DNA from: Clostridia bacterium
GTDB taxonomy: Bacteria > Bacillota > Clostridia > Oscillospirales > Acutalibacteraceae
Length of the DNA stretch: 35,886 bases
Direction of reading: 5' to 3'
NCBI GenBank assembly: GCA_017430145.1
Contig: JAFRNP010000024.1
Coordinates: 1 to 35,886 of the forward strand
Shown here piece by piece: positions 1 through 35,886 of the stretch (position 1 is its first letter; every line of letters begins with the position of its first letter). The notes beneath the pieces are model-generated. The model saw nothing but the letters and a program-made list of their open reading frames with translations, made no database searches and was not told the DNA's origin. A program made the translations under genes and the position numbers.

Positions 1-2566
1 CATGGGACAGCGCGTCGATACCGGTATAGGCGGTGCTTTTTTGCGGCACGCTTTTCGTAAGCAAGGGATCCAGCGCCAGGGCGTCCGGCAAAAACCGGTC
101 GCTGGTAAACGGGCGCTTTTTGTTTTTGTCCAGCTCCGTCGCCACGGCAAACAGCGTCGCTTCGCTCCCGGTACCGGCGGTGGAAGGCGCCAGCGCCAGC
201 GGGACCGCGTTTTCACAGACGCTGTCGGGTTTGCAGATATCTTCTATAAACCGGTCCGGGTTCGCAGCCCTGAGCGCCGTGATCTTCGCCACGTCCAGCA
301 CGCTGCCGCCGCCGACGCCGATCACGCCGTCGCAGCCGTTTTCCGTATACGCTTTCAGCGCCGCGTCGGTATCCGAAACCGTGGGCTCGGCGGCGATCGC
401 GGAAAACACCGGCATACCGGAGAACGCGTCGTTCAAAGCCCCGATCCCCGGCAGCTCAAACGGCACGGTGACCAGAAGCGGTTTTTGTACGCCGAGGCCC
501 TTGACCGCCTGCGGCAACTGAGCGACGACGCCTTCGCCGGTCAGAAGGACGGGCGTTTTGAGATGCGTATCTTTCAGCACGCCGAGCGTCAGCTTGCCGA
601 TGGGCGACAAGCCTTCGGTCCGTTCGGGCACGCCCTTCAAAACGAAGGCGGGATCGATCCGGCAGTGGCCGCCCGCTTCCAGATAAGCGGCGTCGACAGG
701 ATGCCAGCAAAAGCCCGCGTCGGCGAGCGCGTTCACGGTCTTTTCACAGCGCATCTCCACCTGTGCGGAGCGGCCGGAGATCAGCATATAGAACATATAG
801 ACCCGCATGTCGCCGTCCGCGATGTTCGCCTGGGTCAGCTCGATCGCTTCGGCCGTGGAGGTCTCGCGGCAGGGCCTGCCGAGAAGGGCGAAAAGGTCCG
901 GCACTTTCAGAAAATACGGGTTGTACAGGTGCCTTACACGGTCTACCTGCCCCGTTAAGGCAAGGCGCACGTAAGCCGCGGCGCAGTCGTCCACGGGGGT
1001 CAGGTCCATAGGGTATTTTTCCATGTTCTCATGGTACAGCCCCAGCTTCAGGATGGCGTGCAGGCGCCGCAAAAAGCCGTTGTCGGCGGCGTTCTCCTGG
1101 AATAGGCCGTCACTTCTGCGCCAGGTCAGGTTGCCGATGCGGTAGATATTGGCTTTCAGCCCCTGTTTTCTCGCCATGAGCACCGCCGTCTCCGCCTCAA
1201 ATTTGGAACGGATATAGACGTTTTCACCCACGTGCTGCCCGATATCAAGGATATCCTCGTCAAAAACCGCGTGCTCGGTGGTTTCGATCACCGTGGCGGC
1301 GCCGTGCAGGCTGACGGTGGAGGTATGCTGCAGCACCGCGTTTGCGGCAAGACAGAAGGCGATCACGTTTTTCGTGCCTTCCACGTTCGTGCGCCGCAAG
1401 GTTTCGTAAGCGCCGGCGTGGCGCACGTTTGCCGCGGTGTGGAACACGCTGTCAACGCTTTTGCACAGTTCGCCGTACGTTTCTTCGTCAAGCCCCAGAT
1501 CCCGCTTTTCGATGTCGCCGGCAACGACCAACAGATGCGGGTCGTTTTTGAGCGCGGGGCCGAAATAGTCGTCCAGCCTTGCAAACAGGCGCTCCCGGCT
1601 TCTGACAAGCGCGTAAACGGTGCAGCCGCTCTTTATAAGTTCACACAGAATGTGCGCGCCCAAAAAGCCCGTCGCGCCGGTCAGCAGGACGGTTTCGGGC
1701 GACGGGGCGAAGGCGTCGTCCGCCGTTTCACGCAAAAGGGCGTTGAGATCGCCGCCAATGATCTCTGTACCCGCCCGGCCGGCTCCCGCATCCGTTTCGG
1801 CGGCAGAAATAAGAGAAGCCAGCGCTTGCAGCGTGGGGTTCGCGTAAATATCCTGCACCTGCAGACCCAGCTGTACGGCAAGCTGGGCTGCGTACAGGCT
1901 GTTGCCGCCGAGGGCGAAAAAGCTGTCCGTCATGCTGTAAGGCTTTTCGCCCAGCAGCTCCCTGATGGCCGAGACCACTTTTTTGTCCGCGTCGGTGGCG
2001 GGCGGGACGGTCTCGCGGGGGCCGCTGCCCTGCCGGTCGGAGCGGATGATCTTGCGGCTGGCGGTGCGGGCAAAGGGCGTATTGCGCAGCACGAAAGCCG
2101 TGATCTGCTGGTGAAGCGCCAGAGAGGCGTTTACCTGCCCGAGGACCCTTTTCATTTCGGCTTCGGGGTCCGCCGCCGACTGGTCGACGAAGGCTTCCAC
2201 GGTCACGCCGCCGTCTGCGCCGTAGCAGATGCACTCTTTGACAAACGGGAAGCGTTCAAATTTTTCTTCCAGAAACTCCGCGGACACGTTTTCGCCGTTA
2301 TCGAGCAATATCAGGTTTTTGCAGCGGCCGGTGATGGACAAAAAGCCGTCCTCGTCCAGCGTGCCGAGATCCCCGGTCTTCAGCCACCCGTCGGCGGTAA
2401 ACGCCTCTTTCGTGGCTTCTTCGTTTTTATAATAGCCCTTCATGACGTTGAGGCCTTTTAACAGGATCTCGCCGTTTTCGATCTTCACCTGCATGCACGG
2501 GATCGGTTTGCCCACCGTGCCGCTTTTATTGAACGCGCCCACGTTGTTGGCGACGACGGGGGCGCA
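1..2566 (-). CDS. C-terminal part of an A-PCP-TR-FeADH carboxylic acid reductase fusion, partial at window edge, cut from its N-terminus by an amber codon
   Basis: I translated the minus-strand frame that continues past the TAG at 2569-2567 and found it open, with no further stop or frameshift, for all 855 codons to the window edge. In order it encodes the rest of an adenylation domain (TGDLG, GRCKNLIL, and the A10-type lysine in TASRKIIR), a carrier protein with the phosphopantetheine site LGGNSL (Ser near residue 559 of the whole chain, codon 1900-1898), a thioester-reductase domain (TGATGFLG near 632, HTAANVRHAG, and the YIRSK catalytic Tyr/Lys near 787/791), then an iron-dependent alcohol dehydrogenase (GVGGGS near 1086-1091, TAGTGSE near 1132, TGIDALSH at the edge). 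Known chemistry of these families is ATP-dependent acid activation, thioester loading, NAD(P)H reduction to aldehyde, and aldehyde to alcohol. The joint product is inferred. If translated separately, the first ATG is at 2494-2492 without an obvious ribosome site. The true C-terminus lies outside the window. Confidence 0.85.
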
Positions 2567-3574
2567 CTACGTCATACCGTAGCCGTTGTAGACCCCGATA
2601 CCGGTGGCGTTCCAGCGGTCGTTGAGGTCCTTGTCCAGCGGCGCGCTGCCGCAGCTGATCAACAGGAACGCCCCGCCGAAGAAAGCGCGGACCGCCTCGG
2701 GCTCGGTCATTTCGTCCTTTTTCTCTTCGGCAAAGCGCAGAGCGGCGCTCATTAAAAACTTGACGATCTGGGGCACCGCCAGCATACCGTTGGGCTTATA
2801 GAGACGGAAATCCGCGATCAGGTTTTTCAGGTCGTCGTTCAGGCACAGCGTACGGCCGTAGACCACGGTTTTCGTGATGTTGCCGGTAAGCCCGAAGGCA
2901 TGGTGGAACGGCAGGCAGCCCATCATGCGCTGGGTGGGATAGGAATCGTGCACGTAGGTAGCGGCGGACAAAAAGTTTTCGTGCGTCAGCATCACGCCCT
3001 TCGGAAAGCCCGTGGTGCCGGAGGTATACATGATGGCGCAAAGCGCGTCGGGCGCGGGCGCAGGGAAAGAGACGGCGGGCGTGTTCTGAACGGTATGCGT
3101 AAAATCCAGAGCGTCCGCGGGAGTCTCCCCGTCCGAAATGCAGACGAAAACCTTCACCTGCGGCAAATGGGCGCGGATCTTTTTGTAAAGGGAGAGATGT
3201 GCGCTGTCGAACACAAAGACGGTCACGTCCGCAAACTCCACAAGTTTTACGTTCATGTCGTCCGTCTCTGCCGGGGCAAGGGGAACGGCGACGCCGCCGC
3301 AGTTGACGACGCCGAAAAACGCCGCCGCCCAGTTGTAGCAGGCGGGGCCCACCATTGCGACGTGCGCCTCTTTTCCCGCGGCGGAAAGCAGAAAAGAAGA
3401 GAACGCGTCGGCGTCCGCCTTTAACTGCCGGTAGGTTTTTGCCGCGACGCCCTCAGGCGTTTTATATTCCATAAAATGTACGTCGCCGAAAACCTGCGCC
3501 GCCGTATCGGTGAGCGCCTTAAAAGTCTTCAGCTTCGTCATATCCGGTTTCGTTTTCAAAAAATCCCGCCTCAC
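2567..3574 (-). CDS. N-terminal AMP-binding (adenylation) fragment of the same fusion, ending at an in-frame TAG
   Basis: This is the first 335 residues of an acyl/aryl-activating adenylation domain. Visible motifs are the A3 phosphate loop (MYTSGTTGFPKG, about residues 183-194) and the start of motif A5, NGYGMT, which normally continues with Glu. That Glu codon is TAG here (2569-2567). The next codons read CAPVVAN, as expected of the intact family, so a single GAG to TAG change explains the break. The fragment alone lacks the catalytic Glu, the C-terminal subdomain lysine and all downstream domains, and should be inactive. GTG at 3574 is the longest start. A TTG at 3559 sits 5-6 nt after AGGCGGG and is at least as likely, and ATG at 3541 is a third option with a poor ribosome site. 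It is divergent from the aminotransferase operon across a 356-bp gap. Confidence 0.85.
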   Translation of the reverse strand: MRRDFLKTKPDMTKLKTFKALTDTAAQVFGDVHFMEYKTPEGVAAKTYRQLKADADAFSSFLLSAAGKEAHVAMVGPACYNWAAAFFGVVNCGGVAVPLAPAETDDMNVKLVEFADVTVFVFDSAHLSLYKKIRAHLPQVKVFVCISDGETPADALDFTHTVQNTPAVSFPAPAPDALCAIMYTSGTTGFPKGVMLTHENFLSAATYVHDSYPTQRMMGCLPFHHAFGLTGNITKTVVYGRTLCLNDDLKNLIADFRLYKPNGMLAVPQIVKFLMSAALRFAEEKKDEMTEPEAVRAFFGGAFLLISCGSAPLDKDLNDRWNATGIGVYNGYGMT

Positions 3575-3592
3575 AGATCATTGGTTTTTTAC

Positions 3593-3621
3593 ATAATAAC
3601 ACATTTTTTTTAAAAAAACAA
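3593..3621 (-). promoter_or_regulatory. Predicted sigma-A promoter of the reductase fusion gene
   Basis: On the minus strand there is TTGTTT (3621-3616), a 17-bp A/T-tract spacer, then TATTAT (3598-3593). Transcription would start about 10-15 nt before the GTG at 3574. The A8/T7 tract in the spacer makes this the most AT-rich part of the divergent gap. Predicted by eye. Confidence 0.5.
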
Positions 3622-3794
3622 CACGGCGGCGCATGTTTTTTGGGAAACCGCAGGTTTCGGATCGAAAAAACGGAAACGAAAGGCTTTGTTTATGTATATT
3701 GTCCGGGTCTGCGGCGCACCCGGCAGGCATCCCCGTTTCCCGCCACCGCGCCGGACGGTCAAACGGGACGTACCATCTTGCTTCGATCCCCGTT

Positions 3795-3825
3795 AATCAG
3801 AATCTGAAGCTTCATCAATTTGATT
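3795..3825. promoter_or_regulatory. Candidate regulator-binding inverted repeat in the divergent gap
   Basis: A perfect 10-bp palindrome TGAAGCTTCA (3805-3814) is flanked almost symmetrically by AATCA (3795-3799) and TGATT (3821-3825). It lies upstream of the aminotransferase promoter and within about 230 bp of the reductase gene, a sensible place for the operator of the TetR protein encoded in the operon. Inference only. The rest of the 3622-3870 gap holds two possible small hairpins (CCGGGT/ACCCGG at 3703-3723 and CCCGTTT/AAACGGG at 3732-3767) and no gene I can support. Confidence 0.3.
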
Positions 3826-3870
3826 CATTTATTTTTCATGAAGGTTGAACAAAAAGCGGTAAAATTATAC

Positions 3871-3899
3871 TTGTTTTTTCGGTGTATATATGATATAGT
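3871..3899 (+). promoter_or_regulatory. Predicted promoter of the aminotransferase-aldolase-TetR operon
   Basis: TTGTTT at 3871-3876, a 17-bp spacer, then TATAGT at 3894-3899, followed by a very AT-rich stretch and a strong ribosome site (AAAAGGGAGGA) before the ATG at 3931. Predicted by eye. A second TATAAT-like hexamer begins a few bases downstream. Confidence 0.5.
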
Positions 3900-3930
3900 T
3901 ATAATATATAAAAAGGGAGGAAGAATATCT

Positions 3931-5409
3931 ATGGACACCAGATTTTCAATTTCAGAGTACCCGGATGCTGCCGCCGTCAACCGGCAGCTGGACGAGCTGA
4001 TCAAAAAGCCGATCTACACGATCACGGACGAGGCGCTCGCAAAATACGAAGCGGATTATTTTGAAGCGAAATGCCAGAAATCCAAAGCGATGATCGAAGA
4101 TGCAAAATCTATCATTCCGGGCGGCGTACAGCACAACCTTGCGTTCAACTATCCCTTCCCGCTGGTCTTTACGAAGGCAGACGGCTGCAAGCTGTACGAT
4201 ATCGACGGCAACGAGTACTATGACTTTTTGCAGGCAGGCGGCCCCACGGTGCTCGGCTCCAACCCGCCCGAGATCCGCGAGCAGGTCATCGATCTGCTGA
4301 ACACCTGCGGCCCGTCCACCGGCCTGTTCCACGAATTTGAGTATAAGCTTGCCAAAAAGATCTCCGACAGCATCGAGACCGTGGATATGTTCCGCATGCT
4401 GCAGTCCGGTACCGAGGCCTGTATGCTTGCCTGCCGCATCGCGCGGCTCGCCACCAAAAACCGCAACATCGTCAAGATGGGCGGCGCCTACCACGGCTGG
4501 TCCGACCAGCTGGGCTACGGCATCCGGATCCCCGGCACCAAGTTCACGCAGGCGCACGGCGTGCCCGCCCGCCTTATGCGCGACACGCAGGAGTTTTTCC
4601 CGGGCGACCTTGATTCCCTTGAGCGCGTTCTGCGCCTGAATATGTTCCGCGGCGGCACGGCTGCCGTGTTCCTGGAGGCTATCGGCCCCGAAAGCGGTTC
4701 CCGTCCCGTGGACAGAAACTTCTGCAAGGGCGTGGAGCGTCTCTGCCGCAAATACGGCGCGCTGCTCGTATTCGATGAGGTCGTGACCGGCTTCCGTATC
4801 GGCATGTCCGGCGCGCAGGGTTATTTCGGCTGCTCCCCGGACATTACGGTCTTCGGCAAGGTCATCGCGGGCGGCTATCCGGGCGCGGGCGGCGTCGGCG
4901 GCAAGCGCGAATACATGAAGTATCTCGGCGCAGGCCTCGACGGCGGCGTGAAGGTCAAAAAGGCGTTCTGCGGCGGCACCCTGTCCGCGAACCCCTTAAG
5001 CTGCGCGGCCGGTTACTTTACGCTGGAAGCGATCGACAAGACCAACGCCTGCGTCAAGGCCGGCGAGATGGGCGACCGTATCACCAAGGGGCTGCAGGAG
5101 ATCATCGCCCGCCGCCACCTGCCTTTCGTCGCCTTCAACCAGGGCTCCATCTGCCACCTGGAGACCGTGGGCACGCTGCAGTTCTCCATCAACTGGACGA
5201 AACCGTGGACGATCCCGTCGGTGCTCAGCGAAACGAACCGCAGAAAGACCGAAATGACCCACATGGGCGCCGCGTATATGGCGGAAGGCGTCGTGACCCT
5301 TGCAGGCAGCCGCCTGTACACCAGCGCCGCCTACGACGAAGCAACGATCGACGACGCGCTGTCCCGCTTTGACAGAGTATTTGCAAACATTGCAGTAAAG
5401 GAAGACTGA
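3931..5409 (+). CDS. Class III PLP-dependent aminotransferase, glutamate-1-semialdehyde aminomutase-like
   Basis: A 492-residue fold-type I PLP enzyme. Visible: the cofactor phosphate-binding SGTEA (159-163), YHGW (187-190), FDEVVTGFR (281-289, Asp282 to bind the pyridine nitrogen) and the Schiff-base lysine in VFGKVIAGG (Lys310). The closest well-known relative is HemL, but the protein is longer (HemL is about 430) with a roughly 60-residue N-terminal extension, and no haem genes are nearby, so another amino donor/acceptor pair is likely. The open frame could begin at 3820, but ATG at 3931 has an excellent ribosome site (AAAAGGGAGGA) while the upstream stretch is AT-rich promoter DNA. The next gene starts 3 nt after its stop, so the two are probably translationally coupled and work on one pathway. 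The substrate is unknown. Confidence 0.9.
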   Translation: MDTRFSISEYPDAAAVNRQLDELIKKPIYTITDEALAKYEADYFEAKCQKSKAMIEDAKSIIPGGVQHNLAFNYPFPLVFTKADGCKLYDIDGNEYYDFLQAGGPTVLGSNPPEIREQVIDLLNTCGPSTGLFHEFEYKLAKKISDSIETVDMFRMLQSGTEACMLACRIARLATKNRNIVKMGGAYHGWSDQLGYGIRIPGTKFTQAHGVPARLMRDTQEFFPGDLDSLERVLRLNMFRGGTAAVFLEAIGPESGSRPVDRNFCKGVERLCRKYGALLVFDEVVTGFRIGMSGAQGYFGCSPDITVFGKVIAGGYPGAGGVGGKREYMKYLGAGLDGGVKVKKAFCGGTLSANPLSCAAGYFTLEAIDKTNACVKAGEMGDRITKGLQEIIARRHLPFVAFNQGSICHLETVGTLQFSINWTKPWTIPSVLSETNRRKTEMTHMGAAYMAEGVVTLAGSRLYTSAAYDEATIDDALSRFDRVFANIAVKED

Positions 5410-5412
5410 TCC

Positions 5413-6627
5413 ATGGAACTGACACTTGCGAAACAGGCCGTCGTTGAAGCCGGGATCGCCCTTGTGAAAGAGGGGCTGATCCAGCGCACGTGGGGAAACG
5501 TGAGCTGCCGCGTGGATGAAGAGCGTTTCGTGATCACGCCCAGCGGACGGGATTACCTCTCCCTGACGCCCGACGACGTGGTACTGGTCAATATCGGCGA
5601 TCTCAGTTATGAGGGGGATATCAAGCCCTCCTCCGAAAAAGGGATCCACGCAAACTGCTACCGGCTCAGACCCGACGTCAATTTTGTGATCCACACCCAC
5701 CAGACCTACGCCTCCATCCAGGGGATGTCGGGCTTTGATCTGAACCGGGTGCCCTCCCCCTACGACGAGCTGCTCGGCGATAACGTGCCGCTGGCCGCCT
5801 ACGGGCTGCCGGGGACGAAGAAACTGAAAAAAGGCGTTGCCGACGCGCTGCTGCGCTCCGATTCCAACGCCGTACTGATGTTCCGGCACGGCGCCGTGTG
5901 CCTCGGCAAAGACAAAGAGAACGCTTTTGCCGTGGCGCGGGCGCTGGAAGGCGCCTGCGAGCTGGCGGTCAAAGAGCGCATGCGGGAGGTTTCCGGAAAA
6001 CCTGCCGCCGCGTTCAAAGAGATCGCCGACTACGTGGCGCAGAAGCTGACCCAAAGCACCAGCATCCGCGATTACGCGCCGTTTGATTCCGTGCGCGTGT
6101 TCGGCGCGGCGGAGATGACCCCCGCCGGCGGCGGTGAGACGGTATGCATCGACCTTTCCACCGGGATGCCGCTGGATTTTGAGGCCGATATGCCCGAGAC
6201 CGCGTTTCTGCACGCCGAGATCTATAACCGCAGACAGGACGTGCAGGCGATCTGCCATTCAAAAGAGGAGGCGACGCTCGCCGCATCCCGCACGGGGCTG
6301 ACGGTAAGGCCGTTCCTTGACGACTTCGCACAGATCGTGGGGCTTACGCTGCCGAACGCCGATTACAATCCCTCCAACGCAAAGCGCACCGCAAAGCAGG
6401 TGGTAAAAAAGCTGCGCCGCCGCGACGCGGTGATGCTTGACCACAACGGCGCGATCTGCATCGGCAGCGACAAAGAAGAAGCCGAGGCAGTCAAGCTGGT
6501 CGCGGAAAAAGGCTGCAAAGCGTTTTTGACGGCGGACCTCTACGGCAAAGCGGACGACCCGATCTGCGTGCTTGAATGCGCGCTGATGCGTACCGTTTAT
6601 AAACTGAAATACTCCAAAAAGAAATAA
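5413..6627 (+). CDS. Two-domain class II aldolase/adducin family protein
   Basis: 404 residues made of two tandem aldolase-II (fuculose-phosphate aldolase-like) domains; single-domain members are about 200-220 residues. The N-terminal domain (about 1-215) keeps GNVS (28-31), TPSGRD, the putative catalytic Glu75 in PSSEKG, and metal ligands His94 and His96 (IHTH) and His159 (FRHG). The C-terminal domain (about 225-395) aligns by eye but has CHSK instead of HTH (His96 equivalent is Lys284), Asn345 instead of the third His, and Thr263 instead of Glu75, so it probably cannot hold zinc. Family members cleave or form sugar-phosphate C-C bonds, or epimerise or decarboxylate. The start is 3 nt after the aminotransferase stop, within an operon. 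Which aldol substrate it uses cannot be told; one functional site and one structural or regulatory domain is my inference. Confidence 0.88.
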   Translation: MELTLAKQAVVEAGIALVKEGLIQRTWGNVSCRVDEERFVITPSGRDYLSLTPDDVVLVNIGDLSYEGDIKPSSEKGIHANCYRLRPDVNFVIHTHQTYASIQGMSGFDLNRVPSPYDELLGDNVPLAAYGLPGTKKLKKGVADALLRSDSNAVLMFRHGAVCLGKDKENAFAVARALEGACELAVKERMREVSGKPAAAFKEIADYVAQKLTQSTSIRDYAPFDSVRVFGAAEMTPAGGGETVCIDLSTGMPLDFEADMPETAFLHAEIYNRRQDVQAICHSKEEATLAASRTGLTVRPFLDDFAQIVGLTLPNADYNPSNAKRTAKQVVKKLRRRDAVMLDHNGAICIGSDKEEAEAVKLVAEKGCKAFLTADLYGKADDPICVLECALMRTVYKLKYSKKK

Positions 6628-6645
6628 CGAAAGGGGAAGAACCGG

Positions 6646-7269
6646 ATGCCGGTCGCAAAAAAATCCGATCACAAGAACGCCTCCAGATCGCGTTTTTATA
6701 TCAAACGCGCTTTCGGGGAACTGCTCAACGAAAAAGATCTCGGCAAAATCACCGTTACGGATATCGTTGAACGCGCAAACATCTCCCGCGGCACATTTTA
6801 TGCGCACTACCTTGACATCTTTGACCTGTACAACGCTATCCAGAGCAACGTGATCGAAAAGATCGATACCGACATCGAAGAGATCGGCCTTGAACAGCTC
6901 ATCGCCGACCCGACCGATGCCATCGCAAAAGGCATGCTGTTTCTGGATGCGAACAAATCATACTACGGCCTGTTCGTCAATTCCGCCCATGCGGAAAAGC
7001 TGCTCAGCCGGATCCTGAACTATTTCGAAGAAAAATTTGAGCCCTCCGTTTACGAGCTGTTCGGCAACGAAGACGTTGAAAAGGTCCGCGCCTTCCTGTT
7101 TTATACCCTCGGCGCGTTCCAGAGCGTTCTTGTGCACTGGTTCCGGGACCAGCTCCCCTTTACGGCGCAGCAGGCCGCGCACTACTTAACGGAGTTTTAC
7201 TTAAACTCCCGCCCGCCGGAGATCCTCAAACTGGCGCAGTCGCTGCAACAGCAAAAAGAACAGCAGTAA
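6646..7269 (+). CDS. TetR/AcrR family transcriptional regulator
   Basis: 207 residues. An N-terminal TetR-type helix-turn-helix lies at about residues 14-60 (ITVTDIVERANISRGTFYAHY is the characteristic recognition region), followed by an all-helical ligand domain with the YYGLF segment seen in one common TetR C-terminal subfamily. The start has the ribosome site AAGGGGAAG 6 nt upstream. It is the last gene of the aminotransferase-aldolase operon, 18 nt after the aldolase, so it most likely controls that operon and possibly the divergent reductase gene by binding in the shared 3575-3930 gap. The ligand is unknown. A strong terminator follows 15 nt downstream. Confidence 0.9.
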   Translation: MPVAKKSDHKNASRSRFYIKRAFGELLNEKDLGKITVTDIVERANISRGTFYAHYLDIFDLYNAIQSNVIEKIDTDIEEIGLEQLIADPTDAIAKGMLFLDANKSYYGLFVNSAHAEKLLSRILNYFEEKFEPSVYELFGNEDVEKVRAFLFYTLGAFQSVLVHWFRDQLPFTAQQAAHYLTEFYLNSRPPEILKLAQSLQQQKEQQ

Positions 7270-7284
7270 ACCGCTTTATACGAT

Positions 7285-7322
7285 CGGGAGGCCGTCCGGT
7301 TTTCGGACAGCCTCCCGTTTTT
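7285..7322 (+). terminator. Rho-independent terminator of the aminotransferase-aldolase-TetR operon
   Basis: Inverted repeat of about 14 bp with one mismatch (CGGGAGGC pairing with GCCTCCCG, then GTCCG with CGGAC), a short T-rich loop, and a TTTTT tract. It lies 15 nt after the TetR stop codon. Confidence 0.9.
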
Positions 7323-7383
7323 CATGATTTCTGCTATCAACGGGGATCCTTTTTTCAGTCATTCGCCCCTTTTCGGATCCGTT

Positions 7384-8055
7384 TCACCAGATAAACGGGA
7401 TCAGACGGTACCTGACTTTCTTTTTGTATGCCGCATAACCTTCAAGCCCCTCTTCAAGCACCTTTTCCTCATTTCGGATGCGCAAAACGATCAGCGGGAT
7501 GTAGAACAGCGTCACGGCAAAAGAGAGCAGGCTGCCAAGCACCAGGGGCATCGAAAGGAACAGCAGGACGGTGCTCAGATACATGGGGTGCCGCACGACG
7601 CCGTAAAGGCCGGTGTCCACGACCTGCTGCCCTTCCTGCACCTCCACGGTACGCGAGAGATATTCATTTTCCCTGAGGACCCCGGCATATATCGCGTACG
7701 CCGCAAGAAAGACCGCAGCGGCGATAAAAGAACACCACGTCGGCAGCATGAAGAACTGAAAACGGTAGGAGAAGCCCGCCGAAAGGAAAGCCGCAAGAAA
7801 CATCAGGGCGCTGAACAGGATCACAGCCTTCTGCTGCGATTCTTTCTCTTTTGCGTTCAGCCGCTTTTTAAGAAGCTGCGGCTTTTTGACTGCAAGGATC
7901 CCCCCGGCGATCAGCATCGGGATAAACAGGACGCCCAGAAACAGCCATGCCTGCATATATCGCAGATCCCCCGCCGGGAGAAACAGCAGCAGCATAAGGA
8001 TCGCCGCGCCGGCAAGCACCCGCGCCGACGCTGTCAGTAAAAGTTTTGCGTTCAT
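7384..8055 (-). CDS. Isoprenylcysteine carboxyl methyltransferase-like membrane protein
   Basis: 223 residues with five or so hydrophobic segments (an N-terminal pair at about 7-60, then around 75-95, 105-125 and 165-195). The C-terminal half carries the family pattern GLYGVVRHPMYLS followed by RIRNEEKVL and GYAAYKKKVRYRLIPFIW, typical of ICMT/PEMT-type membrane methyltransferases that use S-adenosylmethionine. Bacterial homologues are widespread but rarely have a proven substrate. I chose ATG at 8055 because GGAGG lies 6 nt upstream; the longer open frame to 8181 runs into the preceding acetyltransferase gene. It sits 44 nt downstream of that gene and is probably cotranscribed with it. Confidence 0.85.
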   Translation of the reverse strand: MNAKLLLTASARVLAGAAILMLLLFLPAGDLRYMQAWLFLGVLFIPMLIAGGILAVKKPQLLKKRLNAKEKESQQKAVILFSALMFLAAFLSAGFSYRFQFFMLPTWCSFIAAAVFLAAYAIYAGVLRENEYLSRTVEVQEGQQVVDTGLYGVVRHPMYLSTVLLFLSMPLVLGSLLSFAVTLFYIPLIVLRIRNEEKVLEEGLEGYAAYKKKVRYRLIPFIW

Positions 8056-8099
8056 TTGACCGCCTCCGGTAAAAAATGCACAGCAGAACGGACCGGGAT

Positions 8100-8600
8100 C
8101 TACAGGGCTTTTTCCGCCACCAGCAGCGTATGGCTCCCCTGTTTTGCCTCTTTGACGACGGCAAACCCGTTCTTTGCCCAAAAATGTGAGGATTGGGGGT
8201 TTCCTTTGTCGATGGCAAGCCGCACGAATGAAAACCCCGCGTCTTTCAGATACAGGCAGACCTCCCGGACGATCCCGGAGCCGATCTGACGGCCCTGACA
8301 GGCCTTTGCCATCATAAAGAACCCGATATACGCGTGTTCCCTGTCCGGATACCCGTCGATCAGGTCCATCACGGCGAAAAGCGCGCCGCCGTCGTAAAAC
8401 CCCACGTAATACTTGTCGTTTTCATTGATCCCGGGCGGCGTCAGGTGAAGATCCCGCAGGATCTGCTTAAACGTCGGCCCTTGTTCCCGGTACCGGTAAT
8501 ACTGCGGATTCCCACGGCACAGTTCATACACTTCATTCGCGTCCTGCTCTCGGACAGGCCGGACGTCGTACCGGGAACTGAGTTTTGCAATATCGATCAC
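8100..8600 (-). CDS. GNAT family N-acetyltransferase
   Basis: 166 residues with a GNAT fold pattern: the acetyl-CoA pyrophosphate loop region GRQIGSGIV (about 108-116) and a C-terminal motif with SSHFWAKNGFAVVKE, typical of the final strand-helix-strand. Acyl acceptor unknown. The start is GTG at 8600 with AGAAGG 7 nt upstream. It is the only complete gene in this window that ends in TAG (8102-8100), of 27 whose stops I read, the others being 13 TAA and 13 TGA; this matters for judging the TAG inside the reductase gene. Probably in an operon with the following membrane methyltransferase. Confidence 0.85.
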   Translation of the reverse strand: MIDIAKLSSRYDVRPVREQDANEVYELCRGNPQYYRYREQGPTFKQILRDLHLTPPGINENDKYYVGFYDGGALFAVMDLIDGYPDREHAYIGFFMMAKACQGRQIGSGIVREVCLYLKDAGFSFVRLAIDKGNPQSSHFWAKNGFAVVKEAKQGSHTLLVAEKAL

Positions 8601-8640
8601 AGCGGCGCCTTCTTTCGTTTATCGGGATAATTAAGCCGTG

Positions 8641-8679
8641 AAAAAAGCGCTTTTGTCCAGAGACAAAAGACGCTTTTTT
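8641..8679 (-). terminator. Terminator after the alpha-galactosidase gene (symmetrical)
   Basis: Long inverted repeat: AAAAAAGCG and CTTTTGTC pair with GACAAAAG and CGCTTTTTT, with a 4-nt loop and one bulged base. A T-run is present on either strand, so it could act in both directions. It lies about 40 nt beyond the alpha-galactosidase stop and upstream of the GNAT gene, so it should end the alpha-galactosidase transcript. Confidence 0.88.
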
Positions 8680-8719
8680 CGGTTGGAGCAAGCGCGGGAC
8701 AAAGATGCGCGCTTTATTG

Positions 8720-10903
8720 TCAGTCTTCCACGGCCTCAAAATAATAGACCTTGCTGACGGCGTCGCCCTCGGGCATGCGCCACAGGGAAAGCCCCGCGTT
8801 CATGAGCAGCGCGCCGGAATAGATCTCGCCGGTCTCTTCCAGACGGTACTTTTTGTCGGGATCAAGACCCTTGAGCCGCAGGAAGAAATTGCGGCGTTCC
8901 TGCGCGAGCTTGATAAACACGGTGACGTGCACCTTGGTCTTTGCCTCGTCCGTAAATTCCCACGCGCAGCGGTAGGGATCGTCCCAGGGGCAGATCAGGC
9001 GGTACAGGTCGCCGTAATGGATCAGGTCGTAATGCCGGTGGTAATCGGCGATCTGCGTCTTGATCTCCTCACGCGCTTCCTCGCTGATGTTGGCGGGATC
9101 CAGCTCGTAGCCGAAGCTGCCCCACATGGCAAGGTTGCGTTTGGTCTCGTAGCCCGTGCGCTTTGATGCGGAGACGTGGGAGCCCTGCACCGACGCCGGG
9201 TAACACAGGGAGGAACCGAACTGGATGTTCGCGCGGCTGATGGCGTCCGTGTTGTCGGAGCACCAGATCTGCGGGGAGAAATACAGGATACCGGGGTCGT
9301 ACCGGCCGCCGCCGCCGGAGCAGCCCTCCACAAGCAGGTGCGGGAACGCCTTCGTCAGACGGTCCATCAGCTCGTAGGTGCCCAGCACATAGCGGTGGTA
9401 GAACTCCTTCTGCTTTTCGGGCGGCAGAAGCGCGGAGCCCGGCTCCGTGATATTGCGGTTGAAATCCCATTTGAGATAATCGATATCGTTGCTGCCGAGG
9501 ACGCCGCTCATGATATCGAACAGATAGTCGCGCACGTCGGCGCGGGTCATATCGATCACGTACTGCTGCCTGCCCTCGCTGCCGACGCGCCCCGGTACGT
9601 GGATCGCCCAGTCGGGATGCGCGCGGTACAGATCGGAATCCGGGGATATCATCTCGGGCTCGTACCAGATGCCGAATTTAAGGCCCAGAGCCTTGATACG
9701 GCGCACCAGATCCCCGAGCGTGCCCTTGAGCTTTTTCTCGTTCACGACCCAGTCGCCGAGGCTGGAGGTATCGTCGTCCCGCTTGCCGAACCAGCCGTCG
9801 TCCATGACGAACATCTCGATGCCGGTCTCGGCAGCCCATTTGGCGATGGCGTAGAGCTTGTCGCCGTCGAAGTCCATGCCGGTGCCTTCCCAGTTGTTGA
9901 CCAGCAGCGGGCGCTTTTTGTGCTTCCACTCGCCGCGGACCAGATTGTGGTTGTACAGACGGTGGAAGGTGCGGCTCATGCCGCCGAGGCCTTCGTTTGA
10001 GAACACTAGCACCGCCTCGGGCGTATAGAAGCTTTCGCCCGGCTGCAGGGTCCAGCCGAAGTCGTCGGGGTTGATGCCCATGAGCACACGGGCGGAGTTA
10101 TTGAAGTCCACGTCCACCTCGGCGCGGAAGTTGGAAGAATACACCAGATTGAAGCCGTAAGCGTCGCCGAAGTCTTCGCCGCCGGTATGGTCGATCAGCG
10201 CGATAAAGGGGTTTTGCGAGTGGGAGGAGGAACCGCGGCGGCTGGCAACGCCCTGATAGCCGTGCCGGATCGGCACACGCTCAAATTCACGCTCCTGCAT
10301 ATGTCTGCCGTACAGAGAGATCAGGTCAAAATCGCTGCGGTTCAGGTCCAGGCAGAAGCTGTGGGCGCGTTCGATCTCAACGGCATTTTCGGAATCGTTC
10401 TCGATCACGGCGCTGCGGGTCAAGGCCGCGTGCTTTTCAAATACGGTATAGAGCAAAAGACATTTTACGCCGGTATAAGGGTCGGCAGTGGTGATCTCCA
10501 GCGTCTCGCAGTCGCCCGCTTCCTCGGAATACAGGTGCGGCAACCCCGGCAGGTCGGGCTTACCGGCAAAGATACGGTGGGAAACGTAGCGCATATCGGT
10601 GGCGGCGTTGCCGTCCTTATTGCGGATCTGCAGCGAAGACGGGCGCATATCCGCGCGGCCGCTGCAGCCGATCTCAAGCGGTGCGGTATCGGGAGAAAAG
10701 GATTCCTCGGTGCTGTCCGGCAGGATCGCGCAGAAAGAGGCGTGCACCTTTCTGCGGGCAAAGTCCGTCAGGTTCACGTCCGGGATCGGCGCGCCGTAGT
10801 ACAGATTTGCCAAAAAGCCGTTGTCATAGATCTGAATGACGTAGGTCGACCCGGCAGTGTTGAGCTGAAAGATCTTTTCTTTTTCATGGTAAATGATCGG
10901 CAT
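8720..10903 (-). CDS. GH36 alpha-galactosidase
   Basis: 727 residues, the usual length for GH36 enzymes. They hydrolyse terminal alpha-1,6-galactose from raffinose-family sugars and galactomannan. Visible: an N-terminal beta-sandwich (about 1-320), then the (beta/alpha)8 barrel with MDDGWFGKRDDD, GIWYEPEMISPDSDLY, the nucleophile in YLKWDFNR (Asp480), CSGGGGRYD, and the acid/base in CSDNTDA (Asp550). The 70-residue spacing of the two Asp matches characterised GH36 enzymes as I recall them. There is no signal peptide, so it is cytoplasmic and acts on imported oligosaccharides. Start ATG at 10903 with AGGAG 8 nt upstream, 17 nt after the zinc-ribbon gene. No transporter is adjacent. Confidence 0.95.
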   Translation of the reverse strand: MPIIYHEKEKIFQLNTAGSTYVIQIYDNGFLANLYYGAPIPDVNLTDFARRKVHASFCAILPDSTEESFSPDTAPLEIGCSGRADMRPSSLQIRNKDGNAATDMRYVSHRIFAGKPDLPGLPHLYSEEAGDCETLEITTADPYTGVKCLLLYTVFEKHAALTRSAVIENDSENAVEIERAHSFCLDLNRSDFDLISLYGRHMQEREFERVPIRHGYQGVASRRGSSSHSQNPFIALIDHTGGEDFGDAYGFNLVYSSNFRAEVDVDFNNSARVLMGINPDDFGWTLQPGESFYTPEAVLVFSNEGLGGMSRTFHRLYNHNLVRGEWKHKKRPLLVNNWEGTGMDFDGDKLYAIAKWAAETGIEMFVMDDGWFGKRDDDTSSLGDWVVNEKKLKGTLGDLVRRIKALGLKFGIWYEPEMISPDSDLYRAHPDWAIHVPGRVGSEGRQQYVIDMTRADVRDYLFDIMSGVLGSNDIDYLKWDFNRNITEPGSALLPPEKQKEFYHRYVLGTYELMDRLTKAFPHLLVEGCSGGGGRYDPGILYFSPQIWCSDNTDAISRANIQFGSSLCYPASVQGSHVSASKRTGYETKRNLAMWGSFGYELDPANISEEAREEIKTQIADYHRHYDLIHYGDLYRLICPWDDPYRCAWEFTDEAKTKVHVTVFIKLAQERRNFFLRLKGLDPDKKYRLEETGEIYSGALLMNAGLSLWRMPEGDAVSKVYYFEAVED

Positions 10904-10920
10904 ATTTCTGTTCTCCTATC

Positions 10921-11832
10921 TCAGCCCTCCGCCGCAGCTGCGGCGGGCGCTGTATTATCTGTGGTTTCTTCCCCGGCGGCGGCTGCCGCTTCTTCGGTTA
11001 TATCCGATTTTGCCGCATCTTCCTCCTTGGGCACCGCAGCACAAGCCTTTGCCCCCTTCTGCTTCTCAATGGTCGAGGGCCGCTCGTTGTATGGCAGCAG
11101 CAGCTCGGACACGTCCTTATATTTGACCTCGATGCCTTTCTTTTTGTAGATTACGTTCACCGCGATCATTGCGGCAAAGCAAAGCACCACGGCGATAAAC
11201 GCAAAGGGCAGAACCGTGCCTGCAAACACCCCGGGCACCGCCGCGTTCAGGCGCGAGACCATTACGCAGTATGAGACAAAGGCGATCACAGCCGCCGCGA
11301 TCCCCGCACACGGGAAGCCGATATTGCGCCGCATGCCTCTCGGCGAACAGGAGAGCGTAAGCAGGATCCATCCCACCAGCGCGATCAGCGCGATCAGCAG
11401 GGTCCCCACCAGCGCCGCGGCGTAAGCGACCATGGCGGACCCGAGGAACCGGGACCCCATGAGGGCGGTCAGCGCGTCAAAGTCAAGGCCGTTCGATGAA
11501 AAGAACTTGATGATCGAGATCAGGTTGACGGTCACATCCTGCACGCCGAAAGGCAGATCGAGACGGATACTGCCGCTGGGCAGCAGAAGAGCCGCGATCG
11601 GCAGCAGCCCGATGGCAAGCCGCACGATCGAAAGCTTATGCCCGATCAGTGAAAATTTCAGCCGGTCGTATTTCGGCTGACGGATCGCGTGGTGGTACTC
11701 CGCCGCGTCCGCCTCCTCCCTGAGACGGTCTTCAATGCCGTAATACAGGATATTGACGCCGCACTCCGGGCACTCCGCGCGCCAGTCGCGCAGGCGAAGC
11801 TTATAGTTGCATTTGGGACAATACGCAGCCAT
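10921..11832 (-). CDS. Zinc-ribbon multi-pass membrane protein, function unknown
   Basis: 303 residues. An N-terminal zinc ribbon (Cys5, Cys8, Cys21, Cys24) is followed by a cytoplasmic linker, about five predicted membrane segments (around 68-90, 100-115, 130-160, 175-198, 205-230) and a charged tail ending in Ala/Glu-rich low complexity. I do not recognise a named family beyond zinc-ribbon membrane protein. Start ATG at 11832 with AGGGGAG upstream. It directly precedes the alpha-galactosidase gene with a 17-nt gap, so the two are probably cotranscribed, but a functional link is not evident. Confidence 0.8.
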   Translation of the reverse strand: MAAYCPKCNYKLRLRDWRAECPECGVNILYYGIEDRLREEADAAEYHHAIRQPKYDRLKFSLIGHKLSIVRLAIGLLPIAALLLPSGSIRLDLPFGVQDVTVNLISIIKFFSSNGLDFDALTALMGSRFLGSAMVAYAAALVGTLLIALIALVGWILLTLSCSPRGMRRNIGFPCAGIAAAVIAFVSYCVMVSRLNAAVPGVFAGTVLPFAFIAVVLCFAAMIAVNVIYKKKGIEVKYKDVSELLLPYNERPSTIEKQKGAKACAAVPKEEDAAKSDITEEAAAAAGEETTDNTAPAAAAAEG

Positions 11833-11894
11833 ACAGCGCTCCCCTTTCGATTTGTATTTTCGTGATAGAATCCATGTGCTGAGCCGGGCGCCGG

Positions 11895-12842
11895 TTATTT
11901 TTTCAGGGCGATCGCCGCTTTTGCCTTCGCGGCAATGTTTTCGGCGTTGAGCCCGAATTTTTCAAGCAGCTCCAGCGCGGGACCGGATCTGCCGAACACG
12001 TCCTGAACGCCCACGCGCAGCACCGGCACCGGACAGCACTCGGCCGTCACTTCGGCGACGGCAGAACCCAGGCCGCCGATAATATTGTGTTCCTCGGCGG
12101 TGACGATGCAGCCGGTCGTTTTTGCGGCGTCCATGATGATGTCACGGTCGATGGGCTTGATGGTCGCCATGTTGATCAGCGCAGCGCTGATCCCTTGGGC
12201 TTTCAGCAGCTCCACGGCGGCGATCGCGCGCTCCACGAGCAGGCCGGTGGCGATGATCGTTACGTCGGCGCCGCGGTTCAGGTACACGCCCTTGCCGATC
12301 TCAAACCGGTAACTGTCGTCAAACACGCGCGGCACGGCAAGGCGGCCGAAGCGCATATATACGGGCCCCGTCGCCTTTGCGGCTGCAAAAACGGCAAGCC
12401 GCGCTTCGATATCGTCGGCGGGGTTCAGGATCGTCATGCCGGGGATCGTGCGCATAAGCCCGATATCCTCGCAGCACTGGTGGCTGGCGCCGTCCTCACC
12501 CACGGAGATACCGGCGTGGGTCGCGCCGATCTTAACGTTGATATGGGGATACCCCAGAGAGTTGCGGATCTGCTCAAAGGCCCTGCCGGCGGCGAACATC
12601 GCAAAGGAGCTGGCAAATACCGTAAAGCCCGCGCTTGCAAGCCCGGCTGCCACGCCGATCATATTCGCTTCGGCAATGCCGCAGTCCACGAAACGGTCGG
12701 GATTCGCCTTTTTGAAGATCCCGGTTTTGGTCGCGGCGGCAAGGTCCGCGTCCAGGACGATCAGCTTGTCGTCCGTCTGTCCCAGCTCCACGAGCGCTTT
12801 TCCGTAAGCGTCGCGGGTGGCGGTTTTAATCACGTCTGCCAT
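11895..12842 (-). CDS. Transketolase, C-terminal subunit
   Basis: 315 residues covering the pyrimidine-binding and C-terminal domains of transketolase, the half that carries the thiamine-activating Glu (EANMIGVAAGLAS, about 58-70) and GVQDVFGRSGPALELLEKFGL near the end. It pairs with the N-terminal subunit encoded just upstream to form a heteromeric enzyme moving two-carbon ketol units in the pentose phosphate pathway. Split transketolases are common in Firmicutes, archaea and other anaerobes. ATG at 12842 has GGAGG, which overlaps the stop region of the upstream gene (13-nt gap), consistent with translational coupling and equal dosage. Confidence 0.95.
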   Translation of the reverse strand: MADVIKTATRDAYGKALVELGQTDDKLIVLDADLAAATKTGIFKKANPDRFVDCGIAEANMIGVAAGLASAGFTVFASSFAMFAAGRAFEQIRNSLGYPHINVKIGATHAGISVGEDGASHQCCEDIGLMRTIPGMTILNPADDIEARLAVFAAAKATGPVYMRFGRLAVPRVFDDSYRFEIGKGVYLNRGADVTIIATGLLVERAIAAVELLKAQGISAALINMATIKPIDRDIIMDAAKTTGCIVTAEEHNIIGGLGSAVAEVTAECCPVPVLRVGVQDVFGRSGPALELLEKFGLNAENIAAKAKAAIALKK

Positions 12843-12855
12843 TGTCGTTCCCTCC

Positions 12856-13698
12856 TTAACCTTTCAGTCCGGCAAGGCGGGCGTCCAGTTCCCGCATCGC
12901 TTCGTTATACTGGTCGGCGTTGGGCGCGCTGCCGTGCCAACCGACCTGGTTCTCCATAAAGGAGACGCCTTTGCCCTTGACGGTCTTCATAATGACGGCT
13001 GTGGGCTGCCCCTTTACGGACTTCGCCTCGCCCACCGCCGCCTCGATGGCGTCAAAATCATGGCCGTCGATCGTGATCACGTGGAAGCCGAAGGCGGCAA
13101 ACTTTTCATCGATGGGCTCCGGGGAATTGACGTCGGCAAGGCTGCCGTCGATCTGCAGATTGTTATAATCCACAAACACGGTCAGCATGTCGAGCTTTTT
13201 CGAGCCGGAGAACATGGCGGCCTCCCAGACCTGCCCCTCTTCCAGCTCGCCGTCGCCGAGGATGGCGTACACACGGAAGGCGTCGTTCAGACGCTTGGAA
13301 GCCAGCGCAAGGCCGGCGGCTGCCGATACGCCCTGCCCGAGGGAGCCGGTGCTCATATCGACGCCTGGCACGCTGTTCATGTTCGGGTGCCCCTGCAGGT
13401 AGGAATCCGTTTTGCGCAGGGTCTTCAGGTCCTCAACCGGGAAAAAGCCTCTGTACGCAAGCGCCGCATAAAGCGCCGGCGCCGCATGGCCCTTGGAAAG
13501 GACGAGCCGGTCCCGGTCCGCTTTTTTCGGGTCGGCGGGGTCCACGTTCATTTCGGCAAAATACAGGTACGCCAGCAGATCCGCGATCGAGAGCGAACCG
13601 CCCGGATGCCCGCTTTTTGCGTTGAACACCCCTTCGATGATGCCCTGCCGGATCTGACAGGCGGCAACGGAAAGCTGTTGTTTCTTTGTTGGTTCCAT
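12856..13698 (-). CDS. Transketolase, N-terminal subunit
   Basis: 280 residues holding the thiamine pyrophosphate-binding half: SGHPGGSLSIADLLAYLYF near the N-terminus, KGHAAPALYAALA, and the Mg-TPP motif GDGELEEGQVWEAAMF through VDYNNLQIDG. It works only with the C-terminal subunit encoded 13 nt downstream. Start ATG at 13698 with AAAAGGAG upstream. It follows rluD by 26 nt on the same strand, so it may share the long lspA-rluD transcript. Confidence 0.95.
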   Translation of the reverse strand: MEPTKKQQLSVAACQIRQGIIEGVFNAKSGHPGGSLSIADLLAYLYFAEMNVDPADPKKADRDRLVLSKGHAAPALYAALAYRGFFPVEDLKTLRKTDSYLQGHPNMNSVPGVDMSTGSLGQGVSAAAGLALASKRLNDAFRVYAILGDGELEEGQVWEAAMFSGSKKLDMLTVFVDYNNLQIDGSLADVNSPEPIDEKFAAFGFHVITIDGHDFDAIEAAVGEAKSVKGQPTAVIMKTVKGKGVSFMENQVGWHGSAPNADQYNEAMRELDARLAGLKG

Positions 13699-13724
13699 AT
13701 GCGATCTCCTTTTCGGGATTATTC

Positions 13725-14639
13725 TTATTTTTCGATTCGTTTCAGAAACGCCGTGAAATACGCCGGCAGCGGCGCTGTGAATTCCATGTATTCACGGGTG
13801 GAAGGATGGATGAACCCCACGAGCCCCGCGTGCAGGCACTGGCCGTTAAGCCCGGGCGCCGGGCGCCCGGCGCCGTAGACGGGGTCCCCTGCCACCGGGT
13901 GCCCGAGGTACGCCGCGTGTACGCGGATCTGGTGCGTACGCCCGGTCTCCAGAACAAACCGGCAGAAATCGTACCCGGGATAGGACGCGAGGACTTCATA
14001 ATGCGTGACGGCCTCTTTTTCATTGATGCCGTGGACCGCCTGCTTTTTGCGGTCCGTTTTGCTCCTGCCGATGGGGACGTTTACGGCGCCTGCGTTTTGC
14101 GGCATGTGGCCGCACACGACGGCGCGGTACTCCCGCCGGAAGGAATGCGCCTGGATCTGCGCCGCAAGGTCGGCGTGGGAGCGGTCGTTTTTTGCCACCA
14201 GCAAAAGCCCCGACGTATCCTTGTCGATCCGGTGCACGATGCCGGGGCGGATCACCCCGTTGATAGAGGAAAGCCTGCCCGCGCAATGGTACAGCAGCGC
14301 GTTTACAAGCGTGCCGTCCGGCGTTCCGGGCGCGGGATGGACCACCATGCCCTGGGGTTTGTTCACCACCAGCAGGTCCTCGTCCTCATAGACGATCTCG
14401 ACCGGGATATCCTGCGGGACGGCCTTGAGCTCCACCGGCGGCGGGATCTCCACCTCCACGACGTCGCCCGCCCGCAGTCTGCCGCTCTTGACGGCGCCGG
14501 CGCCGTTGACAAGCACCCTGCCCTCTTCGATCAGCTTCTGAACGGCGCTGCGTGAAAGCGTTCCTTCCTTCTCGCTGAGCCACTTATCGAGCCTTTCGCC
14601 GTCGTCTTCGGGGGCGACGGCGGCGGCAAAATCACGCAT
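13725..14639 (-). CDS. rluD: RluA/RluD family 23S rRNA pseudouridine synthase
   Basis: 304 residues: an N-terminal S4 RNA-binding domain (about 15-62), then the pseudouridine synthase domain with HRIDKDTSG, whose Asp139 is the catalytic nucleophile position, and the C-terminal GRTHQIRVH signature. It isomerises uridines in large-subunit rRNA. The open frame extends to 14753, but ATG at 14639 is the start because it overlaps the lspA stop (ATGCGTGA) and the S4 domain begins just after. lspA followed by this gene is the same order as lspA-ylyB in Bacillus. Assignment to RluD rather than another RluA-type paralogue is by context. Confidence 0.92.
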   Translation of the reverse strand: MRDFAAAVAPEDDGERLDKWLSEKEGTLSRSAVQKLIEEGRVLVNGAGAVKSGRLRAGDVVEVEIPPPVELKAVPQDIPVEIVYEDEDLLVVNKPQGMVVHPAPGTPDGTLVNALLYHCAGRLSSINGVIRPGIVHRIDKDTSGLLLVAKNDRSHADLAAQIQAHSFRREYRAVVCGHMPQNAGAVNVPIGRSKTDRKKQAVHGINEKEAVTHYEVLASYPGYDFCRFVLETGRTHQIRVHAAYLGHPVAGDPVYGAGRPAPGLNGQCLHAGLVGFIHPSTREYMEFTAPLPAYFTAFLKRIEK

Positions 14640-15210
14640 GGGCTTCACCGTCCCGGTCGTTTTCCGCAGGCGCCCCGTCAGGTCCGGCCGCCGGCGCCGC
14701 TTCGGCGGGCGCATCGCCTGCCGGTTTCGGCTTCGAATCGCGGACGATCTCATAGATCAGCCATATCATGATCGCGATACAGGAACAGGTGATCAGGCAG
14801 TCCGCAAAATTAAAGATCGGGAAATTCACGAACAGCGTCATGATGTAGTCGATCACGTAACCGCGGGTCAGGCGGTCAATGAGATTCCCCGCGCCGCCTG
14901 CGATGATCAGCGGCACAGTGATCTCATAGATCAGCGCCTTTTTTTTGATAACGAACAGCGCGACAATGCCCGCAAGCATGGCGACAGCCGTCACGACCGA
15001 CAGCGCGGCGGTGGAAGAGTTGAACAGACTGAAGGCGGCGCCGGTATTCTCGGCATATCTGAGCCCCAGCACGCCTTTGATGAGCACCTTGGTACCGGCG
15101 CCCTTCAAACGGAGCTCTACAGCGCGCTTGATCAGTTGGTCAAGGCCGATCAGGACGCCGATCGCAATAAGCTGAACGATGAACCTGACCACGCGTTTTT
15201 TTGTCGTCAA
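14632..15210 (-). CDS. lspA: Signal peptidase II (lipoprotein signal peptidase)
   Basis: 192 residues, four membrane helices. Catalytic aspartates are visible in GNLIDRL (Asp112) and NFADCLI (Asp137), and the family motif ENTGAAFS is at 54-61. It cleaves diacylglyceryl-modified prolipoproteins at the membrane; the GerAC lipoprotein in this window is a plausible substrate. A 35-residue Ala/Pro/Glu-rich C-terminal tail is unusual. Start is TTG at 15210 with AAAGGAGG 10 nt upstream. Its stop overlaps the rluD start. It follows the giant DivIVA gene, where ileS often sits in other Firmicutes. Confidence 0.95.
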   Translation of the reverse strand: MTTKKRVVRFIVQLIAIGVLIGLDQLIKRAVELRLKGAGTKVLIKGVLGLRYAENTGAAFSLFNSSTAALSVVTAVAMLAGIVALFVIKKKALIYEITVPLIIAGGAGNLIDRLTRGYVIDYIMTLFVNFPIFNFADCLITCSCIAIMIWLIYEIVRDSKPKPAGDAPAEAAPAAGPDGAPAENDRDGEAHA

Positions 15211-15240
15211 AACCAGTCCGCCTCCTTTGCAGCTTTTAAC

Positions 15241-15283
15241 GGCTGCTTTCGTGCGCCCTTGGCGTCGTACGCCGGGCGCAGCC
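15241..15283 (-). other. Intercistronic nested hairpin between divIVA-like gene and lspA
   Basis: The 75-nt gap holds nested inverted repeats. Read on the minus strand, GGCT..AGCC encloses GCGCCC/GGGCGC and an inner GGCGT-ACG-ACGCC. No T-run follows, so it is not a canonical terminator. It may be an mRNA stability or processing element separating the very long divIVA message from lspA. Read from sequence; role inferred. Confidence 0.5.
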
Positions 15284-15285
15284 CT

Positions 15286-18200
15286 TTATTTTCTTTTTTT
15301 ATGCTTTTTCTTATTTTTATGTTTTTTGGACGGCTCGTCCCCGGACGGCTCCTGTGCAGGTCCTTCCGCCGTTTCGGCAGTCTCCGGGACGTTCACCGGC
15401 TTTTCGGCGCCGAACATGCTGAAATCCAGATCGAAGCCGTCGGCGTCCACGCTGACCGATTCCGGATCGTCCGGCAGGTCGTCGGCATCGCCGAAAGCCT
15501 CGTCAAGCGCAGCGATATAGTCCTCCGGCGCTTCCTTTCTGCGGGGGGCCTCCCCGAATGCGGACGCCATATCGGCGGCAAAATCGACGGTCTTCCCGTC
15601 GGAGATGTCCTCCATACCGGCGGTAAAGTCCTCCGTATCGGCGTTGATCCCGTCAAAATCGTCCTTGACTTCCTCCAGGACGAAGGCGTCCACCTTCTCC
15701 TGACGCGGGTTTGCCGAAGATCCGGTATCTATTGTTAATTCAGGCGTTTCGTCCGGGCTGTCGGCGTCCAGGTCCTCAAAATCGAACGCATCGCCCTCCG
15801 GTTCCGCCTCTTCTTCCGACGCATCGGGAAGAGGTTCCCCTTCCGTTTCTGTTTCAGCGGGCGCTTCGGGCTCTTCGGCTTCTTCCGCAGGGGGTTCGGC
15901 TTCCTCCTCTTCGTCCACACGGTCCGCGTCAAACAGGAACCGTCCGGACGCGTCTTCGTCCGTATCCTCGCCGTCGTCTTCCCAAACGTCAAAGAGATCC
16001 GTTTCGTCGGCTTCTTCTTCGTCTCCGGCTTCGGCTTCGTCCTCTGCTTCGGCCGTTTCATCATCCGTATCGGCTTCTTCGGTCTGCGGTTCTTCCGCCT
16101 CTTCGGTCAGGGGCTCAGCGGCCGCCGGTTCGGGCGCGCCGGTTTTTTCGTCTGCAGCCTCAGCGCCGTTTTCCGTATCAAGGCTCTCAAAGTCGTCAAA
16201 ATCATCCAGATCGTCGAGGTCATCCAGATCGTCCAGCATCTGCGCTCTCTCTTTTTTGCGCGCGGCAGCCGCATCCGGTTCTTCCGTATCCCCGGCATCC
16301 GTGCCGTCGGCAGGCGTTTCGGCCGTCTGAGCGGCGGCGTCGGGATCGAACGTAAACGCGTCCAGCTGCTCTTTGCCTTCCTGCATCAGTGAATCCAGCA
16401 GCGCCTGCCCGTCGCCGTCTCCCGCAGCTTCCTTTTCTTCTGTATCCTCCGTAAGGCCCGCTTCGCTGCCGTCGGGTGCATCCGCTGCGACGGTCTCATC
16501 CGCAGCCTCTGTCCCGGAAAGGGCGTCCCCGCCGGCGGCTTCCCCGTCATCTGCGGCAGGCAGCCCTTCTTTTGCCAGGGCGTCGATTTTCCCTTTCGCC
16601 TCTGCAAGGATCTCTTCCGCCTCCCCGGCAGTCTCCCGGAGAGCGCCTTCGGCGTCCACCGACGTTTGGGGCGCGTCATATACCATCGGCTCCGGCGAAA
16701 GGATCAAATCCTCCGTCAGTCCGCTGTCGATCTCTTCAAACGGCGCGATCCCTCTGTTTTCATCGGCATACGTATCGGTAAACGGATGCGCCTCTATAAA
16801 CGCCTCGGGCGAATAGCCGTCGATCACTTTTCTTGCGGCGTCCGACTCGGGGTCCTCGGTCGGCACCGTCTGCGGGGCGCTCTTTTCCGGCGTGAATTCC
16901 GGCAGAGGCGCTTCCTCCGGCAGCTCGATCGTTTCAAACGTCAGGTCCTCTTCGATCCCGTGTTCCGTCAGGATATCCCCCGCGTTTTCCCCGTCGGCCA
17001 GCGGCGGGATCACGGCCGGCATCCCCACGACGATGGGCTCCGGCTCCTCCCCCTCGGAAAGCTTCCGTTTCGCAAGCTCCAGCACCCGGTTGCTTTCGTT
17101 GGTGGCTGCGATCAGCATCGCGGCGGCCTTGCTCTGGCTCTCGGTGAAATAGGCGCTGGCAGCGCTTTGCGCCGTATCGAGCTGCGACTGCGCCTGCGCG
17201 CGGGCAGACGCGATCATCCGGCGGCACTGTTCTTTGGTTTCGCCGAGTTTTTTCTCAATGGTTTCATCCGCCGCCTGCAGCGCGGCGTTCGCACGCTCTT
17301 CGGAACGCGCGCCCAGCGCCTGCGCTTCGGAATAGGCGTTGCCGATCAGGGAATCCGCCTGCTGCTTCGCCTGTCTCAGAAGATCCAGCGCCTCAGCTTC
17401 GGTTTCCTGGCGCAGCGCGTCCGCGTCCGCCTTGCTTTCGGCATAATAGCGGTCCGCTTTTTCGGTCTCTTCGGCGTACGCCGCCTTTGCTTTTCCGGCG
17501 ATCTCCTCCAGCAGCGCTTCGCCCTTGAGCCTGAGCTCCTCGAGACGCGTAAAGCTGCTCTCGTTTGCCCGGTCGATCGTCGCCTTTGCCTCTTCGTCTG
17601 CAACGTTTAAGAGGTTGTCGGCGCGTTCCCGCGCGCTTTCCATCAGCTGACGGCTGCCGTCCTGCGCAACGGCAAGCATCTCGTAGGCCTTTTCCTGCGC
17701 CTCGCGGATCACGGTCTGGGCCTGCGTAGCGGCATGCTCCCTGGTGGCGGCGGCGTCGTCAATGATCTGCTGCGCCTCGGTGACCGTATCGTTTGCGTCG
17801 TCGACGATCTTCTGCGCCTGCTGCTTTGCTTCTGAGATCACGCCTGCAACGGAATCATCCAGCTGCCGACGCTGCTCTTCGGTTTCGGCAACGATCGCTT
17901 CGGCCTCTTTTCTCGCGTCGCCGAGGATCTCTTCCGCTTTTTCCCTGATCGCCTCCAGGATCCCTTCGGCCTGCTCTTTTGCCTGTTCGATCCGCTGCCG
18001 GGCTTCCTGTTCGGCCAGCCGCTTTTGTTCCTCGATCTGTTTTTCGGCCTCCTGCTGTTTATCGGAAGCCTCCCCTTCGGCGTTGACCACGATGGCGTCC
18101 GCCGTATCCCGGGCGTCCTCCATGAGCGCGGCTGCCCGCTGCTGTGCGTTTTCAAGGATGGCGGCCGCCTTTTCGTCGCAGTCGGCAAGCATCTCGTTGA

Positions 18201-18684
18201 CGGACTGCTCGGCCTGGCTGCGTACCGATTCCGACGACTGCCTCGCCGCGGTCAGGTACCCTTCGGCAAGCGTTTTCGCGGAGGACACGATATTCGCGTA
18301 CTCCGTCTCTGCCGCAGCGCTGATCTGGGCGGCGTTTTTCTCGGCCGCCTCCACGATCCCGTTGCCCTCGGCTTCGATGGCGCCGACTCTGTTCTCGGCG
18401 GCGCTGACGATCTCCCCGGCGCGCACGTTTGCGGCGGCAATGATCGCATCCGCGCTCTTCTGGGCGTTGTAAAGCACGTCGCGGAGCATATCCTCGTCCT
18501 TACGGTACTCGTCAAGCTTTGCCGCAAGGATGCTCAGCTTTCGCACAAGATCCCCGTTTTCGGTAAAGATCTCCCCGTAATCCTTTCGGATCTGTTCCAT
18601 TGCCTGATCCACTTCGGACGCGTCGTACTTTGCGTCGTCGGATCTGGCAAACCTGATGTCATGTAACTGCGCAGGCGTTAACAT
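15286..18684 (-). CDS. Giant DivIVA-like coiled-coil protein with acidic tail
   Basis: 1132 residues; ordinary DivIVA/GpsB proteins are 100-350. Residues 1-75 read as a DivIVA N-terminal domain (IRFARSDDAKYDASEVDQAM, then DYGEIFTENGDLVRKL and an amphipathic coiled coil). About 75-540 is one continuous Ala/Glu-rich coiled coil with short periodic AEEIL..A..EAEAI-type units. About 541-1115 is strongly acidic and probably disordered, including a D-D-L-D-D run near 815-833. The chain ends in a Lys/His/Arg-rich basic tail (last 13 residues). DivIVA proteins bind negatively curved membrane and organise septum or pole. Position next to sepF and ylmE and before lspA supports that role. Start ATG at 18684 has a weak AAAGGA site. 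Base composition matches its neighbours. Confidence 0.82.
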   Translation of the reverse strand: MLTPAQLHDIRFARSDDAKYDASEVDQAMEQIRKDYGEIFTENGDLVRKLSILAAKLDEYRKDEDMLRDVLYNAQKSADAIIAAANVRAGEIVSAAENRVGAIEAEGNGIVEAAEKNAAQISAAAETEYANIVSSAKTLAEGYLTAARQSSESVRSQAEQSVNEMLADCDEKAAAILENAQQRAAALMEDARDTADAIVVNAEGEASDKQQEAEKQIEEQKRLAEQEARQRIEQAKEQAEGILEAIREKAEEILGDARKEAEAIVAETEEQRRQLDDSVAGVISEAKQQAQKIVDDANDTVTEAQQIIDDAAATREHAATQAQTVIREAQEKAYEMLAVAQDGSRQLMESARERADNLLNVADEEAKATIDRANESSFTRLEELRLKGEALLEEIAGKAKAAYAEETEKADRYYAESKADADALRQETEAEALDLLRQAKQQADSLIGNAYSEAQALGARSEERANAALQAADETIEKKLGETKEQCRRMIASARAQAQSQLDTAQSAASAYFTESQSKAAAMLIAATNESNRVLELAKRKLSEGEEPEPIVVGMPAVIPPLADGENAGDILTEHGIEEDLTFETIELPEEAPLPEFTPEKSAPQTVPTEDPESDAARKVIDGYSPEAFIEAHPFTDTYADENRGIAPFEEIDSGLTEDLILSPEPMVYDAPQTSVDAEGALRETAGEAEEILAEAKGKIDALAKEGLPAADDGEAAGGDALSGTEAADETVAADAPDGSEAGLTEDTEEKEAAGDGDGQALLDSLMQEGKEQLDAFTFDPDAAAQTAETPADGTDAGDTEEPDAAAARKKERAQMLDDLDDLDDLDDFDDFESLDTENGAEAADEKTGAPEPAAAEPLTEEAEEPQTEEADTDDETAEAEDEAEAGDEEEADETDLFDVWEDDGEDTDEDASGRFLFDADRVDEEEEAEPPAEEAEEPEAPAETETEGEPLPDASEEEAEPEGDAFDFEDLDADSPDETPELTIDTGSSANPRQEKVDAFVLEEVKDDFDGINADTEDFTAGMEDISDGKTVDFAADMASAFGEAPRRKEAPEDYIAALDEAFGDADDLPDDPESVSVDADGFDLDFSMFGAEKPVNVPETAETAEGPAQEPSGDEPSKKHKNKKKHKKRK

Positions 18685-18729
18685 AAGCTTTGAATCCTTT
18701 CAATCAATGATTATTCTGCAGGAGCCGGA

Positions 18730-19200
18730 TCAGACAAAGAACATCCCGTTGCTCTCAAGTTCATCCAGAAGGTCGCCCATCACGTCCACGTTGTAAGGGG
18801 TGATGATGTAGGTATTGTTGGCGATCTTTTTCAGTTTGCCGCCGTTTGCGTAGGCGACGCCGCTCAAAAAGCACAAAAGCTTTCCTGCCTCGCCCTTTTC
18901 GGTGGCCTCCAGGTTCAGGACCACGGTACGCTTTTCGATCAGCTCGTCGGCGATCGCGGTGGCCTCGTCAAAATGCTCGGGCTTTTTGAGCACGACCTGC
19001 AGCTTAGCGGTGGTATGGATATCCACCACGCGGGTCGGCGTGCGGCTGAGGTCCCGGTTTGCGCGGGAGGCGCGCACCGCAGGCTGGGAACGCTCCGGCT
19101 CTCTGGTCTCGTACTCGTCCAGCTCGCCGTATTCGTCGTCCAGATAATCGTTGTCAAGGCTTAAAAACTTTTTGATCCTGTCGGTGAATTTTGCGTTCAT
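18730..19200 (-). CDS. sepF: Cell division protein SepF
   Basis: 156 residues. An N-terminal amphipathic membrane-targeting segment is followed by an acidic linker (YLDDEYGELDEYE) and the conserved SepF (DUF552) domain at about 60-150 (VVLKKPEHFDEATAIADELIEK, LNLEATEKGEAGKLLCFLSGVAYANGG). SepF binds FtsZ and anchors the Z-ring. Start ATG at 19200 with AAAGGAG. Upstream, 19201-19275 is AT-rich and contains TATAAT on the minus strand (19236-19231) without a recognisable -35, so a weak internal promoter is possible. It lies between ylmE/yggS and the DivIVA-like gene, as in the ylmE-ylmF-ylmG-ylmH-divIVA cluster of other Firmicutes, but ylmG and ylmH are missing here. Confidence 0.95.
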   Translation of the reverse strand: MNAKFTDRIKKFLSLDNDYLDDEYGELDEYETREPERSQPAVRASRANRDLSRTPTRVVDIHTTAKLQVVLKKPEHFDEATAIADELIEKRTVVLNLEATEKGEAGKLLCFLSGVAYANGGKLKKIANNTYIITPYNVDVMGDLLDELESNGMFFV

Positions 19201-19275
19201 AGTAATCTCCTTTATTCTATAAAACTAAATATTATACCTTATTTAAATACCGTCCGGAGGAAAACGGCGACGGGC

Positions 19276-20001
19276 TCAGTACCTGCGTTCGCCGAACAGC
19301 GCGCTGCCGATACGCACGAGATTGGAGCCTTCAAGGATCGCCGCCTCGTAGTCCGCGGACATGCCAAGCGACAGGATCTGCGGGCGCACGCGCTCCGAAT
19401 GGAGCATCCCCAGGTCTTCAAACAGCCGCCGCGCCTCCGAAAAGTACCGGCGCTGCAGTTTTTCATCGTCGGTCATCGGCGGCACCGCCATCAGCCCCAC
19501 GATGCGTATTCCCGGCAGCGAAGAGATGGCGGCGGCCGTCTCGTTGAGCGCATCGGTCCTGAGCCCTGTTTTTGAGGTCTCCATACCGATGTTCACCTCC
19601 AGCAGCACGTCCATGTCTCTTCCCCTTGCGACTGCCTGCCGGGAGATCTCCGCGGCGAGGGTGAGCGAATCCACGGATTCGATCATCTGTACCGCGTCCA
19701 TGACTTTGCGCACCTTGTTGGACTGCAGATGCCCGATCAGGTGCTTTTCCACGTCGGCCGGGGAAATGAAGTCGAGCTTTGAAAGCAGCTCCTGCACCTT
19801 GTTTTCCCCGATCAGGTTCACGCCGTTACGCAGCGCGTGGTTGATGTACATCGGCTCCACCGTTTTCGTGACCGCCATCAGGCGGATTTCCTCCCGGCGG
19901 CGGCCGCTTTTTACGGCGGCTTCGGCGATGCGGTAATTGATCTCCTTCAGATTCTCTTCAATATCCAGAAACCGTTTTTCAGCTGATAAGTTGTCCGTCA
20001 C
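19276..20001 (-). CDS. YggS/YlmE family PLP homeostasis protein
   Basis: 241 residues, the usual size. The PLP lysine is in LMAVTKTVEP (Lys46), followed by GENKVQEL, HLIGHLQSNKV and LSLGMSADYEAAI near the end, all family hallmarks. It is a single-domain alanine-racemase-like barrel without racemase activity that buffers free PLP and affects amino-acid pools. Start GTG at 20001 with AAGGGACGG upstream, overlapping the 3' end of the HlyD-like gene by 23 nt, so the two are coupled. It corresponds to ylmE, the gene before sepF (ylmF) in Bacillus. Confidence 0.95.
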   Translation of the reverse strand: MTDNLSAEKRFLDIEENLKEINYRIAEAAVKSGRRREEIRLMAVTKTVEPMYINHALRNGVNLIGENKVQELLSKLDFISPADVEKHLIGHLQSNKVRKVMDAVQMIESVDSLTLAAEISRQAVARGRDMDVLLEVNIGMETSKTGLRTDALNETAAAISSLPGIRIVGLMAVPPMTDDEKLQRRYFSEARRLFEDLGMLHSERVRPQILSLGMSADYEAAILEGSNLVRIGSALFGERRY

Positions 20002-21319
20002 TCAGATCCGTCCCTTCTTTAATTACTTCATCGTACAGCTTCAGATAGTTGCTGTCGCCTTCGGCGTCGGTATCGACGATCGCGACGGCGTCGTTTTCAT
20101 ACAAAATTTTGATCGTGCGGAACCGCACGGTATTCCCGAGCTGGACGAACACGCCTTTTTTGTCGCCCTGTACCCGGACGGCCTCTTTGTTGACGGCGTA
20201 GCCGGTGTATTCCTCCACGTTCAGCCGGATGTGCGTTTTGCCGAGGGCGGCGACCTGCTCGTTCATCTCCGAGGAGGACAGGATCAATGCCGCGCGGCCG
20301 CTTTCGTCCGGGTTGATCGCCTTGATATTCATCCGCATGACTTCCGTCGACAGGCCGTCCACCGTGACCTTGATCCGCTGGCCGGGCGTAAGGATCTCAG
20401 CGTCGGCGGCGTCCACACAGCAGACAAGGTACCATGTAAACTGCGTCACGATCTTCCCTGCGGCGTCGGCGCGGGTCAGCTCTCCGGGCACGTCGTCTTT
20501 GATCTCTTGCTGCAGAAGCGCGTCGATCTCCCCGACGGTCAGTTTGGGGATCTCCATGAACGGCCGGTCCGACGCACGGGCGTCCGACGTATCGAAATAA
20601 TAACCGGAAGCCTCCGCCGTAACGGAGAATGCCTCGGTATCGAGGTCGCCGAAGCTCTCTTTTTTCGATCTGAGCGCTTCCAGCCTGCCCTGTACGTCAA
20701 ACCCGCCGCCGACCGCGATCTGCTTTTTCGTCACGTCCAGACACATGGTGTTGACAAGTTCAGAGATGTCCGTCAGCTTTCCGTTGTCGATCGCCCTTTT
20801 CAGCCCGAACAGATCGTCGGAGATCTGCTGGTCGTAGCTCTCAAAATTGGCGTACTGCGTGCCGCCGGAGATCCCGGAGATATCTTCGTAATACGCGATC
20901 TCCTCGGTCAGGGCGTTGTAATCCATCAGGCGCTGCGCCTGCTCGGCGGAGGTAAACACCCGCGCGACCACGTCGCCCACCGCCACCTTTTTGCCGTTGG
21001 AAACGGCGGGGACCACGGTGCCGGGGCCGGAGGCGCTGAGATCCTGCTCGGATCGGATCGCCACGGCGTCGGCGTCCACGGTGCGCGCAATGGTCGTGAT
21101 AAGCGCGGTCTCGGTATTCAGCGTTTTATGGTGGAGCATGGACGCGATCGGCTGATAGGCGGTCAGGATCAGAAGCCCCAATAAAAGCAGAGCGATCGCC
21201 GCGCGCATCACCGGACGGCTGAGACGCTCAAACGTCATGACCAGCCGTTTCGACTTACTGATTTTACGCACGTTTTTTTGCGCTGCGGGCGTTTTTGTTT
21301 TTTGCATTTTTATCGCCAT
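19979..21319 (-). CDS. HlyD-like membrane-anchored periplasmic-adaptor-type protein
   Basis: 446 residues. A basic cytoplasmic N-terminus (about 1-37) leads into one membrane helix (about 38-58, AAIALLLLGLLILTAY), then an extracellular part with a lipoyl-like beta segment (VVPAVSNGKKVAVGDVVARVF), a helical hairpin (about 125-200), a second beta region and a C-terminal barrel. This is the layout of HlyD/membrane-fusion proteins, although Gram-positives lack an outer membrane. From memory, homologues often precede ylmE and sepF in Clostridia, suggesting a division or envelope role; no transporter is adjacent. Start ATG at 21319 has no good ribosome site; ATG at 21307 is an alternative. Confidence 0.75.
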   Translation of the reverse strand: MAIKMQKTKTPAAQKNVRKISKSKRLVMTFERLSRPVMRAAIALLLLGLLILTAYQPIASMLHHKTLNTETALITTIARTVDADAVAIRSEQDLSASGPGTVVPAVSNGKKVAVGDVVARVFTSAEQAQRLMDYNALTEEIAYYEDISGISGGTQYANFESYDQQISDDLFGLKRAIDNGKLTDISELVNTMCLDVTKKQIAVGGGFDVQGRLEALRSKKESFGDLDTEAFSVTAEASGYYFDTSDARASDRPFMEIPKLTVGEIDALLQQEIKDDVPGELTRADAAGKIVTQFTWYLVCCVDAADAEILTPGQRIKVTVDGLSTEVMRMNIKAINPDESGRAALILSSSEMNEQVAALGKTHIRLNVEEYTGYAVNKEAVRVQGDKKGVFVQLGNTVRFRTIKILYENDAVAIVDTDAEGDSNYLKLYDEVIKEGTDLSDGQLIS

Positions 21320-21337
21320 GCGATTCAGAATTCGCTC

Positions 21338-21363
21338 AAAAAGGGATGGAAATCCGGCTTTTT
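21338..21363 (-). terminator. Possible weak terminator between miaA and the HlyD-like gene
   Basis: On the minus strand AAAAAG and GGAT pair with ATCC and CTTTTT around a TTCC loop, with a 2-nt bulge. The T-run is part of the stem. It lies about 50 nt after miaA, so it could partly separate the miaB-miaA run from the division genes. Confidence 0.4.
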
Positions 21364-21410
21364 AATGCCCGAATCGCTCCTTTCTCCAGATTTTTCACAC
21401 TGGCCGCTCA

Positions 21411-22394
21411 TTATTCCGGCAGGCCTGTCTGCCTGCCGTCCGCGGCCCCGTAGAACCCGGTCTCTTCGATGATACGCACCGCCGCCTGCCGGGCTTCTTC
21501 GGCGTCGGGCTTTTCAAGCACGATCCAGTGCACGTCCGGCATCCGCTTAAACCAGGTGAGCTGGCGCTTCGCGTAGCGGCGGGTCGCGCGTTTCAGGTTC
21601 TCTTTTGCTTCTTCGAGCGTGCAGGTCCCGGCAAAATAGCCCGCAAGCTCCTTATAACCGATCGCCTGCGCCGCGGTGGCGGAGGGACACGCCGCAAAGT
21701 AGGCGCGCGCCTCCTCCAGAAGCCCCGCTTCCAGCATCCGGTCGACCCGGCGGTCGATCAGAGCGTAGAGCGTTTCACGGTCCCGGTAGTCGAGCCCGAG
21801 AATAAGCGACCGGTAATCAGACGGCGACGCGACGGTCTGCGCCCGGTATTCGGTGGGCGTTTTGCCGGTTGTATAGCAGATCTCAAGCGCGCGCAAAACG
21901 CGCTTTTCGTTGTTTACGTGTACGGTGGATGCATATGCCGGGTCGATCTTGCAAAGCTCGGCATACAGCGCCTCAATGCCTTCCTGCGTCCGGCGGGCCT
22001 CAAGCAGAGCGCGGACCTCGTTTTTTTTCTCTTCGGGCTGGAATTCCATATTGGAAAGCAGCGCCTGCACGTACAGCCCCGTGCCGCCGACCACCATCGG
22101 GCGGCCGCCCGCAGCCGCGATCTCACCGATCAGTTTTCTTGCGTCGGAAACGAAAGCCGCGACGGAATAGCGCTCTTCGATATCCAGAAAGTCCAGCAGA
22201 TGATGTTTTACCCCCTGCATCTCCCCGGCCGTGGGCTTCGCCGTGGCAATGTCCATACCGCGGTAGATCTGCATGGAATCGGCGGAGATCACCTGCCCGC
22301 CGTAAAGCCGGGCAAGCCCGACGCCCAGCGCCGTTTTTCCGGACGCTGTGGGGCCGACCACCGCAAGGACCCGCGTTTTTTCCGCCATGCGCAT
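21411..22394 (-). CDS. miaA: tRNA dimethylallyltransferase (A37 of tRNA)
   Basis: 327 residues. N-terminal P-loop GPTASGKTALG (about 13-23), then the substrate motif ISADSMQIYRGMDIATAKP and, near the C-terminus, the QLTWFKR segment that contacts tRNA. It transfers dimethylallyl to N6 of adenosine 37; MiaB, encoded at the start of the same run, then methylthiolates that base. ATG at 22394 overlaps the mutL stop as TGATG, which favours coupled translation; GTG at 22397 would be the longer alternative and ATG at 22388 the shorter. Confidence 0.96.
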   Translation of the reverse strand: MRMAEKTRVLAVVGPTASGKTALGVGLARLYGGQVISADSMQIYRGMDIATAKPTAGEMQGVKHHLLDFLDIEERYSVAAFVSDARKLIGEIAAAGGRPMVVGGTGLYVQALLSNMEFQPEEKKNEVRALLEARRTQEGIEALYAELCKIDPAYASTVHVNNEKRVLRALEICYTTGKTPTEYRAQTVASPSDYRSLILGLDYRDRETLYALIDRRVDRMLEAGLLEEARAYFAACPSATAAQAIGYKELAGYFAGTCTLEEAKENLKRATRRYAKRQLTWFKRMPDVHWIVLEKPDAEEARQAAVRIIEETGFYGAADGRQTGLPE

Positions 22395-24559
22395 CACCCG
22401 AGCCTGCCGAAACGGCGTTCCAGCTCCGACTTTTTCAGTTCAAAGTACACGGGCCTGCCGTGGGGGCAGTATCTGACGCCGTCGTCGGCAAGCAGCTTTT
22501 CAACAAAATGCTGCATCTCCGTCAGGGACATGCCGTCCCCCGCCTTGACGGCGGCGCGGCAGGCGGTGGAGTGGTAAAGCCAATCGAGCTTTTCTGGCAC
22601 CGGCGCCCGGTTGCCGCGGGTCAGCTCCCCCGCCATCTCCTGCACCAGGGCGCCGACATCCGCCTGCGTCAGCTGGGCGGGACACGCCCGGACGATCACG
22701 TCCGTGCCGCCGAAATCCTCGATCTCGTAGCCTGCGTCGGTAAAAACGGAAAGGTTCTCGGTTACCGCCGCGTGCTCTGCGCCCGAAAGCGTCACGCGCA
22801 CGCCGGAAAGCAGGAGCTGGCTGGCACCGGCGCCTTTGTTCGCGACCAGCGCGTTATAGATCATGCGCTCGTGCGCCGCGTGTTTGTCAATGATCAGAAG
22901 CCTGTCTTCAAGCTCCGCTAAAATGTAAGTTTTATAGATCTCGCCGACCACGCGCACGTCCGGGCGCCCTGCTTTCTCCGGCGGGTCACGGAACGCCCCG
23001 GCGTAATCGGTTTTGACGGTGTGTTTTTCGATCGCGTGCCCGGGTTCCGTTTGCGGCGCATCCGCAACCGTTGCGGACGCCTGTTGCGGCGCTTCGGGAA
23101 CGGGTACGGGCGCCTGTTGCGACGCTTCGGGAACGGGTACGGGCGCCTGTTGCGGCGCATCGGCGACCGACGCGGGCGCGGCGTCCTTTTTCTTAGGGGC
23201 GGCCGAAGCCTCCGGTGAACAGAACGTCACCGGGCTGTTCGACACCGACGGGAAGTCGTCATAGGCAACGTCGATCCCGCGCGGCGCGACCGGTCTCGGC
23301 TTTGCCGAAACGGCGGGCGCCTCCCGCACGACGCCGATCCCTTTCGGGCCGTCGTCAAAGCGCTGATCGGCGGAAACGGACGGCGCCGCCGGCCTTTGCG
23401 TTTCAGAATCAGCCGCCTTGCCGGCTCCCTCCGCCTGTCCCCCTGCGGCGGCAGGAGATCCGGACAGGCCCTTTTCATCCGTTATTTTGCCGTCCCCGCC
23501 GAGCCGAAGCTGTTCGCCCTTCGGCGGCGCGGGCGGATATCCCGCCGTCACGTGCACGGCGGGGCGACGGGTATCGCCCAATGAAAGGGCGGCGCGGGCG
23601 GCGTAAAACACCGCCTCGTAGATCTTCGATTCATCGGAGAAGCGGATCTCCGTTTTGGTGGGGTGGACGTTTACGTCCGTTTTATTCGGGTCCACGGTCA
23701 GGCGCAGGAAGCACATGGGGAATTTGCCGACCATGATGCTGTTTTTGTAGGCGTTATCCAGCGCCGGCGCGGCGGCGGGGATACGCACCGGCCTTCCGTT
23801 CACGAAGAAATACTGCATGTTCCGGTTGGGCCGGTTGTTGAGCGGGCGGGAGATATAGCCCTCTGTTTTGATATCGTTATGTTCATACCGGCATTCGATG
23901 AGGGCGTCTGCGGTCTCCCTGCCGAAGACGGCGCGGATCGCGGCGTACAGGTCCCCGCCGGGGGTGGAGAGCGTCTGCTTGCCGTCCCTGACCAGCGTAA
24001 AGCGGATCTCCGGGTGCGAAAGCGCGGCGCGGGTCACCGTATCGGTGATATAATTGCCCTCGGTCACGTCCTTTTTCAGGAACTTCATCCGGGCCGGCGT
24101 ATTGTAAAACAGGTCGCGCACGATCACGGTGGTGCCGATGGGACAGCCCGCGTCTTCGGCCGGGGCGCTGACGCCCCCCTCGACGGAAAACGCCGTGCCG
24201 ACTTCGCTTTCGGGCGTGCGGGTCAGCACCTGTATGCGCGAAACGGCGGCGATGGAGGGCAGCGCCTCCCCGCGGAAACCGAGCGTAAAAATGCTGTCCA
24301 GATCTTCGGCAGAGCTGATCTTGCTGGTGGCGTGCGAAATAAACGCCGCACCGATATTCTCCCGGTCGATGCCGCAGCCGTTATCGGTGACGCGGATGTA
24401 ACGCACACCGCCGTTTTTGATCTCCACGGTGATCTGCGTCGCGCCTGCGTCTATTGCGTTTTCGGTCAGCTCCTTGACCACGGACATGGGGCGTTCCACC
24501 ACTTCCCCCGCGGCGATGAGCTGCGCCACCTCTTTGGGCAGCACGTTGATTTTCGGCAT
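22394..24559 (-). CDS. mutL: DNA mismatch repair protein MutL
   Basis: 721 residues. The GHKL ATPase domain has ELTENAIDAGAT, DNGCGI, HATSKI and GFRGEALPSI within about residues 30-100. A long Pro/Ala-rich linker (about 345-530) contains 11-residue tandem repeats. The C-terminal domain keeps latent endonuclease motifs: DKHAAHER (about 555), ACRAAVK and CPHGRPV. In the DQHA(X)2E(X)4E motif the second E is Asn here. MutL couples MutS mismatch binding to strand incision. Start ATG at 24559 with AGAGGA upstream, 21 nt after mutS; the stop overlaps the miaA start. Confidence 0.97.
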   Translation of the reverse strand: MPKINVLPKEVAQLIAAGEVVERPMSVVKELTENAIDAGATQITVEIKNGGVRYIRVTDNGCGIDRENIGAAFISHATSKISSAEDLDSIFTLGFRGEALPSIAAVSRIQVLTRTPESEVGTAFSVEGGVSAPAEDAGCPIGTTVIVRDLFYNTPARMKFLKKDVTEGNYITDTVTRAALSHPEIRFTLVRDGKQTLSTPGGDLYAAIRAVFGRETADALIECRYEHNDIKTEGYISRPLNNRPNRNMQYFFVNGRPVRIPAAAPALDNAYKNSIMVGKFPMCFLRLTVDPNKTDVNVHPTKTEIRFSDESKIYEAVFYAARAALSLGDTRRPAVHVTAGYPPAPPKGEQLRLGGDGKITDEKGLSGSPAAAGGQAEGAGKAADSETQRPAAPSVSADQRFDDGPKGIGVVREAPAVSAKPRPVAPRGIDVAYDDFPSVSNSPVTFCSPEASAAPKKKDAAPASVADAPQQAPVPVPEASQQAPVPVPEAPQQASATVADAPQTEPGHAIEKHTVKTDYAGAFRDPPEKAGRPDVRVVGEIYKTYILAELEDRLLIIDKHAAHERMIYNALVANKGAGASQLLLSGVRVTLSGAEHAAVTENLSVFTDAGYEIEDFGGTDVIVRACPAQLTQADVGALVQEMAGELTRGNRAPVPEKLDWLYHSTACRAAVKAGDGMSLTEMQHFVEKLLADDGVRYCPHGRPVYFELKKSELERRFGRLG
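23081..23179. repeat. Three tandem 33-bp units in the mutL linker
   Basis: Units start at 23081, 23114 and 23147. The first two differ by one base and the third is diverged; a more degenerate copy lies upstream. They encode 11-residue repeats of the type QQAPVPVPEAx in the disordered MutL linker. Direct reading. The length is likely variable between strains by slippage. Confidence 0.85.
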
Positions 24560-24580
24560 CGGTCCTCTTTTCCGTTTCGT

Positions 24581-27193
24581 TTACACGATCTTGTTTTTCA
24601 GCTCGTAAAGCTTTGTCAGCGCCTCGAGAGGCGTAAAGGTGTTCAGGTCCATGTTTCTGAGCTCTTCGACCACGGCGTCGTTGATCTGCCCGAAAAGCCC
24701 CAGCTGCCCGTCCTCCGGCGCCTCTGCCGGAAGCCGTTGTGCCGCGGGCGCGGACGGCGCGGGCGCGCCGGATTCCAGCTGCTCCAGAATTTCCCTCGCG
24801 CGGCGCACGACCTTCGGCGGGATCCCGGCGAGCTTTGCCACCTCTATGCCGTAGCTGCCGTCCGCGGTGCCGCGCACGATCCGCCTGAGGAAGGTGATAT
24901 CGTCGCCCCGCCGCTTGACGGAGGTATGGAAGTTTTTAACGCCCGCAAGCGTCGTCTCCAGATCCGTCAGCTCGTGGTAATGGGTCGCAAACAGGGTGCG
25001 CGCGCCGATGCGGCGCTTGTCGGTGATATACTCAAGCACGGCGCGGGCGATGCTCATGCCGTCAAAGGTGGAGGTGCCGCGCCCGATCTCGTCAAGGATG
25101 ACCAGCGAACGGGCGGAGGCCCCGGCAAGGATCGACGCGACCTCGCTCATTTCCGCCATAAAGGTGGACTGCCCGCCGATCAGGTCGTCCGACGCGCCGA
25201 TACGGGTAAAGATCGCGTCCACGACGCCGATATCGGCGCTTGCGGCAGGAACGAAGCTGCCGATCTGCGCCAGCAGAACGATCAGCGCCGTCTGGCGCAT
25301 GTAGGTGGATTTGCCCGCCATGTTGGGGCCGGTGATGATCAGGGTCCGGTTTTCGTCCCCGTCAAGGTATACGTCGTTGGGCACAAAGGGCGCGCCCTCC
25401 AGAAAACGCTCCACCACGGGATGCCGCCCCTCTTTCACGGAGATGACGTCGCTGTTGTCCACATGCGGGCGCACGTAATTATATTTTGCCGCCGTCTCGG
25501 CAAGGGAGCACAGCGTATCAAGCGTCGCCAGCGCCGCGGCGGTGGCGTACAGCCTTTCCTGCTCGGCGGCCACCTGCTCCCGGATGGCGGTAAAGATCTC
25601 GTATTCGAGCTTTGCGATCCGGTCCTGCGCGCCCAGCACCTTCGCCTCCAGCTCCTTGAGCTCCTGGGTGATAAAGCGCTCGCAGTTGGTCAGCGTCTGC
25701 TTGCGGACGTAGTCTGCCGGGACCTGATCTTTGAAAGAATTGGAAACTTCTATATAGTAACCGAACACGCGGTTATAGCCGATCTTCAGTTTTTTGATGC
25801 CGGTACGCGCCTGCTCCCGCTGCTCGATATCGGCAAGAAAGCTGCGCCCGCCGTGGACCACGTCCCTGAGGCTGTCAAGCTCGGCGTTGTAACCGGCGCG
25901 GATCATACCGCCTTCCCGTACCGTCAGGGGCGGTTCGTCCGCGATCGCCTCCCCGATCAGGGCGCGCACGTCCGAAAGCGGGTCGATCCCGTCGCGTACG
26001 CGCTGCAGCATGGCCGTGCGCACGCCCGCAAGCTTCCCTTTGATCCCGGGCAGCTGAGAAAGCGTCTGCCCCAGCTCACCGAGCTCTTTCGCGTTGGTGT
26101 TGCCGTTGACGATCCGGGTGGTCACACGCTCGAGGTCGCTGATGTAACGGAGCTGTTCAAAGCACTCCGAACGCAACACCGGGTCCGCATACAGTTCCTC
26201 GACGGCGTTGTGCCTGGAGGTGATCCGGGAGATATCCGTCAGCGGCTTCTCCACCCAGGAGGTCAGCATCCGTTTGCCCATGGAGGTCTTCGTGGCGTCG
26301 ATGACCCACAAAAGGCTGCCTTTGCGCTCGTTTCTCCTCAGGGTCCGCGTCAGTTCCAGATCCTGCCGGGCAACGGCGCCCAGGTTCATATATTGTACGT
26401 CGTTTTCCACGTTTACGGACGTAATGTTCTGCAGCGTGGATTTTTGCGTTTCGGCTGCGTAGGAAAGCAGCACGCCCATGGCGCCGAGGGCAAAGGGCTT
26501 GTCCGCCAGATGCAGTTCGGACAGGGAGGCGCCGAATTTGCGCTCCACCGCCGCCGTATAGCGGGCGGGATCGAACAGGTGCTGCATACGGGTATCCACG
26601 ATCAGCCGCTCCCGGCTGTGGACGTAATCCCGGAACGCCTGGTCCGTGGCGCAGTACTCGCTGGTGATCAGCTCGCTGGGCTGGTACTCGGCGATCGCGT
26701 CCAGCACGTCGCCGATCCGGTTGGCGCCGCCCAGCTCCCTGACGGACAGAAAGCCCGTGGAGATGTCGCAGAACGCCACGCCCGCCCCCTGTTCGGTGGC
26801 GTTCGCCACCGCGAGGTAGTTGTTGCGGTCCGCGTCCAGCATCAGCGAATCGGTCACGGTGCCGGGGGTCACGATACGGATCACGTCGCGCGTGACGATC
26901 CCCTTTGCCGCCGCCGGGTCCTCCGTCTGTTCGCAGACGGCGACCTTGTAGCCCTTAGCCACCAGCTTTGCTATGTAGCTGTCCGCCGCGTGGAAGGGCA
27001 CGCCGCACATGGGCGCGCGTTCTTCCTGGCCGCAGTCGCGGCCGGTGAGCACCAGCTCCAGCTCTTTCGACGCGGTTTTCGCGTCGTCGAAAAACATTTC
27101 ATAAAAATCGCCGAGGCGGTAAAAGAGGATCGCATCCCGGTATTGGTCCTTGATCTTCAGGTACTGCTGCATCATCGGCGTAAAATCTGCCAT
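24581..27193 (-). CDS. mutS: DNA mismatch repair protein MutS
   Basis: 870 residues, typical for MutS1. The N-terminal mismatch-recognition domain has the Phe-x-Glu region in RLGDFYEMFFDDA. The C-terminal ATPase has Walker A GPNMAGKSTYMRQ (about residue 620), DEIGRGTSTFDG and ATHYHEL. A short C-terminal tail ends in a helix for dimer/tetramer contacts. It recognises base mismatches and small loops, then recruits MutL. Start ATG at 27193 with AAAGGAG. The order ylbF-like, mutS, mutL matches Bacillus ymcA-cotE-mutS-mutL without cotE. Confidence 0.97.
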   Translation of the reverse strand: MADFTPMMQQYLKIKDQYRDAILFYRLGDFYEMFFDDAKTASKELELVLTGRDCGQEERAPMCGVPFHAADSYIAKLVAKGYKVAVCEQTEDPAAAKGIVTRDVIRIVTPGTVTDSLMLDADRNNYLAVANATEQGAGVAFCDISTGFLSVRELGGANRIGDVLDAIAEYQPSELITSEYCATDQAFRDYVHSRERLIVDTRMQHLFDPARYTAAVERKFGASLSELHLADKPFALGAMGVLLSYAAETQKSTLQNITSVNVENDVQYMNLGAVARQDLELTRTLRRNERKGSLLWVIDATKTSMGKRMLTSWVEKPLTDISRITSRHNAVEELYADPVLRSECFEQLRYISDLERVTTRIVNGNTNAKELGELGQTLSQLPGIKGKLAGVRTAMLQRVRDGIDPLSDVRALIGEAIADEPPLTVREGGMIRAGYNAELDSLRDVVHGGRSFLADIEQREQARTGIKKLKIGYNRVFGYYIEVSNSFKDQVPADYVRKQTLTNCERFITQELKELEAKVLGAQDRIAKLEYEIFTAIREQVAAEQERLYATAAALATLDTLCSLAETAAKYNYVRPHVDNSDVISVKEGRHPVVERFLEGAPFVPNDVYLDGDENRTLIITGPNMAGKSTYMRQTALIVLLAQIGSFVPAASADIGVVDAIFTRIGASDDLIGGQSTFMAEMSEVASILAGASARSLVILDEIGRGTSTFDGMSIARAVLEYITDKRRIGARTLFATHYHELTDLETTLAGVKNFHTSVKRRGDDITFLRRIVRGTADGSYGIEVAKLAGIPPKVVRRAREILEQLESGAPAPSAPAAQRLPAEAPEDGQLGLFGQINDAVVEELRNMDLNTFTPLEALTKLYELKNKIV

Positions 27194-27236
27194 GCCGTCT
27201 CCTTTGGTCGTGAATGGGATTTGTTGAATCGGTCTC

Positions 27237-27653
27237 TCAGCCGCAGCCGCCGCAGGTGGAACAGCTGCCGGTGCAGCCGCCGCCGTCCTCGGGGACGGGC
27301 TCGCAGGTGGCGGGGTCCGCGCCGTTGACGCAGAGGTTCAGGATCTGGATCAGGTAGTTCATCATATCGTCCACCGCCTGTTTCTTTTCCTGAAACGCCA
27401 GCATATTTTCATTGCGCATGATCTCGGTATAAAGATTCCGGAACTCGGCGTCCCATTTTTCGAGGCGCGCCTCGTCCGGGTTCTCCTTTTCCGACTCGTT
27501 GCGGTATGAAAGCTGAATGATGTTCAGCTTGCCGATCAGGGCGCCCAGCGCCTGGTCCTCGTCGTTTTTCCGTTTCGCTTCGGCGTAAGCCACATAGCGT
27601 TCGTCCGCCTGGATGGCGGCGCCGAGCTGTCTTGTCAGTTCTACGATATCCAT
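27237..27653 (-). CDS. YlbF/YmcA (RicA/RicF) family protein with Cys-rich tail
   Basis: 138 residues, mainly helical (VELTRQLGAAIQADERYVAY through MMNYLIQILNLCV), typical of the YlbF/YmcA family. In Bacillus, RicA(YmcA), RicF(YlbF) and RicT form the Y-complex, which carries iron-sulphur clusters and directs RNase Y maturation of mRNAs. Its place right after miaB equals that of ymcA. The C-terminal tail has Cys127, Cys131, Cys134 and Cys137 in a CTGSCSTCGGCG motif, plausible cluster ligands. The frame extends to 27707, but ATG at 27653 has GGAAAGAAG 5 nt upstream. Whether it is the RicA or RicF orthologue cannot be decided here. Confidence 0.85.
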   Translation of the reverse strand: MDIVELTRQLGAAIQADERYVAYAEAKRKNDEDQALGALIGKLNIIQLSYRNESEKENPDEARLEKWDAEFRNLYTEIMRNENMLAFQEKKQAVDDMMNYLIQILNLCVNGADPATCEPVPEDGGGCTGSCSTCGGCG

Positions 27654-27699
27654 ACTTCTTTCCGGCGCGCGTGCGCCGTCCTTTCTGTTAGGTCCTATA

Positions 27700-29121
27700 T
27701 TAAGCAAGCTCGCCTTTCAGCAGCCAGTTTTTCGCCTCGGTCACACGAACGTTTACATACCTGCCGATCAGCGCCCGGTCCCCCGGGAAATCAATATTGA
27801 CGTTCCCGCCGGTGCGTCCGCTCAGAAGCCCGTTCCCCTCTTTGGTCTCATATTCGACAAGGACCTCGTAGGTCCTGCCGACCATATCGGCCGAGCGTTC
27901 GGCGGCGATCGCCTCCTGCGCTTTCAGTAAAGAGGTAAACCAGCGGGATTTTTCCCCCGCAGGCACCGGGTCCTCCAAGGCGGCTGCCCGGGTGCCGACG
28001 CGCGGCGAATATATAAACGTAAACAGGGAGGAAAAGCGGACCTCCTTTATAAGCGAGAGCGTATCGAGGAATTCAGCTTCCGTTTCACCCGGGAAGCCGA
28101 CGATCACGTCGCTCGTGATGGAGATATCCGGCATCACCTTGCGGGCGTAAGCGACCAGGGACAGATACTTTTCACGCGTGTAGCCCCGGTTCATCGCCTT
28201 CAGGACCCGGTCGTTGCCGGACTGGAAAGGCAGATGCAGGTGGCGGCTCACTTTTTCGCACGCCGCCATGGTATCGAGCAGCCGCTCGGTACAGTCCTTG
28301 GGATGGGAGGTCATGAACCGGATGCGGAAATCGCTGGGCAGGTCGTTGATCAGGCGCAGAAGCGCCGGAAAATCCACGCCGTCCTCCCGGTTTTTGCCGT
28401 AGGAGTTGACGTTCTGGCCCAAAAGCGTGATCTCCTTTGCGCCGCCGGCGATGATCTCCTTTGCTTCTTTTAATACCGCCGCCGCCGTGCGGCTGCGCTC
28501 CCGTCCCCGCACGTAGGGCACCACGCAATAGGTGCAGAAATTATTGCAGCCGTACATGATGGGCAAAAACGCCTTGAACGGGTGGTCGCGCTCCACGGGC
28601 AGCCCCTCGGTGATCTCGCCCGCCGTCTCCCCGATCTCGGTGACGCGCCTGCCGCGGCTGAGCACCCGGTACAGAAGCTCCGGGAACCGCGGTACGGCAA
28701 AGGTGCCGAACACAAGATTCACGAACGGATAGCTTTGGTAGATCTTTTCGGCGATATGGGGCTGCTGCATCATGCACCCGCACAAAACGACCAGCATGTC
28801 CTTTTTGTTCTGCTTTAAGGGTTTCAGCGCCCCCACGTTGCCGAACACCCGGTCCTCGGCGTGCTCGCGCACGGCGCAGGTGTTGAACAGCACCAGATCC
28901 GCCTTCGACTTGTCGTCGGTAAAGCGGTAGCCCATTTCCCGCAGCATCCCCTTGATGCGCTCGGAATCCGCCACGTTCCCCTGGCACCCGTAGGTATGCA
29001 CGAACGCAAGCGGCGGCTCGGCGTACCGCATGGAGATGAGGGTACGCGCCATACGCATATATTCTTTCTGGTCCGGCGTTTGGGGCATACGCCGCCGGGA
29101 ATCGGCTTCTGGGCTGGGCAA
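27700..29121 (-). CDS. miaB: tRNA-2-methylthio-N6-dimethylallyladenosine synthase
   Basis: 473 residues. The N-terminal MTTase domain has cysteines in TYGCQGN (Cys46), NTCAVREHA (Cys82) and LCGCMMQ (Cys116) for the auxiliary 4Fe-4S cluster. The radical-SAM domain has CNNFCTYC (Cys192, 196, 199). A C-terminal TRAM domain ends the chain. The NTCAVRE and SYGKN signatures favour MiaB over MtaB or RimO. It adds methylthio to the base made by MiaA. Start TTG at 29121 has GGAGG 8 nt upstream; ATG at 29088 is the alternative. First gene of a long minus-strand run with its own promoter. Confidence 0.96.
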   Translation of the reverse strand: MPSPEADSRRRMPQTPDQKEYMRMARTLISMRYAEPPLAFVHTYGCQGNVADSERIKGMLREMGYRFTDDKSKADLVLFNTCAVREHAEDRVFGNVGALKPLKQNKKDMLVVLCGCMMQQPHIAEKIYQSYPFVNLVFGTFAVPRFPELLYRVLSRGRRVTEIGETAGEITEGLPVERDHPFKAFLPIMYGCNNFCTYCVVPYVRGRERSRTAAAVLKEAKEIIAGGAKEITLLGQNVNSYGKNREDGVDFPALLRLINDLPSDFRIRFMTSHPKDCTERLLDTMAACEKVSRHLHLPFQSGNDRVLKAMNRGYTREKYLSLVAYARKVMPDISITSDVIVGFPGETEAEFLDTLSLIKEVRFSSLFTFIYSPRVGTRAAALEDPVPAGEKSRWFTSLLKAQEAIAAERSADMVGRTYEVLVEYETKEGNGLLSGRTGGNVNIDFPGDRALIGRYVNVRVTEAKNWLLKGELA

Positions 29122-29159
29122 GGGCGGGTCCTCCGGAAAAACAACATACTATCCGTTCT

Positions 29160-29188
29160 ATTATATATAATAGAGATATAAAAGTAAA
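29160..29188 (-). promoter_or_regulatory. Sigma-A promoter of the miaB-ylbF-mutS-mutL-miaA run
   Basis: TTTACT (29188-29183), a 17-bp spacer and a perfect TATAAT (29165-29160) on the minus strand, about 40 nt before the miaB TTG. The -10 lies inside a perfect 16-bp palindrome, CTATTATATATAATAG (29158-29173). Confidence 0.7.
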
Positions 29189-29195
29189 GAGGTTT

Positions 29196-29567
29196 TTACA
29201 AAATATTTTCAAAACCCGGTTTTTCCGTGCGGGGGAGCGTCCGGAACATCGCCGCAAGCTCCGAAAAAGCATCCCTTGCGCGCGCGGGATCGCTTTGCAG
29301 GATCGCGCGGCGCACGATCTCAAAGCGCACATCCGCCGCCTCGGCGGTATCGCGCCGGACAAAGGCGAAAAAGACGGCGCGGTTTTCGTCCCACAGACGC
29401 AGCGCCTGCCGCGCGGAGCCTTCAAACCCGTCGTCCGCCGCAGAAACCGCCGTTTCGGCGGCTGCCGCGAGGGCTTCCGACGCCCTGCCGACGCGCCGGT
29501 AGCCGTAAAATGCCGTCAGGAACGCGAGAACGAGACACAGCGCCCCGACGATGACCCTGCTTTTCAT
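29196..29567 (-). CDS. DUF4363 family protein
   Basis: 123 residues: one N-terminal membrane/signal helix (about 5-24, VIVGALCLVLAFLTAFYGY) and an extracellular helical domain rich in Ala and Arg. It resembles DUF4363 proteins, which in Clostridia are usually encoded directly after a DUF421 gene, as here (ATGA overlap with the upstream stop). Function unknown. Location beside gerA genes hints at a spore-envelope setting but does not prove it. Confidence 0.75.
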   Translation of the reverse strand: MKSRVIVGALCLVLAFLTAFYGYRRVGRASEALAAAAETAVSAADDGFEGSARQALRLWDENRAVFFAFVRRDTAEAADVRFEIVRRAILQSDPARARDAFSELAAMFRTLPRTEKPGFENIL

Positions 29568-30241
29568 TCTGCCCCCTCCTTTTTCACAAGCAGCGGTTTC
29601 CCGCCCTCTGCAGCCGTCAGAAGGAACACGTCCTTTAAGCTGACGCCCGCCTTTTTGAGGATCCGCTCCACGTCCGCCGTTTTCCAGCCGAGCGCCTTTA
29701 TCCCCCCGCGGGAGAGCCTGCCGTCGGCGATCAGGATCTGCGGCATCCCGGCCTTCCCCGTTTTTTGCGTCACGTCCGCCTTTGTCGCCGTCTGCGCCTG
29801 CTCCTTGAGCAGAACGCTCAGATTGCCGTTGGTCTCCGCCACGACGGTATTGACGTCCGAGAGATCGAACACGTCCTTCTGCCTGAGGCCCTCGAAGACG
29901 TCGTCGATCGTATACCGAAGCCTTTTGAGCTGCCTCTGGTCGATCTCGCCGTCTTTGATCACAGTGATCGCCCTGCCGTCAACAAGCCTGCGCACCGCGC
30001 GGCTTTTCATGGCGAGGGCGGAAAGCAGGATCTCCGTGCCCGTGAGGACAAAGATCACGATCAGGGTCTGCAGTGGCGGGATATCCGTCTCCTGCATGGG
30101 GGTCGCCGCCACCTGCGACAGCAGGATCGTCACCACCAGTTCCGAGGGCTGCAGCTGCCCGATCTGCCGTTTGCCCATCAGACGGATCGACACGATCACC
30201 GCAAGCAGCAGCAGTACCGTTTTGAAATAGGACGTCAGCAT
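29564..30241 (-). CDS. DUF421 (YetF/YrbG-like) membrane protein
   Basis: 225 residues. Three N-terminal membrane segments (about 5-24, 33-50, 58-78) include GKRQIGQLQPSELVVTILLS, the DUF421 hallmark. Two soluble alpha/beta repeats follow (about 85-150 and 160-215; DDVFEGLRQKDVFDLSDVNTVVAE). Bacillus YetF, YdfS and YrbG are paralogues, linked in the literature to spore membranes and germination. Start ATG at 30241 with GGAGG 5 nt upstream. It is divergent from the gerAA-AB-AC operon across 139 bp, which supports a spore connection. Confidence 0.88.
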   Translation of the reverse strand: MLTSYFKTVLLLLAVIVSIRLMGKRQIGQLQPSELVVTILLSQVAATPMQETDIPPLQTLIVIFVLTGTEILLSALAMKSRAVRRLVDGRAITVIKDGEIDQRQLKRLRYTIDDVFEGLRQKDVFDLSDVNTVVAETNGNLSVLLKEQAQTATKADVTQKTGKAGMPQILIADGRLSRGGIKALGWKTADVERILKKAGVSLKDVFLLTAAEGGKPLLVKKEGAE

Positions 30242-30263
30242 GTTTTCCTCCGTTTCCCGCGCG

Positions 30264-30285
30264 CCCGCAAAATGCGGGTGTTTTT
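30264..30285 (+). terminator. Terminator-like hairpin in the DUF421/gerAA divergent gap
   Basis: CCCGCA-AAA-TGCGGG followed by TG and TTTTT on the plus strand. It lies between two divergent genes, so no obvious upstream plus-strand transcript needs it; it may stop antisense read-through into gerAA or be accidental. Confidence 0.4.
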
Positions 30286-30380
30286 CCCATCTTCCGGAAA
30301 ATACGCGGAGATTTCTTTTGCATACAGTATAACCCGAAAAAAACCGTCAATACCATTACTGAAAGAAAGGAGGCGCCGCT

Positions 30381-31832
30381 TTGAAACAAAACGACGACAT
30401 TACGGGCCGCCCCGACGATGACCTTGACCGCCTGCGGGCGCGGTTCGGCGGCAGCTTTGACCTCAGCACGCGCACGTTTACCGCGGCGGGGCGTACGCTG
30501 ACCGGCGTGTATCTCGACGGCATGTGCGATGAAAAAAAGATCACCGACGCCGTTCTCGCGCCCCTGTGCCTGGCAGCAGCCCCGGCGGGCGCCGCCGACG
30601 CCGCCGGTTTTGCCGAATACGTGCGCGCTTCGCTGTATCTCGGCGCCGGGATCGCAGAGGCAAAGACCCTTGAAAACGCAGGAGACGCCCTGCTGAAAGG
30701 CGCGTTCGTCCTGTTTTTGCCCGGCGTGCCCTTCGCCCTTGCCTGCAGCGTGCCGGGCTTTGCAAAAAAAAGCGTGGACGCCCCCGAGACGGAGCAGAAC
30801 GAAGCCGGGGCAAAGGAGAGCTTCACCGACGACCTGAAGGATAACGGGGCGCTGCTGCGCCGGCGGCTCAGGACCCCGAAGCTGGTTCTGGAGGCGGATA
30901 CCCTCGGGACCGTCTCGAAAACGCAGATCCTCTACTGCTACCTGTCGGACCGGGCGGACGCAGAGACGCTCAAAAAAGTGAAAAAACGCCTGCACGAAAC
31001 GTCCTTTGCCTGTGTTCCGGGAACGGGCGCGCTGAAACCCTACCTTGAAAACCGGACGGCCTCCCTGTTTTCCGCCGTCGGTTCCACGGAGCGCCCGGAC
31101 GTCCTTGCCGCGATGCTGTGCGAAGGGCGTATCGCCGTGCTGGCGGACGGCTCCCCCTTCGCGCTGATCGTCCCGTACCTGCTGATCGACCACTTCCGGA
31201 CCGCCGACGACCGGATGGCAGGCGGCGTTTACGCGCTGTTCATCCGTCTGCTGCGGACGCTCGGTTTCGTCATCAGCACCGTGCTGCCGGGCTTTTTTAC
31301 GGCGGTGTGCACCTTCCATCCGGAGGTATTGCCCGCCGGGATCATGCTGGATATCGCGGCGGCGGAAGCTTCCACTCCCCTTTCGCTCACGGCGGAGACG
31401 CTGACGATCCACCTGATCTATGAGATCGTGCGGGAGGCCGGTATCCGTATTCCCCGCGCCGCCGGGCCCGCGGTGAGCATCGTGGGGGCGCTGGTCGTCG
31501 GGGACGCCGCCGTCAGAGCGGAGCTCATCGCCTCCCCCATGCTGATGATCGTCGCCCTGACGGCCATCAGCTCCGCGATGTCGCCGAAGCTCCACGAAAG
31601 CACAGCGATCATCCGCCTGACGCTGATCGTCCTCGGCGGGACGACGGGCTTTTTCGGGCTGTTCACGGGTATCGGCGCGGTATTGGCGCTGATCGTATCA
31701 GACGCGCCCTACGGCGTGCCGTTCTCCGCGCCCTTCGCGCCGTTTTCACTGAAAAAACAGTCCGACGCGCTGCTGCAGGCGCCGCTCGGGAAGACCAAAA
31801 ACGACCGGATCCGGGAGCTGAAAGCCGAATGA
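30381..31832 (+). CDS. Spore germination receptor subunit GerAA-like
   Basis: 483 residues, normal for GerA subunit A. A soluble N-terminal region (about 1-230) contains the LLRRRLRTPKLVLE and YLSDRADAE family motifs, followed by five or so membrane helices (about 250-440), including VLPGFFTAVCTFHPEVLP. With GerAB and GerAC it forms the inner-spore-membrane germinant receptor, recently described as a ligand-gated ion channel. Start is TTG at 30381 with AAAGGAGG 8 nt upstream. The stop overlaps the gerAB start (ATGA). A spore-stage (sigma-G) promoter is expected, but I could not pick one with correct spacing. Confidence 0.92.
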   Translation: MKQNDDITGRPDDDLDRLRARFGGSFDLSTRTFTAAGRTLTGVYLDGMCDEKKITDAVLAPLCLAAAPAGAADAAGFAEYVRASLYLGAGIAEAKTLENAGDALLKGAFVLFLPGVPFALACSVPGFAKKSVDAPETEQNEAGAKESFTDDLKDNGALLRRRLRTPKLVLEADTLGTVSKTQILYCYLSDRADAETLKKVKKRLHETSFACVPGTGALKPYLENRTASLFSAVGSTERPDVLAAMLCEGRIAVLADGSPFALIVPYLLIDHFRTADDRMAGGVYALFIRLLRTLGFVISTVLPGFFTAVCTFHPEVLPAGIMLDIAAAEASTPLSLTAETLTIHLIYEIVREAGIRIPRAAGPAVSIVGALVVGDAAVRAELIASPMLMIVALTAISSAMSPKLHESTAIIRLTLIVLGGTTGFFGLFTGIGAVLALIVSDAPYGVPFSAPFAPFSLKKQSDALLQAPLGKTKNDRIRELKAE

Positions 31833-32920
31833 AGCAAAAAAACCGCATCGGCGCCGCCGGCCTTTATACCTTATTCCTGATCTCCCGCCTGCCGCCGCTT
31901 CTGACCGTGGTATCGCCTGCCGACGCCGCGGAGCTTGCGGACCGCTGCGTGCTGTTTGCGCCGCTCTCTTTGTTGCTGCTGCTTGCGGGCGTGCCGATGC
32001 TGCCTTTCGCATCGGCCCCGTCACGGGGGCTTTTGTCTGTCAGCAAGAACAGATCAAAAACGCTTTGCGCCGCCCTGACGGGCCTGTATACGTTTACCGT
32101 TCTCTGGGACGCCGCCGCCGGGACCGCGCAGTTCAAGCTGTTCGTCGACGGCGTGATGTATCCGGACGTTCCCGTTTTGCCGCTGATGCTCCTGTTTTTT
32201 GCCGCCGCCGTTTTTATCGCCGCAAAGGGGATCGAGACGACGGCAAGGATGGGGGCCGTGATCGGGGTACTGCTTGCGGCGACGCTCGCGTCCGTTTTGC
32301 TGACGACCCTGCCGCGTGCAGAAGCGCTGAATCTGGAGCCGCCGCTGCAAAAAGGGACGCTTTCGTTTCTGAAAAGCGCCCTGCACGCCGCGGCAAGGAC
32401 CGGGGAGCCGTTGGCGCTGTACGCGTTTACAGGCAGGGTCGCCGGAAAAAAGCGGGTGGGATACGCCCTGTGGTGCGTCGGCTTTCCCGCCCTCGGCTCC
32501 CTGCTGTTTGCCTCGCTTTTGTCGGTAGCCGGAAAAAGCGCCGTCAACCAGATGTTTTCACTTTATACGCTCACGGTGCTCTCGCGGCTCGGCCCTTCCG
32601 CCCACCCGGACGCCCTGATCGCCGCCGTGTGGGTCCTGTGCTTTCTGGTGCGCACGGCCTTTTATCTGCAAACGGCAGGGGCGTTTCTCTCCCAGGGCTT
32701 CGGCATCAAAGAAAGCGCCCCGCTTTTTCTTATTTTAGGGTGCGCGGTACTTGCAGGAAGCCTTCTGATCGGCGCGGACCCCTCGGTTTTCGGCCGGATC
32801 ACGTCAGCCCCCGTCGGCGAGGCCCTGTTTTTGCTGACTATGTTCATTCTGCCCGTTTTCGTGCATCTGACCCGCAGAAAAACGCCGGAAGAGATCGCAG
32901 AAAAAAGGAGACGGCTATAA
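31829..32920 (+). CDS. Spore germination permease GerAB-like
   Basis: 363 residues with about ten hydrophobic helices, an APC-superfamily fold that binds the germinant amino acid or sugar. Start ATG at 31829 overlaps the gerAA stop by 4 nt. The 3' end is unusual: a 17-bp tandem duplication creates its TAA stop (32918-32920) and a 13-nt gap to gerAC. Without the duplication the gene would end TGA overlapping the gerAC start. Sequence similarity among GerAB proteins is low, so assignment rests on topology plus operon position. Confidence 0.88.
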   Translation: MKQKNRIGAAGLYTLFLISRLPPLLTVVSPADAAELADRCVLFAPLSLLLLLAGVPMLPFASAPSRGLLSVSKNRSKTLCAALTGLYTFTVLWDAAAGTAQFKLFVDGVMYPDVPVLPLMLLFFAAAVFIAAKGIETTARMGAVIGVLLAATLASVLLTTLPRAEALNLEPPLQKGTLSFLKSALHAAARTGEPLALYAFTGRVAGKKRVGYALWCVGFPALGSLLFASLLSVAGKSAVNQMFSLYTLTVLSRLGPSAHPDALIAAVWVLCFLVRTAFYLQTAGAFLSQGFGIKESAPLFLILGCAVLAGSLLIGADPSVFGRITSAPVGEALFLLTMFILPVFVHLTRRKTPEEIAEKRRRL

Positions 32921-32935
32921 AAAGGAGACGGCTAT
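32902..32935 (+). repeat. 17-bp perfect tandem duplication at the gerAB/gerAC junction
   Basis: AAAAAGGAGACGGCTAT occurs twice in a row (32902-32918, 32919-32935). Each copy holds an AAAGGAG ribosome site. The second copy leads into the gerAC ATG and the first forms the gerAB stop. Confidence 0.97.
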
Positions 32936-34103
32936 GATGAAAAAAATACAAATGCTTACCTTCCGCGTGCTGCCGGCGGTTTTGGTTTTCTGCTGCATTT
33001 CGCTTTTTTCCGCCTGCGGCGCCGCCGGCACGGAGCTCAGCCGCAGGCTGATCGTGGAGGCGATCGGCGTGGACCGGACGGATACGGGCGTGGAAGTGAC
33101 CCTGCAGACGCTGGACCTGCACGCCGTGGGACAGGGCGAGAACGGAAAAAAGACGGCGATCTTCACGCTGACGGGGACAAGTGTATCCGACGCGCTGGCA
33201 AAAGCGCCCGCCGCCGCAGGCCTGACGCCTTTATACGCCCGCACGCGGGTGCTGGTGCTCGGCGAAACGGCGATCGGAAAAGACGTGTCGGAGATCCTCG
33301 CATGTTTTCTGCGCATGCCGGATATCCGGCTCGATATCCGGGTCTGCGCCGCCGAAAAAGACGCAAAATCGCTGATCGGGGCAGATCTCGGGGCGGCGGT
33401 CACGGACGCCGAAGTGATCGAAGACGTACTGGCCGTCGCCGGTAAACGCGGCGCCGCGCCGGAGGTCCTTTTGTACCGGTTGAGGGACCGGATGCTCAGC
33501 AGGGAGGACGCCGCTTATTGCCCGGTGCTCGGCGTTACGAAAGCGGTACGCGAAGGCGAAACCGAGACCGTAAAGATCGCGGGCACGGCGTTTTTTTCAG
33601 ACGACGGCTGCCGATATCTGCTGCCGCAGGCAGACGCGCCGGCGTTTCTGCTGCTGACAGGCCAATATAAAAAGGGAAACCTTACCGTACCGACGGACCG
33701 GGGCGACGCGGGACTGGAGATCCTGTCGGCAAAAACCGCCGTTTTCGGAACAGAAAGCGCCGGGACAAAAGGGATCCGGATACGCGCAGTCCTTTCTGCA
33801 TCTCTGACCGAAGCCCCCGAAGCCCTTTCCGGAAAAGAGTTGGAAACCGCCGCCGCGCAGGCGCTCGCCGGGCGCCTGCGGGAATGTTTTGATACGCTCG
33901 GCAAAAACAGGATCGACGTCTTACGCATCGGCAGACGCCTGCTGTTCTCCCCGCAGAAATACCCCTCCCCCGACGAGATCTTTCAGGGCGCCTGCCGGGT
34001 CGCCTTCGATATTAAGGTAAAGATCCGCAGCACGGGAACGATGGCGTTGGGTGAAAGTGGAAATAATAAAAGCGGAAAGTGGAAATACTGTTTTATTTTA
34101 TAA
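32934..34103 (+). CDS. Spore germination lipoprotein GerAC-like (Ger(x)C family)
   Basis: 389 residues. A lipoprotein signal peptide ends at LFSAC (Cys28 lipidated; -3 Phe is not ideal). Ger(x)C sequence follows: IVEAIGVDRTDTGVEVTLQTL, ARTRVLVLGE, and a C-terminal domain (about 240-375) with LRIGRRLLFSPQKYP. It is lipid-anchored on the spore inner membrane, a partner of GerAA and GerAB and a likely LspA client. Start ATG at 32934; ATG at 32937 is equally possible. The last 16 or so residues (after STGTMALG) come from AT-rich DNA with a 13-bp direct repeat (34053-34065 and 34075-34087), unlike the rest of the gene, so the original C-terminus may have been replaced. Confidence 0.9.
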   Translation: MMKKIQMLTFRVLPAVLVFCCISLFSACGAAGTELSRRLIVEAIGVDRTDTGVEVTLQTLDLHAVGQGENGKKTAIFTLTGTSVSDALAKAPAAAGLTPLYARTRVLVLGETAIGKDVSEILACFLRMPDIRLDIRVCAAEKDAKSLIGADLGAAVTDAEVIEDVLAVAGKRGAAPEVLLYRLRDRMLSREDAAYCPVLGVTKAVREGETETVKIAGTAFFSDDGCRYLLPQADAPAFLLLTGQYKKGNLTVPTDRGDAGLEILSAKTAVFGTESAGTKGIRIRAVLSASLTEAPEALSGKELETAAAQALAGRLRECFDTLGKNRIDVLRIGRRLLFSPQKYPSPDEIFQGACRVAFDIKVKIRSTGTMALGESGNNKSGKWKYCFIL

Positions 34104-34107
34104 ATAA

Positions 34108-34131
34108 AGGGCGAAGCCCTTCCGTTTTTTA
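34108..34131 (+). terminator. Terminator of the gerA operon
   Basis: AAGGGC-GAA-GCCCTT stem-loop followed by CCG and TTTTTT, 5 nt after the gerAC stop codon. Confidence 0.85.
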
Positions 34132-34175
34132 TCATTCCTATTTTTATCTTTTATCATTTTCTTTTCTTCCCCACA

Positions 34176-34190
34176 TGGTCACCGTGACCA
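34176..34190. other. Perfect inverted repeat upstream of the nfeD promoter
   Basis: TGGTCAC-C-GTGACCA, 7-bp arms around one base, about 45 bp upstream of the -35 of the nfeD promoter. It has the look of a protein-binding site. No regulator gene is adjacent; role unknown. Confidence 0.4.
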
Positions 34191-34234
34191 CCTGACGCGG
34201 TAATGAAAACCTTTGATTCTGACAAAAATGTCAC

Positions 34235-34263
34235 TTGAATTTACCCGCCGGCTGTGCTATACT
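34235..34263 (+). promoter_or_regulatory. Sigma-A promoter of the nfeD-SPFH operon
   Basis: TTGAAT at 34235-34240, exactly 17 bp, TATACT at 34258-34263, and a short leader to the ATG at 34283. Confidence 0.78.
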
Positions 34264-34282
34264 GCTAAGCGAGGTGAGAAAG

Positions 34283-34747
34283 ATGACACAACAGACAATG
34301 CTGATGATCTGGATCGCTCTCGCAGTCATTTTTGCCATCGCAGAGGCGATAAGCGTACAGCTTGTAAGCGTATGGTTCGCCCTCGGTGCGCTCGCAGCCA
34401 TGTTTCTGTCGCTGTTCGGCGTCGATAATCCCGGCATACAGATTGCCGTCTTCCTCGGCGTATCGATCGCGGCGCTGGTCGCGACCCGGCCGCTGGCAAA
34501 AAAACTGATGCAAAAGCGGGTCCAGCCCACAAACGCAGACCGCAGCATCGGGCAGACCGGACGCGTAACAAAAGAGATCAATAACGCGCTCGGACAGGGA
34601 GAAGTCAACCTGAAAGGTGTGATCTGGACTGCCAGAAGCTGCGACGAGGATCTTGTGATCCCCGAAAACACATTTGTTACGGCGCTCAGGATCGAAGGCG
34701 TCAAGCTGATCGTAGCGCCGACAGAATCAAAGGAGGAGATAAAGTAA
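34283..34747 (+). CDS. NfeD family membrane protein (short form)
   Basis: 154 residues. Hydrophobic segments fill about 7-75 (MIWIALAVIFAIAEAI and the following hairpin), then a C-terminal OB-fold domain at about 90-145 (GQTGRVTKEINNALGQGEVNLKGVIWTARS). Short NfeD proteins accompany SPFH/stomatin proteins in membrane microdomains. The open frame could begin at 34235, but that codon overlaps the promoter; ATG at 34283 has GAGGTGAGAAAG upstream. Its stop overlaps the next start (TAATG), so the two are coupled. Confidence 0.92.
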   Translation: MTQQTMLMIWIALAVIFAIAEAISVQLVSVWFALGALAAMFLSLFGVDNPGIQIAVFLGVSIAALVATRPLAKKLMQKRVQPTNADRSIGQTGRVTKEINNALGQGEVNLKGVIWTARSCDEDLVIPENTFVTALRIEGVKLIVAPTESKEEIK

Positions 34748-35676
34748 TGCCCAACGCACTCATCATCGTACTTGCGGCCGTCGCCGTGATCCTGATCGCA
34801 ATTATCCTTGCGAACGTCAAAATCGTTCCCCAGTCCCGCGCCTACGTCATTGAACGCCTCGGCGCCTACTCCCAGACCTGGCAGACCGGTCTGCACGTCA
34901 AGATCCCCGTGATCGAGCGCGTGGCAAAGATCGTATCCCTGAAAGAGCAGGTCGCGGATTTTCCCCCGCAGCCCGTGATCACCAAGGATAACGTCACCAT
35001 GCAGATCGACACCGTGGTGTTCTTCCAGATCACCGACCCCAAGCTCTACACCTACGGTGTGGAAGCGCCCATCTCCGCCATTGAGAACCTGACCGCAACC
35101 ACGCTCAGAAACATCATCGGCGAACTGGAACTGGACCATACGCTCACTTCCCGCGATACCATCAACGCCAAGATCCGCGTCATCCTTGACGAAGCCACCG
35201 ATCCCTGGGGCATCAAGGTCAACCGCGTGGAGCTGAAGAATATCTTCCCGCCCAGAGAAATTCAGGACGCGATGGAGAAACAGATGAAGGCCGAGCGTGA
35301 GCGCCGTGAAGCGATCCTGCGCGCCGAAGGTGAAAAAGCCTCCGCAGTGCTGGTCGCCGAAGGTGAAAAAGAAGCCAAGATCCTTGCCGCCGAAGCCGAC
35401 AAGCAGGCTGCGATCCTGCGCGCCGACGCCGTGAAGGAAGCAAAGATCCGCGAATCCGAAGGTGAAGCGCAGGCGATCCTTGCGATCCAGCAGGCGACCG
35501 CCAAGGGCATCGAGCTGATCAACGAAGCGCATCCCGGCGCGGAAGCCCTCAAGCTCAAGAGCCTTGAGGCCTTCGAGAAGGCTGCGGACGGCAAAGCCAC
35601 CAAGCTCATCATCCCCTCGGATATCCAAAACGCAGTAGGGCTTGTCGCCGCGCTCAAGGAGACCGTGCAGGGCTGA
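34747..35676 (+). CDS. SPFH/Band 7 (stomatin-like, QmcA-type) protein
   Basis: 309 residues. One N-terminal membrane helix (about 3-22), the SPFH domain at about 25-180 (VPQSRAYVIERLGAYSQTWQTGLH, TKDNVTMQIDTVVFFQI), then a long charged coiled coil of repeated EGEKxxA.L.AE-type units (about 180-260) and a short conserved tail. These proteins oligomerise as a scaffold in membrane microdomains and often bind proteases such as FtsH. The operon partner is the upstream nfeD gene. A strong hairpin follows 34 nt after the stop. Confidence 0.95.
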   Translation: MPNALIIVLAAVAVILIAIILANVKIVPQSRAYVIERLGAYSQTWQTGLHVKIPVIERVAKIVSLKEQVADFPPQPVITKDNVTMQIDTVVFFQITDPKLYTYGVEAPISAIENLTATTLRNIIGELELDHTLTSRDTINAKIRVILDEATDPWGIKVNRVELKNIFPPREIQDAMEKQMKAERERREAILRAEGEKASAVLVAEGEKEAKILAAEADKQAAILRADAVKEAKIRESEGEAQAILAIQQATAKGIELINEAHPGAEALKLKSLEAFEKAADGKATKLIIPSDIQNAVGLVAALKETVQG

Positions 35677-35709
35677 AGGAAGAACCTGCATAACAAGACA
35701 TAAAGAAAC

Positions 35710-35752
35710 CGGCGCTGCCGGCAGTGAGAGCTGTCGGCAGCGCCGTGATTTT
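35710..35752 (+). terminator. Terminator of the nfeD-SPFH operon
   Basis: A 15-bp inverted repeat (35710-35724 with 35731-35745, one G-T pair) closes a TGAGAG loop and is followed by TGATTTT. Very stable stem with a modest T-tract. Confidence 0.85.
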
Positions 35753-35886
35753 AAGGCAACACCGCATAATTCCGGTGTGCGGATTGCGCAGTAGATTTTT
35801 TCGTCAGATTGTACAGATTTGACGCCGTCAACCTGGCGGTTGGCAAGGAAAATCTGTGCAGGATGACGGAATAAAGATCAAGCAAG
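35753..35886. other. Gene-free structured element at the window edge
   Basis: No open frame. It contains ACACCG/CGGTGT (35759-35764 and 35773-35778) and a long imperfect inverted repeat (35802-35820 with 35850-35868, 15 of 19 positions matching) enclosing a smaller GCC..AACC/GGTTGGC hairpin. It could be the end of an interspersed repeat or mobile element, or a structured RNA, and continues beyond the window. Confidence 0.35.

Follow-up and report, generated by a model that had tools for sequence, protein, structure and literature searches.

The stretch of DNA analyzed here (the window; 35,886 nucleotides of a Clostridia MAG) carries, on its minus strand between about position 3559 and the contig edge, a gene whose product combines an adenylation (A) domain, a carrier domain (PCP), a thioester reductase (TR) and an iron alcohol dehydrogenase (Fe-ADH). 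This domain order had been proposed in an initial annotation of the sequence; every motif quoted there is present, and the Pfam matches agree with it. The features are listed below, with P0002 and P0001 denoting the parts of the product before and after an in-frame stop codon.

2..3559, minus strand: A-PCP-TR-FeADH gene, interrupted and truncated at the edge; it runs off the contig, and its start was placed by eye against relative L014
2570..3499, minus strand: adenylation domain, N-terminal part (AMP-binding, P-loop TSGTTGFPKG); Pfam PF00501, 8.5e-53, residues 21-330 of P0002
2567..2569, minus strand: in-frame TAG stop inside the conserved adenylation motif A5; frame open on either side
2036..2566, minus strand: remainder of the adenylation domain, as far as the A10 lysine motif (approximate end); alignment with 13 relatives, AMP-ligase profile matches
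1808..1981, minus strand: carrier domain with the phosphopantetheine serine (GGNS); Pfam PF00550 PP-binding, 5.5e-5, residues 194-251 of P0001
680..1693, minus strand: thioester reductase (TGATGFLG; YIRSK as Tyr-x3-Lys); PF07993 NAD_binding_4, 2.9e-43; TIGR01746, 1e-52, below the curated cut-off
2..547, minus strand: Fe-ADH, N-terminal part (GGGS, TAGTGSE, GIDALSH; first Asp and His ligands); Pfam PF00465, 1.3e-34; cut at the contig edge

Translation probably starts at the TTG codon at 3559 rather than the GTG codon at 3574, judging from the comparison with L014, and the Fe-ADH part reaches the contig edge after the GIDALSH motif. The TAG codon is the sole stop within a stretch of 1,192 codons, and the 13 relatives that make up alignment A1 together with the window copy (14 rows) are all open at this position. 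A recoding of TAG finds no support. This codon terminates 3 of the 25 other window ORFs that have a stop and comprise at least 150 aa, a mechanically picked set that includes some doubtful members, and because a Pfam match supports one of the three (8103-8600), there is no pointer to recoding.

The state of the window copy could reflect either a recent breakage or a base error. According to a broader reading, to which we assign slightly less than even odds, the window gene is decaying, and its locus is losing the protein or turning it non-catalytic. Besides containing the stop codon, this copy sits on a long end branch of the A-PCP-TR tree (0.96). Of the 14 rows, it also deviates most often from columns that are otherwise invariant (15 of 273, followed by L018 with 12 of 270). 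The stop and the changed columns would be compatible with relaxed constraint, and two genomes (G002 and G009) have versions devoid of catalytic motifs at the same aminotransferase locus. However, the stop is a single one, codon-position G+C is similar on both of its sides (0.77 at third positions), and the window copy retains the carrier serine, the Tyr and Lys residues of the TR domain and all reachable ADH residues. Moreover, a catalytic-type fusion occupies the same locus in three other genomes (G008, G010 and G011), and one base error in a MAG would give the same picture.

In the window as well as in G008 and G011, the fusion gene is adjoined by genes for a divergent class-III aminotransferase, a double class-II aldolase and a TetR protein. 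In G002 and G009, the locus is likewise flanked by the aminotransferase and aldolase genes, and in G010 by the aminotransferase gene, with G023, G104, G108, G209 and G221 standing outside this comparison. Since the aminotransferase is found in all 26 genomes of the genus and was not detected in the fetched stretches of 12 other fused loci (L031-L037, L039-L042 and L044), its presence says little about the substrate. Similarly, the gene neighborhood varies across the clade and thus provides no pathway context for it. The versions in G002 and G009 were unexpected, being strongly diverged and lacking the catalytic motifs, yet fully open. A search for further non-catalytic copies upstream of the aminotransferase gene (ORFs of at least 100 aa, E 1e-3) returned none in 18 fetched stretches, 8 of them shortened by a contig end (56 to 2,500 bases).

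In the full-length relatives L012, L018, L022 and L044, Pfam recognizes AMP-binding, NAD_binding_4, Fe-ADH and ADH_Fe_C domains in this order, with a PP-binding domain between the first two in L018, L022 and L044; the carrier of L012 is missed by Pfam. The carrier serine is invariant across all rows of A1, and 13 of 13 relatives have the P-loop, A5 and A10-lysine motifs. Among solved structures, luciferases, malonyl-CoA synthetase, FadD and 4-coumarate-CoA ligases come nearest to the A domain of L012. The A domain resembles acyl- and aryl-CoA ligases more closely than it does adenylation domains for amino acids. For P0001, the nearest structure is 6vtj, an NRPS fragment spanning PCP and TR. 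Unlike NRPSs, the four relatives show no condensation domain by Pfam, a result that fits a free acid as the substrate, as the initial annotation had considered probable from the lack of such a domain in the chain.

We propose, with a probability of roughly 0.7, that members of this gene family act as single-chain, four-domain, ATP-driven carboxylate-to-alcohol reductases. The reaction steps, their direction, the cofactors, the channelling and the type of substrate, as we infer them from sequence, would be as follows. The A domain would use ATP to convert a free carboxylic acid into an acyl-adenylate, whose acyl group would then be loaded onto the phosphopantetheine of the PCP. Subsequently, the TR domain would use NAD(P)H to reduce the thioester and release an aldehyde, which the C-terminal Fe-ADH would turn into a primary alcohol at the expense of a second NAD(P)H. 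The fusion of these activities would stop the reactive aldehyde from escaping.

TR domains commonly release NRPS products, so that the protein could instead serve as an off-loading enzyme, with a vestigial A domain and an acyl or peptidyl chain supplied by a partner NRPS or an acyl-carrier protein. The genome from which the window derives contains other stretches resembling A-domain DNA, including four on contig C1. Nevertheless, we regard this option as unlikely, given the persistence of the three A-domain motifs in the A1 relatives, the lack of condensation domains in the four scanned proteins and the lack of an adjoining partner gene that is conserved across the clade.

The C-terminal domain belongs to the iron-ADH family: PF00465 and PF25137 score above their cut-offs, and the metal site is of the Asp/His/His/His type. 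These ligands are retained in 19 of 19 fused ADHs and in both of the ADHs encoded by adjacent genes, which dispels the concern that the fused enzyme might lack its metal-binding histidines. In the genome of the window, the metal site is divided between contigs C172 and C141, with the first two ligands supplied by the window row and the last ones by the C141 row. The initial annotation had suggested recovering the missing C-terminus, and a matching ADH C-terminus that includes the missing metal-ligand histidines starts another contig of the same genome (G000:C141:3-578), probably representing the remainder of the window Fe-ADH.

In the ADH tree, a branch (100/100) separates all 19 fused rows from the rest, and a second branch (95/89) sets the fused and adjacent-gene ADHs apart from 24 stand-alone Fe-ADHs (23 of 27, the other four having no locus, plus L076). 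This tree was built without the partial ADHs from the window and from C141 and without that of L227; L021 was trimmed to its last 405 residues, and L126, L127, L152, L154, L158, L159, L161, L164, L165 and the short loci from the genome of the window were dropped as repeats. The group nearest to the fused ADHs consists of the Fe-ADHs of L045 and L046, which are encoded beside A-PCP-TR genes. A separate Fe-ADH gene lies immediately upstream of the A-PCP-TR gene in three genomes (L045, L046 and L227), and the remaining four unfused A-PCP-TR genes, out of seven seen in all, gave no Fe-ADH match in their fetched flanks (L047, L048, L050 and L226). The three pairs thus place the parts of the fusion side by side, but as separate genes with the ADH first, and the A-PCP-TR parts of L045 and L046 cluster with unfused relatives rather than with the fused ones in the A-PCP-TR tree (where the non-catalytic G009 row, L025, is labelled as fused and L226 and L227 are absent). 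They look like an unfused counterpart of the four-domain protein and not like a refutation of it.

Some TR domains are able to reduce thioesters all the way to alcohols, and Fe-ADHs are reversible. The TR domain might thus perform the four-electron reduction alone, leaving the Fe-ADH with another job such as alcohol oxidation or the clearing of stray aldehydes. We consider this explanation improbable as well, since it sits poorly with the retention of the metal site in every fused row and with the finding that the nearest non-fused ADHs are encoded right next to A-PCP-TR genes, with L227 as a third case outside the tree.

Unbroken frames extending from the A domain to the ADH measure 1,374-1,533 aa. 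They are found in 12 other genomes of the genus (1374-1418 aa), in four other family genomes (G028, 1396 aa; G104, G209 and G221, 1383-1533 aa) and in the named MAG RUG11941 (L044). The frame in G023 comprises 1247 aa, its contig beginning inside the gene, and G108 contributes two contig pieces that each span the TR-ADH join. Overall, the join occurs in unbroken frames from four genera (g1, g4, g67 and g80) and in contig pieces of a fifth (g84). The fusion is nevertheless rare. It was detected in 7 of 300 family genomes; within the genus, 9 of 26 genomes yielded no match at E 1e-50, and among the order, class and phylum samples, with at most two candidates scored per genome, it appeared only in the genome of the window itself. 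A tblastn search with P0001 for carriage on mobile elements retrieved 11 records from plasmids at E 1e-30 and 4 from phages at E 1e-20, but no record covers 80% of the query. An assembler error joining reductase and ADH in this MAG, conceivable for a contig that ends within a gene with one in-frame stop, has a negligible probability and is rejected, because separate assemblies of g1, g4, g67, g80 and RUG11941 contain the same unbroken join, g84 has it in pieces and the fused ADHs make one clade; the scenario raised beforehand, in which the ADH is always a separate gene, fails for the same reason. The original proposal of a one-chain enzyme consequently stands for the family, in which the fusion is real and recurrent, whereas the window copy itself is broken by the TAG codon and the contig end.

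It is tempting to speculate that a one-chain, ATP-driven carboxylate-to-alcohol reductase family with a metal-dependent terminal ADH arose once in this Clostridia family from an ADH/A-PCP-TR gene pair and later gave rise, at one locus, to a non-catalytic four-domain protein that is held open by selection, with the window copy possibly on that path. As a whole, this combined scenario remains tentative, with the odds against it.

The closest precedent for the fusion is ATRR (A-T-R1-R2), described in PMC11050029 as an NRPS-like glycine betaine reductase from fungi and nematodes that performs two successive reductions on one chain, its second reductase converting the aldehyde into the alcohol, to produce choline from glycine betaine. 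The statement in the initial annotation that known carboxylic acid reductases (CARs) stop at the reductase overlooks this enzyme. Both proteins unite adenylation, carrier, thioester reductase and second reductase domains, but R2 of ATRR is a YdfG-like SDR, whereas the fusion ends with an Fe-ADH. In addition, ATRR is eukaryotic, the atrr genes being exclusive to eukaryotes according to earlier work cited in that paper, while the fusion is bacterial. No description of an A-PCP-TR-FeADH fusion was found in the open-licence papers searched. If the proposed carboxylate-to-alcohol reduction is correct, uncultured gut-type Clostridia would possess a single polypeptide that converts free acids to alcohols independently of CoA, which would be relevant to biocatalysis and the fate of acids in the gut. 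The family would then constitute a bacterial ATRR counterpart with an unrelated last enzyme and, hence, a convergent solution to the escape of aldehydes. Related genomes with the unfused gene pair provide a natural test of the contribution made by fusion.

Bacterial CARs (NF041592; PDB 5msc/5msp) share with the fusion the A-PCP-TR order, including the carrier serine and the Tyr-x3-Lys motif of the TR domain (in the window, across the stop), and the expected activation of free acids. They differ in that they end at the reductase, whereas the fusion adds a C-terminal Fe-ADH in the same frame. The scores of 159.6 bits for full-length L012 and 114.3 bits for P0001 fall short of the CAR equivalog cut-off of 1300 bits, and the A domain of L012 is closer to acyl-CoA ligases and luciferases than to CAR chains. 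AdhE similarly links an aldehyde-forming half to an Fe-ADH half in one chain, but its first half, an acyl-CoA-dependent aldehyde dehydrogenase, has no carrier domain and does not activate acids with ATP. The likeness extends to the ADH part of the fusion, which is matched by NF010378.

The fusion of an adenylation (A), a carrier (PCP), a thioester reductase (TR) and an iron alcohol dehydrogenase (Fe-ADH) domain in one gene is real. The one-chain order proposed in the initial annotation is present on the minus strand of the window, between about position 3559 and the contig edge, with strong Pfam matches for AMP-binding (8.5e-53), NAD_binding_4 (2.9e-43) and Fe-ADH (1.3e-34) and a modest score for the carrier domain (5.5e-5). 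The window copy itself is not the continuous chain assumed, as its frame leaves contig C172 within the Fe-ADH domain and is interrupted by a stop codon:

2567-2569, minus strand, in-frame TAG stop inside adenylation motif A5

The genome search counts no stop other than this TAG from model position 3 to 1185. Nothing suggests that it is recoded, because TAG also terminates 3 of the 25 other window ORFs of at least 150 aa that have a stop (mechanical picking), one of the three having a Pfam match.

C172, which the window covers entirely, is one of 180 contigs in an assembly of 3.03 Mb with an estimated completeness of 86.6%. When a relative's C-terminal part served as query against this genome, the best match (E 2.6e-54) fell on the first bases of contig C141, whose frame starts with HAVES, in step with the window's final letters GIDALSH, and contains GYIHAVAHRFGEFYHIPHG, with the remaining histidine ligands. 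The two contig ends have six bases in common. From the reading frame, the homology and the location of both pieces at a contig end, we infer that C172 and C141 carry two parts of one gene. The metal-binding histidines, feared absent past the contig edge, are a conserved feature of the fusion: an aspartate and three histidines, which we take to be the metal ligands from what is established for Fe-ADHs, are kept in all 19 fused rows and in both rows of separate Fe-ADHs encoded next to A-PCP-TR genes. The final letter of the GGGS motif varies in two ADH rows (L022, L128). Similarly, all 14 rows of an alignment of the window gene with 13 relatives share the carrier serine and the TR Tyr and Lys.

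With the part after the stop as query, matches were obtained in 17 of 59 relatives' genomes, the window's own included. The catalytic type occurs in 15 of 26 genus genomes: twelve have uninterrupted A-to-ADH frames of 1374-1418 aa, the window's own copy is interrupted, one contig begins within the A domain (G023), and another stops near the TR end with the ADH beyond reach (G010). Two further genomes (G009, G002) contain a diverged form, and the remaining nine had no hit at E 1e-50. Seven of the 300 genomes in the family sample carry the fusion (G000, which is the window's own, G013, G028, G104, G108, G209 and G221), in G108 as two contig pieces that each cross the TR-ADH join; three further genomes match across the A domain only. 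Scoring no more than two candidates in each genome, we detected no other fusion in the order (394 genomes, E 1e-170), class (391, E 1e-150) or phylum (398, E 1e-170) samples, where A-PCP-TR proteins without a fused ADH occurred in two genomes of the order sample and an A domain only in two of the class sample. Among the matches listed, which may omit records near the window's genome, 80 named loci were kept, and one of them (L044, from RUG11941) contains the fusion. In G209, the fusion frame runs about 120 aa beyond the ADH domain (L129, contig C178). In G006, integrase, FtsK-like and Rep-like genes adjoin the fusion gene, with matching gene families in G015 (L040:6726-10328, L041:6685-10248), which suggests an integrated mobile element beside it. 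At another locus (L076:1501-4995), an Fe-ADH and an AMP-ligase match lie side by side, with no match to a thioester reductase.

The neighbours of the fusion gene show no conservation across the clade. Those in the window are

3931-7266, divergent from the fusion gene, class-III aminotransferase (GSA-aminomutase-like), 404-aa protein with two class-II aldolase stretches and TetR-type regulator

The aminotransferase adjoins the gene in six genomes (the window's own, G002, G008, G009, G010, G011) and belongs to the genus core, present in all 26 genomes with 76-92% identity in the 25 others. The diverged forms occupy the same locus, divergent from aminotransferases 88% (G009) and 92% (G002) identical to that of the window:

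G009:C181:11169-14723 (L025), stop-free diverged form, 1,185 aa
G002:C103 (L179:3964-7440), stop-free diverged form, 1,159 aa

They are 23-26% identical to the fusion in the alignment, and both lack the A-domain P-loop, the whole A5-to-A10 stretch and the TR Tyr and Lys; the carrier serine appears to be lost as well, and none (G009) or one (G002) of the four ADH ligands is kept. Base composition alone predicts about 30 stops per frame; their complete absence fits a non-catalytic protein that would be kept by selection. These two genomes may have an intact fusion copy elsewhere, since they are 78% and 85% complete, respectively.

The window copy may be either decaying or only mis-sequenced. It shares the locus of the diverged forms, sits on a long branch (0.96) in the A-PCP-TR tree and differs at 15 of 273 columns invariant in the 13 relatives, more than any other row does, although its position at the base of its clade, next to a weakly supported fork (83/40), by itself raises this count. 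Moreover, the locus as such does not imply decay, since it holds the catalytic type in G008, G010 and G011.

In the ADH tree (45 rows; long-branch warnings, root unknown), the 19 fused ADHs lie on one side of a branch with 100/100 support. The two adjacent-gene ADHs are the group closest to them (95/89), and 24 stand-alone Fe-ADHs fall outside; of these, 23 come from eight genomes that also have the fusion. A separate Fe-ADH gene lies directly upstream of an A-PCP-TR gene in L045, L046 and L227, the last from another family of the order (G967). Two results count against a simple origin: in their A-PCP-TR parts, L045 and L046 cluster with unfused relatives, and for four (L047, L048, L050, L226) out of the seven A-PCP-TR genes seen without a fused ADH, no Fe-ADH was found in the fetched flanks.

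Judging from the enzyme families, the A domain would convert an acid and ATP to an acyl-AMP and pass the acyl group to the PCP as a thioester, which the TR would reduce to an aldehyde and the Fe-ADH to an alcohol. The substrate is likely a free, probably non-peptidyl acid, because the best matches of the A domain are acyl-CoA ligases and their relatives and because, in line with the initial annotation, no condensation domain was found in four scanned relatives.

A comparable layout is known from ATRR of fungi and nematodes, in which joined A, T, R1 and R2 domains convert glycine betaine to choline; atrr genes are described as exclusive to eukaryotes (PMC11050029). The fusion is bacterial, however, and ends in an Fe-ADH, whereas the R2 of ATRR is an unrelated YdfG-like SDR (PMC11050029). 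Searching open-licence papers, we found no description of a CAR/Fe-ADH fusion; the only paper in which 'thioester reductase' and 'iron-containing alcohol dehydrogenase' occur together concerns another subject, going by its title and the start of its abstract. For L012, a full-length relative, no NCBIfam cut-off was reached among the best 25 of 107 rows. In several genomes, separate AMP-dependent ligase-like genes are located close to the fusion gene (L035:4874-8522, L039, L044:7332-9083, L124:815-2503), and also close to the C141 fragment; the assignment is by Pfam for L035:4874-6607 and L044, by reading the translation for L124 and by similarity for the others.
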